IMG/VR virus record: IMGVR_UViG_3300050821_000418
Location: 1-37,164 of that record
Source: a virus
Length of the DNA stretch: 37,164 nt
Strand: one strand, 5' to 3'
Shown here one piece after another: positions 1 through 37,164 of this stretch. The position numbers were made by a program, and so were the translations under genes. Numbering within the stretch: position 1 is the stretch's first letter; every line of letters begins with the position of its first letter. The notes under the pieces were generated by a model that was given only the letters and a program-made list of their open reading frames with translations, did no database searches and had not been told where the DNA came from.

Positions 1-2
1 TT

Positions 3-479
3 GACGAATATAAAATCGATCAAGATCAAATTGTAAAAGCTGATGATCTAGCAATATTCAATGAATTAAATACAAGAGAAAAAGTAAATGCTCTTGAAAT
101 ATTAATGCGTCAACAGCCGCAAATCGAATTAGAAGTTAGGAACTATTTTGCTTATGGTACATATATTCGCGAATTATATATCCCACAAGGAGTTATATTA
201 ACTGGCAAGATACATAAATATAGTCAATTTAATATACTGATTAAAGGTGAAATGTCGGTATTGGTTGGTGATGAAGTCAAGCGAATTAAAGCACCATTTC
301 ACGTTGTTTCAGAAGCCGGAACTAAACGTATTGCAATAGCCCATGAAGATTGCATTTGGATTACTATTCACGGAACGCATGAAACAGATACAGATAAGAT
401 AGAGTCTTTCTTTATTGCTCAGAATGAAGTTGAATATTTAGAGTTTTGCGGTCAGTTAAAATTATTGGAGTACACCTAA
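3..479 (+). CDS. Cupin-like phage structural-region protein (5' end outside window)
   Basis: The reading frame is open from the first bases of the window, so the gene starts upstream; the first internal ATG is at 105 but in-frame residues before it (such as FNELNTREKVNALEILM) look like real protein. The core pattern REL(Y)IPQG..LTGKIHK....NI..KGE.SV...DEVKRI.AP......AGTKR...AHED..W.TIH.T.ETD matches a small family of phage proteins with a cupin-type beta barrel that usually lies in the head/tail gene block. The two histidines of the HKYSQFN and AHED regions are where a cupin would bind a metal. Its exact role in the particle is unknown to me. It is followed one base later by the next gene, so the two are probably co-transcribed. 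Confidence 0.75.
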   Translation, partial: DEYKIDQDQIVKADDLAIFNELNTREKVNALEILMRQQPQIELEVRNYFAYGTYIRELYIPQGVILTGKIHKYSQFNILIKGEMSVLVGDEVKRIKAPFHVVSEAGTKRIAIAHEDCIWITIHGTHETDTDKIESFFIAQNEVEYLEFCGQLKLLEYT

Positions 480-480
480 A

Positions 481-681
481 ATGTCTATAAAAGTATATGA
501 TCTTGATAGTGATAATTTAATTGAATTAACACAAGAAAAATTTGATGAAATTGCAAAACGCGAAATTTTAAATTCTAAAAGATATCATGCTTTGAAAACA
601 ATTATAAATATGTCAAATGATGAATTTAACGAAGTGTTTTCACAGTTATATGATTTGATATGGCCATATAAAAAGGGTTAA
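481..681 (+). CDS. Hypothetical protein, 66 aa
   Basis: Small acidic protein that I do not recognise. It starts one base after the cupin-like gene and has a GGAG about ten bases upstream. The middle and end look helical (NDEFNEVFSQLYDLIWPY). No signal peptide, membrane segment or Cys motif is visible. The position between the cupin-like gene and the ejection proteins suggests a virion or assembly role, which is inference only. Confidence 0.65.
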   Translation: MSIKVYDLDSDNLIELTQEKFDEIAKREILNSKRYHALKTIINMSNDEFNEVFSQLYDLIWPYKKG

Positions 682-686
682 TTTAA

Positions 687-1427
687 ATGGCATGGGTAGC
701 TACAGCTATTGTTGGTAGCGGTGTTCTTTCGGCTGCTAGTACTGCTTACGCTGCCAATAAAGCATCACAAGCGCAAGTTGGTGCAGCTAATACAGCGGCT
801 AATACTGCGTTATCTATGTATAATACGACCAATACAAATTTAGCACCTTATCGTGCTATTGGTCAAACGGCAGCTACAGATTTAACTAATCAATTACCAA
901 CGTTAACCGCTCCAATAACGATGGACGAAGCTACATTACAGCAAACGCCCGGTTATCAGTTCAATTTAACGCAAGGTGAAAAAGCTGTTCAAAATTCTGC
1001 GGCTGCTAGAGGATTGGGGAGTTCTGGTGCAGCATTAAAAGGTGCTGCAACATTTGCAACCGGATTAGCAGATAATACTTATCAAAATCAATTTCAAAAT
1101 GCCGTTACCAATCAAACGAATGCTTATAATCGATTAAAAGGATTGGTCGATACCGGAGCTAATGCGGCGGCTGGTACGGGACAAGCTGGAACGGCAGCGG
1201 CTAATACTGCGGCCAGTGCTCAAATTGGGGCTGGTAATGCACAAGCGGCGGGAATTAATCAAACGGCAGCGGGGGTTAATAACGCGGCTAATAATATAGC
1301 TGGTTATGCGGCATATAAAGGATTATATGGTTCAAGTAGCGGTTCCGGTGCTCCGTTACAATCACAAACTGGATTAAATTACGGTGCTAATGGACAACCG
1401 ATAGCTAATCCGACTTATGCTGCTTAA
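687..1427 (+). CDS. DNA transfer / ejection protein, P22 gp7-like
   Basis: The 246-aa product begins with a hydrophobic Gly/Ala/Ser segment (AWVATAIVGSGVLSAAS), followed by Ala/Asn/Thr/Gln-rich low-complexity sequence. In the middle (about residues 90-150) lies the hallmark of phage DNA-transfer proteins: TPGYQFNLTQGEKAVQNSAA, then RGLGSSGAALKGAATFA. Members of this family are packed in the capsid of P22-like podoviruses and leave with the DNA to help build the channel through the host envelope. The following two genes, also rich in Ala and low-complexity sequence, probably complete an ejection set. An AAGGG about ten bases upstream supports the start. Confidence 0.8.
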   Translation: MAWVATAIVGSGVLSAASTAYAANKASQAQVGAANTAANTALSMYNTTNTNLAPYRAIGQTAATDLTNQLPTLTAPITMDEATLQQTPGYQFNLTQGEKAVQNSAAARGLGSSGAALKGAATFATGLADNTYQNQFQNAVTNQTNAYNRLKGLVDTGANAAAGTGQAGTAAANTAASAQIGAGNAQAAGINQTAAGVNNAANNIAGYAAYKGLYGSSSGSGAPLQSQTGLNYGANGQPIANPTYAA

Positions 1428-1446
1428 AAAAAAGGAAAAAATTAAA

Positions 1447-1581
1447 ATGACAATTAGTGGAACTAAAATTAGTTTGGCTAATAAATTAGCATATGATAAA
1501 TTATCCGAACGTGAAAAAAATTGTCACGCTTTAGCATTTTTCTTAGCCGTTTTAAAGAAAGAAACAAAATGCACCGCTTAG
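1447..1581 (+). CDS. Small hypothetical protein, 44 aa
   Basis: The ORF starts MTISGTKISLANKLAYD and ends KKETKCTA. An AAAGGA lies about ten bases upstream and the ORF fills the first half of the 290-base gap between two ejection genes. The sequence has a hydrophobic patch (HALAFFLAVL) flanked by charged residues, so it could touch a membrane or form a short amphipathic helix. Its last codons run into the cloverleaf-like structure at 1572-1653. I do not recognise it. Confidence 0.5.
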   Translation: MTISGTKISLANKLAYDKLSEREKNCHALAFFLAVLKKETKCTA

Positions 1582-1653
1582 GATTTGCACCTAACTATCT
1601 TTGCCGCGTAATTCCTAGGACTCGACAATGTTCTAATCTTGAACTAGACGGTG
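1572..1653 (-). ncRNA. Cloverleaf-like structured RNA candidate
   Basis: On the minus strand an outer helix (CACCG/CGGTG) encloses three arms: GTTC-7 nt-GAAC, then TTGTCG-16 nt-CGGCAA, then TTAGG-TGCAAAT-CCTAA. The last arm resembles a tRNA T-arm, with a 7-nt loop reading TGCAAAT. The first lacks the GG of a D loop, and the middle arm has a 16-nt loop instead of a 7-nt anticodon loop. The minus strand folds better than the plus strand, where one pair becomes C-A. It could be a decayed tRNA or an unrelated junction. It overlaps the end of the 44-aa ORF. Confidence 0.35.
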
Positions 1654-1718
1654 TGGAATTAATTTATTTGATTAAATGATTTTGGCATAATCACGAATTA
1701 TTACGGATTGTTACAAGA

Positions 1719-3128
1719 ATGGCCGAAGTCGATACCTCTAGCTATTTAAAGCCAACTAATCCGGTACCGAAAGGTGCATTAGATCAACTTCAAGATTATC
1801 AAAAAGTTGAATCTAATCGTATTGGTATAGATCAACAGAAACTTAAATTAGCTAACGATCATTGGTCGCTTGCTAATGAAGCGTTAGGAAAATTAATATA
1901 CGATCCAGAATTAAATGCTAGTAAAATTCAAGATAAAGCACAAGAATTACTTAAACTAGGTGTAATGACTCCCGATCATTTTTCGGAATTTGTTAGTCGT
2001 ATTCCCGGCTCATATCAATTACAGAAAGACCCTCAAGCGTTACAAAAGTATCTTGCAACTACGCGTAATCAAGGCTTGGCTAATATGGAAGCCTTGAATT
2101 GGTTTGCTGGCAATAATCCTCATTTAGAAGATATGGGAAGCGGTAAACAACCCGTCACTAATGTTCAAGGTAGGGTTCAAGCTACAGGGCCAGTTACAGC
2201 TACCGGATTACCTCCTACAACTCCCGGTTATCAAAAACCTAATGCAGAATTTCCACAGGGTCGCGTGGCTCCGATTGGTCCCGCACAATCACCCGGATTG
2301 CCTGTAGGAGGCTCGCCAGCAAGCGCGCCATTAAGTCCTAAGCCTGTACAGACAATATCAAGTCGCTTGCCTGTACAGTCTCCTAATGCGACTGGCAGAA
2401 CACTTCCCGAAGGGGCATCTATTAATTCGCCGCAAGCTTTTAATGGACGATTTACAGGGATTACGCCGGGCGAACCGCCTCCCGGACAAATGGAAGCGGC
2501 CGAAATTGCTGGTAAAGGTTCCGGCGAAGCGTTGGCAAGAGCTAGACAATCGGCTGGTAATTTTCAACGCGAAATATTTCCTCTTACGCAAGCTATTCCG
2601 GCAATGGAAAAACTTGGTACTAAAGGAACTGGACCGGGAACAGAAACGCTTAATCATATTGCATCGTTTATTCTTTCTAATGTTCCCGGTGTAAGTGAAA
2701 AAGACCCGGCTTTTGCTAATGTGCCAACTTATGATAAAGCTAAAAAATATATGGTTGATTTTGTCAATCAAACTGGAAATACTGGAACTAATGATAAATT
2801 AGCCGCTGCTTTTGCTGGTAATCCATCTGTTAATATTTCTAATGCTGCGGCCGTCGATGTTCTCAAATCAGCTTTATCATTACGTTTAATGCAGCAAGCA
2901 CAATATTTAGAATTTGAAAAAAGTAGCAAACCTGATTCTGAATTTTCTAAATTTATTGCTCAAAAGAATAATCAACTTGATCCGCGTGCATTTGGTGTAA
3001 ATTATATGTCACCAGAAGCCAAACAAAAACTTAAAGAACAATTAAGTAAAAATCCGAAAGAAAAAGAACTATTTGAAAAATCAATTCAAATAGCTCATGA
3101 TGCTGGATATATAGTTTTAGGTAAGTAA
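1719..3128 (+). CDS. Probable internal virion / DNA ejection protein, 469 aa
   Basis: I do not recognise a named family. The first third is helical and charged, with residues 1-130 dominated by Leu, Lys, Gln and Asn. About residues 140-260 are a Pro/Gly/Ala-rich unstructured linker with repeated VAPIGPAQSPGLP-like runs. The C-terminal half is again helical and Ala/Lys-rich. This build and the position between the gp7-like protein and the 707-aa protein fit a podovirus ejection protein. No signal peptide or enzyme motif is visible. The ribosome site is weak. A short base gap leads to the next gene, so they share an operon. Confidence 0.6.
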   Translation: MAEVDTSSYLKPTNPVPKGALDQLQDYQKVESNRIGIDQQKLKLANDHWSLANEALGKLIYDPELNASKIQDKAQELLKLGVMTPDHFSEFVSRIPGSYQLQKDPQALQKYLATTRNQGLANMEALNWFAGNNPHLEDMGSGKQPVTNVQGRVQATGPVTATGLPPTTPGYQKPNAEFPQGRVAPIGPAQSPGLPVGGSPASAPLSPKPVQTISSRLPVQSPNATGRTLPEGASINSPQAFNGRFTGITPGEPPPGQMEAAEIAGKGSGEALARARQSAGNFQREIFPLTQAIPAMEKLGTKGTGPGTETLNHIASFILSNVPGVSEKDPAFANVPTYDKAKKYMVDFVNQTGNTGTNDKLAAAFAGNPSVNISNAAAVDVLKSALSLRLMQQAQYLEFEKSSKPDSEFSKFIAQKNNQLDPRAFGVNYMSPEAKQKLKEQLSKNPKEKELFEKSIQIAHDAGYIVLGK

Positions 3129-3135
3129 ATAAATA

Positions 3136-5259
3136 ATGCCTACACTTGCAGAACAATATTTAAGCGGCGATACTTCAAATATTAAAAGTGAGCCTGTTGA
3201 ATCGGATTCGCTTGCCGATAAATATTTGTCTTTAACGCCTGCTGAAATTGCCGCCGAACGTACTCGCAAATCAGTTATTGGACATAAAGGTAATACATTA
3301 TCCGATATTGCTTCTGGTGCCAACCAAAGTCTTAGTGATGTGGGCAATAGTATTGAACACGGAATTAGATTTTTTGATCGATTGATTAATTCAAATGCGA
3401 AAGTCAATTTAGATACTGGACAAGTTGAAGTTAGTGGTCCTGGTGCAGAACGTAAAAAAGCATTTGATAAACAAGTAGAAGAAGAAAAGAAAAATATCCC
3501 TGAAAATCCAAGTACGGGATATAATATCGGTCGCGTTGGCGGTCAAATTGCTATTACGTCTGCATTAACTCCGATTAGAACTATTTCAAAAGGCGCCGAT
3601 ATATTAACTAAAGCTTTGCCCACAATTAATGCTGTTACAGGGGCTATTGAAAAAGCACCATTGGTTAATCGTTTAGCTTCTGCAACATATAAAGGTGCCG
3701 CTGTAGGTTCTGAATTTGGCGCATTAACATCTTCCGCTAATGATAAATCTTTAGGACGTAATATCGGTGGAGGCTTATTGGCTGGTACAGTTGGAGGACC
3801 TTTATTCGAATTGGCCGGTATCGCTGGAAAAGGTGCAGCGGCTAAGTTAAAAGAATGGCGCGACATTAGCAAAGCAAGCGGTGATTTAAGTCCGATTGCT
3901 GTTAAGAATACGCTGCAAGTTCTTAGCGATGCCGGATATACACCACAACAAGTTAAAGCTGAATTAGCTAGACTTGGACCGGACGCAACAATTGCTGATC
4001 TAGACCCTGCATTTTTAGCTGAAGCTAATGCATTAGCTAAAAGCGGCGGAACAGCAACATCATTAATGAAAGGTCGTTATCAAGCAAGAGCGGATCAAGC
4101 TAATGATGCTGCTATGCAAATGTTCGAAAAGCGATTGGGGGGCGTTCCTGATTTGGATATTGCTAAGCAACGTATTATTGATGATGCTCATAGATTGACA
4201 AAAACAGATTATGACGCGGCTCATGCATCTACTCAGATTTTAGATGCTAAACCCCTTATAGATGAAATAAACGATAAACTTAAAGTTGCTAAAGGTCCGC
4301 ACGCACAAGCCTTGAATACTGCAAAATCTCTTTTGTATAAAAATGAAGTTGATGCATCAGGAAATAAAGTTCCTGAAAATTCTGTTATCGGTTTACATGA
4401 AACTCGAAAAAATTTAGACGATATTATTCAAAAGGCTAAGGAACCGCAATCCAGCACGGGACGAAATGCTTTAAATGCAATCAAAGACGCTAGAGCTAAA
4501 GTTGATGATTTATTAAAAACTAATCTGCAAATGAAAGCCGCTGATGAAAAATTTGCAGAAAAAATGGGCATTGCCAATGGATTACAAATAGGTAAAGACG
4601 CTTTCAATAACAAAACTAATTATAATCAATTCTATAAAATTTATTCTACAGCTTCGCCAGAAGTTCAAGAAACAATTAGAGAAGGTGCAAGAGGGGCTAT
4701 TGGCGATTTAATGCATGGTGGTCCGCAAGGTGAATTGTCGGCTTCACAAAAATTATTTGAAAAGAAATCACTTAATCGTGATAAATTTACATTGATGTTT
4801 GGTAAAGGCGCCGAAGATGTTTTAGACGAATTGCATAATAGATTAAATTTTAAACGTACAGAACAACAAATAGAACACGGTTCATTAACGGCACAACACG
4901 AAGCTATTCAAGCCCGTTACGGCATTAGACCGGCTGGTAACGAATCTTATTTGAGTGCTGCGGCTAAAGGCGGCATAGCTGACGTTATTGGCGGAACGCC
5001 GCTTATCGCCACTGGCATTAATACCGGCAAACGTTTATTAAGTGGTGGCTATTCGAGCTATACTGAAAATAGGCTCGGTGCTAAGATTGGCGGAACGGCC
5101 GATATTCTCTCACGTCAAGGTGCGCAACGAGATAATGCAGTTGACATTTTAAATAGAGTGGAGAAAGTACGTAACAAGCCTTCTAAAGAAAGTTTATTGC
5201 GATTGCCCGTCACGTTGCCGACTGCTTTGACACAACAATATAATGACAGTAGAAAATAA
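3136..5259 (+). CDS. Large internal virion / ejection protein, 707 aa
   Basis: The product is long, mostly helical and rich in Ala, Lys and Asp. The N-terminal 120 residues are charged. About residues 130-240 contain Gly/Ala-rich amphipathic stretches (GYNIGRVGGQIAITSAL, GGGLLAGTVGGPLFELAGIA) like those of phage proteins that enter the host envelope during DNA injection. The C-terminal half looks like extended helices or coiled coil (DAKPLIDEINDKLKVAKG and following). I see no lytic transglycosylase or peptidase catalytic motif. It is the third gene of a probable ejection set after the gp7-like gene. Assignment rests on order and composition, since sequence families for these proteins diverge fast. 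Confidence 0.6.
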   Translation: MPTLAEQYLSGDTSNIKSEPVESDSLADKYLSLTPAEIAAERTRKSVIGHKGNTLSDIASGANQSLSDVGNSIEHGIRFFDRLINSNAKVNLDTGQVEVSGPGAERKKAFDKQVEEEKKNIPENPSTGYNIGRVGGQIAITSALTPIRTISKGADILTKALPTINAVTGAIEKAPLVNRLASATYKGAAVGSEFGALTSSANDKSLGRNIGGGLLAGTVGGPLFELAGIAGKGAAAKLKEWRDISKASGDLSPIAVKNTLQVLSDAGYTPQQVKAELARLGPDATIADLDPAFLAEANALAKSGGTATSLMKGRYQARADQANDAAMQMFEKRLGGVPDLDIAKQRIIDDAHRLTKTDYDAAHASTQILDAKPLIDEINDKLKVAKGPHAQALNTAKSLLYKNEVDASGNKVPENSVIGLHETRKNLDDIIQKAKEPQSSTGRNALNAIKDARAKVDDLLKTNLQMKAADEKFAEKMGIANGLQIGKDAFNNKTNYNQFYKIYSTASPEVQETIREGARGAIGDLMHGGPQGELSASQKLFEKKSLNRDKFTLMFGKGAEDVLDELHNRLNFKRTEQQIEHGSLTAQHEAIQARYGIRPAGNESYLSAAAKGGIADVIGGTPLIATGINTGKRLLSGGYSSYTENRLGAKIGGTADILSRQGAQRDNAVDILNRVEKVRNKPSKESLLRLPVTLPTALTQQYNDSRK

Positions 5260-5335
5260 TTCAAATACAAATACTATTAAACATCCAAATAATATTTCTT
5301 TCATAGTATCGTAATTAATCATCAATAGGCCGATC

Positions 5336-8300
5336 ATGAATAAAATTGCTGCTAAGATGTTCATTTTTAGCCTTCTTATTTGTGGGCAACTTCACGCTCA
5401 AGTTGCCAGCATTTTACCGCCTGCCGAAACACAATTCTTTGATGCGAATGGTAACCCTCTTTCAAGCGGCACCGTTGATTTTTATATTCCTAGTACAACC
5501 ACGCGCAAGACGACTTGGCAAGATGCACTTGAAACTATTCCGAATACAAATCCTGTTGTCTTGGATGCTGCCGGTAAAGCTTTGATTTTGGGAAGTGGTA
5601 GTTATCGTCAAGTTGTTAAAGATATGAATGGAAATTTGATATGGGATCAAGTTACTACTGCACCACTTAGTAGCGGCGCTATAACGTTAGTTGGCGATGG
5701 TCAAGCGGTCGGCTCTATTAAGCCGTGGGCTGGCATTGTAGCTCCGTCACAATACCTTTTTGCTTATGGTCAAACTGTTTCAAGAATGACTTACGCAGCA
5801 TTATTAGCTACAATTACACAAACAAATAATGTAATATGTACTTCATCTAGTCCAATATTAACTGGATTATCTGACACAACTCAGATTAATGTTGGTGCTG
5901 CTGTTGAGTCACCATGCCTTCCCGGTGGAACTATAGTTAGTTCAAAAACTGTTTCTACGGTTACAGTAAATAATAATTCAACTGTTACTCTTAATTCTAC
6001 AGCTATATTTTATCCTTTTGGTAACGGCGATGGAACTACTACATTTACATTACCTGATTTGCGCGGTTATGTTATTGCCGGTCGCGATAATATGGGCGGA
6101 ACTGCCGCTAGTCGTTTAACAACAACTTATTTTGGTTCAAATACTCCCGATGCTACTGGTGCAATAGGTGGCAGTCAATCGTTTACATTATTGCAAGCCA
6201 ATTTACCTAATTTAACTTTAACAACTTCTATTGCTAGCGGTCAAGGTTCGCATACTCATACTGTACCGTTAGCGGCTCAAGCTGTTATGAATTCGGGTTC
6301 CAGTAATGTTATAGAAGGTGGCGGAACTACAACTAGTAGTGCTGCAACATTGCCAGCAATGACCGGAACGACTCCTACAGGTGGCAGCGGAACTCCAATA
6401 TCTACAATTCAACCGACGATTACTTTAAATTATATTATAAAAGTTTTACCGGACGTTAGTCAATCAACAACAAATGTTGTTACTTCTATCGGTGGTCAAA
6501 CTGGTGTTATAACTTGTGGTAGCGGTATTTTATGTACTGGTAATTCGATTAGTTCTAGCGGTGGTGGTTCCGGTACTCCGGGAGGTGCTAATACACAAGT
6601 TCAATTTAATAGTTCTAGTAATTTTGGAGGTTCTGCTAATCTGACTTGGGTTAGTCCTACTTTGACAATCGGTGCAAATTCTTCCGCTACTGGAATATTG
6701 GTTATTGCTGGAACAACTAGTGGAACGCTTACACAAACCGTTCAAGCTAGTGCTGGTTCACCTGTTGTAATTTGGGGAACCAATAGCGGTAGTCCTGCTG
6801 TAACAGCTTCTTCGCCGTTGGCTATTACAAATTCAACGGGCAATGTTACTTGTATTACTTGCGCAACATCAGCTAATAATCTTTCATTTTTTGCTTCTAC
6901 AACTTCTGCACAATTATTTGGTATCGTTTCTAATCCGACTGGTAGCGGATTATTAGTATTTAATAGTTCTCCGACTTTAGTTTCACCAACTTTAGGTGCG
7001 GCTACCGCGACTAGCGTTAACGGATTAACTTTAACTTCATCTACCGGAACATTTACTTTAACTAATGCTAAAACGTTTTCTGTTGCTAATTCGATTGCAT
7101 TAGCCGGTATTGATTCTAGTACAATTACCTTTCAAGCTACTGATACATATGTTGGTCGCGCAACTACAGATACGTTAACTAATAAAACATATGATACTGC
7201 CGGTACTGGAAATTCATTTAAAATCAACGGAACTGGTATAACTGCAATTGGCGGTAATACCGGAACTGTGGGCACTACAAGCGGAGCATTAACGAGTGGT
7301 CATTGTGTCAGTATTGATGCTAATGCCAATTTTATTGATGCTGGTGGAGCCTGTACGACTGGTGGAGGGGGCGGAACTGTTAACGCTGGTACATCGGGAC
7401 AAATTGCTTATTATGGTACTTCTTCGACTATTGTTTCAGGTAATGCCAATTTAACTATTAGTACGGGAGCATTAACAGTAGGACTTGCGGGAAGTGTACA
7501 AGGTAGCTTAAAGCTTTCCGGTGTAACTTCTGGTACAACTACTTTTGCTGTTGCTGCGGCGGCTTCAGGTACATTAACTTTTCCTGCTGTAACTGATACA
7601 ATGGTTGGTCGCGCTACAACTGATACTCTCACCAATAAAACTTTAACCGCTCCGGTCATTGCCACTATTACAAATACTGGAACTTTAACTTTACCCACAA
7701 GTACAGATACGCTTGTCGGTCGTGCTACAACAGATACATTAACCAATAAAACTTATAATACGGCTGGAACAGGCAATGCCTTTAGCATTAACGGGCAATC
7801 TATAACCGGAATCAGTGGTAATACAAATAAAGTTGCAACGGTTTCAGGATCATTTACAACAAATGATTGTTTAGCTGTTGATGCTAATGGGAATGTAATT
7901 GACAATGGTTCCGGTTGTGTTTCGGCGGCTGGTACTAGTGGAGGTATTCCATATTACAATACAAGTACGTCCGTTGCTTCATCGGCTGCATTGACGATAA
8001 ACGCTATGGTTTTAGGTGGTGGCGCTGGTGCTGCACCTTATTCAGGATTATGTACAAGTTCTGCAACGGCTGGAATTACTTGTAGTTCTGCTACAACAGG
8101 GCGTCCACAACATATATTGCAAAATACAACTTCTGATACTAACGCTTCACTTTTTACTTTTCAAAAATCCCGTAGTGGTGGCAATGTTCAATCCGCCGAT
8201 GTTCTCGGAAATATTGAATTTCAAGGTTTTTCTAATAGTGCTTATAATAATGCAACACAAATTTATTCTCAAGTTGCAGCCGCTCCCAGCGGAAGCGTTG

Positions 8301-8659
8301 TTCCTACAAAAATTGTATTTAATACAAGCGGTAGCTCGCTATTAAATCAGTCATTAACTTTTGATAATAACGCACATATATCAATTGGACAATCTTCAGC
8401 ACCTACAGTTGGAACTTGTGGTACTAGTCCTAGTGTAAATGGAACTGATACTTATGGTCAAATTACTACAGGAAGTACCGCTACAACTTCATGCACTCTT
8501 ACATTTAATACTGTTTTCGCAAATGCTCCATTTTGTTCGGTAAGTCCTGTAGGTGGCGCTAATTCGGGTCTTTTTGTAATTCCATCAACAACTACAATGA
8601 TTATTCAATATACGAGTGTAACAAATTGGAAATTCAATTATATATGTTTAGGAGCATAA
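5336..8659 (+). CDS. Tail fibre with collar domain and N-terminal signal peptide, 1107 aa
   Basis: Residues 1-21 (MNKIAAKMFIFSLLICGQ then LHA|Q) form a good Sec signal peptide, odd for a virion protein. Residues about 24-110 resemble tail-spike/fibre head-binding domains (GNPLSSGTVDFYIP, NPVVLDAAGKA, GSYRQVVKDMNGNLIWD). A phage tail collar domain follows at about 125-380: VGSIKPWAGIVAPSQYLFAY, then TTFTLPDLRGYVIAGRDNMG and a QGSHTHTV loop. The long Ser/Thr/Gly/Asn shaft carries three copies of TDT.VGRATTDTLTNKT (coding about 7140-7200, 7590-7645, 7700-7755), a common fibre repeat. The C-terminal 60 residues contain paired Cys (TTSCTLTFN, APFCSVSP, FNYICLGA) and may be the receptor-binding tip. 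It probably sets host range. An AGG seven bases upstream supports the start. Confidence 0.85.
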   Translation: MNKIAAKMFIFSLLICGQLHAQVASILPPAETQFFDANGNPLSSGTVDFYIPSTTTRKTTWQDALETIPNTNPVVLDAAGKALILGSGSYRQVVKDMNGNLIWDQVTTAPLSSGAITLVGDGQAVGSIKPWAGIVAPSQYLFAYGQTVSRMTYAALLATITQTNNVICTSSSPILTGLSDTTQINVGAAVESPCLPGGTIVSSKTVSTVTVNNNSTVTLNSTAIFYPFGNGDGTTTFTLPDLRGYVIAGRDNMGGTAASRLTTTYFGSNTPDATGAIGGSQSFTLLQANLPNLTLTTSIASGQGSHTHTVPLAAQAVMNSGSSNVIEGGGTTTSSAATLPAMTGTTPTGGSGTPISTIQPTITLNYIIKVLPDVSQSTTNVVTSIGGQTGVITCGSGILCTGNSISSSGGGSGTPGGANTQVQFNSSSNFGGSANLTWVSPTLTIGANSSATGILVIAGTTSGTLTQTVQASAGSPVVIWGTNSGSPAVTASSPLAITNSTGNVTCITCATSANNLSFFASTTSAQLFGIVSNPTGSGLLVFNSSPTLVSPTLGAATATSVNGLTLTSSTGTFTLTNAKTFSVANSIALAGIDSSTITFQATDTYVGRATTDTLTNKTYDTAGTGNSFKINGTGITAIGGNTGTVGTTSGALTSGHCVSIDANANFIDAGGACTTGGGGGTVNAGTSGQIAYYGTSSTIVSGNANLTISTGALTVGLAGSVQGSLKLSGVTSGTTTFAVAAAASGTLTFPAVTDTMVGRATTDTLTNKTLTAPVIATITNTGTLTLPTSTDTLVGRATTDTLTNKTYNTAGTGNAFSINGQSITGISGNTNKVATVSGSFTTNDCLAVDANGNVIDNGSGCVSAAGTSGGIPYYNTSTSVASSAALTINAMVLGGGAGAAPYSGLCTSSATAGITCSSATTGRPQHILQNTTSDTNASLFTFQKSRSGGNVQSADVLGNIEFQGFSNSAYNNATQIYSQVAAAPSGSVVPTKIVFNTSGSSLLNQSLTFDNNAHISIGQSSAPTVGTCGTSPSVNGTDTYGQITTGSTATTSCTLTFNTVFANAPFCSVSPVGGANSGLFVIPSTTTMIIQYTSVTNWKFNYICLGA

Positions 8660-8881
8660 ATGAAAAAGTTTTTGTTAATATCGTGTTGCTTGCTTTCGTT
8701 TAATGCGAATGCTCAACAAACGGAATATACTGTTAAGTTGACAGCGCAAGAATTAGATTTAATCGGCGAAGGTTTGGGAACACAACCTTTTAAAGTTGTT
8801 GCTCCGTTGCTTCAGAAGATGCGAGAACAAATCGCGGCGCAACAACAAGTTAAAGAAGAAAAGAAGGATGAATCTAAATGA
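8660..8881 (+). CDS. Small exported protein, 73 aa
   Basis: The gene starts directly after the tail-fibre stop. Residues 1-18 are a clear signal peptide (MKKFLLISCCLLSFNANA|Q). The mature part is helical, with an acidic/Lys tail (EEKKDESK), and I see no enzyme motif. The Cys-Cys pair sits inside the hydrophobic core and is not followed by a clean lipobox. The gene overlaps the endolysin start by four bases (ATGA), so it belongs to the lysis operon; a role in the periplasm is likely, but a specific function is not visible. Confidence 0.7.
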   Translation: MKKFLLISCCLLSFNANAQQTEYTVKLTAQELDLIGEGLGTQPFKVVAPLLQKMREQIAAQQQVKEEKKDESK

Positions 8882-9534
8882 ATGATATTCAATTTAAACT
8901 AAATCCAAAAGTAGTCGATATATATCACGGCGATGAAGTATCGAGTTTTCAAAAGGCTCACGATTTTGGTATTCGTGGCGTCATTCATAAAGCTACGCAA
9001 GGTGTTCTAACGCACGATGCTCTTTATGAGGTTAGACGCAAACAAGCCACTGATATTATGCTTTGGGGTGCTTACGATTTTAATACTGGCGATCCTCCTA
9101 AGCAGCAAGTTGACTATTTCTTTAAGGTCGCACAACCCGATGAAAAGACCTTGTGCGCATTAGATTTTGAAGATAACACACATTCGGAAATGTCGCTTGC
9201 ACAAGCACGCGAATATCTTGAATATGCAGATGAAAAGTTAGGGCGATTATTCTGGATTTATTCCGGCAATCGATTGAAGCAATTGATTGTTCACGCTGAT
9301 GCTGAAACGCGCGCTTTCTTCGCCAAGCATAAATTATGGGGATGTGAGTACGGACCTAAATGGAAAAACGTTGACGTTAATGGACATGCATTACCTTGGG
9401 ATAAGCCGACGTTATGGCAATATACCGGGGATGGTAACGGACCGTTACCGCATAATGTTCCTGGTTTACAGTCGAAAATGGATATTAACCATTTTGACGG
9501 AACTGATGAAGAATTAATAGCCGTATGGTGTTAA
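8878..9534 (+). CDS. Endolysin: GH25 muramidase
   Basis: Glycoside hydrolase family 25 lysozymes cut the MurNAc-GlcNAc bond of peptidoglycan at the end of infection. The family pattern is complete: VVDIYHGD at residues 12-19 (first acidic residue D14), GVIHKATQG at about 34-42, GAYDFNTG at about 64-71, the catalytic LDFED at 95-99, then LWQYTGDG and the closing MDINHFDG near 200. At 218 aa it is a bare catalytic domain with no cell-wall-binding module and no signal peptide, so release should need a holin; two candidates lie downstream. The ATG overlaps the previous stop by four bases. Confidence 0.9.
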   Translation: MNDIQFKLNPKVVDIYHGDEVSSFQKAHDFGIRGVIHKATQGVLTHDALYEVRRKQATDIMLWGAYDFNTGDPPKQQVDYFFKVAQPDEKTLCALDFEDNTHSEMSLAQAREYLEYADEKLGRLFWIYSGNRLKQLIVHADAETRAFFAKHKLWGCEYGPKWKNVDVNGHALPWDKPTLWQYTGDGNGPLPHNVPGLQSKMDINHFDGTDEELIAVWC

Positions 9535-9535
9535 A

Positions 9536-9730
9536 ATGTCATTTTATATATTACATCCAGACGGTTCTAAACGCGGACCATTTAAAAGTGAATCCGAAGC
9601 TTATAATTATATGGGCGAAAATGCTTCATTCGATACAGTTATTGAAGAAAAAAATCTTGGTTGGAAAATATTAGGTGGCATTATTGGTATAATAATGAAA
9701 ATAATTTCTAAACGCGAATATGGAAAATAA
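9536..9730 (+). CDS. Hypothetical protein, 64 aa, hydrophobic C-terminal half
   Basis: The N-terminal half reads like a short beta domain (FYILHPDGSKRGPFKS), similar in style to small GYF- or SPOR-like phage proteins but too short to assign. Residues about 46-58 (WKILGGIIGIIMKII) form one hydrophobic or amphipathic helix ending in basic residues. The position inside the lysis block makes a membrane-associated helper possible. Its end overlaps the next gene only if that gene starts at 9720. Confidence 0.6.
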   Translation: MSFYILHPDGSKRGPFKSESEAYNYMGENASFDTVIEEKNLGWKILGGIIGIIMKIISKREYGK

Positions 9731-9731
9731 A

Positions 9732-9941
9732 ATGTTTTATGCAACACTAGCTATTTGTCTATTGTCTTATGCTGACTGCGAAGTAGAAAACGCAGTCTAT
9801 GCGGAAGTAACCGCACCTGTATTTAATAATATGCAGGAATGTCACGATAAAATGCGAGAATATGTTCAACAGAAATCCATGCCTGAAACTTTAAAAGCTA
9901 ATGAAGATTATCAGGTTATAGTTATTTGCGATAATAGGTGA
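9732..9941 (+). CDS. Small exported Cys-containing protein
   Basis: The product starts MFYATLAICLLSYADCEVEN, a short hydrophobic leader with Cys at its centre and end, then a hydrophilic region with NNMQECHDKMREYV and a final VIVICDNR. The two later Cys could pair in the periplasm. I prefer the ATG at 9732, which has GGAAA six bases upstream; an ATG at 9720 would add MENK. It lies between the endolysin and the holin-like genes. A spanin-like or lysis-inhibitor role is conceivable, but no family is recognised. Confidence 0.55.
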   Translation: MFYATLAICLLSYADCEVENAVYAEVTAPVFNNMQECHDKMREYVQQKSMPETLKANEDYQVIVICDNR

Positions 9942-9944
9942 AAA

Positions 9945-10178
9945 ATGAATAATATTTATTTGTGGTTAATTTGGTTTCCGTTAGTATTTGGATCATTTGC
10001 ATTATTCGAGGGATTTGCTTTAAAACATCCTGATAGGCAATGGACGTTATCTCGCTTAATGGCTTATGTAGGTGCAAAATTTCCTCTTAGCATTGCAATA
10101 TTATCTATGCTTTTTGGCGGTTTACTGGTACACTTCTATTGGCATTTTTGCCCTGATTTTGCGATACAAGGTGGATAA
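9945..10178 (+). CDS. Holin-like membrane protein, two TM segments
   Basis: The 77-aa product has two hydrophobic helices: residues about 4-24 (YLWLIWFPLVFGSFALFEGF) and about 50-68 (LSIAILSMLFGGLLVHFYW), linked by a basic, Trp-containing loop. Size, topology and position just after a GH25 endolysin suit a class II-type holin or pinholin that opens the inner membrane to the lysin. The next gene is also holin-like, so one may be an antiholin. No sequence family is recognised with certainty. Confidence 0.6.
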   Translation: MNNIYLWLIWFPLVFGSFALFEGFALKHPDRQWTLSRLMAYVGAKFPLSIAILSMLFGGLLVHFYWHFCPDFAIQGG

Positions 10179-10180
10179 TT

Positions 10181-10441
10181 ATGGACCAACAATTAATTAA
10201 ATCTCTATTAGCTTCTGCTGTTCGCCATGGATTGACAACACTAGCTGGTGTTTTAGCAACACACGGTTATTTATCTAGTAGTGCATCGGAACAATTTGTT
10301 TCGGCTGGTTTGCTATTTGCTGGCGTTGTTTGGTCATGGTGGCAGAAAGATGGACAAGCTAAAGTTTTAGCTGCACTAGCCAAACATCGCAATGTTACAC
10401 CTACTGTTGCAGCACAACAAGTTAAGGATGCTGCAAAGTGA
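10181..10441 (+). CDS. Probable holin, Pam3-type
   Basis: The 86-aa protein has a weakly hydrophobic N-terminal helix (LLASAVRHGLTTLAGVLATH), then GYLSSSASEQFVSAGLLFAG followed by VVWSWWQKDGQ and a soluble Lys/Ala-rich tail. The pattern RH.LT.LAG.L...GYL....E...GA...GVVWS.WQK is common to small phage holins found beside endolysins. Two base pairs separate it from the previous membrane protein. Confidence 0.65.
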   Translation: MDQQLIKSLLASAVRHGLTTLAGVLATHGYLSSSASEQFVSAGLLFAGVVWSWWQKDGQAKVLAALAKHRNVTPTVAAQQVKDAAK

Positions 10442-10457
10442 TTATAAGAGGTATAAA

Positions 10458-10949
10458 ATGAATAAATTATTTATTATTATTATTTTATTTTTAATTTCCG
10501 GTCCTGCGTTTGCACAACTTCGCAAGCCTCAGATTACAGGCAATATAGTTGAAGATACTAAAGCTAATCTTGGTATATCTAGCGGAAAAGCCGCCCCTAG
10601 TCCCGATCTAATTTCCAAAATTCAGCAAGTGGCATTGGCTGATTTAGAAGCTGCTAGCGCTGATGCAAAGGCAACTGGCGATACTGTTGCCGCACCATGC
10701 TATGATGCTTGGATTACTCTAATCAAAGCGCAGCAAAGCGTTAATGCAGGTTCTATGCCTGATCCGCATGTTATTACATTCTTTCAGCGCGACCGTGATC
10801 TAGTTAACGCCTTGCGTCCCGGTTCGCCAATGAAAGTCGCTTGTGCTCCATTAGCTGAAGAATTAAAGCAAGATGTTCTAACGTTGCTTTCTAAGATTGC
10901 CGGTGGTGCATTAACAATGCCTGCGTTACTTGCGCCATTTGGACTTTAA
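10458..10949 (+). CDS. Exported protein, 163 aa
   Basis: The start at ATG 10458 has AAGAGG six bases upstream and yields a textbook signal peptide (MNKLFIIIILFLISGPAFA|Q); the longer frame from 10392 only overlaps the previous gene. The mature protein is helical, with LADLEAASADAKATGDTVAA, a Cys pair far apart (APCYDAWI and VACAPLAEE) and a hydrophobic end (GGALTMPALLAPFGL). Similar small proteins occur in phage lysis cassettes without an assigned role. It is probably periplasmic. Confidence 0.7.
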   Translation: MNKLFIIIILFLISGPAFAQLRKPQITGNIVEDTKANLGISSGKAAPSPDLISKIQQVALADLEAASADAKATGDTVAAPCYDAWITLIKAQQSVNAGSMPDPHVITFFQRDRDLVNALRPGSPMKVACAPLAEELKQDVLTLLSKIAGGALTMPALLAPFGL

Positions 10950-10952
10950 ATT

Positions 10953-11243
10953 ATGTCTCAAAATCCTATAAATTACGTTCATGTTTTAGAAATAATTATA
11001 ACGGTTACACCAGTAGCTTTAGGATTTGTTTGGGCGATCAAATCAGATACCAAAGTATTAAGAGCTAGATTAGATATAGTAGATCAAAAAATAGATAAAA
11101 TGGATAATGTTTTGGTTCAATTGGCAGAAACCAACGGACGTATTAATAGAATTGACGATAGACAAGTATTAACCGGTACTCGTTTAGATGATTTAAGTAA
11201 ACGATTTAACGATCTTGTTGATAAGATAAGGATTGAAAAATGA
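10953..11243 (+). CDS. TM plus coiled-coil lysis-region protein
   Basis: An N-terminal membrane helix at about residues 9-29 ([19 protein letters not shown]) is followed by about 60 residues of heptad-like coiled coil ([15 protein letters not shown], then [18 protein letters not shown]). This topology matches inner-membrane spanin subunits (Rz) and XhlA-like proteins. A separate outer-membrane lipoprotein partner with a lipobox is not obvious nearby. It overlaps the RlpA-like gene by four bases (ATGA), so the two are translated together. Confidence 0.6.
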
Positions 11244-11539
11244 AAATTATTATTGCATTACTTCTTACAACTTCTCTTGCAAACGCTCAAAGTGGAATTG
11301 CCAGTGTCTATTGCGATCACCATACCGCCAGTGGCGAGCGCATGAACTGCGGAGCGTTGACGGCAGCACACCGAAGCCTTCCATTTGGTTCTATAGTTCT
11401 CGTCCATGCGGCTAATGGGCGTAGCGTGACGGTTAGAATCAACGATCGCGGTCCATTCGTGCGCGGACGCATTATCGATTTAAGCCCGGCAGCGGCTAGA
11501 GCGTTGCATATGGATGGGTTGATTAAGGTGAGTTTTTAA
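11240..11539 (+). CDS. RlpA-like double-psi beta-barrel protein, exported
   Basis: A signal peptide ([17 protein letters not shown]) precedes a compact RlpA-type domain: [18 protein letters not shown], then [33 protein letters not shown] and ARALHM. Cellular RlpA is an outer-membrane septal-ring protein, and some members are lytic transglycosylases on peptide-free glycan. The conserved RINDRGPF segment and an Asp in IIDLS are kept. There is no SPOR domain and no lipobox, so this is a soluble periplasmic version of only 99 aa. In the lysis cassette it may aid peptidoglycan breakdown alongside the muramidase; that is inference. It converges on a small minus-strand gene, overlapping 17 bases. 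Confidence 0.85.
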
Positions 11540-11681
11540 CAGCTATCAATAATAACTTAGATATTCTATCACTATTTGCAAAACAGAATTTATGAAATGC
11601 TTCTGTATCTTTTACTAACCAACCTTCTTTATAATTAGCACGTAATTGTTCGAATGTTTCAGCAAGTTGTTTATCGGTCAT
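11523..11681 (-). CDS. Small hypothetical protein, 52 aa
   Basis: The ORF reads [18 protein letters not shown] through to [15 protein letters not shown] lies about eight bases before the ATG. It is the last gene of the leftward replication operon, 28 bases after the DNA polymerase stop, and overlaps the end of the rightward RlpA-like gene tail to tail. The protein looks helical with a Trp in the middle. Family unknown. Confidence 0.6.
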
Positions 11682-11709
11682 TAGAAAAACTCCATCTGTT
11701 GGAGAGAGA

Positions 11710-13695
11710 TTAAAAGAAACTGTATTGCTTCGCTTTTTGATAATAGTTTATTTCAGTCAACATTTCAACAGTTCTTTTGATATACCACTCATAATCTATC
11801 AGTGTACCGGGAAAAGATTCCGGCAAATCCATAAGCGGGAAAGCACCTTCGCTTTCTGGTACTTTATCATTATTTTTAATATAATTAATTGTACCGTAGA
11901 CATTTTTTCCATATATCCATCTTACGACTTTGCCGAGATAATAACCATCTTTGTGGGCACCACCAGTCACATTTTTAACGACTACAAATTTCGTTATATC
12001 TTGGCACGATTTAATTGTTTGTTCAATGGGTATCTGTTGTCCGATCAAATTTTCAATTGCCTCAATGCAAATTTGGGTTGTTGGATTCTTTTGAAATTTC
12101 CAATATTGATCTTTACCAGTCTTACCGCGCCACGGATCGTAATAATTGTTTTTACCCTTGAATGAGACTTTGACGTCTTTATCGTCCTTTTTAACGGCAA
12201 GATACGCATTAACATCGCGTGAATATATTGCTTCATATCTAGTTTCCTCAGTTGTGAAGCCGGTTATTTGTTCCCATAATTTAATAATTTTTAAATATTT
12301 ATTCTTTTGATTCTTCGCACAATATATCAAGATTCCATCTGTATTTGTGCTTACAACTTGTATCTTCAATAATTCCAGTTGCTCTATCAGCATTAACAAA
12401 GCTAACTGCCCCGTCAATGTAATTTGAATAGTAATATTTGGAGCATATAGAACAGAATATGGCGATCCTGTTTTGCCGAATGTTCCATTGATTGCTATTT
12501 TTTTGCATTCTGATTGCGCTATGCGCCCTTCTTTTTTGTCTGTTAAACGACTTTCAACCAAATCATTATAAACTTGTAAGAAAGATTCTCCTAAGTGTTC
12601 CGGGTAAAGCTTTTGATTAAGCAGAATGCGTGGATAATAACTCGCGACATCCCTATCTAATAATTCGTATTCATCATTTGATTTATAACTTACATTGGTT
12701 TCGGAACTATGCAAGCCGCCAATTCCAAGGCGATAAACACCATTGCCGATTTGAACTTGCAAGCCTTTAATTTCATCAGGAACAATAAGCCTACCCACAC
12801 TATCGGTTGCAAACTTGGCATTAGAGATTGTCGAAAGCACTTTCTGTAATTGCGGGGATTGAAAGTTGATAAATGATGGAACGATGTATTTTAACTCGTT
12901 CATCATAATCTTGCCAAGTTCCGGCTTCTTCGGCCAAATCCCCGTTATTTGCTTTATCTCACTTGATATAATAGCTTCTGCAATTTGAGCATCCGACTTG
13001 CTCATTAAGTCTTGTCGGTATTGTTGACTTAATGTCACTCTTAATGCCAATTGCTCCGAAAGATTATTATATAATAATTCAGTAGTGTTAAGATCGTTAA
13101 TGCAGTAATCACGAACAATCGCAATTTGTTCACTAATAAGAATGCTGTCATGTACGAATGGCAAATCTTGGATGCGCGATGCATGTAATCTAGCTCCGTA
13201 TAGCTTTAATGATCCTTTAAGCGGGCAAACCTCAATTAAATCGATATGGTTTGTTCGATGAATACTAAAGTTGAAATCTTTTTGTGCTTGTTGTGGGAAC
13301 AGATTTTGAAAGATAAGAGCGTTGGAAAGTAATTTAATTGCATCCGGATTGCAATTTTTAACAATAGAATACCAAATTATAGGTAAATCATATTTAATAC
13401 TATTAAAGCCAACAGTCTGATATGATTGCATTATCCAAGCTAATTTTCTATTATTAAATATATTGCATGGAGTTTCAAATATAATAATTTTTCCAGTTCT
13501 TAAATGTTTAAATGCAATTAGAAAATAATTTTCATATGATTCGGTATCAACAACGAGAACATCACCAATATATTGTTGAAGTTCTGCGTCACTCATTAGT
13601 TGAAATGTAATAGGTTCGCGCGGTATATATGGTTTTAACTTGACGCAGCTATCGTCAAGTGTAAGACGGCCGATATCGTCGAAATTAGTGTTCAT
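11710..13695 (-). CDS. Family B DNA polymerase with 3'-5' exonuclease domain
   Basis: This is the replicative polymerase of the phage, 661 aa, shorter than T4-type enzymes. Exonuclease motifs: VVDTE (residues 48-52), VGFNSIKYDLP (95-104) and YCINDLNTTELL (198-208). Polymerase motifs: DRDVASYYPRI (347-357, motif A with D349), KKIAINGTFGKTGS (398-411, motif B, the K...NG.FG form) and STNTDG (449-454, motif C, TDG in place of the usual DTDS). No protein-priming TPR insertions are evident by eye. A sliding-clamp gene lies upstream in the same operon, so the polymerase may be clamp-dependent. Its ATG overlaps the stop of the small Cys-rich gene by four bases. Confidence 0.9.
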   Translation of the reverse strand: MNTNFDDIGRLTLDDSCVKLKPYIPREPITFQLMSDAELQQYIGDVLVVDTESYENYFLIAFKHLRTGKIIIFETPCNIFNNRKLAWIMQSYQTVGFNSIKYDLPIIWYSIVKNCNPDAIKLLSNALIFQNLFPQQAQKDFNFSIHRTNHIDLIEVCPLKGSLKLYGARLHASRIQDLPFVHDSILISEQIAIVRDYCINDLNTTELLYNNLSEQLALRVTLSQQYRQDLMSKSDAQIAEAIISSEIKQITGIWPKKPELGKIMMNELKYIVPSFINFQSPQLQKVLSTISNAKFATDSVGRLIVPDEIKGLQVQIGNGVYRLGIGGLHSSETNVSYKSNDEYELLDRDVASYYPRILLNQKLYPEHLGESFLQVYNDLVESRLTDKKEGRIAQSECKKIAINGTFGKTGSPYSVLYAPNITIQITLTGQLALLMLIEQLELLKIQVVSTNTDGILIYCAKNQKNKYLKIIKLWEQITGFTTEETRYEAIYSRDVNAYLAVKKDDKDVKVSFKGKNNYYDPWRGKTGKDQYWKFQKNPTTQICIEAIENLIGQQIPIEQTIKSCQDITKFVVVKNVTGGAHKDGYYLGKVVRWIYGKNVYGTINYIKNNDKVPESEGAFPLMDLPESFPGTLIDYEWYIKRTVEMLTEINYYQKAKQYSFF

Positions 13696-13844
13696 TTTTT
13701 ATATCTTTTTGGACTTCTACATTCCGCACAAATCCAAGCAGTGTCGCCATTTTGTAAACCATATAACCCGCATTGTTTAATATTATTACAACATTCACAA
13801 ATATTTTCCTTTTTGACTATCCATCCTTTCGGCAATTTGTTCAT
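13692..13844 (-). CDS. Small Cys-rich (zinc-ribbon type) protein, 50 aa
   Basis: The ORF MNKLPKGWIVKKENICECC... contains C16, C18, C19, C25, C39 and C42, with the last pair in WICAEC, fitting one zinc site. It starts five bases after the clamp stop and its TGA overlaps the polymerase ATG (ATGA), so it is clearly part of the coupled operon. Similar tiny zinc proteins are common in phage replication regions; the function is unknown. Confidence 0.75.
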   Translation of the reverse strand: MNKLPKGWIVKKENICECCNNIKQCGLYGLQNGDTAWICAECRSPKRYKK

Positions 13845-13849
13845 TTGCT

Positions 13850-14890
13850 TTATTCCCTTCCAGCTATCGCCCCTCGCACTTTATCACCATACCAAATACA
13901 CATTGTACTTGTATGCATTCCAGGTGCCATAAAGTCAATCTGCTTAACATAAGGACGAATGATATTCAATTGCTTAATTGTAAAGATTGGTCCTTTGGGT
14001 ATTCCGTAGCATTCGTAACTCGCACCTTCATCTGCCCAATCTTTCGGATTATCAATATTACTTTTTACAAGATGTGATCGCATAATCCCATTATCAAAAA
14101 ACACACAATCTTCTTCTGCAAACGGTTCGATTGCATCCAATGCTTTCCAAAAGTCATTAGGTACGGGCCAAGCATTGCATTTACGATCTAATATGCCGCG
14201 AACATCCGGCCAAGGTTCGGCATAAAACTGTGTTCGTAACCAACTTTCATCTTCAAAATAGAAAGTGCAGCTTGATTGACTAAATCCGAATTTGGTTAAC
14301 TTCTTAGGAATTTTGGTCAGAGCTACAGCGAAAGCTTTGGGTAAAGCTATACCATAAGGCAAGTCGATTCCGTGCCAAGCTTCCATTAGCATCTTGCGAT
14401 CCGTGGCTATAATAGACGCCCCTGCCATCAATACAGAAGCGGCAACGACGCTTTGGGCGGTATCGCTAGCCAAAACCGAAACAGCCTCTATAGCCTCTTT
14501 AAAACGATCATCTATTATAGCGAGTGGGGCATCGGGAATTGCAACTGTAAGTAGTTGTGGGTCGATACATGAGACGATGCATTTAAACTTACCGGATTTG
14601 ATCGATAATCGCCCGTTATCTAATTGTGTGATTGATAATTGTTCCCCACACTTAGACAATGCTTGTACGATTAGATCGGCATTTGGTGCGCAAGTTATAT
14701 CCTCGCTGATTTTGCATCCGGCAGCTAAAATACCATTAAATGCTATTGCTGCATTATTTCCTAATAGAATGTGTGTATCACAAACCGGACCTTCGGACTT
14801 GGTAACAAGTTTGCAAAATTTTAATGCATCCAAAAGACCGCTTTGGCTTTCAGTAGCTTTAACATTTGTACGAGATTTGGGACGTGCCAT
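13850..14890 (-). CDS. DNA polymerase sliding clamp (DnaN/beta-like)
   Basis: The 346-aa protein has the layout of a beta-type processivity clamp: repeated beta-rich modules with LLDALKFCKLVTKSEGP near the N-terminus, a second module around CGEQLSITQLDNGRLSIKSG, then LLTVAIPDAP, and an end in MAPGMHTSTMCIWYGDKVRG. It is slightly shorter than bacterial DnaN (about 366 aa), and the C-terminal tail lacks the usual MPMR/MPVR. Phage clamps of this type load on DNA and tether the replicative polymerase, here two genes downstream. I see no strong ribosome site; the 5' leader instead contains a predicted pseudoknot (14918-15025), which may regulate translation. Confidence 0.75.
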   Translation of the reverse strand: MARPKSRTNVKATESQSGLLDALKFCKLVTKSEGPVCDTHILLGNNAAIAFNGILAAGCKISEDITCAPNADLIVQALSKCGEQLSITQLDNGRLSIKSGKFKCIVSCIDPQLLTVAIPDAPLAIIDDRFKEAIEAVSVLASDTAQSVVAASVLMAGASIIATDRKMLMEAWHGIDLPYGIALPKAFAVALTKIPKKLTKFGFSQSSCTFYFEDESWLRTQFYAEPWPDVRGILDRKCNAWPVPNDFWKALDAIEPFAEEDCVFFDNGIMRSHLVKSNIDNPKDWADEGASYECYGIPKGPIFTIKQLNIIRPYVKQIDFMAPGMHTSTMCIWYGDKVRGAIAGRE

Positions 14891-14917
14891 TTTTCATTTA
14901 CATTTTGTTAGAAAGGA

Positions 14918-15025
14918 TAGCGAGAATGGGTAAAGCCCTACATCTGCCAGTTTGTTGCACCATGATGGGAAACCGGAAAAATCATCATGTTGACTATCCC
15001 CATTATGTCCGGTTGACACTCGCTA
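14918..15025 (-). promoter_or_regulatory. Predicted pseudoknotted leader RNA upstream of the clamp gene
   Basis: The 139-base gap between the MazG-like gene and the clamp gene contains four perfect complementary pairs in a nested plus pseudoknot order: TAGCGAG 14918-14924 with CTCGCTA 15019-15025; AATGGG 14925-14930 with CCCATT 14999-15004; CATGATG 14961-14967 with CATCATG 14983-14989; and AACCGGA in that hairpin's loop (14971-14977) with TCCGGTT in the linker (15008-15014). That is 27 base pairs in 108 bases. The operon is read leftward, so the minus-strand RNA is the likely form, ending about 28 bases before the clamp ATG. No known riboswitch class is recognised. Confidence 0.55.
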
Positions 15026-15029
15026 ATTG

Positions 15030-15368
15030 TTATCTATCAGAACCAGAACCTTGTAAAACCCCTCTTATTTGTCTATCTTTTAATTTTGCTAAATTAAGTA
15101 CTGCAATTCCAGAAAGATCACAATTTATTTCTTTAGCAATCATCGCAACATACCAAAGAACATCGCCTAATTCTTTTTGAATTTTACCTATTCTTTCTGT
15201 AGTTAAATTACTACCTTTATCATCACGAATATGTTTACCAATCAATTCAGCAACTTCGCCAGCTTCTCCGTTAAGTTTTAAAGTTAAAAATGATAATGCT
15301 GCAATTTGAGTTTCGTTTGGATAAATTGCAGTCATACTAGCTTTATTTTGATATTCTGTGAATTTCAA
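15030..15368 (-). CDS. MazG-like nucleotide pyrophosphohydrolase
   Basis: The protein has the all-alpha NTP pyrophosphatase signature: LNGEAGEVAELIGKHIRD (E-x-x-E) followed by IQKELGDVLWYVAMIAKEI (E-x-x-D), which binds Mg2+ and cleaves NTPs to NMP and pyrophosphate. Phage MazG homologues adjust nucleotide pools or (p)ppGpp during infection. I choose a TTG start at 15368, giving M-KFTEYQNKASMTAIYPN, the usual N-terminus of the family; it overlaps the previous stop as TTGA and has AAAGGA nine bases upstream. A longer ATG frame from 15395 would add nine residues that overlap the upstream gene. Confidence 0.85.
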   Translation of the reverse strand: MKFTEYQNKASMTAIYPNETQIAALSFLTLKLNGEAGEVAELIGKHIRDDKGSNLTTERIGKIQKELGDVLWYVAMIAKEINCDLSGIAVLNLAKLKDRQIRGVLQGSGSDR

Positions 15369-15586
15369 AACGGAATTTCCTTTACATCTTCCCATTTATC
15401 GCCACAACTGTATGCAATAACTCTAGCTGGTGGACGTTGATTATATAAATTGCACAGTTCGGCTTTCTCATTGAACTTAATACAGTTAAGACAACTTTTA
15501 TATAACGGTTGATCTAAAGCATGTATAGCATTATACAATGCGGTTTGTACGTCATATAAAGCATCTATGCGAAGGGTTGGCTTCAT
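15365..15586 (-). CDS. Small Cys-rich protein, 73 aa
   Basis: It begins MKPTLRIDALYDVQTALYN and contains SCLNCIKFNEKAELC followed by AYSCGDKW, a four-Cys arrangement suited to zinc. The ATG at 15586 forms an ATGA overlap with the previous stop; an ATG five codons upstream would overlap by 19 bases. Its own stop overlaps the MazG-like TTG start. Proteins with this C-x2-C...C...C pattern are frequent in phage early or replication operons and have no assigned function. Confidence 0.7.
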   Translation of the reverse strand: MKPTLRIDALYDVQTALYNAIHALDQPLYKSCLNCIKFNEKAELCNLYNQRPPARVIAYSCGDKWEDVKEIPF

Positions 15587-15777
15587 TGTTTCGCTATACA
15601 ATATTTACACGTTACTTTACAATCTTCTAAATTACATTCCAAATCATAACAGGCTCGTTGTAACTTTTTATCAAACGCCATAGATGTATTACTTCCAGGA
15701 TAGAAAGCTACAATTTTAAATCTATTACAAGCCGTTTTAGCTGATTTTGGTTTTATAATTAATTTGTGTATCATCAT
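15583..15777 (-). CDS. Small Cys-rich protein, 64 aa
   Basis: Basic N-terminal half (HKLIIKPKSAKTACNRFK), then a Cys-dense end with CYDLECNLEDCKVTCKYC, enough for one or two metal sites. The ATG overlaps the stop of the 37-aa ORF (ATGA), and the stop overlaps the next start in the same way. I do not recognise it. The dense translational coupling shows it is expressed with its neighbours. Confidence 0.65.
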   Translation of the reverse strand: MMIHKLIIKPKSAKTACNRFKIVAFYPGSNTSMAFDKKLQRACYDLECNLEDCKVTCKYCIAKQ

Positions 15778-15887
15778 TCCGCCCCTACAATCTTTGGAAA
15801 TTTTTCATTTTTAATTTTTATATATTCATTATATAATTCTCTCTTCGGATGGCCTTCCGGCCAAGTTAAGCCTATTCCGTAAATCAA
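15774..15887 (-). CDS. 37-aa ORF with a copy of the helicase C-terminal tail
   Basis: The ORF starts at a TTG overlapping the previous stop (TTGA), reads IYGIGLTWPEGHPKRELYNE and ends NEKFPKIVGAE. The last nine residues repeat the end of the helicase (KFPEIVGAEW), and 25 of 29 DNA bases are shared (15775-15803 against 15947-15975). Its stop overlaps the next ATG (ATGA). It may be the old helicase tail displaced by an insertion, a real small gene, or part of one gene joined to the 20-aa ORF by frameshifting. Confidence 0.45.
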   Translation of the reverse strand: MIYGIGLTWPEGHPKRELYNEYIKIKNEKFPKIVGAE

Positions 15888-15975
15888 GCTAATGGGTCCA
15901 ATTTGATTTGTTGTCGTATTATTTCTTTATCTTCTTCACTTATCACCATTCTGCCCCTACAATTTCCGGAAATTT
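15775..15975. repeat. Imperfect 29-bp direct repeat at the helicase 3' end
   Basis: CATTCnGCCCCTACAAT followed by GGAAATTT occurs at 15775-15803 and at 15947-15975, 25 of 29 bases equal, 172 bases apart. On the minus strand both copies encode KFP(E/K)IVGAE and a stop. This is the boundary duplication discussed in the findings. Confidence 0.75.
15884..15946 (-). CDS. 20-aa micro-ORF between helicase and 37-aa ORF
   Basis: It reads (GTG) ISEEDKEIIRQQIKLDPLA. The GTG overlaps the helicase TGA (GTGA), and its TGA overlaps the following TTG (TTGA). Size alone cannot prove expression, but both junctions are the coupled kind used throughout this operon. A frameshift at its end would join it to the 37-aa frame and give one 57-aa protein, which is the main alternative. 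Confidence 0.35.
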   Translation of the reverse strand: MISEEDKEIIRQQIKLDPLA

Positions 15976-17580
15976 ACCGTGACTTTTGTTAACCCAAACC
16001 CGTATTTTCTTAGGCACTCTCAATTCAGCCATATGCTGTAAAGCTTCTATTGTTGTTGCTGGTGGTTCTGATTTGTGCCGTTGTCTCCACCAGTTTCTAG
16101 CTTTAACACTTGGCAATCCTGGATGTTCAAGGTAAACCCATTCTTTGAAACTTTGCATTCCGCCGTTCGTAAAATACGTTACTTTCATACTTTGCGGCGA
16201 ACCTACTTTATTGTGGGGTGCATATATAACACGATATACATCAAAAGACTCCACAATAGGAAGGTCACTAGCAAGGATAGCATCAGTTCCGGCTTTTGCA
16301 ACAAGTTTAGTTTTGAAAGTAAATTCTTCACCGCAATTGCAACATACTCTTGCGCTCGCATGATTATATGCTCCACAAGCATCACAAAGCTTTACCGGAG
16401 GATCGCCAACTTTTTCACCTTTACGACGCGGGATAATTGGATCGTTAATTGGGCCAAGACGCGGAACATTTTTTCCAAAGTCTAATACTAAACAATTATC
16501 TGCCGAATTAGTTGGTCGTGTACCACGCCCTAATTTCTGCACATGCTTAGGAATACTCAATGTATGATTTAAGTCAACAATCATATCAATGTCGTTATGA
16601 TTAAAGCCTGTTGTGATCTTAGCAAAGCTGACAATCGATCTTAATTTGTTGGCTTTAAAAGCTTTGATAGCGGCGTCGTTATATTGTTCGTTTCTACCAT
16701 AGTGTTGTTGTTTTGAATGAACCGGAGCACAATCAACGCCAAAACTAGACAGCATTGAAGCTATGTGCTCACAATGTTCAATACCAGTTGCAAATATAAG
16801 CCATGATTGTCTATTATGTCCCGCTACAACAGCTTCTTTTAATGCAGCATAAGTTATTTCCTCTTTATCGACGGCGTGTTGCAATTGACTTGCTATAAAT
16901 TCATGACCTTGAATACCCACACTACTTATATCGATTTCCGTCTTAGTGCGTAACGGGATTAAAGGCTTCATATAGCCTTCAGCAATTAAACTATTGAAAT
17001 TTTCAATTCCAGTCAAGTCGTGAATAATATCGGTAAATATGTTTAGATTATTTCCGTTTTCGTCTACTTGAGCATCAGTTAGCAGGCCCTGACCCATTCT
17101 GAAAGGCGTAGCAGTTAGCCCAATTATTCGAATGTGAGGATTGATAGCTTTTAGTACGGCTAACACGCTAAGATATCTTGACGATGTATCCATACTAACT
17201 AAATGCGCTTCATCAATCCAAGCTATATCCCTGTGTCCGAATATAGTTGGATTTTTCGCGGCCGATTGTATATTGGCGTATACAATTGGAAAAGCAGATT
17301 GTTTTAATTTCAATCCTGCACTAAATATGCCTAAAGGTGCATTGGGCCATATCATTTGTAATACTTCAGCATTTTGCCGGATTAATTCGGATACATGAGA
17401 AAATAAAATAAAACGTTGTGTAGACCATGCTTTCATTATTCGATAAATGAAAAAGGCAGGTATTGAACTTTTGCCCGTACCAGTTGGATGAGCAATGAGC
17501 GGATTGCCTGTCGCACCGGAACTAAAATAATTCCAGATACTATTTAAAGCATCTTCTTGGTATGGGCGAGGGGAAATCAA
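15943..17580 (-). CDS. Superfamily 2 DEAH-box helicase with C-terminal zinc ribbon
   Basis: ATP-driven DNA helicase of the type found in phage replication operons. Motif I is HPTGTGKSS (31-39), motif II is DEAH (123-126), motif III is LTATPFR, and motif VI reads QKLGRGTRP before a CLVLDFGKN segment. A four-Cys zinc ribbon (LCDACG...VCCNCGEEF) follows the helicase core, and a C-terminal domain (KARNWWRQRH) ends with KFPEIVGAEW. The N-terminal start MISPRPYQEDAL is typical. It overlaps the upstream nuclease gene by four bases (ATGA), so helicase and nuclease may work together in recombination-linked replication. Confidence 0.9.
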   Translation of the reverse strand: MISPRPYQEDALNSIWNYFSSGATGNPLIAHPTGTGKSSIPAFFIYRIMKAWSTQRFILFSHVSELIRQNAEVLQMIWPNAPLGIFSAGLKLKQSAFPIVYANIQSAAKNPTIFGHRDIAWIDEAHLVSMDTSSRYLSVLAVLKAINPHIRIIGLTATPFRMGQGLLTDAQVDENGNNLNIFTDIIHDLTGIENFNSLIAEGYMKPLIPLRTKTEIDISSVGIQGHEFIASQLQHAVDKEEITYAALKEAVVAGHNRQSWLIFATGIEHCEHIASMLSSFGVDCAPVHSKQQHYGRNEQYNDAAIKAFKANKLRSIVSFAKITTGFNHNDIDMIVDLNHTLSIPKHVQKLGRGTRPTNSADNCLVLDFGKNVPRLGPINDPIIPRRKGEKVGDPPVKLCDACGAYNHASARVCCNCGEEFTFKTKLVAKAGTDAILASDLPIVESFDVYRVIYAPHNKVGSPQSMKVTYFTNGGMQSFKEWVYLEHPGLPSVKARNWWRQRHKSEPPATTIEALQHMAELRVPKKIRVWVNKSHGKFPEIVGAEW

Positions 17581-18428
17581 GTTTCACCATTTATAGATAT
17601 ATGTTGTGGACATCCGATCTTGATAAATTCTTTTGGTATTATCCCATACAAGTTGCATTTCCATTCTGCATTTTCAACCGCCGTTGCATTTCGACAACTG
17701 CGGCAATTGATTTCGACCTTAGCGCCATTATGACAGATATCAACAAAATCACAATACTTACATTCGAAATATGCGGGATTTTCAGCAATCTTAGCGGGCG
17801 GTATTTTAGCTGATATTATGTCTTGCGCTCGCTTTTCTAATTCTGTTCCAATATTCCAGTCTAACGGTACAATTTCGATTGTAATATCGCTGTCATTTTT
17901 GTTTTCGATGAGATATAGACCGTAGCGTATCCCGTAATGCTTACCGTATTGACACATTTGTTTAAAATGTTTTGGTTTTGTTTCGATAATTCCTTTAGCA
18001 GCAACTCCATTATATCCTGTCCCTGTTCCATTGGTTTTAAACTCTAAAAGATACTGCATTTGCTTATAATAACCAATACCATCAAGCGAACCACCATAAT
18101 GCCCGTTACATCCAGTTATACGATATTGTTTATCGTTATTATCTGTCAATACAACATTAAATCCAATTCCTCTTAAATATTCTGCAAATCGAGGTTCGGC
18201 ATTATGTCCAACTTGAAATAATCGTTGTATGCGTCCATCGTGAATTACTTTCTTAATCCAACGAAAACCATACCATAACTTACGATCGCAAATTTCGCCC
18301 ATTACCGAAGCGCCGAGATGTTCTCTGTGTCCCGTATTGTATTTATCCGAGCACCATTTATCTATATCCGATTTAATGGTTTCGGCTAGTTTCTTGCGAT
18401 CTTCTGGATTATTTAAATTGCAGGACAT
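17577..18428 (-). CDS. PD-(D/E)XK exonuclease, Cas4/RecB-like
   Basis: The protein has 283 aa. The nuclease core shows the helix SVMGEICDRKLWYGFRW (41-57), the acidic GGSLDG (D115) and the E-x-K of LLEFKTNG (E129, K131). The C-terminal part is Cys-rich (FECKYCDFVDICH, INCRSCRN and a later Cys), resembling the Fe-S cluster Cys of Cas4/AddB-type nucleases. Such enzymes resect DNA ends for recombination. It is directly upstream of, and coupled to, the helicase. A hairpin with T-tract lies just before its ribosome site (AGGA), so its expression may be lower than that of the SSB-like gene. Confidence 0.85.
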   Translation of the reverse strand: MSCNLNNPEDRKKLAETIKSDIDKWCSDKYNTGHREHLGASVMGEICDRKLWYGFRWIKKVIHDGRIQRLFQVGHNAEPRFAEYLRGIGFNVVLTDNNDKQYRITGCNGHYGGSLDGIGYYKQMQYLLEFKTNGTGTGYNGVAAKGIIETKPKHFKQMCQYGKHYGIRYGLYLIENKNDSDITIEIVPLDWNIGTELEKRAQDIISAKIPPAKIAENPAYFECKYCDFVDICHNGAKVEINCRSCRNATAVENAEWKCNLYGIIPKEFIKIGCPQHISINGET

Positions 18429-18438
18429 TAAATATTCC

Positions 18439-18467
18439 TAAAAATATGGGGCGGTTAAGCCCCATAT
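18439..18467 (-). terminator. Intrinsic terminator or attenuator between SSB and nuclease genes
   Basis: On the minus strand the stem ATATGGGGC pairs with GCCCCATAT around a six-base loop and is followed by TTTTT. It lies 10 bases before the nuclease start codon, with the AGGA ribosome site right after the T-run. Read-through would express the nuclease, helicase and polymerase genes; termination would favour the SSB-like protein. Confidence 0.7.
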
Positions 18468-18497
18468 AGTCAATGCGATCCTATGGCTTTTCTTATA

Positions 18498-19163
18498 TTA
18501 TCGATTGCCCCAAGGTGGCGCTTGTGATGGCGCAGCACCTTGCGACCAACCGCCACCAGTATTATTAGCCGGTGCGGGGTTTTGATTTGGTCCAGGTTGC
18601 CAGCCGCCTTGATTGCCGCTTTGAGCGGGTTGTGGATTGGTGTTTTGCTGCGGCTGGTTATTCCATCCACCATTCTGTTGAGGCTGCTGTTGAGGCTGTG
18701 GCGCGCTTTGTTGAGTTGGCGCTTTACCCGGTTCGTTACCTTGAATATCAAGTATCTTTTTCACTTCCACATAAGCGGTTGATTGCTTACTTTCACGATC
18801 AATTTGATACCCAATTTCCATCTTGCCGCGTCCACCACGCAATTCCTTACCGGCATTTTGCAAATCTGGCGAACCATCCGGCATATTCGGAAAGTTAATA
18901 CGGAAGATACCTACCGCATAACACAATGCCGAAAGCGCCTTCTGTGCAATCTCAACCGCTTGCGTAGAGCTATTCCAAAGATTATAGCGGTTTTCAATCT
19001 TGCCTGCTGGCGAAGTCAACTCGACAATAAACATTCCACCACTTTGATCCTTGGTGGATTTAGCATAGGTATTGGTGATTTGAAAATCAAAAATACCTAC
19101 AGGATGTCCTTGTCCGCCTTGTTGCGGCGTAAACTGTGTAGCGTCGAAAGTAGTGTTTTGCAT
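18498..19163 (-). CDS. ssDNA-binding-like protein with Q/N/P/G-rich tail
   Basis: The start MQNTTFDATQFTPQQ at 19163 has AAGGAA seven bases upstream and is better than the longer frame from 19205. Residues about 1-140 form a beta-rich OB-like domain (GIFDFQITNTYAKSTKDQSG, FIVELTSPAGKIENRYNLW, GKMEIGYQIDRESKQSTAYV). The C-terminal third is a long disordered tail rich in Gln, Asn, Pro, Gly and Trp ending in PPWGNR, like an SSB tail but without the acidic tip. It resembles DUF669-type phage proteins that accompany Sak4-like ATPases. Coating ssDNA during replication or recombination is the likely role. Confidence 0.7.
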   Translation of the reverse strand: MQNTTFDATQFTPQQGGQGHPVGIFDFQITNTYAKSTKDQSGGMFIVELTSPAGKIENRYNLWNSSTQAVEIAQKALSALCYAVGIFRINFPNMPDGSPDLQNAGKELRGGRGKMEIGYQIDRESKQSTAYVEVKKILDIQGNEPGKAPTQQSAPQPQQQPQQNGGWNNQPQQNTNPQPAQSGNQGGWQPGPNQNPAPANNTGGGWSQGAAPSQAPPWGNR

Positions 19164-19216
19164 TTTAGTTTCCTTAATTTTAGCAGTCTGGTGATTGAGG
19201 GCCAACTACAACCGTG

Positions 19217-19483
19217 TTAAAACGTTTCCGGTTTTGCGATTGATCGAACCATAGCCATGAAACCTTGTTGCAAGTTTGTACGAGCTATGGCAAGCCAACG
19301 TTTATCGATAGCAGGTATGTCCATTTCAAGAGCGTCGCAAGTTTTGCCAACTTCTGTTGCCAAATCTTTAATCGAGTTAAACGCCTTATCGTATCTTTGC
19401 TTAAAATCGTCAGTCTCCGTTAAGGCTTTCGGTAGCGGCATTCGTTCGGCTGCTATATCTGCCCCGCGCTCTTGTTCTGACAT
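19217..19483 (-). CDS. Acb2/Tad1 hairpin-domain-like protein (candidate anti-CBASS sponge)
   Basis: From the ATG at 19483 (GGAAAGGAAAG just upstream) the product starts MSEQERGADIAAERMPLPKA and ends RWLAIARTNLQQGFMAM, then VRSIAKPETF. The ending R-W-x-A-I-x-x-T-x-L-Q-x-G-x-M-A-x-x-R-x-[IV]-A-x-P matches my memory of Acb2/Tad1-type helical hairpin proteins, which bind cyclic nucleotides and block CBASS or Thoeris defence. The two-helix build (KQRYDKAFNSIKDLATEVG, then the RW helix) also fits. An upstream ATG at 19558 overlaps the previous stop and would add 25 residues. The function is inferred from pattern only. Confidence 0.55.
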   Translation of the reverse strand: MSEQERGADIAAERMPLPKALTETDDFKQRYDKAFNSIKDLATEVGKTCDALEMDIPAIDKRWLAIARTNLQQGFMAMVRSIAKPETF

Positions 19484-19554
19484 CGTTCTTTCCTTTCCTA
19501 CTTTTTCATATTCTATTTTTGATCCGCTTGAAGTGTGAATTAATTTATAATCAT

Positions 19555-20220
19555 TCATTGCATAGCCTTTATCACCAATTTTCCAAAATGCGGTTCCTCA
19601 TATTCAGCTAATGATCCGGTTCTATCTCTCGCCAGCACGTCTATGGTGCCTACACACTGAAAGCTTTTTAATTGCCCCATTCCAGGTATATTGTGAATAC
19701 CCAAATGCAAAATTTCATCGTATAAATATGGAATATCTGCATTAAGTTGTTGTCCGGGCCAATAAGGCTTTCTGAAACCATTTTCTTGTGTGACTTGTTT
19801 GGCGATAAGATATATATGCTTTTCGCGTGTATAATAAAGCGTTCTAAGATGCTTTATGGTTTCGGTTGCCATTTGTCCATAAGCCGCCAAACCGTGTTTA
19901 TTGGATTTAAGAGCACCTTGCAAATAGATATCTGCCATCTGACTTGTACTGTCAACAGCTAGAGTATCAAAATTTTTCGTTTCAGCCGAATTGAAAAACC
20001 ACGAAAAGAAATCCTCGATAGCTTTAATGTCAAAGCCTAACCATGTGGGCACATTTGAATTACGCATTGATAATAAGCCGGGTTCGCAAGCTAACATGAC
20101 GGGACGCGGACAAGTGTTGATTAATGGAGTTTTACCGCTACCAGCATCACCATAGATGATTGATTTTACACCGAACGTTTGTGCAAATTCTTTTGCCGGA
20201 CGAAGTGAACGAATATCCAT
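19555..20220 (-). CDS. Sak4-like ATPase (AAA_24/RecA-like), phage recombination
   Basis: The 221-aa protein has Walker A GDAGSGKT (24-31), a Walker B-like FDTLAVDSTSQM near 84-95, and the typical CEPGLLSM and YLIAKQ strands. Single-domain RecA-like proteins of this type (Sak4, AAA_24) promote single-strand annealing or strand exchange with an SSB partner in phages. Here the SSB-like protein is two genes downstream, and nuclease and helicase follow. It begins one base inside the previous stop and overlaps the next possible ATG by four bases. Confidence 0.85.
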   Translation of the reverse strand: MDIRSLRPAKEFAQTFGVKSIIYGDAGSGKTPLINTCPRPVMLACEPGLLSMRNSNVPTWLGFDIKAIEDFFSWFFNSAETKNFDTLAVDSTSQMADIYLQGALKSNKHGLAAYGQMATETIKHLRTLYYTREKHIYLIAKQVTQENGFRKPYWPGQQLNADIPYLYDEILHLGIHNIPGMGQLKSFQCVGTIDVLARDRTGSLAEYEEPHFGKLVIKAMQ

Positions 20221-20402
20221 TAAATATTTCTCACTTGTTTAATAGCTCTGCACTCGTAAGGATGTAAATTGCTAAATGCAAATGGATTGTTAAAAGGAAT
20301 TGAAACACAATAACCTTTATTTTCCATTTTCTTTTTCCATTTTTCAGCTTCGATCATTTTGGAAAAATGACCATCAATAGTTTCTCTAATAATACTTTTC
20401 AT
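20220..20402 (-). CDS. Small hypothetical protein, 60 aa
   Basis: The protein is basic with an early amphipathic helix (SKMIEAEKWKKKMENKG) and a more hydrophobic end (VSIPFNNPFAFSNLHPYE). Its ATG overlaps by four bases (ATGA) the stop of the displaced tail at 20399-20452. It resembles no family I know. Confidence 0.6.
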   Translation of the reverse strand: MKSIIRETIDGHFSKMIEAEKWKKKMENKGYCVSIPFNNPFAFSNLHPYECRAIKQVRNI

Positions 20403-20577
20403 TTCTTACCTTTCTTCGGTTCTTTAATCTCTAATGACGGCGCAGCATCATCATTCTATTATTATTGGATTTGCAATAAGCTTGTCAAGATGACTTTTAT
20501 CCCATCGACGTTTATTGCCAGCCGACATAGAGCATGTTATTGATTTTATTTTTGATTGTATATATTGCAAGTATCAT
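20399..20577 (-). pseudogene. Broken GIY-YIG endonuclease insert plus displaced gene tail
   Basis: After the upstream stop, an ATGA-coupled frame (20577-20512) reads MILAIYTIKNKINNMLYVG then WQ and a stop. This is the GIY-YIG N-terminal motif (Y-T-I-x-N-K-x-N...Y-V-G). The next frame (20528-20451) reads SAGNKRRWDKSHLDKLIANP, the expected continuation. Restoring one TCGGC unit at the junction would rejoin them as LYVGSAGNKRRW, so a five-base loss is the simplest cause. The last part (20452-20399) reads DDAAPSLEIKEPKKGKK and a stop, a second copy of the upstream gene's C-terminus (DASPSLEIKTPKAKK). Confidence 0.65.
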
Positions 20578-21119
20578 TTTTTAGCTTTCGGCGTTTTTAT
20601 TTCAAGAGAAGGTGATGCATCTGTTATTTCTAACATTTCATTTACGATTGTCAAAACACTAGCAGCAAACTTATCACCATCTTTAGCTTGTTCTTGTAAA
20701 TTGCGATACTCTGTTAAGAGGAATGACGGCGACCAACTTACTAAACGTTCTGCAACGAATGGTCCCATATTACCCATTAAAGCAATACGATCTAAACAGT
20801 TTTCCACAATCTTATTATCAGCCAATTTATAATTGAATTTGATATTTGCCTTTAATTCGTAATTATTCCCTAATTCAATGGTGTTTACACCTTCTTTAGG
20901 GGATGGGAATGCTCTAGTTACAATGTATTTACGCAATTCCATTTCAGCTTCTTTAGCATCGGACAAGGCTTTCTTTTTGCTGTCCCATAGCATTAGAAGC
21001 TGATCTTGATTTAAAGTGTCCCAAGGGTTAGCTGTTGGACCTTCGGGCCAAGAGGCTTTATATGTTGCATCACCCGGAACAGTTCCGGGAGGCGGACTCC
21101 AATTACTATTCCAATTCAT
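20574..21119 (-). CDS. Conserved phage protein next to Sak4, 181 aa
   Basis: Pro/Trp-rich N-terminus (NWNSNWSPPPGTVPGDATY), then a helical middle (LLMLWDSKKKALSDAKEAEM) and a beta-rich part (NTIELGNNYELKANIKFNYK). It resembles phage proteins of the DUF7173 kind that sit beside Sak4/SSB modules; I hold this assignment loosely. A DNA-recombination helper role is inferred from context. Its C-terminus (DASPSLEIKTPKAKK) is duplicated downstream after a GIY-YIG remnant, so the present end may have been supplied by the insertion. Confidence 0.65.
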   Translation of the reverse strand: MNWNSNWSPPPGTVPGDATYKASWPEGPTANPWDTLNQDQLLMLWDSKKKALSDAKEAEMELRKYIVTRAFPSPKEGVNTIELGNNYELKANIKFNYKLADNKIVENCLDRIALMGNMGPFVAERLVSWSPSFLLTEYRNLQEQAKDGDKFAASVLTIVNEMLEITDASPSLEIKTPKAKK

Positions 21120-21120
21120 T

Positions 21121-21372
21121 TTAATCTACCTTATAAATACCGATACAATGTTCGCCATCATCAGCCTGTAATCTATGATAAGCCCCGCAATTACCCTTAA
21201 TAGCTAATTTGTCATTTAATGTATGCACACTTCCAGCTTCAAAGCATTCATCAAATCCACCATCAACTTCAACTCTATCGCCAGCTTGCAATTGTGAAAG
21301 TTTAGCCCATGGACGGCCGTTTGTGTCATGTGTATTTTTGTCATGCGTGCTTCTTATATCATGTGTGCTCAT
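21121..21372 (-). CDS. Hypothetical protein, 83 aa
   Basis: The N-terminus repeats a THD motif three times (STHDIRSTHDKNTHDTNG). The remainder is a small beta domain (LQAGDRVEVDGGFDECFEAG, LAIKGNCGAYH) with three Cys. Function unknown. It starts three bases after the previous small gene and is one base from the next. Confidence 0.65.
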   Translation of the reverse strand: MSTHDIRSTHDKNTHDTNGRPWAKLSQLQAGDRVEVDGGFDECFEAGSVHTLNDKLAIKGNCGAYHRLQADDGEHCIGIYKVD

Positions 21373-21375
21373 TTG

Positions 21376-21555
21376 TCATATTCCTATTTTTTGCATCATT
21401 TCTTTTAACTTATCGCTTGTAGTCATACCTTCATAATGTAAACAAATACCATTTAACACTATTTCTAAAACATTTTTAACTCTTTCAGACGGATTTTCTA
21501 TGCGTGATAGCAAGTCATATGCACATAGCAATTCGTTAACTGTAATAGGCTGCAT
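21376..21555 (-). CDS. Small hypothetical protein, 59 aa
   Basis: The ORF MQPITVNELLCAYDLLSRIE... ends KLKEMMQKIGI and fills the gap between two neighbours (one and three bases away). It is helical with an acidic/basic mix and no motif I recognise. Its end carries the AGGA that may serve as ribosome site of the next gene. Confidence 0.65.
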   Translation of the reverse strand: MQPITVNELLCAYDLLSRIENPSERVKNVLEIVLNGICLHYEGMTTSDKLKEMMQKIGI

Positions 21556-21556
21556 T

Positions 21557-21817
21557 TCAATTTAATCCTTTTGCTGTTCCGCTATTGACCGTTCTTTCTT
21601 CAATCATTGGTGATTGATCGATAATCTGACAAGAGTGTGTTTGAATGGCATAGCAACAACATCCCGTTTGGTCAACAAAAGGATTACCATTATCATCTAA
21701 TATTTGAATTACTCCCATAATGACTAATTTATGTTTAATGACGGTGCCATCAGCAAGAGTGATATACATCCAAGGTTCGTCGGTTTTGAGAATTTGAACG
21801 GGACGGGATTTTGGCAT
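21557..21817 (-). CDS. Hypothetical protein, 86 aa
   Basis: Beta-rich sequence: WMYITLADGTVIKHKLVIMG followed by VIQILDDNGNPFVDQTG and a CCCYAIQTHSC cluster. Similar proteins appear as unassigned members of phage replication operons. One base separates it from each neighbour. Confidence 0.65.
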   Translation of the reverse strand: MPKSRPVQILKTDEPWMYITLADGTVIKHKLVIMGVIQILDDNGNPFVDQTGCCCYAIQTHSCQIIDQSPMIEERTVNSGTAKGLN

Positions 21818-21818
21818 T

Positions 21819-22058
21819 TTAATAACCAGCCTCTATTAAAGAAGGATGCAATGTTAAATAATCTTTACCAGCTTGTGTTAAACGGACAGGTAAACAATTG
21901 TTTTCGTCCGGATAATTGATATTTACTTCAATAAAAGGTGGATTACAAAACGGAAGCATATATGATGATGCTAATTTTTTAGAAATATATCTACAATCTC
22001 CAAGTGAGATATTTTCAAGCAACATTTCTTCTTCTTTTGTAAATTTTGGTATTACCAT
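21819..22058 (-). CDS. Hypothetical protein, 79 aa, first gene of the leftward operon
   Basis: A TGGAG lies about a dozen bases upstream of the start. The sequence is mixed alpha/beta (FTKEEEMLLENISLGDCRYI, then a PPFIEVNINYP strand and LTQAGKDYLTLHP), the last part resembling a winged-helix-type end. As the first gene after the divergent region it could be regulatory, but no firm family is seen. Confidence 0.6.
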   Translation of the reverse strand: MVIPKFTKEEEMLLENISLGDCRYISKKLASSYMLPFCNPPFIEVNINYPDENNCLPVRLTQAGKDYLTLHPSLIEAGY

Positions 22059-22086
22059 TTGTCATTTCTCCATTTGAATAATTAAA

Positions 22087-22224
22087 GCTAGCTTGGCATC
22101 GATCTATTGCAGGTATCAAGCAGTGGATTTATCCACCCTTCCCTGGAACTGTCGCCGTTAAGCCGCCCCTGTGACCCGGGTTCATGGTTAATAGCTGAAT
22201 AGTCTACTTAGTCTCCAAGCTAGC
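22087..22224. other. Divergent intergenic structured region bounded by a 10-bp inverted repeat
   Basis: The 279-base gap between the leftward operon (starts 22058) and the rightward gene at 22338 contains GCTAGCTTGG (22087-22096) and its exact complement CCAAGCTAGC (22215-22224). Inside are GTGGA-TTTA-TCCAC (hairpin near 22122), a CCCGGG centre and AGTCTACTTAGTCT. No ORF fits. It could be a replication origin, a structured RNA or a control region for both operons. Clear -35/-10 pairs were not found by eye. The rest (22225-22337) holds AT-rich sequence and the AGGA of the next gene. Confidence 0.5.
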
Positions 22225-22337
22225 CGAATATCGATTTAGCCTATGGAAAAAGCACTGTCAATAGCAAAAATGGTCTTGTGGAATAGAATTTTTTATGGCA
22301 GCTTGCCGTCAAGAAATAACAATAGGAATTAAGTCTT

Positions 22338-22553
22338 ATGTTGAAGAATGGCAAATTTGCAACCAATTGGCGAAATAAGGTTACGGAACTATTAAGGAAT
22401 AGACCGTTACCGATTACATTAGAGAAAATCGAAGAAGATACAAAGATTGATAAAGCTTGGCTAAAGCTTTTAAGTCGTGGTGCAATAGATAATCCTGGTA
22501 TCAATAGAATGGAGACGTTATATAATTATTTAATTTCTATTCGAAACCGTTAA
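22338..22553 (+). CDS. Small helix-turn-helix-like protein, 71 aa
   Basis: The region ITLEKIEEDTKIDKAWLKLL, then SRGAIDNPGINRMETLYNYL, resembles a Cro/XRE-type HTH in which TLEKIEEDTKIDKAWLKLL would be the DNA-reading helices. A basic N-terminus (KFATNWRNKV) precedes it. It is the first gene of the rightward operon, beside the divergent control region, so a regulator of that region is plausible. Six bases lead to the primase gene. Confidence 0.6.
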   Translation: MLKNGKFATNWRNKVTELLRNRPLPITLEKIEEDTKIDKAWLKLLSRGAIDNPGINRMETLYNYLISIRNR

Positions 22554-22558
22554 CATTT

Positions 22559-25003
22559 ATGAATCAATTCAATAACATTCCGCTTGAACTGCGGTTATTG
22601 CCACAATGGATAGTATGGGATAAAGATAAAGTTCCCTGCAATCCATTTACTAAGCAACCGGCTAATGTAAATGATCCTGAAACTTGGACAACTTTTGAAA
22701 ATTGTTATATCAATATTGATAATTATAACGGTATTGGTTTCGTATTTACTGATAATGATCCTTATTTCGGTATTGATCTTGATGACACGCAAGGCGACCA
22801 AATAGCATTAGACCGACAAATTAAAATTTATCGCGAATTTGATAGCTATTCTGAGATTTCACCATCGGGTAAAGGACTGCATATAATTGGTAAAGGAACG
22901 GTTCCGCAAGGTCGTCGTCGTTCCCACATAGAGATATATTCCAGTCAACGCTATTTTACAATGACTGGAAATGTATATCCTTCCGGTCAGGCGAAGCCAA
23001 TTGCAGAACGTCAAAGCATGTTAATGCAATTGTGGAAACAAATGGGAGCGGGAGCGCCAGCTACTTATTTGTATAAAGGGGATGATAATGAACGATTTAC
23101 AGATAATGAAATTATTGAGCAAGGAAGAAAAGCAGTTAATGGAGATAAATTCGAAATATTGTTATCTGGAAAATGGCAGGATAATTATCCGTCTCAATCC
23201 GAAGCAGACTTTGCATTCATTGACATTATTGCTTTTTATACGCAAAATAGGAAACAGATTGAACGTATCTATCGAAATTCTAATCTCGGACAAACCGATA
23301 AAAAGCGACAAAGAAAAGACTATATTACATGGATGATTAACAAATCATTCGATAGAATGTTACCACCGCTTGACTTTGATGGATTTAAAATAGCGTTAGA
23401 AAGTAAGATAAATGAACAGCATAGAAATAATAATAATAGCAGTACCAGTAATAATAGTGCTTCTAATGTTTGCATTCAAATAGCCGATTTGTCATTGAAC
23501 CATATAGCCGGTTCGTCCAATGGTAAGACGGCGGATTTTGATTCCGCTAATAATGGTTCGAGTCCATTACCGGCTTCCACTAGCGTAGCTCAATTGGTAG
23601 AGCCCGTGGCTCATAACCGCTCAGATGCAAGTTCGAATCTTGCCGCTAGTACCATTATTTTGCCACCGGGACTTCTCGGAGAAATCGCCCAATTTATCTA
23701 TGCTGCCGCTCCGCGTCCTGTACCTGAAATCGCATTAGCTGCTGCCATAGGCTTAATGGCGGGTGTCACGGGACGTGCTTACAACATATCAGGCACGGGA
23801 CTTAATCAGTACGTGCTTTTATTAGCTGCCACGGGTTCGGGCAAGGAAGCAATGGCGCTCGGCATAGATCGCCTAATGAATACAATTCGGCTTCAAGTTC
23901 CAACATCAACACACTTTATTGGTCCTTCTGAAATTGCTTCTGGGCAAGCACTCATTAAACATCTTTCAAAAACTTCACAATGCTTTGTTAGTATTCTTGG
24001 TGAATTTGGATTGCGACTTGAAGCTATGTCAAGTCCTACTGCTAATTCAGCCGAAAAAGCTTTAAAGCGAATGCTACTTGATCTTTACAATAAATCCGGT
24101 CATGGACAAATGTTTCGACCGTCTATCTTTGCTGATAGTGATAAAAATATTGCAACAACCGAAAGTCCCGCTTTTTCTATTCTTGGTGAAAGCACACCGG
24201 AACGGTTTTATGGTGCCTTAAATGAAGATATGATTAGCGAAGGATTATTACCTCGCTTTATGTTAATTGAATACAATGGCCCTAGACCGCCATTATCAGA
24301 ATTTCATTTGCAAGCCAAACCTTCATTTGAATTAATAGAACGGTTTGCTTCGCTAGTTGCTTATTGCGAAAGCACAATGCATCAGAAGAAAATAATTAAT
24401 ATTAATTGTGACCAACGATCGGATGGAATGTTAAGGAAGTTTGATAAATTTTGTGATCAACAAATCAATGGAACAAATAAGGAAGTGCTTAGACAACTTT
24501 GGAACCGTGCCCACATTAAAGCTTTGAAGATATCCGGCTTAATGGCTGTTGGATGTAACATGCTTGCTCCGATTGTTATCCCACAATATGTTGATATTGC
24601 AATTAACATGGTGCAGTCGGATATTAGAGCTTTATCGGCTAAGTTTGAGGCCGGTGAAATTGGATTGTCAACTAATGAGTCCAAACAGCTTAAAGAATTA
24701 TTGCGTATAATTAGAGAATTTGTTGTTAAGGATTGGAGTGAAATATTAAAGTATTTTGATAATGAAAAATTACATAAGGAGAAGATAATTCCTTATGCAT
24801 ATTTAAGTCGTCGCTTGATTGCAACATCGGTTTTTCGTACTGATAAGGTTGGAGCTACAAACGCAATTAAAAGAACTATACAAATTATGATTGAAAGTGA
24901 TAAGATAAGAGAGATTGGTAAGCAAGAATTGGCGTCTAAGTTCGGTACAACTCAAAGATGTTTTATCGTGAGCAATCCAGCACAATTATTTGAAAAATTA
25001 TAA
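22559..25003 (+). CDS. PrimPol-like + DUF3987 ATPase replication protein with embedded tRNAs
   Basis: The N-terminal domain (about 1-270) is an archaeo-eukaryotic-type primase/polymerase fold: QWIVWDKDKVPCNPFTKQPA, the metal site GIDLDD (D73, D75), SPSGKGLHI (H108) and HIEIYSSQRYFTMTG, then a helix bundle (KRQRKDYITWMINKSF) as in NrS-1-like polymerases. An Asn/Ser-rich linker (285-370) follows. The C-terminal DUF3987 region has Walker A ATGSGKE (424-430) and a Walker B-like VSILGEFG (E481) and probably is the helicase-type ATPase. The protein likely primes and unwinds DNA. Two complete tRNA genes (23506-23654) form residues 316-366 of the linker without breaking the frame. It ends six bases inside the opposing endonuclease VII gene. 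Confidence 0.85.
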   Translation: MNQFNNIPLELRLLPQWIVWDKDKVPCNPFTKQPANVNDPETWTTFENCYINIDNYNGIGFVFTDNDPYFGIDLDDTQGDQIALDRQIKIYREFDSYSEISPSGKGLHIIGKGTVPQGRRRSHIEIYSSQRYFTMTGNVYPSGQAKPIAERQSMLMQLWKQMGAGAPATYLYKGDDNERFTDNEIIEQGRKAVNGDKFEILLSGKWQDNYPSQSEADFAFIDIIAFYTQNRKQIERIYRNSNLGQTDKKRQRKDYITWMINKSFDRMLPPLDFDGFKIALESKINEQHRNNNNSSTSNNSASNVCIQIADLSLNHIAGSSNGKTADFDSANNGSSPLPASTSVAQLVEPVAHNRSDASSNLAASTIILPPGLLGEIAQFIYAAAPRPVPEIALAAAIGLMAGVTGRAYNISGTGLNQYVLLLAATGSGKEAMALGIDRLMNTIRLQVPTSTHFIGPSEIASGQALIKHLSKTSQCFVSILGEFGLRLEAMSSPTANSAEKALKRMLLDLYNKSGHGQMFRPSIFADSDKNIATTESPAFSILGESTPERFYGALNEDMISEGLLPRFMLIEYNGPRPPLSEFHLQAKPSFELIERFASLVAYCESTMHQKKIININCDQRSDGMLRKFDKFCDQQINGTNKEVLRQLWNRAHIKALKISGLMAVGCNMLAPIVIPQYVDIAINMVQSDIRALSAKFEAGEIGLSTNESKQLKELLRIIREFVVKDWSEILKYFDNEKLHKEKIIPYAYLSRRLIATSVFRTDKVGATNAIKRTIQIMIESDKIREIGKQELASKFGTTQRCFIVSNPAQLFEKL
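23506..23579 (+). tRNA. tRNA-Gln (UUG), inside the PrimPol-DUF3987 ORF
   Basis: All parts are present: acceptor AGCCGGT/ACCGGCT (7 perfect pairs), D arm GTC/GAC with a GG loop, anticodon stem GCGGA/TCCGC with loop TTTTGAT (anticodon TTG at 23538-23540), T arm AATGG-TTCGAGT-CCATT, discriminator T and an encoded CCA. It lies in sense orientation in the linker region of a long ORF. It would read CAA, the main Gln codon in these genes. The final A is shared with the next tRNA. Confidence 0.92.
23579..23654 (+). tRNA. tRNA-Met (CAU) (or tRNA-Ile2), inside the same ORF
   Basis: Acceptor ACTAGCG/CGCTAGT (7 perfect pairs), D arm GCTC/GAGC with AATTGGTA loop, anticodon loop CTCATAA (CAT at 23612-23614), T arm GCAAG-TTCGAAT-CTTGC, discriminator A and encoded CCA. 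The anticodon stem has four pairs plus a C-T mismatch at its base. Overall it looks like elongator tRNA-Met; with lysidine at position 34 it would read AUA as Ile. Its first base is the last A of the tRNA-Gln CCA, so the pair is fused with no spacer. Confidence 0.9.
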
Positions 25004-25285
25004 ATGTTCTTTTAAATAATCGATAGCTTGTTCTAAATAATCAATTCTGTCTTTAAAAAATCCTAAACCGAGATTACAATGATGACATAATAATTTTCTT
25101 ATTTTACCAGTTTTGTGACAATGATCTATTCGAGGTTTTACTTCTCTACTGAAAGGTGTTCTACATATTGCACACATATTGTCGTTCAATAAAAGTTTTG
25201 ATAATGATACTTTTGATTTTGTTTTATAAGAATCTGATGATATTTTAGATTTGAGAGTTGTTAATCGCTTATCAATGGTGTTCAC
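24998..25285 (-). CDS. Recombination endonuclease VII (HNH, treble-clef zinc)
   Basis: The core MCAICRTPFSREVKPRIDHC followed by HKTGKIRKLLCHHCNLGLGF and FKD....L..AI.YL is the endonuclease VII signature: two C-x-x-C zinc pairs and the D-H-C-H active-site segment. Such enzymes resolve Holliday junctions and branches before packaging; small free-standing copies can also behave as homing endonucleases. I choose the GTG at 25285 (N-terminus NTIDKRL), with AGGAGA seven bases upstream; a longer ATG frame from 25348 lacks a good site. It is the only minus-strand gene in the right half, sitting tail to tail with the PrimPol gene, as expected for an inserted gene. Confidence 0.85.
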   Translation of the reverse strand: MNTIDKRLTTLKSKISSDSYKTKSKVSLSKLLLNDNMCAICRTPFSREVKPRIDHCHKTGKIRKLLCHHCNLGLGFFKDRIDYLEQAIDYLKEHL

Positions 25286-25580
25286 GGTACGTTCTCCTTT
25301 ATAGGAAATATGATACCCTTTTATATGGAAAAAGTTGATAAGAGTCAAGAGGTTATGATGGATATTGCGTCGTATAATTATAACGCCTGTATATATCTCT
25401 AACTTACAATGTTAAATTACAGTCCTACGATAATTGATCCTACGTTAATTACTATCTATTTCTACTATATTATATATATTATATTTTATTATAAATAGAG
25501 AGAAAACAAGGACTTAGCTATCTATAAAAACGTCAAAGATCGCTATAAGCCTAACGACTGTTAAAAGTAGGAGGTTAAAA
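25286..25580. other. AT-rich intergenic stretch with promoter-like sequence
   Basis: No ORF is supported here. A very AT-rich run at about 25440-25500 contains several TATAAT-like hexamers (such as TATTATATATATTATA) but no clear TTGACA at the right spacing. TCCTACG occurs twice, 15 bases apart, near 25420-25440. The region separates the leftward endonuclease VII gene from the rightward accessory genes, so divergent promoters are expected. The next gene has GGAGG before its ATG. Confidence 0.4.
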
Positions 25581-25775
25581 ATGTTCCCAACCGAATGTCC
25601 TAATTGTGGATGTAAAGAGAAACAACCTAGAAAAGTTTGGCATAGAAGCTTTGTTGTATTTGGAAAGCAATTAGCTGGCGACATAGCTTTTAAATGTGGA
25701 TATGAAGTCTATGTTAAAGCTAGTGGATTGAAGGAACAAACGGTTTGTAAGAAGTGTGGGCATAAAGCTGCATAG
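25581..25775 (+). CDS. Small zinc-ribbon protein, 64 aa
   Basis: Two knuckles, CPNCGC near the start and CKKCG near the end, form a classic zinc ribbon around a beta segment (FVVFGKQLAGDIAFKCGYEV). A strong GGAGG lies upstream. The role is unknown; proteins of this size may bind nucleic acid or host RNA polymerase. Confidence 0.75.
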   Translation: MFPTECPNCGCKEKQPRKVWHRSFVVFGKQLAGDIAFKCGYEVYVKASGLKEQTVCKKCGHKAA

Positions 25776-25794
25776 CAACCATGCAAATTAAGGC

Positions 25795-25822
25795 TTGACA
25801 ATTAAAGTAGGACTGATAGAGT
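25795..25822 (+). promoter_or_regulatory. Sigma70-like promoter TTGACA-N16-TAGAGT
   Basis: A perfect -35 box (25795-25800) with a 16-base spacer leads to TAGAGT (25817-25822), matching three of six -10 positions, TAnnnT. The -35 is preceded by GGC like others in this region. It would drive the genes from 25850. Confidence 0.55.
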
Positions 25823-25849
25823 GTGATTGTTGAACAACGGAGCAAGCAA

Positions 25850-26014
25850 ATGACCTTCCAAATCACAAAGTTTATCAACTTCTTCGGCGAAACTCGATAC
25901 CGATTTACAGTTGACAGCATATTGCATCCCGGTCAAAAGACCAATAGTTGCAATTCGTGGGAAACTTATTCTGGCGCATATACTGCCGCAAGGCGAAGTG
26001 GATACAAAAAATAA
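25850..26014 (+). CDS. Small hypothetical protein, 54 aa
   Basis: The ATG at 25850 with GGAG eight bases upstream is preferred to the GTG at 25823. The product MTFQITKFINFFGETRYRF... continues with SWETYSGAYTAARRSGYKK, beta-rich then a basic end. The stop is directly followed by the next ATG. No family recognised. Confidence 0.6.
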   Translation: MTFQITKFINFFGETRYRFTVDSILHPGQKTNSCNSWETYSGAYTAARRSGYKK

Positions 26015-26308
26015 ATGAAGCGACGCGGTGAAGGTCAATTGTGCATGAGGCTGAAAGATAAAGTTGTCAGCCTCATGCAAGCCGGAAACGACATTCATAT
26101 TGTTGATGAAATATGGATTGCTCCGGTTATTGGGTTTTGGTTAAAAGAAGATTGTTATCGTTGGGAAGGTCAAATTAGAGGAATGCTTGGTGATAAGTCG
26201 GTTCATTTCACAATTGAAAGCTACGATACGGTTCGCGATAGCGTTTATCGAAAATTACAATATCAACGCGAAAGCTGGATGACTTATTTCTTTTGGACTG
26301 ATAGATAG
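26015..26308 (+). CDS. Hypothetical protein, about 97 aa (start uncertain)
   Basis: The body is well supported: HIVDEIWIAPVIGFWLKEDC, then YRWEGQIRGMLGDKSVHFTI, a compact aromatic beta/alpha protein. The ATG at 26015 follows the previous stop directly but lacks a ribosome site; an ATG at 26045 has GAAGG ten bases upstream, and one at 26075 is also in frame. A perfect 13-bp inverted repeat (26042-26079) covers the last two, so start selection could be controlled by RNA folding. Function unknown. Confidence 0.6.
   Translation: MKRRGEGQLCMRLKDKVVSLMQAGNDIHIVDEIWIAPVIGFWLKEDCYRWEGQIRGMLGDKSVHFTIESYDTVRDSVYRKLQYQRESWMTYFFWTDR
26042..26079 (+). promoter_or_regulatory. Perfect 13-bp inverted repeat within a gene 5' region
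   Basis: TGCATGAGGCTGA (26042-26054) pairs exactly with TCAGCCTCATGCA (26067-26079) around a 12-base loop. It encloses one candidate start codon and ends at another. There is no T-run, so it is not an intrinsic terminator. It may be a translational control hairpin, an operator or an RNase processing site. Confidence 0.55.
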
Positions 26309-26324
26309 TGTGGGCACAACAAAA

Positions 26325-26362
26325 AGCAGCTTGACATTGCTAGTCAGGCTGCTAAGTTTTTT
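26325..26362 (+). promoter_or_regulatory. Dyad overlapping promoter TTGACA-N16-TAAGTT (or terminator)
   Basis: AGCAGCTTGAC (26325-26335) pairs with GTCAGGCTGCT (26343-26353) with one G-T pair, and T6 follows at 26357-26362, so the element can act as an intrinsic terminator for the upstream gene. The same bases contain a -35 TTGACA (26331-26336) and a -10-like TAAGTT (26353-26358). As the same -35/-10 pair recurs at 30189 and 31213, a promoter with an overlapping operator is also likely. Confidence 0.6.
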
Positions 26363-26392
26363 AAATCAACTCTAGATGTAGGAGAATGAACA

Positions 26393-26686
26393 ATGAACAA
26401 GTTGCACTTTGCTAAGTTGGTCGCATTTATTGCTAGTCAAAGCGGACAAGCAATGGATGATTGGGTTTTGGAACAGTTGTCGCAACTTACGACTATGCCG
26501 CCTGTTGCATCTAAAATTGTTTGTGATGTTGATGCACTTTATCAAATGATGGAAGCAATGCAGCAAGGTCGTAAGATTGATGCAATTAAGGCTCATCAGG
26601 CATTGACTGGCTATGGATTGAAGGAAAGTAAGGATGCTGTTGAAAAGTATTGGTTTGATCGTGGAGGTATTGAAGGCGCAATTTAA
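26393..26686 (+). CDS. Ribosomal L7/L12 C-terminal-like domain protein
   Basis: The C-terminal segment QGRKIDAIKAHQALTGYGLK then ESKDAVEKYW matches the L7/L12 C-terminal domain (K..AIK..R..TG.GLKEAKD.V), which contacts translation factors in ribosomal L7/L12. The N-terminal half is helical (FAKLVAFIASQSGQAMDDWV). Similar stand-alone proteins exist in phages and bacteria without proven roles; interaction with host translation or another ATPase is possible. AGGAG lies upstream at good spacing, and a promoter-like dyad precedes the gene. Confidence 0.75.
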   Translation: MNKLHFAKLVAFIASQSGQAMDDWVLEQLSQLTTMPPVASKIVCDVDALYQMMEAMQQGRKIDAIKAHQALTGYGLKESKDAVEKYWFDRGGIEGAI

Positions 26687-26731
26687 TTACAGCTAATAGC
26701 CTTGGTGCGATCTAGGCTATTGACAGTAATT
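26685..26731 (+). promoter_or_regulatory. Nested dyad with TTGACA in the 3' arm
   Basis: AATTAC (26685-26690) pairs with GTAATT (26726-26731), and inside it AATAGCC (26695-26701) pairs with GGCTATT (26715-26721). The segment GGCTATTGACA continues with TAATTAAA, as at 30184. A -35 is thus present at 26720-26725, but I find no convincing -10 at 16-18 bases. It may be an operator or a terminator without a T-run. Confidence 0.45.
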
Positions 26732-26788
26732 AAACATAGGAGGTTCCACCGGGCAATTAACACGTAGCTGGCGAGTCGTGCCGCGATA

Positions 26789-26816
26789 ATAGGATAATTG
26801 ACATAGGATGATTGAC
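26789..26816 (+). repeat. Tandem 14-bp direct repeat ATAGGATrATTGAC
   Basis: ATAGGATAATTGAC is followed immediately by ATAGGATGATTGAC (13 of 14 bases equal). It lies about 65 bases upstream of a strong -10 element, a position and build typical of a regulator binding site. Confidence 0.6.
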
Positions 26817-26846
26817 TAAATTTGCAAAGCTAGTTAAACGCGCCTA

Positions 26847-26884
26847 GCGCCAGTGTGGCGCAAAAAGTAAATCTCTGGTATAAT
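26847..26884 (+). promoter_or_regulatory. Extended -10 promoter with operator dyad
   Basis: TGGTATAAT (26876-26884) is a perfect extended -10. The -35 position holds no good hexamer; instead a perfect dyad GCGCCA-GTG-TGGCGC (26847-26861) covers it, as expected for an activator or repressor site. Transcription should begin near 26891 and read the leader below. Confidence 0.7.
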
Positions 26885-26890
26885 AAGGGA

Positions 26891-26993
26891 GTTGTGCAAT
26901 GCGCGGGAACTAAAAGCCCGCTGATTATTTAGCTACTTGGCTAGCGGGAAGCATGTCCTGGCCGATGCTAGCCAAGTGTCGAAATAATAGGTG
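26891..26993 (+). ncRNA. Structured leader RNA with two strong hairpins
   Basis: Hairpin one: GCGGG (26903-26907) with CCCGC (26917-26921). Hairpin two: ATTATTT (26924-26930) with AAATAAT (26982-26988) and, across a 4x4 internal loop, ACTTGGCTAGC (26935-26945) with GCTAGCCAAGT (26967-26977), capped by a 21-base loop. The ribosome site AGGTG of the next gene starts right at the foot of the long helix. The stretch from 26732 to 26994 contains no supported ORF. Confidence 0.6.
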
Positions 26994-26997
26994 ATTG

Positions 26998-27177
26998 ATG
27001 AAAAAACCAATTCGCGTTGACGATGAAAAGTTAAAGTTGCTTTGGCCTAGCCGCTTGCCTGATAAGGTTCTAGCTGCTAAGATGGGTCATGATCGAGGAA
27101 CGTTGCATAGGCGAGCTAGAGCGTTAGGGTTGCCATATCGTCGGAATATTTGGGCACAAGAGTTAGAACATGATTAA
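26998..27177 (+). CDS. Small HTH DNA-binding protein, 59 aa
   Basis: The ATG at 26998 follows AGGTG. The sequence DDEKLKLLWPSRLPDKVLAA then KMGHDRGTLHRRARALGLP is a helix-turn-helix of the GcrA/homeodomain-like type (LW...L.D..LA..MG..RG....RA..LGL), common in alphaproteobacterial phages. The structured leader in front may regulate its translation. It overlaps the next gene by eight bases. Confidence 0.7.
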   Translation: MKKPIRVDDEKLKLLWPSRLPDKVLAAKMGHDRGTLHRRARALGLPYRRNIWAQELEHD

Positions 27178-27361
27178 TATCTATCCCGGTCAAAAGATCA
27201 TAACCAAGTATGGAACTGTACGAACGATTGCACTTGTGCTAGTCGATGGTACGATCTTGGCTTATGGTCGTGACGGCTCGCTTGAAGTCGTTGAGGCTTG
27301 CTCGGATGCTTGGGGTGGCGAGCATGACCTTTCTGTATTAATGCCAGCCGCGATAGGCTAA
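27170..27361 (+). CDS. Hypothetical protein, 63 aa
   Basis: A small beta-barrel-like sequence (GQKIITKYGTVRTIALVLVD, then GTILAYGRDGSLEVVEACSD), possibly SH3-like. It overlaps the HTH gene and its stop overlaps the next micro-ORF (TAATG). Function unknown. Confidence 0.6.
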   Translation: MINIYPGQKIITKYGTVRTIALVLVDGTILAYGRDGSLEVVEACSDAWGGEHDLSVLMPAAIG

Positions 27362-27420
27362 TGCTGGTGCGTCGGTTAGGCTTTTGGCTGATTGGGGTAG
27401 CTCTTGACATGAAAGATTAA
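27361..27420 (+). CDS. 19-aa micro-ORF, hydrophobic
   Basis: MLVRRLGFWLIGVALDMKD starts at a TAATG junction with the previous stop and ends five bases before the next ATG. Basic start, hydrophobic core and acidic end would suit a tiny membrane peptide. Only the junctions and fit support it. Confidence 0.35.
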   Translation: MLVRRLGFWLIGVALDMKD

Positions 27421-27424
27421 TAAG

Positions 27425-27679
27425 ATGGATGATTTTATTAAAACTATCATACCAAGGTCTAATGTAAAAGTTGATATGCCTGATGGAGCGGGATTACCAA
27501 GAGATTATTTACCTAAATTTAATTTAAAAGATAAAGTTCATATTGACAATGATGATTCGATTGTTGGAATTATTACAGCAATTCAATGGCGAATAGAAAG
27601 CAACTGTTCTTATGAGGTATCGTGGTTTTCAAATGGTAAAGCAGAATCATCTTTTATTGAAGAATGGCGGTTATCATGA
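27425..27679 (+). CDS. Conserved small phage protein, SH3-like, 84 aa
   Basis: The middle and end (FNLKDKVHIDNDDSIVGIIT, EVSWFSNGKAESSFIEEWRL) match a recurrent small phage family with a KV.I....S..G.VT......Y.V.W..NG......F.EWRL pattern, probably a Tudor/SH3-like barrel. The role is not known. Its stop overlaps the following ATG (ATGA). Confidence 0.65.
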   Translation: MDDFIKTIIPRSNVKVDMPDGAGLPRDYLPKFNLKDKVHIDNDDSIVGIITAIQWRIESNCSYEVSWFSNGKAESSFIEEWRLS

Positions 27680-27912
27680 CACCCGAAGGCCTCGTTAAAA
27701 GCGGTCGAAAGGTTAGTTCAATGATGATAGATGATTTAGAAGAAATTAATTTAAGAACAGATAAGGTTGTTGATAAACAAAACAAAATTAAAGCTGGAAC
27801 AAAGCGAATGATGAAAACTATAAATAAAATTAATAGTCAATCTAGATGGATGAAAGAATTAAGAGGTAAAAAAGGCGCTAAAGCTTGTCATTTAAAAAGA
27901 TATGGAAAATAA
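27676..27912 (+). CDS. Hypothetical protein sharing its first codons with the VRR-NUC gene
   Basis: It begins MTPEGLVKSGRKVSSMMIDD, and the first ten codons repeat those of the next gene (MTPESLAKSG). At DNA level 27 of 31 bases from two bases before the ATG are equal. The rest is a basic helical protein (DKQNKIKAGTKRMMKTINK, ending GAKACHLKRYGK). This looks like a gene inserted at, or fused to, a duplicated start of the nuclease gene. Function unknown; nucleic-acid binding is possible from its charge. Confidence 0.6.
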   Translation: MTPEGLVKSGRKVSSMMIDDLEEINLRTDKVVDKQNKIKAGTKRMMKTINKINSQSRWMKELRGKKGAKACHLKRYGK

Positions 27913-27915
27913 ATC

Positions 27916-28314
27916 ATGACTCCCGAAAGCCTTGCTAAAAGCGGCAGCGAAGATGCAATGCAAATGGCGCTCTTTTGTTGGGCACAACAAAATCAAGATA
28001 AATATCCCGAATTAAAGTATTTATTTCACATTCCTAATGGTGGATTTAGGGATATCCGAACGGCTGGCAAGTTAAGAGCCACCGGAGTTAAAAAAGGTGT
28101 GCCTGATATTTGTTTGCCAGTTAAGCGAGGATTGTTTAGCGGATTGTGGATTGAATTGAAGAAAGACTATAAGGCACCTATTTCAAAAGAACAAGAAGAA
28201 TGGCTTGACTTTTTACGAACACAAGGGTTTGCTGCGCTTGTATGTGTTGGTTGGACTGACGCCAAGGAAGTGATCGAATGTTATTTGAATGACATACGAA
28301 GCGGAGACTTTTAA
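27916..28314 (+). CDS. VRR-NUC family nuclease
   Basis: The 132-aa protein has the compact PD-(D/E)XK fold of VRR-NUC enzymes: E-x-x-x-Q-x-x-L (EDAMQMALFCWAQQN), FHIPNGGFRD, the TG.KKGVPDICLPV segment with the catalytic D, and LWIELKK (E-x-K). It then continues KAPISKEQEEWLDFLRTQG, with VCVGWTDA at the end. Phage VRR-NUC proteins act on DNA junctions or flaps. Its start region is duplicated 240 bases upstream. Confidence 0.9.
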   Translation: MTPESLAKSGSEDAMQMALFCWAQQNQDKYPELKYLFHIPNGGFRDIRTAGKLRATGVKKGVPDICLPVKRGLFSGLWIELKKDYKAPISKEQEEWLDFLRTQGFAALVCVGWTDAKEVIECYLNDIRSGDF

Positions 28315-28315
28315 A

Positions 28316-28483
28316 ATGTCAAATACAAACAAAGAACGTCTAGCAGAGTTGAAACGAAATCTCGCTAATGAATTGAAAGCTGATAATCCTGGATTGTTAT
28401 ATATCGAGGATTTACAGCTTTCAATTAAAAGGCTGGAATTAGGAATGGGTTTTGATTTTCAAATGGTGAATACAAATGGATAA
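28316..28483 (+). CDS. Small helical protein, 55 aa
   Basis: The ATG at 28316, two bases after the VRR-NUC stop and with GGAG upstream, is preferred to the internal frame from 28289. The product MSNTNKERLAELKRNLANEL... then YIEDLQLSIKRLELGMGF is mostly helix, probably coiled coil. It overlaps the next gene by eight bases. Confidence 0.6.
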   Translation: MSNTNKERLAELKRNLANELKADNPGLLYIEDLQLSIKRLELGMGFDFQMVNTNG

Positions 28484-28826
28484 ATTACTTTGGATAAAGG
28501 TTGCAATGGCGTATGACGTTACTGTTTCGCAAGTTATAGGGAGAAATAGAAATAATGGTTGGGATTATAATTTGAATATATTGGAAATAAATATTGTAGA
28601 GCCAAAGAAGGAAATCAAAATGACAAAAGAAGAAGCAAAAATAATTTGCGCCAATAGAGGTTATAGCGAGATACTTGGATTATTTGAAGCACTCGGATTA
28701 ATTAAGTTTAAAGAAGAAAAGAAAGATGAGCGTCAGTTTCTAATTAAAACTATTGAAGGTAAAGAAGTTTTAGTTAAAGCTTATGAAATTATCAAACTTG
28801 TAAAGGAATGGGAATTATGTCGCTGA
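28476..28826 (+). CDS. Hypothetical protein, 116 aa
   Basis: The N-terminal part has an HTH-like flavour (WIKVAMAYDVTVSQVIGRNR) and the C-terminal part is Lys/Glu-rich helix and strand (KMTKEEAKIICANRGYSEIL, FLIKTIEGKEVLVKAYEII). I do not recognise it. The stop lies inside a 12-base sequence (TGACGGCACAAT) repeated at the next gene's start. Confidence 0.6.
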   Translation: MDKLLWIKVAMAYDVTVSQVIGRNRNNGWDYNLNILEINIVEPKKEIKMTKEEAKIICANRGYSEILGLFEALGLIKFKEEKKDERQFLIKTIEGKEVLVKAYEIIKLVKEWELCR

Positions 28827-28861
28827 CGGCACAATTTCGTAAAAAGAGGAAAAAGAAATGA
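28817..28861 (+). CDS. 14-aa micro-ORF with duplicated gene start
   Basis: MSLTAQFRKKRKKK overlaps the previous gene's end and the next ATG (ATGA). Its LTAQ codons come from TGACGGCACAAT (28824-28835), which recurs at 28859-28870 as the start of the following gene (MTAQYK). It also contains the AGGA used by that gene. It may be a by-product of the duplication and not a gene. Confidence 0.25.
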   Translation: MSLTAQFRKKRKKK

Positions 28862-29043
28862 CGGCACAATATAAAATTCAATATTTCAATAAACAGCATC
28901 AACTTGTTGAGTCGGATTGGACTAATATTGATGTTCCGATTATCGAGCCTTGTTGTATAACTGGAATTTGGTTTAAAGAGCAAATTACACAAGAACAATA
29001 TAAAGAATTTATGAAGCAGTTTGAGCCGATGGGAAGTTGTTAA
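28858..29043 (+). CDS. Hypothetical protein, 61 aa
   Basis: MTAQYKIQYFNKQHQLVESD leads into a beta-rich half with CCITGIWFKEQ and a helical end with Phe and Met. AGGA lies upstream. Function unknown. A terminator follows, closing this gene group. Confidence 0.6.
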   Translation: MTAQYKIQYFNKQHQLVESDWTNIDVPIIEPCCITGIWFKEQITQEQYKEFMKQFEPMGSC

Positions 29044-29059
29044 TTTTCGTTGCATTGCA

Positions 29060-29103
29060 GCATAGCTTGTTATGCGTTTATCGTATAACAGCTATGCATT
29101 TTT
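29060..29103 (+). terminator. Intrinsic terminator
   Basis: GCATAGCTTGTTAT (29060-29073) pairs with ATAACAGCTATGC (29085-29097) with one bulged T, then comes ATTTTT. It lies 17 bases after the stop at 29043. Confidence 0.8.
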
Positions 29104-29295
29104 ATGTGTTGATTTATCGTAGTGAATTTTCTAATGTTGATTATCGAATGCAGCGCAAGAGTTCCTAAAAGAGGGCCGTGAAAGCGAATAGGGCGAACAA
29201 GCAGTAGCTCCGGCGGGAATAATAGGAAGCGTAGTTTGGCAGGTTACAGTTAGCAGTCTAACGACCAATGTTGTGCATTCGAGCTAACGAAGTTA
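29104..29295. other. Gene-free stretch before the first tRNA-like element
   Basis: No ORF of useful length with a ribosome site is seen. The sequence is richer in G and purines than the surroundings (for instance GAGGGCCGTGAAAGCG). A short hairpin GTTAG-CAGT-CTAAC lies near 29248. CTAACGA recurs three times. It may be 5' sequence of a non-coding transcript that includes the tRNA-like element. Confidence 0.3.
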
Positions 29296-29402
29296 TGGGG
29301 CGCTTGGTAGGTGTATCGGTTCAGTGCCGAGTTTTCTATCACTGAGATAGAAAATAACGTTAGGTTCAATTCCTAACCGCTCCACTTTAATTCGAGCTAA
29401 CG
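29277..29402. repeat. 13-bp direct repeats flanking the first tRNA-like element
   Basis: ATTCGAGCTAACG occurs at 29277-29289 and again at 29390-29402, one copy on each side of the element at 29296-29384. The copies are exact and 113 bases apart, as from a target-site duplication or recombination between short repeats. Confidence 0.65.
29296..29384 (+). ncRNA. tRNA-like RNA with long variable-type hairpin (copy 1)
   Basis: Ends pair as TGGGGCG/CGCTCCA. The T arm is canonical (TTAGG-TTCAATT-CCTAA). An anticodon-like arm TCGG-TTCAGTG-CCGA has only four pairs; its loop would give CAG. A 9-bp hairpin TTTTCTATC-ACTGA-GATAGAAAA lies where a class II variable arm belongs. The D region is short and cannot form a normal arm, and no CCA follows. 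The element shares ends and T arm with 30231-30324. It may be a decayed tRNA-Leu/Ser or a tRNA mimic. Confidence 0.5.
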
Positions 29403-29423
29403 CGGCAAACGGAGAAATGGGAA

Positions 29424-29591
29424 ATGGAACGATTTACGCAAGCAAATACCGTCGGCTATACTGATGAAGAACTGGTGAAGCTTAATCATCTTTTTAATGA
29501 TCGTGTAAAGCGATATTCTCAAGATGATAAGAGTTTTCACGACTATGTTGCCGAACGAGTTCTTGCTGAATTTGACGGTGGATTGCTATGA
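29424..29591 (+). CDS. Small hypothetical protein, 55 aa
   Basis: GGAG nine bases upstream and an ATGA overlap with the next gene support this ORF. The product starts MERFTQANTVGYTDEELVKL and ends VAERVLAEFDGGLL. It is acidic and helical. Codons here are richer in G and C than in the structural genes. No family recognised. Confidence 0.65.
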   Translation: MERFTQANTVGYTDEELVKLNHLFNDRVKRYSQDDKSFHDYVAERVLAEFDGGLL

Positions 29592-29986
29592 ACATTATCA
29601 CCTATCATTCAAGCAACGCCAAGCCTCACGAGGCTTGGCTAGCTTATGTTGAGCTAGCTAATGGCGAGCAATGGCTTGTGCGATGTACGGGCCATAGCGA
29701 GCTAGAGGCTAAGACGAAAGCACAAGTGTTGTGGGATAGGGAGCGAGCAAAGTATAAAGTTCACAACGAATTGGTTGATAACGCCGTAGCCGAAATGAAG
29801 AAGGTTGATTGTCAAGGCGAGCAACCTAAGAGGATCGACGGTCGTGGCGCTCATGCCAGTGCAATGTTTGCTGGCAAGATGTGGATGATCAATCGAGCTA
29901 CGCACCATCTTTGTCGAATTGATCCGAGCGAGTTGACAGTGTATGAGGCTAAGGGATATGTAAGGGGTGGACCTAGGAGTAAATGA
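29588..29986 (+). CDS. Hypothetical protein, 132 aa
   Basis: The N-terminal half (HEAWLAYVELANGEQWLVRC) is beta-rich, then helix (LEAKTKAQVLWDRERAKYKV), then a basic Ala/Gly part (KRIDGRGAHASAMFAGKMWM). I do not recognise a family. Codon use is more GC-rich than in the lysis and structural genes, like the ParB-like gene downstream. It is coupled to both neighbours by ATGA overlaps. Confidence 0.65.
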   Translation: MNIITYHSSNAKPHEAWLAYVELANGEQWLVRCTGHSELEAKTKAQVLWDRERAKYKVHNELVDNAVAEMKKVDCQGEQPKRIDGRGAHASAMFAGKMWMINRATHHLCRIDPSELTVYEAKGYVRGGPRSK

Positions 29987-30126
29987 AAATGACAAATCGA
30001 ATGTTACCTGTAATTCAATTAACTGTTGTAATTGCGCCTAAAGGTGTTGGAATATTTGATTTGAGATTTTGGCAATCGTGGAAAAGAATGGTGTGGCATT
30101 CTAGCTGGGGACCACGAAGCAAGTAA
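29983..30126 (+). CDS. Small Trp-rich protein, 47 aa
   Basis: The ORF MKMTNRMLPVIQLTVVIAPK... continues with FDLRFWQSWKRMVWHSSWGP. Its ATG overlaps the previous stop (ATGA) and AGGAG lies just upstream. The Trp/Arg-rich amphipathic end could bind membrane or nucleic acid. Function unknown. Confidence 0.55.
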   Translation: MKMTNRMLPVIQLTVVIAPKGVGIFDLRFWQSWKRMVWHSSWGPRSK

Positions 30127-30188
30127 TTTAATTTCAATAATTGTAGCAATAAAACAATTTAATTACCTAATAATTATCTTAGAGGCTA

Positions 30189-30216
30189 TTGACAATCTAA
30201 TTAAATCGTTTAAGTT
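30189..30216 (+). promoter_or_regulatory. Promoter TTGACA-N16-TAAGTT with dyad
   Basis: The -35 (30189-30194) is perfect and the -10-like TAAGTT (30211-30216) is the same as at 26353 and 31236. CTAATTAAA and TTTAAGTTAG form an imperfect dyad across the spacer and -10. The preceding GGCTA recurs at 26715. Transcription would start within the tRNA-like element just downstream and read into the ParB-like gene. The remaining gap (30127-30188) is AT-rich with nothing else seen. Confidence 0.6.
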
Positions 30217-30230
30217 AGTAGTGCGTTGAA

Positions 30231-30324
30231 TGGGGTTCCTGGTTGGGTTTGGCGGATAGTGACCGCACGTTGATAGTTAAACTGACTATTAATGGAACGC
30301 TAGGTTCAATTCCTAGTAACTCCA
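30231..30324 (+). ncRNA. tRNA-like RNA with long variable-type hairpin (copy 2)
   Basis: Ends pair as TGGGGTT/AACTCCA. The T arm CTAGG-TTCAATT-CCTAG is nearly the same as in copy 1. A four-pair arm GCGG-ATAGTGA-CCGC sits in the anticodon place, and an 8-pair hairpin TTGATAGT-TAAACTG-ACTATTAA is the long arm. The D region again cannot form a standard arm and no CCA is encoded. Copies share the 5' TGGGG and 3' CTCCACT. It lies between the promoter above and the ParB-like gene, so it could also act in that gene's leader. Confidence 0.5.
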
Positions 30325-30381
30325 CTAACGAAACGCAGTCAAATGATAGGCAAATTCAAATTGAGCGCGAGGGAAACAGTC

Positions 30382-31203
30382 ATGAGCAAAGCAACTGGCA
30401 TAGCTTCAATCGCCGAAGGTCGCTCGGACCTTCACAAGATCAATCCCAAGCTGATTAAGGTCAAGCCCGATTGGAATGGGCGTGACTTTAATGATCCGCT
30501 TAATCAGGCTCACATAGATCAATTGGCGTTGTCCATTGCCGAAGTCGGCGTCAAAGAGCCTCTAACGGTCTATTGGGAGGATGGGGCGGCTTGGTTGTCG
30601 GATGGCGAATGCCGCTTGCGAGCTACATTATTGGCAATTGGTCGTGGTGCTGATATTAAGACCGTTCCTTGCAAACTTGAGGAACGTTACGGCAATGATG
30701 CTGACAAGCTATTCAGCCAGATCATTCGCAATAGCGGTAAGCCGTTCTCTCAAATGGAGCAAGCTAAGGTGTTCAAGCGGCTTGTCGATATGGGATGGCA
30801 GCAAGGCGAGATAGCTAAGAAAGCTGGCATTAGTCCTGCCAGGATTAGCCAAATTCTCGACTTGCTCTCAATGCCGGAACAGATTAAGCAAATGGTGGTT
30901 GCTGGTCAAGTGTCTGCATCAATGGCCGTAGCGACGTTGAAAGAGCACAATGGAGCTAAGGCGACGCAAGTGCTTCAGGACGCTGTAGCGATTGCGCAGA
31001 GTGAAGGTAAAGAGCGGGCATTACCGAAGCATGTTGAAACACCGATTGTCAAGCCACCGGCCGGAAAGCGTAGCTTGGGGATTGAAAAGACGGTTAAGGA
31101 AGCGTTTGAATTTGCCGATGTTGATGACAGCGACAATGAAATTGTTGTTATCAAAATGCCAAATGAACAATGGGAAGCTATCAGAAAAGCGTTGAAACTG
31201 TGA
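30382..31203 (+). CDS. ParB-like partition/nuclease-domain protein
   Basis: The ATG at 30382 (GAGG upstream) is preferred to the one at 30343, which lies just after the tRNA-like element. The 273-aa protein has the ParB N-terminal fold: INPKLIKVKPDWNGRDFNDP, then LALSIAEVGVKEPLTVYW and LSDGECRLRAT (the GE.R motif), followed by an HTH domain (QGEIAKKAGISPARISQILD). The C-terminal part is acidic and helical. Phage ParB-like proteins can act in partition, regulation or as nucleases/CTPases; no ParA is seen here. The codons are notably GC-richer than elsewhere, hinting at separate origin. A 14-bp perfect dyad follows. Confidence 0.85.
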   Translation: MSKATGIASIAEGRSDLHKINPKLIKVKPDWNGRDFNDPLNQAHIDQLALSIAEVGVKEPLTVYWEDGAAWLSDGECRLRATLLAIGRGADIKTVPCKLEERYGNDADKLFSQIIRNSGKPFSQMEQAKVFKRLVDMGWQQGEIAKKAGISPARISQILDLLSMPEQIKQMVVAGQVSASMAVATLKEHNGAKATQVLQDAVAIAQSEGKERALPKHVETPIVKPPAGKRSLGIEKTVKEAFEFADVDDSDNEIVVIKMPNEQWEAIRKALKL

Positions 31204-31212
31204 AATTAAAGC

Positions 31213-31252
31213 TTGACAAGGCTAACGGCATTTTCTAAGTTAGCCTTGTCAA
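31213..31252 (+). promoter_or_regulatory. Perfect 14-bp dyad overlapping promoter TTGACA-N17-TAAGTT
   Basis: TTGACAAGGCTAAC (31213-31226) is the exact complement of GTTAGCCTTGTCAA (31239-31252). The left arm starts with the -35, and the -10-like TAAGTT (31236-31241) runs into the right arm. No T-run follows, so an operator is likelier than a terminator. The adjacent ParB-like protein or an HTH protein could bind it. It would control the genes from 31275. Confidence 0.6.
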
Positions 31253-31274
31253 ATGCAAATGGAGGGAATGACAA

Positions 31275-31493
31275 ATGAGCAAGACTCTTCGCGAAAAGTT
31301 CATTGAAGCTTTGATTGCTCGTGGTGAAAGAAAAACTCACGAACTAACATCATCTATTGTATTTACCCGCAAGGAAGGCGGCTATTATTACGTCGGTCGT
31401 TCCGGTTCTTTGAGATATGGTTCATCGCGAACCAACAGCGTTCCTTGCTCTAGCAAGTGGAAAGCCATGCTGCTTATTGAAGGAATGATTTAA
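31275..31493 (+). CDS. Hypothetical protein, 72 aa
   Basis: GGAGG lies about ten bases upstream. The protein starts with a helix (LREKFIEALIARGERKTHEL) followed by beta strands (YYYVGRSGSLRYGSSRTNSV). The R-x-S-G-S-L-R-x-G motif recalls small phage proteins with no known role. The stop overlaps the next ATG (TAATG). Confidence 0.65.
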   Translation: MSKTLREKFIEALIARGERKTHELTSSIVFTRKEGGYYYVGRSGSLRYGSSRTNSVPCSSKWKAMLLIEGMI

Positions 31494-31681
31494 TGTGTAA
31501 ATATTGCGACGCTATACGCCAGCATGCGGGATTGATCGTTACTTTAAGTCTCGGTTCAATGAGCACGCGCGATGCTTTGCATTGTCTTGCTACGATGTAT
31601 GCACTTAGCAAGCGCGATGCAAAATGGAGGAATGACAAATGGCTTACACGGTTATCAACTTTAAGACAAAGAAGGCTTTGA
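31493..31681 (+). CDS. Hypothetical protein, 62 aa
   Basis: It starts at a TAATG junction with MCKYCDAIRQHAGLIVTL and ends in a strongly basic tail (RNDKWLTRLSTLRQRRL). The tail is read from a segment overlapping the next gene by 43 bases, so the true product may be shorter-lived or frame-constrained. C-x-x-C near the start suggests half a zinc site. Unknown family. Confidence 0.5.
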   Translation: MCKYCDAIRQHAGLIVTLSLGSMSTRDALHCLATMYALSKRDAKWRNDKWLTRLSTLRQRRL

Positions 31682-31917
31682 AGGAAGCTGTTGCTTATTG
31701 GCATGATTATAATAAACTTGATGTTGATGCACGAGTTAAAATGTCAAAAGAACGCGGCGGGATTGCACAAGATATTCGCGCTTATCAACCGAGACTTGGC
31801 CCGGACCTTTCCAATTATACAGGTTCGGTTTGCATCGAAAGTCCACATTATCCGGCTGCGCATACTTGGTACGCGGCTTGCCAAATGAAAGATGGTGTGA
31901 TAATTAAAGTGAAGTAA
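31639..31917 (+). CDS. Hypothetical protein, 92 aa
   Basis: A strong GGAGG lies nine bases before the ATG. The sequence begins with helices (FKTKKALKEAVAYWHDYNK) and ends with beta strands rich in Tyr and His (IESPHYPAAHTWYAACQM). No known family. It overlaps the previous gene's end. Confidence 0.65.
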   Translation: MAYTVINFKTKKALKEAVAYWHDYNKLDVDARVKMSKERGGIAQDIRAYQPRLGPDLSNYTGSVCIESPHYPAAHTWYAACQMKDGVIIKVK

Positions 31918-31918
31918 T

Positions 31919-32053
31919 ATGACATATCTCATTATTGTCGAGTGGTTCTTAATCTTTAACGGTGTTATATTTCTTTGGCTAACAAGGAAACATAGACATG
32001 AATTGGCCAGTAAAACAAATAACGTTAGAGCAAGCGCGAAAAGCATATCCTGA
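31919..32053 (+). CDS. Small single-TM protein, 44 aa (possible)
   Basis: The ORF MTYLIIVEWFLIFNGVIFLW continues LTRKHRHELASK. It has one clear membrane helix followed by a basic cytoplasmic-type tail. It begins one base after the previous stop and overlaps the next gene by 56 bases. The ribosome site is moderate. Confidence 0.45.
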   Translation: MTYLIIVEWFLIFNGVIFLWLTRKHRHELASKTNNVRASAKSIS

Positions 32054-32375
32054 TAACATTCAAGGTCCGTTATGTCCCGCTTGCGGCGATAAATTAGGTC
32101 ACGATGGACCTTGTGTATCAGCGGCGATGTATGGGGTTAAAGGTCAAGCTAGCTATCCGCCGTTCTATGATTTAGAAGATCGTAAGCAACACGAACGTCG
32201 CAGATTACCAGAACGCAAGCCACTACAAATTAAAGTCCTGGTATATAATGCCGCCGATGAATTGATCCGGGATCATACGAAGGATTTCAAGAAAGAGACA
32301 ACTCGCAAATGGCTTAATAACTGTTTATTGTGGGCAGTTAAGAATGGTTATTCGGTGGAAATTAGTAATGGTTGA
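31998..32375 (+). CDS. Hypothetical protein, 125 aa, paralogue of the 34274 gene product
   Basis: AAGGA lies upstream of the ATG. The N-terminal part has a C-x-x-C-G knuckle (PLCPACGDKLGHDGPC), probably zinc-binding. The C-terminal part (QIKVLVYNAADELIRDHTKD, then TRKWLNNCLLWAVKNGYSVE) is the same domain as the 73-aa protein at 34274-34495, so the fold is duplicated in this region. Function unknown. Confidence 0.65.
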   Translation: MNWPVKQITLEQARKAYPDNIQGPLCPACGDKLGHDGPCVSAAMYGVKGQASYPPFYDLEDRKQHERRRLPERKPLQIKVLVYNAADELIRDHTKDFKKETTRKWLNNCLLWAVKNGYSVEISNG

Positions 32376-32399
32376 TTTCTCATTGGAGGAAAATTACAC

Positions 32400-32657
32400 A
32401 TGGATAGTCAAGAATATCGCGGCTTGATATCGCGTATAATTCGCGTGACGATGAAAAAGAACTTTCCGTTATTGGCTAAAAATGGCAGTCGAAAGGCGCT
32501 TGAAAGCGCGTCTAAGCAAGCTGCTACGGCTATTCACGCGCGCATGTATGGCGCAAATGTCGATGGTGTGGCGTCGCCTATATGGCGTAGTGATGGTGAT
32601 CAGTATCCACGAGTTGATGCTAGCGAAATGTTGAAGGATATTGAAAATGGAACATAA
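32400..32657 (+). CDS. Hypothetical protein, 85 aa
   Basis: GGAGG lies before the ATG. The first 55 residues look helical (LISRIIRVTMKKNFPLLAKN, then RKALESASKQAATAIHARMY), the rest loop-rich. Basic. Function unknown. It overlaps the next gene by 11 bases. Confidence 0.6.
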   Translation: MDSQEYRGLISRIIRVTMKKNFPLLAKNGSRKALESASKQAATAIHARMYGANVDGVASPIWRSDGDQYPRVDASEMLKDIENGT

Positions 32658-32823
32658 TACATCAGCTTACAATGACGGTCAAAAGTGGCTTGTGTATTGT
32701 GTGAACTGCGGTCTTGAGGAAAACGCATTGACTGCAACAAGTTGCGATCAGCGATATGTTGTTAATAAATTTGTTTCTGATGGAGATAAGAAGAAGGTTG
32801 ACAAGGTAACGAAACCAAAATAG
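32647..32823 (+). CDS. Small hypothetical protein, 58 aa
   Basis: The ATG at 32647 is preferred over a TTG two codons upstream. WLVYCVNCGLEENALTATSC suggests a beta hairpin with a C-x-x-C and a further Cys, and the end is Lys-rich (DGDKKKVDKVTKPK). Family unknown. Confidence 0.6.
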   Translation: MEHNTSAYNDGQKWLVYCVNCGLEENALTATSCDQRYVVNKFVSDGDKKKVDKVTKPK

Positions 32824-32874
32824 ATAATCGGTATTGTTCCAATAATGGATCATAACAAAACAGATAGGTGTTAA

Positions 32875-33573
32875 ATGGCTAAGGGTAGTAAAAAGGTTGT
32901 GGAAGTTGGTTCTGATGTTAATCGCGCCATGCTTGCACAGATTGCGAGCGGTTTTATTAAGTATGTCAACAAGGACGAAGCGTTGTCGGCTGGTTTAAAT
33001 CATAATCCGCCGCTTGTTGAGGTTAATACTGGTGCGCCAAACCCCGAAGATGCTTCTAGGGTCATGGTTCGCATTACCGAGGCCGGCGCGGCTTACTTGA
33101 CGCAAGCTGCTAATCCTGTAAATGAGCCTGTCAAGGAAGTTGAGCGTACAGTTTCTAATTTTGCATTGATGACGGGTGTTGTATTGCCTCCGTCAAAGCG
33201 TGGGACTGGATTGCGTGGCGGTGCAGGTGCTCCTAAGAAATATCCGTTCGATGAAATGGAGATTGGACATACGTTCTTTGTTCCAGTTTCGACAACGCAT
33301 CCTGATCCGGTTAAGACGTTAGGAAGCACGGTGTCGAGTGCTAATATGCGTTTTGCTGAAGAGACTGGCGAAACCAAGACTGTTGAGCGTTCGAAGCGTG
33401 GTAAGGGTAATAAGTTAGAACTTGATGCTAACGGCAACAAGATTGTCGAGACTAAGACGGTTCCTGTGTATAAGTTTACGCGCAAGTTTGAAATTCGTGG
33501 TGTTGAGAAGGGAAAAACGTATGGTAATTGGACTGCCGATAGTGACGGCGCTCTAATTGCTCGTACAGCGTAA
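32875..33573 (+). CDS. Phage protein, 232 aa, C-terminal DUF7303-like domain
   Basis: An AGGTG precedes the ATG. The N-terminal half has alternating helix/strand (LAQIASGFIKYVNKDEALSA, EDASRVMVRITEAGAAYLTQ). The C-terminal half carries a domain starting KKYPFDEMEIGHTFFVP and ending with a VYKFTRKFEIRGVE segment and a Trp, like the small protein at 34012 (YQWSKMNIGDSFLMD...LGFKFVCR); this is a widespread phage domain of unknown role. The codons are GC-richer than in neighbours. An intrinsic terminator follows. Confidence 0.65.
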   Translation: MAKGSKKVVEVGSDVNRAMLAQIASGFIKYVNKDEALSAGLNHNPPLVEVNTGAPNPEDASRVMVRITEAGAAYLTQAANPVNEPVKEVERTVSNFALMTGVVLPPSKRGTGLRGGAGAPKKYPFDEMEIGHTFFVPVSTTHPDPVKTLGSTVSSANMRFAEETGETKTVERSKRGKGNKLELDANGNKIVETKTVPVYKFTRKFEIRGVEKGKTYGNWTADSDGALIARTA

Positions 33574-33598
33574 GCTAAAACAGCCAAATGATAGCGAG

Positions 33599-33629
33599 CC
33601 TCCCAATTTAAACAAGTTGGGAGGTTTTT
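33599..33629 (+). terminator. Intrinsic terminator
   Basis: CCTCCCAA (33599-33606) pairs exactly with TTGGGAGG (33617-33624) around a ten-base loop, followed by TTTTT. It lies 25 bases after the stop at 33573. The GGGAGG of the right arm can also serve as ribosome site of the next gene, whose ATG is at 33632. Confidence 0.9.
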
Positions 33630-33631
33630 AA

Positions 33632-34015
33632 ATGGTTAATAAAAAAATGGATAAAGAAAATCAATCGTCAATAGTAATAAAGCTTGCAAAAGCTATTTGT
33701 AAAGCTGAAGGCAAAAATCCTAATAAAATGTATAAAGGTAAGCCACTTTGGCAATATAGTATTGATTTTGCTAAAGCTTTGGCATTGGAATTACCGGAAT
33801 TTTCAAAAAAGAAAGAAGAAATCAAACAATCTAGAATATCGCCATTACAATACGATGAAAAGATAAAGAATGGTGTTCAATGTTACATTGAAATATTTAA
33901 TGATGGAACACCCAAATCATTAGGTAGATATGAGCATGTAAATAATATGAAGTCGGATGCTTTAGACTTGCATATGCGTTCGTTGAAAGCGGCAATAAAT
34001 GGAATGATAAAATGA
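33632..34015 (+). CDS. Hypothetical protein, 127 aa
   Basis: Lys-rich mixed protein: SSIVIKLAKAICKAEGKNPN, then PLWQYSIDFAKALALELPEF and a C-terminal helix (SDALDLHMRSLKAAINGMIK). GGAGG of the terminator arm is eight bases upstream. Function unknown. It overlaps the next gene by four bases (ATGA). Confidence 0.6.
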   Translation: MVNKKMDKENQSSIVIKLAKAICKAEGKNPNKMYKGKPLWQYSIDFAKALALELPEFSKKKEEIKQSRISPLQYDEKIKNGVQCYIEIFNDGTPKSLGRYEHVNNMKSDALDLHMRSLKAAINGMIK

Positions 34016-34239
34016 TTAAAATAGATAAAAATATCCCAATTTATCCGAGAAAAGTACAAGATAATAATCCAGAAAGAAAATATCAATGGAGTAAAATGAA
34101 TATCGGCGATTCGTTTTTAATGGATGTTAGCACTATCTTTAGTGCTAGAGCAATTGCACATAGGGCAGGAATAAAGTTAGGATTTAAATTTGTATGTAGA
34201 CATGATAAGAGTGGTTTTCGTGTTTGGAGAACGGAATAG
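34012..34239 (+). CDS. DUF7303-like small protein, 75 aa
   Basis: The pattern YQWSKMNIGDSFLMD, then AIAHRAGIKLGFKFVCRHD and GFRVWRTE is the stand-alone form of the domain seen at the C-terminus of the 232-aa protein at 32875. Phages often carry one or more copies without known role. It is coupled to the previous gene by ATGA. Confidence 0.7.
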   Translation: MIKIDKNIPIYPRKVQDNNPERKYQWSKMNIGDSFLMDVSTIFSARAIAHRAGIKLGFKFVCRHDKSGFRVWRTE

Positions 34240-34273
34240 AAAAGTCGGTTCCGGGTTTTTGTGAAAGATAAAA

Positions 34274-34495
34274 ATGATAAATGATGATAAGAGATTACAC
34301 GGTCCTGAGTCTGCACCTTTATTAAATCCAGTTGAAAGCTTGCCTGTTAGAGTTACAGTATATGATAAAAATGATCATATAATTAGACAAGAGACGGTTG
34401 ACTTTTCTAATCGTCGGCATAGAGTATGGATAGGGCAAATTACCGCATGGGCAATACAGCAAGATTTTGTTGTTGAGACAAGTAAAGGGAAATGA
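34274..34495 (+). CDS. Hypothetical protein, 73 aa, paralogue of the 31998 gene product
   Basis: SLPVRVTVYDKNDHIIRQET then RRHRVWIGQITAWAIQQDFV corresponds position by position to the C-terminal part of the 125-aa protein (QIKVLVYNAADELIRDHTKD). It lacks that protein's zinc knuckle. Function unknown. Confidence 0.6.
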   Translation: MINDDKRLHGPESAPLLNPVESLPVRVTVYDKNDHIIRQETVDFSNRRHRVWIGQITAWAIQQDFVVETSKGK

Positions 34496-34496
34496 A

Positions 34497-34718
34497 ATGA
34501 GCAACAGTTATAATGATGAATGTGAAATTTCTCAGTTAATAACTCGTATTCGAGATAGAGAAGATGAAGAAAGAGCTAGAGCGGATAAATATCAAAATTG
34601 GTATAATGTTGAAATAAATAAGATTCGTTGGTCAGAAGTAGTTTTAGGGGCTATTTTAAGTCCTGTTATATTAATATTTTTATATATTATAATTTATTTA
34701 ATTAGTCATTCGCATTAA
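34497..34718 (+). CDS. Small tail-anchored membrane protein, 73 aa
   Basis: The ATG at 34497 is two bases after the previous stop. A charged helical domain (LITRIRDREDEERARADKYQ) is followed by one C-terminal membrane helix (LGAILSPVILIFLYIIIYLI). This design suits an inner-membrane protein with a cytoplasmic coiled coil. Function unknown. Confidence 0.6.
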   Translation: MSNSYNDECEISQLITRIRDREDEERARADKYQNWYNVEINKIRWSEVVLGAILSPVILIFLYIIIYLISHSH

Positions 34719-34728
34719 ATGAGCTAAT

Positions 34729-34805
34729 GCGCTCGTATGCTAATCGGTAACGCAAAGAAACTTAAAATTTCTTGTTTCTCAGTTCAAATCTGAGCGAGCG
34801 CACCA
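34729..34805 (+). tRNA. tRNA with UAA anticodon (Leu, class I shape)
   Basis: Acceptor GCGCTCG/CGAGCGC, D arm with AATCGGTAA loop (three good pairs), anticodon stem AGAAA/TTTCT with loop CTTAAAA (TAA at 34763-34765), T arm CTCAG-TTCAAAT-CTGAG, discriminator A and encoded CCA. It should read UUA, the most used Leu codon here. The variable loop is only five bases, whereas bacterial tRNA-Leu normally has a long arm, so its charging identity is uncertain. Confidence 0.88.
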
Positions 34806-34825
34806 ATATTAACGGAGAAATGAAA

Positions 34826-35038
34826 ATGTCCAATCATCACAAAATAGCCAATTCATCGTCAATCGAACATATTGATTACCATGATGATATTAACACGCTT
34901 GAAATAAAGTTTATTTCAGGTACGACTTATCATTATCCGAATTGTTCTAAGCATCATTATGAAGCATTGAAGCAAGCTGAAAGTGCAGGGAAGTATTTTC
35001 AACAGAATATTCGTGCAATGTCGTGTAAGAAGGTTTAG
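34826..35038 (+). CDS. KTSC domain protein, 70 aa
   Basis: SIEHIDYHDDINTLEIKFIS then GTTYHYPNCSKHHYEALKQA and ESAGKYFQQNIR match the KTSC domain (I..I.Y......L.V.F..G..Y.Y......Y..L..A.S.G.YF...IR), a small domain common in phages and named for Lys-tRNA synthetase-associated occurrences. I choose the ATG at 34826, eight bases after GGAG; frames starting upstream run through the tRNA. Confidence 0.85.
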   Translation: MSNHHKIANSSSIEHIDYHDDINTLEIKFISGTTYHYPNCSKHHYEALKQAESAGKYFQQNIRAMSCKKV

Positions 35039-35042
35039 TAAG

Positions 35043-35303
35043 ATGAGTATTGATTTTGTGGTTTATCAATCTTATATTTCAGTTCAAGAATCCATTAAGC
35101 GTAATGCTTATCGGCATGAAGCTAGAGGATTAAATTGGATTGAATTAGGATATGATGATAAAGCTAGAGGTTCGTTTGCGAAAGCTGTCAAATTTCACAA
35201 TAAGGCTGACAGATTTGATGTTCCTGAAGTTTTTAGTAAAATAGTAAATCAAATGGCTAAAAATGTAGCTGAAGCTATCATGAGTGGGACTTTCAAATTA
35301 TAA
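35043..35303 (+). CDS. Hypothetical protein, 86 aa
   Basis: The ATG at 35043 follows the KTSC stop by four bases, with AAGAAGG upstream. The sequence is helical: SVQESIKRNAYRHEARGLNW, then LGYDDKARGSFAKAVKFHNK and EVFSKIVNQMAKNVAEAIMS, resembling TPR-like helix pairs. Function unknown. It is the last gene before the terminase gene. Confidence 0.6.
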   Translation: MSIDFVVYQSYISVQESIKRNAYRHEARGLNWIELGYDDKARGSFAKAVKFHNKADRFDVPEVFSKIVNQMAKNVAEAIMSGTFKL

Positions 35304-35326
35304 CGAACCGTGATAAAGCGGTTTCT

Positions 35327-35962
35327 ATGAAGCCTTGGCGACCAACAGAAGCCTTTTTCCAGGTTCCCCCTCCAATTCCTGCCGGATGGGGCACGTTTGC
35401 CAATCCTGCGCCACCACAACCCGAAGTCTTGCCAGCTTTTCATAACGATGAAGCTAAAAAGCGTGCATTTGGCATTGAGCTAGCGAAGCAAGCTGACGAC
35501 ATTGACGGTGCATTTAAAGCCGCATTGATTGTATTTGAGGATCAAATCGGTCCTTCATTGTGGGCAGCACACAATTGGACGAACGATCCGCTCGTCATTG
35601 CGTCACGGGATATCTATTTAAAAACGCTTAAGTTAGTGGAAAAGCCGCTTGACAAGACGGAGTTGGCGGCTAAGCTGCTGGCACTTGCTGATGAGAAAAT
35701 CGAGCGTAATGGGCAAAAATTTCATGTTCATGACGCCAAAGATCGTATAGCAGCGTTAAAAGCTTATGCCGAAGTGCTCGGTTACACCGGTAAAGTTAAT
35801 ATTGATAATTCGATAAATAACTTTAATAACAATAACCGGATGGAACTTTATTTGGTGAAATCTGATAATCAGAATGAAATAAAGACTATTGAAGCTAGTG
35901 TTGAAGAAGATTTTGTTGATTTAGATAATATTGTGGATTTAGAGATTAAATTGGTTAGCTAG
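35327..35962 (+). CDS. Terminase small subunit-like protein
   Basis: The 211-aa protein has a Pro-rich N-terminus, helices with an HTH-like segment (FELAKQADD-type: GIELAKQADDIDGAFKAALI) and NDPLVIASRDIYLKTLKLVE. The C-terminal signature AKDRIAALKAYAEVLGYTGK leads into an NIDNSINNFNNNN tail, which is typical of phage TerS proteins that recognise the packaging site and recruit the large subunit. The large subunit is not in the window. The stop codon lies in the first copy of a 12-bp repeat. Confidence 0.75.
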   Translation: MKPWRPTEAFFQVPPPIPAGWGTFANPAPPQPEVLPAFHNDEAKKRAFGIELAKQADDIDGAFKAALIVFEDQIGPSLWAAHNWTNDPLVIASRDIYLKTLKLVEKPLDKTELAAKLLALADEKIERNGQKFHVHDAKDRIAALKAYAEVLGYTGKVNIDNSINNFNNNNRMELYLVKSDNQNEIKTIEASVEEDFVDLDNIVDLEIKLVS

Positions 35963-36024
35963 CTACTTAGGCAATATGCTAATTATGCCTCTCGGATCAA
36001 AAACGATTGGATGTTAGCTAGCTA
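35954..36024. repeat. 12-bp repeats GTTAGCTAGCTA around a hairpin after TerS
   Basis: GTTAGCTAGCTA occurs at 35954-35965 and 36013-36024. The inner TAGCTAGCTA is its own complement, so the copies can also pair as an inverted repeat. Between them AGGCA (35969-35973) pairs with TGCCT (35986-35990). Third GCTAGC-bounded structure in the window. Confidence 0.6.
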
Positions 36025-36050
36025 TCCTGTTTAATTGTGCGTGCTGAAAG

Positions 36051-36068
36051 ATTCTTCGGCCGAAGAAT
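36051..36068. promoter_or_regulatory. Perfect 18-bp palindrome between TerS and the next gene
   Basis: ATTCTTCGG followed directly by CCGAAGAAT. It is followed by TTAAATTT, so a weak terminator is possible; otherwise it is a site for a dimeric protein, perhaps a regulator or packaging protein. Confidence 0.55.
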
Positions 36069-36107
36069 TAAATTTCATATTTAACCTCATTTTAAGGATA
36101 AAATATT

Positions 36108-37164
36108 ATGTTTCGCACACTTGCAATCACTTTACTTGGTTCGATTGCTGTTGGTAGTCTCGCTTTAGCTCAGACTTTCGCCCCGGACATGCCGATTCTT
36201 GGTGGTCCATCTTATTGTGTTACAACTGTTAACAATGTTTGTCAGCAAACTATTCCTGCCGGTCCTGGTATTACTGGTAATGAAACTGTTCCTGCGGATA
36301 CCAATGCTCCGGGTGGTCAAGTTCCTCAATCTGGTAAGATTCCGGTTGCAGTCCTTTATAATCATTATAACGGTTTGATTGGTGGTGATTTTGCTCAAAA
36401 TCTTTGGCAACGTTCCACTACTCCAATCAACGCTTTAAATACTGGTTCGGCTGCTATGGCGGCTGATGCTTGGTATGTTTATTCGCCTAGCACTCAAACG
36501 ACTGTTACTAAGCAGACTGGTGCAGCGGATCAACCTCCGGGCTCTACCGCTTCTATGCGTATTGCACGACCGAATGCGCAAACGGGTATTGCTTTGGTTT
36601 GTACTGGCCAGTTACTTCCTAATGATAGTTCGGAAGTGTTTATTAATACTGCAAATTCGGTTACTTCACCTACTCCAATTGGTGTAAGAACTACAATTTT
36701 TAGTGTTGATATGTTAGCTGGTGCCAATTTTAGTGGTACTGGCGTTAATATGGTAATTGCTTATCATTCTGCGGCCGATGCTACTGCGGCTGCTAATGGT
36801 CAAGGAACGAATACGGCAACTTTTGCCAGTTCTTTGACTGGTACTCAGAATATTACAAATTACACTGAAGGTGTCAATACTTTAACGCCAATTACTACTA
36901 CCTGGACTCGCTATAGTGTTGCGGTTTCAATTCCCTATTATATAACCGGAACTACGCAAACGCTTGGTGTCGGCGTTAAGCTTTGCTTTACTCCGGTTGG
37001 TACGGCTGGCGCAAACGATTGGTTTGAAATTGGCGATGCTCAATTAGAATATCGCGGTGGTACTAGCACCGCTCCTAGTCCGTTTTATCGTCGGCTATTA
37101 GCTGACGAATGGAATTTGCAATATGCTCGTTATTTTCAATTAAATGAAGGTGGTACGGCAACTC
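36108..37164 (+). CDS. Exported tail/receptor-binding-type protein (3' end outside window)
   Basis: AAGGATA lies eight bases before the ATG. Residues 1-22 are a strong signal peptide (MFRTLAITLLGSIAVGSLAL then A|Q). The mature part has jelly-roll-like repeats of phage tail adhesins: NLWQRSTTPINALNTG, AADAWYVYSP, QTGIALVCTGQL, then a second half with WTRYSVAVSIPYYITG and WFEIGDAQLEYRGG. The segment PFYRRLLADEWNLQYARYFQ is the usual RP....EL..CQRY(F/Y) marker of such proteins. It lies between small terminase and whatever follows, an unusual place for a tail adhesin. The frame is open to the window end (352 codons seen). Confidence 0.75.
   Translation, partial: MFRTLAITLLGSIAVGSLALAQTFAPDMPILGGPSYCVTTVNNVCQQTIPAGPGITGNETVPADTNAPGGQVPQSGKIPVAVLYNHYNGLIGGDFAQNLWQRSTTPINALNTGSAAMAADAWYVYSPSTQTTVTKQTGAADQPPGSTASMRIARPNAQTGIALVCTGQLLPNDSSEVFINTANSVTSPTPIGVRTTIFSVDMLAGANFSGTGVNMVIAYHSAADATAAANGQGTNTATFASSLTGTQNITNYTEGVNTLTPITTTWTRYSVAVSIPYYITGTTQTLGVGVKLCFTPVGTAGANDWFEIGDAQLEYRGGTSTAPSPFYRRLLADEWNLQYARYFQLNEGGTAT

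Follow-up and report, generated by a model that had tools for sequence, protein, structure and literature searches.

Uncultivated phages carry a putative trans-acting structured RNA of the Atu_At1 family with a covarying pseudoknot

INTRODUCTION

GOLLD and ROOL are phage noncoding RNAs of several hundred nucleotides that lie near tRNA arrays, and in type III toxin-antitoxin RNAs, pseudoknot repeats stand in tandem before a gene for an endoribonuclease toxin. Closest to the locus described here is Atu_At1 (RF02496, "Rhizobiales sRNA"), a family known among soil bacteria and of unknown function, for which Wilms 2012 is presumably the source paper. The name AT1 probably denotes the first sRNA of plasmid pAt, and an sRNA termed "L4" is attributed to Wilms 2012 in excerpts of PMC7486931. 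Searches of an incomplete literature collection turned up no publication on either name, and no mention of a pseudoknot, sigma-EcfG control, or phage members of this family.

GsrN of Caulobacter is an sRNA dependent on sigma-T/EcfG; its homologues, identified through their location close to ecfG/phyR, have a 5' loop that is C-rich and exposed (excerpts of PMC5869019). The general-stress promoter is described as GGAAC-N16-CGTT with a flexible -10 box; GCAAC is one of the two commonest -35 boxes, and ku-ligD belongs to the EcfG regulon (excerpts of PMC7083833). The promoter is also given as GGAAC-N17-20-GTT (excerpts of PMC6599016).

Here we analyze one window, the whole of a 37,164-base virus record (38.7% GC), in which the original prediction placed four perfect helices in one compact pseudoknot before a sliding-clamp gene, offering a riboswitch, an autoregulatory site for clamp or polymerase protein, or a small RNA as its meaning.

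MATERIALS AND METHODS

Two alignments were used for covariation. A1 contains 81 sequences (55 genome-search loci, 25 fetched regions, and the window) collected with the Rfam model, which has no pseudoknot pairing; all 81 rows were kept, some being incomplete or misaligned at the 3' end (e.g., L163, L200, L202, and L206). The phage set comprises 39 loci (including the window, L005, and L006) with 31 distinct elements, and A2 is the phage-only alignment of 31 distinct rows, which took in 32 of the 39 loci; those excluded (L229, L242, L243, L244, L261, L267, and L288) have elements identical to included ones. The pattern behind loci L017 to L133 demands the pseudoknot, and these loci were set aside in pseudoknot testing. 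IMG/VR pattern scans were run without required pseudoknot letters, and our own model R1 matches 22 of the first 25 viral contigs (L223, L227, and L236 are the exceptions) and then 14 of 41 new loci. Neighbor-gene clusters were built with a simple open reading frame caller, and 20 plasmid regions were fetched, 13 of them annotated there and 7 unannotated. Promoter counts draw on 152 bacterial elements after de-duplication, 150 of which have enough upstream sequence, and close relatives remain among them.

RESULTS

The RNA occupies the gap between genes for a MazG-like pyrophosphohydrolase and the sliding clamp, all three on the minus strand (Table 1). The MazG-like stop codon is 4 nt from P1, and the end of P1 is 27 nt from the clamp start codon; the clamp gene had been said to lack a clear ribosome site, and none is clear in this 27-nt gap. 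A DNA polymerase gene is next, downstream of the clamp, and genes for a helicase, a Cas4-like exonuclease, and SSB lie upstream. The cmscan match covers the full RF02496 model (positions 1 to 108) above the 60-bit cut-off, with no mismatch flagged for the Rfam helices other than the 5' hairpin. Of the three meanings offered, small RNA is the one that finds support. R1 scores 104.8 bits at 14913-15034, the window being one row of R1's own building set. There is a single Atu_At1-type RNA in the window. A sigma-70 promoter scan of the window returned 1 promoter versus 2.4 in shuffles, with no promoter visible for the RNA itself, and a scan of the window found no terminator for it; a discrete RNA would thus need processing.

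The window also codes for a 113-amino-acid protein with an Acb2/Tad1 hairpin domain (19217-19558, minus strand; PF24729, E 9e-14), a family of phage sponges for defense signaling nucleotides. It carries three tRNA genes on the plus strand (23506-23654 and 34729-34805), Gln(TTG) and Met(CAT) being back to back, plus Leu(TAA).

Table 1. Coordinates of the RNA, its helices, and the adjoining genes in the window
Feature	Coordinates	Strand	Evidence or pairing
Structured RNA, RF02496 (Atu_At1) member	15028-14919	minus	cmscan 87.3 bits, cut-off 60, E 1.2e-13
Gene for MazG-like pyrophosphohydrolase, directly upstream of the RNA	15030-15395	minus	PF03819 E 6e-9; phrog_229 E 1e-32
Phage DNA polymerase processivity factor (sliding clamp)	13850-14890	minus	phrog_947 E 2e-51
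P1, 5' strand, UAGCGAG	15019-15025	minus	pairs with 14918-14924
P1, 3' strand, CUCGCUA	14918-14924	minus	changes on both sides in all 8 P1 columns
Pseudoknot, 5' strand, AACCGGA	15008-15014	minus	pairs with 14971-14977
Pseudoknot, 3' strand, UCCGGUU, inside P4 loop	14971-14977	minus	covariation in A1 and A2
P3, 5' strand, AAUGGG	14999-15004	minus	pairs with 14925-14930
P3, 3' strand, CCCAUU	14925-14930	minus	covariation alignment
P3b, 5' strand	14992-14995	minus	96.8% of cells paired; double changes in 4/4 pairs
P3b, 3' strand	14934-14937	minus	pairs with 14992-14995
P4 hairpin, 5' strand, CAUGAUG	14983-14989	minus	pairs with 14961-14967
P4 hairpin, 3' strand, CAUCAUG	14961-14967	minus	covariation alignment
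P5, 3-bp hairpin with conserved CAAC(G/A)AA-type loop	14957-14960 with 14946-14948	minus	paired 90.9% (A1), 100% (A2)

All four predicted helices are present in the minus-strand RNA and backed by covariation, and two shorter helices absent from the original prediction, P3b and P5, are also supported; 34 of the 35 consensus pairs are intact in the window copy. The strand had been left open and is minus, the same as that of the clamp gene, because the Rfam match is on that strand and because paired columns read that way hold more G-U than A-C cells (147 versus 61 in A1; 49 versus 22 in A2). Shuffled sequences had been named as a refuting test, and none of 20,000 dinucleotide shuffles reproduced this layout of perfect helices (6, 6, 7, and 7 bp). 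The nested folding energy is unremarkable (z -1.16 for the minus strand and -1.62 for the plus strand) and is not useful as evidence.

Covariation across relatives is the decisive evidence for the pseudoknot, and judged from these alignments we regard the pairing as real. The full structure including the pseudoknot is 91.5% paired in A1, where slid controls reach 47%, and the compensatory changes proposed as a check are abundant, with double changes in 31 of the 35 pairs in A1 and likewise in A2. The predicted 7-bp pairing between hairpin loop and linker is paired in 98.6% of A1, with double changes at five of the seven pairs and 28 double-change cells versus 1.8 in shuffles, and its covariation exceeds the shuffled value in both alignments (0.203 versus 0.066 in A1; 0.595 versus 0.142 in A2). 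Pairing reaches 99.5% in A2, which holds 14 different pseudoknot sequences; variants of the pairing include AACCGGA/UCCGGUU, AAGCGGA/UCCGCUU, AACCAGA/UCUGGUU, and AACGGGA/UCCCGUU. The 5' hairpin of the Rfam model (UGUC/GACA) overlaps the pseudoknot and can form in the window. Unlike the pseudoknot, it appears hardly supported by covariation, which is near the shuffled level (double-change cells, 3 versus 0.7; pair types, 6 versus 5.6). We note that one bacterial sub-branch (L159, L175, L177, L209, L216, and L217) has the pseudoknot AAGCGGA/UCCGCUU, with one near-variant.

Among the phage loci scanned, 14 of 15 score above the RF02496 cut-off, and each of 12 phage records has one copy of the RNA. 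The settings are varied. The copy lies directly behind tRNA-Met in L245, L232, and L244 and beside an opposite-strand tRNA-Ser in L226 and L229, and in L253, L260, and their kin it lies between ribonucleotide reductase and DNA polymerase genes and is followed by a terminator. Other copies are behind a resolvase or Cas4-like exonuclease gene or ahead of a dNMP kinase, exonuclease, or terminase gene. A terminator occurs within 110 nt after 8 of 31 phage copies (controls 1/30, 0/27, and 0/31). L253, L260, L265, L282, L285, and L287 are related phages sharing the order ribonucleotide reductase, RNA, terminator, and DNA polymerase, in which P3 changes by compensation. In the stored 14.6 kb of viral contig L226, one strand bears more than 20 tRNA genes, and the RNA lies among these on the other. 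BLAST against 50,697 named phages gave nothing above chance level for the window and no match for L019 or five phage-type queries, so that IMG/VR contigs are the sole source of the phage branch in this analysis.

Outside viruses, most relatives come from Rhizobiales; the window itself is a virus record. A pattern scan of species genomes gave at least 117 stretches, some of them spurious, and those listed are mostly from Rhizobium, Shinella, Devosia, Ensifer, Phyllobacterium, and Kaistia, with some from Rhodobacteraceae. R1 kept 82 matches in 96 of the pattern loci and 20 in the other 21 (L113 to L132, with none in L133), and the genomes or records traced from such loci, 30 in all, have one to four copies each, usually one. 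An order-wide search with RF02496 was positive in 37 of 297 genomes; a class-wide search with R1 found 2 of 385, a weak negative with only nine candidates scored per genome.

The bacterial copies are frequently preceded by a general-stress promoter motif. A sigma-EcfG-type sequence (GGAAC-N15-18-N[ACG]TT) is present in the 46 nt before the element in 97 of 150 copies, and control windows contain it rarely, both upstream (1/147, 0/146, 0/144, 0/143, and 2/141) and downstream (2/151, 1/150, 6/149, and 1/149). The spacer is 16 nt in 83 of the 97 and 17 nt in 14, in line with the published EcfG promoters, and allowing GCAAC as the -35 box raises the count to 116 of 150. These promoters would place the transcript start near P1, and sigma-EcfG is likely the regulator of the bacterial copies. 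By the pattern used, the motif is found in none of the 31 phage copies, including the window; L237 has GAAAC-N16-CGTT upstream and may be bacterial DNA. Simple terminators follow within 110 nt in 10 of 150 bacterial copies (controls 0/146, 1/137, and 3/147), and some Shinella copies are promoter-RNA-terminator units.

Among the recurrent bacterial neighbors are methylpurine-DNA glycosylase, LigD, a short-chain dehydrogenase, and a protein of the exo/endonuclease family; a desaturase, a porin, glutamyl-tRNA synthetase, and a citrate transporter also occur. Of the 13 annotated plasmid records, 8 have the next gene on the same strand, and in four of these eight it is ligD, about 50 to 60 nt away; the pAtC58 copy is about 58 nt upstream of ligD. 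In the other five, the next gene is on the opposite strand (VapC, PQQ dehydrogenase, NUDIX, galactarate dehydratase, and AbiEii), and the element is thus not always a leader. In rhizobial plasmids L169, L293, and L296, copies are near genes for an AbiEi antitoxin, a GSU2403-type nucleotidyltransferase, and an AbiEii toxin, which may be chance.

DISCUSSION

The RNA in the window is probably a phage-borne small RNA of the Atu_At1 family that most likely acts in trans, and the best reading of the phage set is that many uncultivated phages carry an independent, putative trans-acting structured RNA of this known family. The fold and loops are kept while the helices, neighbors, promoters, and positions vary, which argues that the RNA acts as a molecule and not as a one-gene switch. 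In bacteria, the stress sigma factor would make a transcript starting near the base of P1, which may fold into a closed particle that resists RNases. The phage RNA would instead be transcribed within a replication operon (MazG, clamp, and polymerase) and then excised by RNases of the host. Conserved residues in single-stranded parts (GUC-AA, GAAC, UUUUUC, UUUC, CAACGAA, and GGCAG) could be the surface that a conserved host protein or RNP recognizes, and the phage copy may engage or titrate this putative partner during infection. We found no partner or target, and several observations count against trans action: the lack of a visible promoter or terminator for the RNA in the window, the same-strand next gene in 8 of 13 annotated plasmid contexts (ligD close downstream in four), which also fits a leader, and the paucity of bacterial copies (10 of 150) with a simple terminator soon after.

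The main rival, which we consider doubtful, is a structured mRNA element, in which a closed pseudoknot in untranslated regions would protect or punctuate mRNA against host RNases, within the 5' leader of stress mRNAs or, in phages, where genes end. This agrees with the transcript start near P1, with several phage copies that directly follow a gene and precede a terminator (L253, L260, L263, L265, L282, L285, L287, and L224), and with the window copy between two genes of one operon, but an element of this kind does not readily account for opposite-strand next genes, a tRNA in front, or standalone units with their own promoter and terminator, and the loops are probably more conserved than a plain barrier needs. 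Control of the clamp is less probable still. A cis-acting leader, whether the riboswitch or the protein-binding autoregulatory site first proposed, would control clamp translation from its same-strand position close before the start codon, with no clear ribosome site between, yet the RNA is near the clamp gene in none of nine viral clamp relatives (46 to 70% identity), six of whose records have no copy anywhere. None of the other 38 viral RNA loci is among these nine relatives (their flanks were only partly tested for a clamp gene), and the genes tested beside other phage copies are those for ribonucleotide reductase, DNA polymerase, exonuclease, terminase, resolvase, and dNMP kinase.

More broadly, we found no stable link to one same-strand downstream gene or pathway, given the clamp relatives and the opposite-strand genes of the annotated plasmids. 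With copies adjoining unrelated genes, a tRNA, or a terminator, both a riboswitch and an autoregulatory site for clamp or polymerase protein are unlikely, and of all the readings only a nonfunctional relic fits the evidence worse than clamp control. Such a relic, a host sRNA gene acquired accidentally and no longer functional in the phage, would fit the lack of a stress promoter, but it is highly improbable given the nearly complete set of consensus pairs in a 39% GC genome and the 14 different, nearly always complementary phage pseudoknots, which imply continued selection.

Returning to trans action, we tentatively suggest a more specific role, in which phage copies of a host general-stress RNA, no longer behind the stress promoter but within phage operons, might mimic or soak up its partner during infection, so that the phage RNA would be a decoy or an agonist for stress and DNA-repair responses of alphaproteobacteria. 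The present analysis gives an orphan Rfam family a revised fold, in which a covarying pseudoknot probably replaces the 5' hairpin, a likely regulator (sigma-EcfG) of its bacterial copies, and a phage branch comprising 31 distinct sequences. That phages keep a host stress RNA under strong structural selection draws attention to a host process that would be worth manipulating. Because the phage copies are so varied in sequence, experiments on the fold, on the partner (by pull-down), and on mutants should be easy to design.

No tested feature points to a 6S-like RNA, a tRNA-like element, a self-cleaving ribozyme, or a put/EAR antitermination RNA, and a type III toxin-antitoxin RNA does not fit the single copy and the clamp as next gene. 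Like GOLLD and ROOL, the RNA is phage carried, structured, of unknown function, and sometimes beside tRNA genes, but those RNAs are longer, at several hundred nucleotides, and neither gave an Rfam match among the sequences scanned here. The window RNA shares P1, P3, P3b, P4, and P5 with RF02496, whereas the structure line of that model has the 5' hairpin in place of the pseudoknot favored by covariation; the window copy is carried by a phage and, unlike most bacterial members, is without a stress promoter. The nearest functional comparison, though by analogy and not as a shown relative, is GsrN: by their promoter motif, bacterial Atu_At1 copies would similarly be sRNAs under the alphaproteobacterial general-stress sigma factor, but they differ from it in their covarying pseudoknot and in their neighbors.

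Follow-up and report, generated by a model that had tools for sequence, protein, structure and literature searches.

Can one strand of a phage replication gene serve both as protein-coding sequence and as a pair of complete tRNA genes? The question is raised by the viral record IMGVR_UViG_3300050821_000418, positions 1–37,164 of which were analysed (hereafter the window) and in which two tRNA genes lie in sense orientation inside a long open reading frame. The features concerned are these.

22559–25003, + strand: primase-helicase ORF of 814 aa, with an NrS-1-type PrimPol, an HBD (residues 213–265), a linker and a DUF3987/MCM-like AAA+ ATPase (PHROG_3022, PF22763, PDB profiles, Foldseek, DUF3987)
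23438–23650, + strand: predicted disordered interdomain linker, residues 294–364, containing the tRNAs (AlphaFold pLDDT below 50; linker variable among homologues)
23506–23579, + strand: tRNA-Gln(UUG) (ARAGORN; RF00005, 58.8 bits; covariation with 13 embedded homologues)
23579–23654, + strand: tRNA with a CAU anticodon, elongator Met or Ile2 (ARAGORN; RF00005, 60.5 bits; covariation with 14 embedded homologues; reading phase)
34729–34805, + strand: tRNA-Leu(UAA), intergenic (ARAGORN)

The PHROG_3022 profile ('DNA primase') covers residues 2–801 of the 814-aa product (E 5e-226), PF22763 marks the HBD as being of the NrS-1 type, and PDB profiles match the primase chains 7ola, 6k9a and 6a9w, covering only the N-terminal third. 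In a Foldseek search of the predicted model, the N-terminal half resembled the NrS-1 primase and MCM-family helicases were among the further matches; DUF3987 was detected in 24 of 43 homologues. A sequence-only reading of this DNA had described one continuous ORF without a stop codon, with the tRNAs placed in an interdomain linker, and both points stand. Positions 22559–25003 form a single frame, open throughout the tRNA pair (residues 316–366), and in the AlphaFold model (mean pLDDT 85, from a 43-sequence alignment) residues 294–364 alone fall below 50, and these hold nearly all of the tRNA-coded segment. Both domains flanking the linker are continuous and conserved across homologues.

Of the three tRNAs that ARAGORN found in the window, two lie inside the primase-helicase ORF, and an Rfam search of the window agreed with it on this pair, both members of which far exceed the RF00005 cut-off of 29 bits; the earlier worry that their folding might fall below threshold is thereby answered. 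The acceptor stems are fully paired (7/7 each) and CCA is encoded in both, as originally described. A detail can be added: the two tRNAs share base 23579, the A with which the Gln CCA ends and the CAU tRNA begins. RNase P cleavage at 23579 would leave tRNA-Gln ending in CC, an end that the CCA-adding enzyme would mend. The anticodon stem of the CAU tRNA has a single unpaired position, C27–U43. This tRNA had been labelled tRNA-Met; it may be a lysidine-type tRNA-Ile2 instead. When embedded CAU tRNAs are compared with those of E. coli, 45–56 positions match metT and 43–62 match ileX, with a mixed picture between phages. Rfam detected no intron or other non-tRNA RNA family at gathering score in the primase-helicase gene, where tRNA alone reaches this score, and a self-splicing intron carrying the tRNAs is not supported. 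By cloverleaf (paired stems, TTC loop and anticodon), compensatory stem change and CCA, we regard the pair as RF00005 tRNA genes whose products are predicted to be processed and charged.

BLAST of the window tRNA block against phages gave no matches, and neither an exact-peptide scan with the window protein nor an exact-DNA scan with the tRNA T-arm revealed a near relative in IMG/VR. Among the best 80 IMG/VR homologues chosen by protein similarity alone, 8 further phages carry a tRNA inside the primase gene. A second route combined a pattern scan of IMG/VR for a T-arm and CCA adjoining the helicase motif, with the frame left unconstrained, and further similarity scans; the pattern scan supplied about half of the cases, so that frequencies in the set are biased upward. 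In total, the arrangement occurs in 21 distinct uncultured phages (the window and 20 further IMG/VR phages) with 32 embedded tRNAs, namely 14 Gln(UUG), 16 CAU, 1 Leu(UAA) and 1 doubtful Tyr. A 22nd case is incomplete, reaching the end of its contig stretch, and one candidate (L211) was discarded as a random pattern match. With 20 further contigs sharing the arrangement, an assembly or sequencing error, which the sequence-only reading had considered, fails as an explanation.

All embedded tRNAs lie on the sense strand between two motifs, D-x-D-G and P-P-G-L-L-G-E, or variants close to these. Both orders, Gln-CAU and CAU-Gln, are seen. Rfam scores of the linker tRNAs are about 56–72 bits. The ORF is open through every tRNA in or adjoining the primase gene, and there were no broken-frame cases. 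Two members of the set are unusual. One phage (L248, 2448–2524, + strand) has an embedded 77-nt CAU tRNA whose D arm (CGCCAAGTGGTTTAAGGC) is atypical and which differs greatly from the other embedded CAU tRNAs. Another (L013, 3838–3915, + strand) has, within a frame that is intact, a Tyr-like tRNA that lacks CCA and whose anticodon stem is poor, where its sister L007 has CAU and Gln tRNAs; it is perhaps a decaying embedded tRNA.

The tRNA reading of this DNA appears to be under selection, judging from the aligned sequences. Standard pairs fill 98.5% of stem cells in the alignment of 13 embedded Gln tRNAs and 99.3% in that of 14 embedded CAU tRNAs, with two-sided change in 18/21 and 15/21 pairs, respectively. 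Compensatory change affects all four stems, across strongly diverged sequences. None of 500 shuffled controls equalled the observed values, and the signal was lost when pairing partners were slid by 1–3 columns. CCA is encoded in 30 of the 31 tRNAs of 20 phages and also in the 32nd tRNA.

The protein reading appears to be selected too. The 149-nt tRNA block in the window can be read without a stop in one phase only, and it is the phase in use, which begins at base 2 of tRNA-Gln and at base 1 of the CAU tRNA, where it is the sole stop-free phase. Most other blocks likewise have one stop-free phase of three, and the used phase proved free of stops in all 20 phages tested and in the 21st; the joint probability for the 20 loci is 1.1e-9 assuming independence, a value that understates the true one because the sequences are related. 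The spacer between two tRNAs is 2 mod 3 in every Gln-CAU case and 1 mod 3 in every CAU-Gln case, and CAU tRNAs of 75, 76 and 77 nt are each read in their only open phase. As a yardstick, no phase of the 77-nt E. coli tRNA-Met is open. For Gln tRNAs in antisense, 1.1 of 3 phases would be expected to be open, yet 14 of 14 were observed in sense; antisense CAU tRNAs are rarely open (0.13 of 3 phases), which makes orientation weak evidence for these.

What distinguishes the site at the protein level? The model and the homologues indicate that it is a tolerant, disordered linker. The sequence-only reading had asked whether homologues lack the tRNA segment; there are such homologues, and these have ordinary linkers. 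Linker lengths overlap between the two groups (36–93 aa with tRNA, 28–70 aa without), and in several phages (L008, L037 and L108) the tRNA makes up almost the entire linker of 36–44 aa; linkers without a tRNA have a median length of 47 aa. L008 has a tRNA linker where L067 has an unrelated one; both linkers keep the frame, and their flanks are 87% and 81% identical in DNA. The same kind of in-frame exchange for an ordinary linker separates L110 from L131 and L125. The linkers of seven tRNA-less relatives contained no vestigial tRNAs at E<=1.

With the linker columns left out of the alignment, the tree places 19 of the first 20 primases with tRNAs in a single 28-member clade that has a support of 97. 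L248 also belongs to this clade, and the tree requires at least nine gains or losses. The primase with tRNA-Leu (L027) sits on a separate deep branch, so different tRNAs probably entered the linker site on at least two occasions. Nine of the 28 members of the main clade have no tRNAs, which are therefore dispensable. The proportion of 19/28 is not a frequency estimate because the pattern scan enriched tRNA-bearing members; the similarity-only scan gave 8/80.

Elsewhere in these phages, Leu(UAA), Thr(UGU), Pro(UGG) and Arg(UCU) tRNAs are intergenic, and many related records with embedded tRNAs also have a separate intergenic Leu(UAA) tRNA. The primase linker is the only place where Gln and CAU tRNAs occur in the related records examined. 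Since the other tRNAs of these genomes are intergenic, embedding is specific to the primase linker and is not a general habit; where ORFs span other tRNAs, in L205 and L209, they look like ordinary genes extended upstream. In the window, CAA makes up 83% of Gln codons and AUA 26% of Ile codons, and TTA is the top Leu codon. The embedded tRNAs would suit these AT-rich codons of the phage itself (AUA if the CAU tRNA is Ile2). The E. coli metT operon (L191, 931–1634, – strand) combines Met, Leu and Gln tRNAs, the amino-acid species embedded in the phage linkers, and is a possible type of source cassette. The window contains a further RNA-family match, to the Rhizobiales sRNA Atu_At1 (RF02496; 14919–15028, – strand), which scores 87 bits where the cut-off is 60 and is flanked by the polymerase processivity gene and a small ORF. 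It is absent from 23 related phage records and hints at an alphaproteobacterial host or at a phage origin of the Atu_At1 sRNA.

How, then, might both readings be used? RNase P cleavage severs a coding sequence, and a translating ribosome unfolds a tRNA, so one molecule cannot serve both fates together; the mutual exclusion proposed by the sequence-only reading is sound as logic. What the sequences establish is that both genes are present, that the arrangement is conserved, that tRNA structure and reading phase are maintained, and that the site is a tolerant, disordered linker. We infer that tRNAs mature from the primase transcript, that full-length protein is made and that the two are balanced. 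The likely account, in our judgement, is that the linker is a dual-use segment in which one RNA has alternative fates, being translated as linker or excised as tRNA. A single strand would encode one or two tRNAs along with 25–50 residues of flexible linker in one stop-free phase. Ribosomes reading through this segment of the primase operon transcript would produce full-length primase-helicase; where the segment is free of ribosomes, because the message is untranslated or late in its life, it would fold, and host RNase P and 3'-end processing would release tRNAs able to read AT-rich codons. Such a partition is the simplest account, with messages being read yielding primase-helicase and unread messages or decay intermediates yielding tRNAs. 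It comes at a cost, as tRNA excision destroys a replication-gene mRNA and leaves an upstream fragment with no stop codon, and this cost is not explained by a merely tolerant site.

A rival account is that excision is a programmed RNA switch that deliberately cuts the message at the domain boundary while supplying tRNAs, coupling tRNA supply to the level of replication protein; it would either yield separate domain products or reduce the full-length protein at a particular time. The cut sites are predicted to coincide with the boundary between two folded domains, different tRNAs have come to occupy the site, among them the independent Leu case (L027), and the confinement of Gln and CAU tRNAs to the linker, with other tRNAs only intergenic in the related records examined, would also fit. 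However, the suggestion that one gene is thereby split into two products finds no support, as no stop precedes the tRNAs and no Shine-Dalgarno (SD) sequence with a start codon follows them in the 20 loci examined, where the sole weak AGGA (in L140) adjoins a conserved internal codon. Moreover, the tRNAs have been lost in 9 of 28 clade members with no visible compensation, and the tolerance of a disordered linker also accounts for the site. We consider a programmed switch unlikely.

Another rival is that separate short transcripts, started from a promoter inside the primase-coding part, give rise to the tRNAs and largely spare the primase mRNA. Promoter-like sites do lie upstream of the tRNAs, for example at 23220–23248 (TTGACA-17-CAAAAT), but 15 such sites are present against 16.4 expected by chance, and full-length transcripts would still contain cleavable tRNAs; we find this explanation quite improbable. 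It is very doubtful that the inserts have lost tRNA function and persist only as linker-coding DNA. The ill-fitting Tyr-like tRNA of L013, which has no CCA in its intact frame, and the close relatives entirely without tRNAs would be in keeping with such a loss, but decay would hit stems first, and compensatory change is pervasive and CCA encoded across diverged sequences. Finally, that the long ORF is an accident, whether of two genes separated by tRNAs or of assembly or sequencing, is scarcely credible: both domain families also occur apart and no published example of such embedding turned up, yet 21 separate contigs are all open, usually in the one possible phase, tRNA-less homologues are single genes, unsplit at the linker where the sequence-only reading had wondered whether they might always be divided, and a second gene has no start signal.

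If the linker is indeed a dual-use segment, it would represent a conserved instance in which complete tRNA genes double as same-strand coding sequence midway through a core gene. The arrangement poses a directly testable question, namely how one RNA is divided between the ribosome and tRNA-processing enzymes, and suggests that a disordered linker can act as a docking site for RNA genes. There is also a practical consequence, in that annotation pipelines may drop the tRNA or the ORF where both overlap.

Among known systems, the same gene with the same domain order and a similar neighbourhood is found in the Septimatrevirus-type primase/helicase (PHROG_3022), for example that of Pseudomonas phages vB_PaeS_SCUT-S4 and Kakheti25, with about 49% identity over the whole protein; there, however, an ordinary linker of about 47 aa contains no tRNA. 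No tRNA lay under the match in cultured-phage homologues among the matches listed (459–512 matching records, all below 60% identity). In Pseudomonas phage PSV3 (L001, L002) the primase is split at short repeated stretches within the gene, with no tRNA, which we take to be GenBank assembly artefacts, and a tRNA in Aeromonas phage Avpx2 is intergenic and unrelated. The primase-polymerases of NrS-1 and BFK20 gp43 (6k9a, 6a9w and, for BFK20 gp43, 7ola) share PrimPol and HBD by profile, and NrS-1 also by fold; we know of no tRNA inside their genes. Codon-supplementing tRNA genes of phages likewise match AT-rich codons, and the same genomes carry such tRNAs for Leu, Thr, Pro and Arg, but those are intergenic, whereas the tRNAs described here lie wholly within the coding sequence of a replication gene, in frame and in sense. 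The sequence-only reading knew of no precedent, and none for tRNA genes embedded in mid-ORF emerged from searches of the open-access literature. More generally, mitochondrial tRNA genes overlap protein genes mostly at gene ends, and tmRNA is a single chimeric RNA; in both, as here, one stretch of RNA has tRNA and coding roles, but neither places complete tRNAs in the middle of an ORF as a protein linker. Each component of the primase-linker arrangement is known, and their dual-coding combination appears to be new.

Follow-up and report, generated by a model that had tools for sequence, protein, structure and literature searches.

In mycobacteriophage Island3, gene 68 encodes 85 aa and has no homologues; its 18 C-terminal residues (60 bp) match the upstream gene, and phage Brujita has a single copy at this position and no insert (PMC3029335). 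Genes 43-46 of LRRHood form a 1.35-kb insert of four genes flanked by 29-bp direct repeats (PMC3029335). The mobile-ORF hybrids of fungal mitochondria (atp6 of Allomyces; Glomus) involve inserts that code for homing endonucleases and operate at the 3' ends of genes (PMC3630166). The Start Associated Sequences of Cluster K mycobacteriophages are 13-bp motifs, present in many copies and thought to act in translation initiation (PMC3203893).

The locus analyzed here lies in a 37,164-bp virus record of IMG/VR (39% GC), referred to in full as the window, in which the start of a predicted VRR-NUC nuclease gene (V) is duplicated in front of a small inserted ORF (X; Table 1). By comparison, Island3/Brujita is the closest published case: both combine a small ORFan insert carrying a neighbor's terminal coding sequence (a shared stretch of 28/32 bp here) with an insert-free, single-copy relative (PMC3029335). 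Unlike in Island3, the shared stretch is the 5' rather than the 3' end of the neighbor; the window also contains two gene-end cases, and the available relative is much more distant. As in LRRHood, added genes lie between direct repeats of about 30 bp whose sequence is single-copy in relatives, but the LRRHood insert is much larger and its repeats are not described as captured gene starts (PMC3029335). The fungal mobile ORFs likewise show an inserted ORF together with a second, diverged copy of the neighboring gene's terminus, whereas X resembles no nuclease. Start Associated Sequences are also located at gene starts, whereas the repeat of the window has only two copies, both inside coding sequence.

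Table 1. Coordinates of the duplicated nuclease start, the two gene-end scars and the recombination genes in the window
Feature	Position	Strand	Description
Gene U	27425..27679	+	84 aa; AT-rich, 31% GC; stop overlaps copy-1 ATG (ATGA)
Copy 1, probable leftover VRR-NUC start	27673..27704	+	MTPEGLVKSG; 53% GC; coupled to gene U; in-frame fusion to ORF X
ORF X body	27705..27912	+	68 further codons (78 aa with captured start; pI 10.3); coding, AT-rich
GAAAGG, possible ribosome-binding site	27707..27712	+	8 nt before ATG 27721; a reading of the sequence
Copy 2, native VRR-NUC start	27913..27944	+	MTPESLAKSG; 50% GC
V, VRR-NUC nuclease (predicted)	27916..28314	+	132 aa, intact; PF08774 E 2e-08; phrog_824 E 4.5e-46
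Scar 1 (helicase end)	15775..15975	-	insert between helicase and following genes; last insert ORF ends KFPKIVGAE
Scar 2	29971..30126	+	gene 29588-29986 ends GGPRSK; inserted 47-aa ORF 29983-30126 ends WGPRSK
Recombination module	17577..20220	-	Cas4-domain exonuclease 17577-18428; SSB 18498-19205; Sak4-like annealing protein 19555-20220

The preliminary description had reported a 31-base repeat (TCATGACnCCCGAAnGCCT...TAAAAGCGG; 27674-27704 and 27914-27944, 27/31 bases the same) encoding MTPEGLVKSG and MTPESLAKSG. The repeat is present in this form and gains one upstream base (27673/27913), which brings it to 32 bp with 28/32 identical; the two copies are spaced 240 bp apart, and their peptides share 8/10 residues (7/9 after the Met). 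The start duplication is confirmed as real and is not expected by chance: a scan of the window allowing up to 3 mismatches found no third copy, 100 dinucleotide shuffles of the window gave a mean of 0 matches to the repeat, and in a start-anchored comparison of neighboring ORFs over 908 kb (the window and related phages) the expectation for a 20/24 match was 0, the 20/24 start match of the window exceeding all null-set values.

V scores 34.7 bits against PF08774, above the curated cut-off of 23.8; its nuclease activity is predicted, and its GC content is 40%. Residues 1 to 10 were turned into a degenerate DNA pattern, with Ala or Val allowed at position 7; in 2.9 million viral contigs of IMG/VR this pattern gave 25 exact matches, 23 of them VRR-NUC genes and the other two a single 24-codon ORF. 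Proteins of this VRR-NUC subfamily natively begin MTP(E/D)xLAKSG(S/T)E. Among named phages (Xanthomonas phages Pfeifenkraut and Langgrundblatt1, Pseudomonas phage LPPA15 and Sulfitobacter phage M39) the starts read MTP(E/D/A)xLAK(S/N)GTE, and the XAJ2 VRR-NUC protein has the same type of start with two extra residues. Across eight aligned members, columns M1, T2, P3, L6, A7, K8 and G10 are invariant, and copy 1 breaks A7, with Val in place of the Ala of its aligned relatives. Because the motif is the native start of the nuclease subfamily, copy 2, which is fused to the nuclease, is the original and authentic gene start.

The ORF behind copy 1 had been characterized as an unrelated basic protein fused to the nuclease start. 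The basic and unrelated character holds: X shows no similarity to V past the shared start, and its candidacy as a relative of V was therefore rejected. The fusion requires refinement, since X probably begins inside the frame, at the ATG at 27721 (codon 16), giving a protein of 63 aa; with such an internal start, the borrowed nuclease start may be a passenger rather than a working N-terminus. The X body is compositionally foreign, with a GC content of about 26-27%, compared with 39% in the window as a whole and 40% in V. It shows codon-position periodicity, and the chance of 68 open codons is 0.0005. No homologues of X were found in IMG/VR, the named-phage collection or 41 related records, nor did it give a significant Pfam or PHROG match. 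Structure prediction from the single sequence yields one long helix (mean pLDDT 88.5, pTM 0.47), which says nothing on function. No inverted repeats were found at the insert ends, as would mark a transposon or small phage mobile element, and Pfam/PHROG matching of the insert detected no transposase or endonuclease of the kind carried by homing-endonuclease mobile ORFs.

The ATGA link to the upstream gene, which the preliminary description assigned to copy 1, is indeed held by this copy. U has one detectable IMG/VR relative (L056; 47% over residues 30-84), which also ends by an ATGA overlap, but a different gene comes next. When VRR-NUC phages without the 78-aa gene were compared, as had been proposed, 14 of 22 distinct relatives showed a copy-1-like junction, with V starting in an ATGA shared with the stop of an open frame upstream; these upstream frames are open frames of at least 32 codons, not all of them annotated genes, and differ widely among the relatives having the overlap. 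Since this junction is common among relatives lacking X, and copy 1 holds the link to U, the pre-insertion state was most likely U-ATGA-V.

The closest of these relatives is IMGVR_UViG_3300015171_000008 (hereafter G024), a contig that runs collinear to the window along almost its entire length and has one of these ATGA junctions. Its V (57-62% identity) directly follows an ATGA-coupled mini-ORF, without U and without X. G024 and 21 further V relatives carry a single copy and no insert at the junction, which supports the proposal that the start was duplicated in front of an inserted gene.

Both gene-end duplications mentioned in the preliminary description exist, one at the helicase end and one at the end of gene 29588-29986. 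At the helicase end, the copies occupy 15775-15803 and 15947-15975 (KFPKIVGAE/KFPEIVGAEW), the helicase itself ending KFPEIVGAEW at 15943, and an AGGGG ribosome-binding-like stretch precedes an ATG in both; in G024, the helicase stop directly overlaps the next gene, with no insert. At the second gene-end locus, G024 has one copy and nothing of the 47-aa ORF. Each of the three duplicated termini in the window thus goes together with an inserted ORF that is absent from G024. The differences between copies are biased toward synonymous changes: the V-start and helicase-end pairs together show 3 amino-acid changes against 6.0 expected (P=0.018), and inclusion of the third pair gives 3 against 9.1 (P=0.0001), a value to be read with the qualification that this pair (GGPRSK/WGPRSK) was found partly through protein similarity. 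For the V-start pair alone the bias is not significant (P=0.19). The combined pattern fits copies that both evolved inside working genes, in different phages, before they were joined.

The ORF inserted after the helicase (15775-15942, minus strand) has the reading MVISEEDKEIIRQQIKLDPLA*, beyond which a different frame carries on to ...KNEKFPKIVGAE; it is a frameshifted or degenerate gene. Between two phage genes, positions 14919-15028 (minus strand) give a full-length match to Rfam RF02496 (Rhizobiales sRNA Atu_At1; 87.3 bits, gathering score 60), for which no counterpart was found in the fetched G024 sequence.

Other features of the window were recorded alongside. A tRNA-Gln(ttg) and a tRNA-Met(cat) lie back to back at 23506-23654 (plus strand), in frame inside an 814-aa primase/helicase ORF (22559-25003); the G024 primase (58% identity) has a short linker in their place. 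Right behind the primase, on the strand opposite to its neighbors, is an Endonuclease VII-like gene (24998-25348, minus strand; PF02945 E 1.8e-18) with no matched counterpart in G024. Two segments at 29294-29386 and 30231-30326 (plus strand) have tRNA-like acceptor stems and a common tRNA-like 3' end (repeat D14) and are not recognized by ARAGORN or Rfam. Genes 31998-32375 and 34274-34495 (plus strand) have a homologous C-terminal part in common, and both paralogues are found in G024 too.

Start repeats of this kind were sought in other relatives. Among 80 V loci fetched by profile, none had a start repeat above background (about 22/28), and a primase-based search of viral contigs found no closer relatives. 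With low-complexity sequence excluded, gene-terminus repeats at this level in the 908 kb numbered two in the window and one in another related record (L087). The concentration in the window genome (binomial P 0.005, post hoc and based on very few cases) is suggestive of scar enrichment. The L087 repeat (10211/10340, DAMYCGF) was rejected as a scar of the same kind: its adjacent 42-aa ORFs (10085-10342) have this C-terminus and little else in common and are probably diverged tandem paralogues. Also set aside were the other 24/28 repeats in relatives, mostly low-complexity coding repeats, and, in L117, an out-of-frame 21/28 match close to V that does not rise above background. In L031, a V start stub of about 26 codons (2593-2760) is present, and the rest of the 69.8-kb contig contains no VRR-NUC body, which shows that V start stubs also form independently. 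The stub is cut by a 90-bp repeat, whose second copy lies 662 bp upstream.

The nuclease-start locus is best, and in our view probably, explained by an unequal recombination event at a gene boundary, in which copy 1 would be a leftover V start joined to an arriving gene, with an intact V behind it. In the ancestor, U would have been joined to V by ATGA. Recombination would then have linked codons 1 to 10 of one V to DNA carrying the AT-rich X and then a complete V, so that one unequal joint between a U-V phage and an X-V phage would give U, V start, X and whole V in this order, the two copies being contributed by two parent phages. A parent phage carrying X immediately ahead of V did not turn up, and the two-parent step is hypothetical. 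X would most likely be translated from its own start, or else by coupling from copy 1. Such unequal joints would be kept only where the neighboring gene stays whole, and the surviving scar would therefore be a duplicated gene terminus; the two gene-end duplications would represent the same type of joint in mirror image. The Sak4-like, SSB and Cas4-type genes suit short-homology exchange, and we infer that this module, or else illegitimate joining, may have carried out the enzymatic step. In phage HK620, Sak4 acts as a single-strand annealing protein and is stimulated by its SSB (PMC5928155), and one report describes phage annealing proteins as promoting recombination between diverged DNA (PMC5499656).

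A less likely origin is intramolecular: within one genome, replication slippage, or staggered-break repair capturing X, would have copied a stretch of about 32 bp at the U/V junction, after which the copies drifted. A single insertion with target duplication yields the same layout, in the clean 240-bp register observed, and the ATC that precedes the ATG in both copies, absent at the V of G024, slightly favors local duplication. Against this, the changes between copies are mostly synonymous, which is unexpected in a free copy (a weak argument for the V pair alone), and the insert lacks both terminal inverted repeats and a transposase or endonuclease gene.

It is somewhat more doubtful that copy 1 is no passive scar and has been kept by selection, supplying X with a translation-initiation region coupled to U. 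The preserved ATGA coupling, the agreement of the residues after the Met and the AGGGG stretch at both helicase-end copies speak for such a role; the plausible start of X itself, with GAAAGG upstream, and the change of an otherwise invariant Ala speak against it. Very improbable is descent of X from V as a decayed tandem paralogue: the two start alike and gave one weak collinear DNA alignment, but their bodies show no excess similarity over dinucleotide shuffles under eight scoring settings (P 0.07-0.96), or at the protein level (P 0.56). Least credible of all is that MTPExLxKSG is a functional N-terminal tag common to unrelated phage proteins, the finding named beforehand as decisive against a duplicated start, for which no supporting evidence emerged and which the 23/25 VRR-NUC matches, with one 24-codon ORF behind the other two, exclude at the sensitivity of the pattern scan.

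Beyond this single locus, a recurrent process in this phage might put small AT-rich genes in at gene junctions, with about 15-35 bp of the neighbor's start or end left on the inserted ORF, and the neighbors and their overlap coupling left intact; this generalization is put forward only tentatively and is itself unlikely. This type of recombination scar is already known at gene ends in other phages, and a gene-start example is added here. With three scarred junctions (two ends and one start) and a collinear relative in the empty state, a single genome shows how small genes enter densely packed phage operons and leave these unbroken. The combination of a duplicated terminus and a change in composition provides a signature that can be searched for across phages, and it carries a warning for annotation: where the N-terminus of a small ORF looks conserved, it may have been borrowed.
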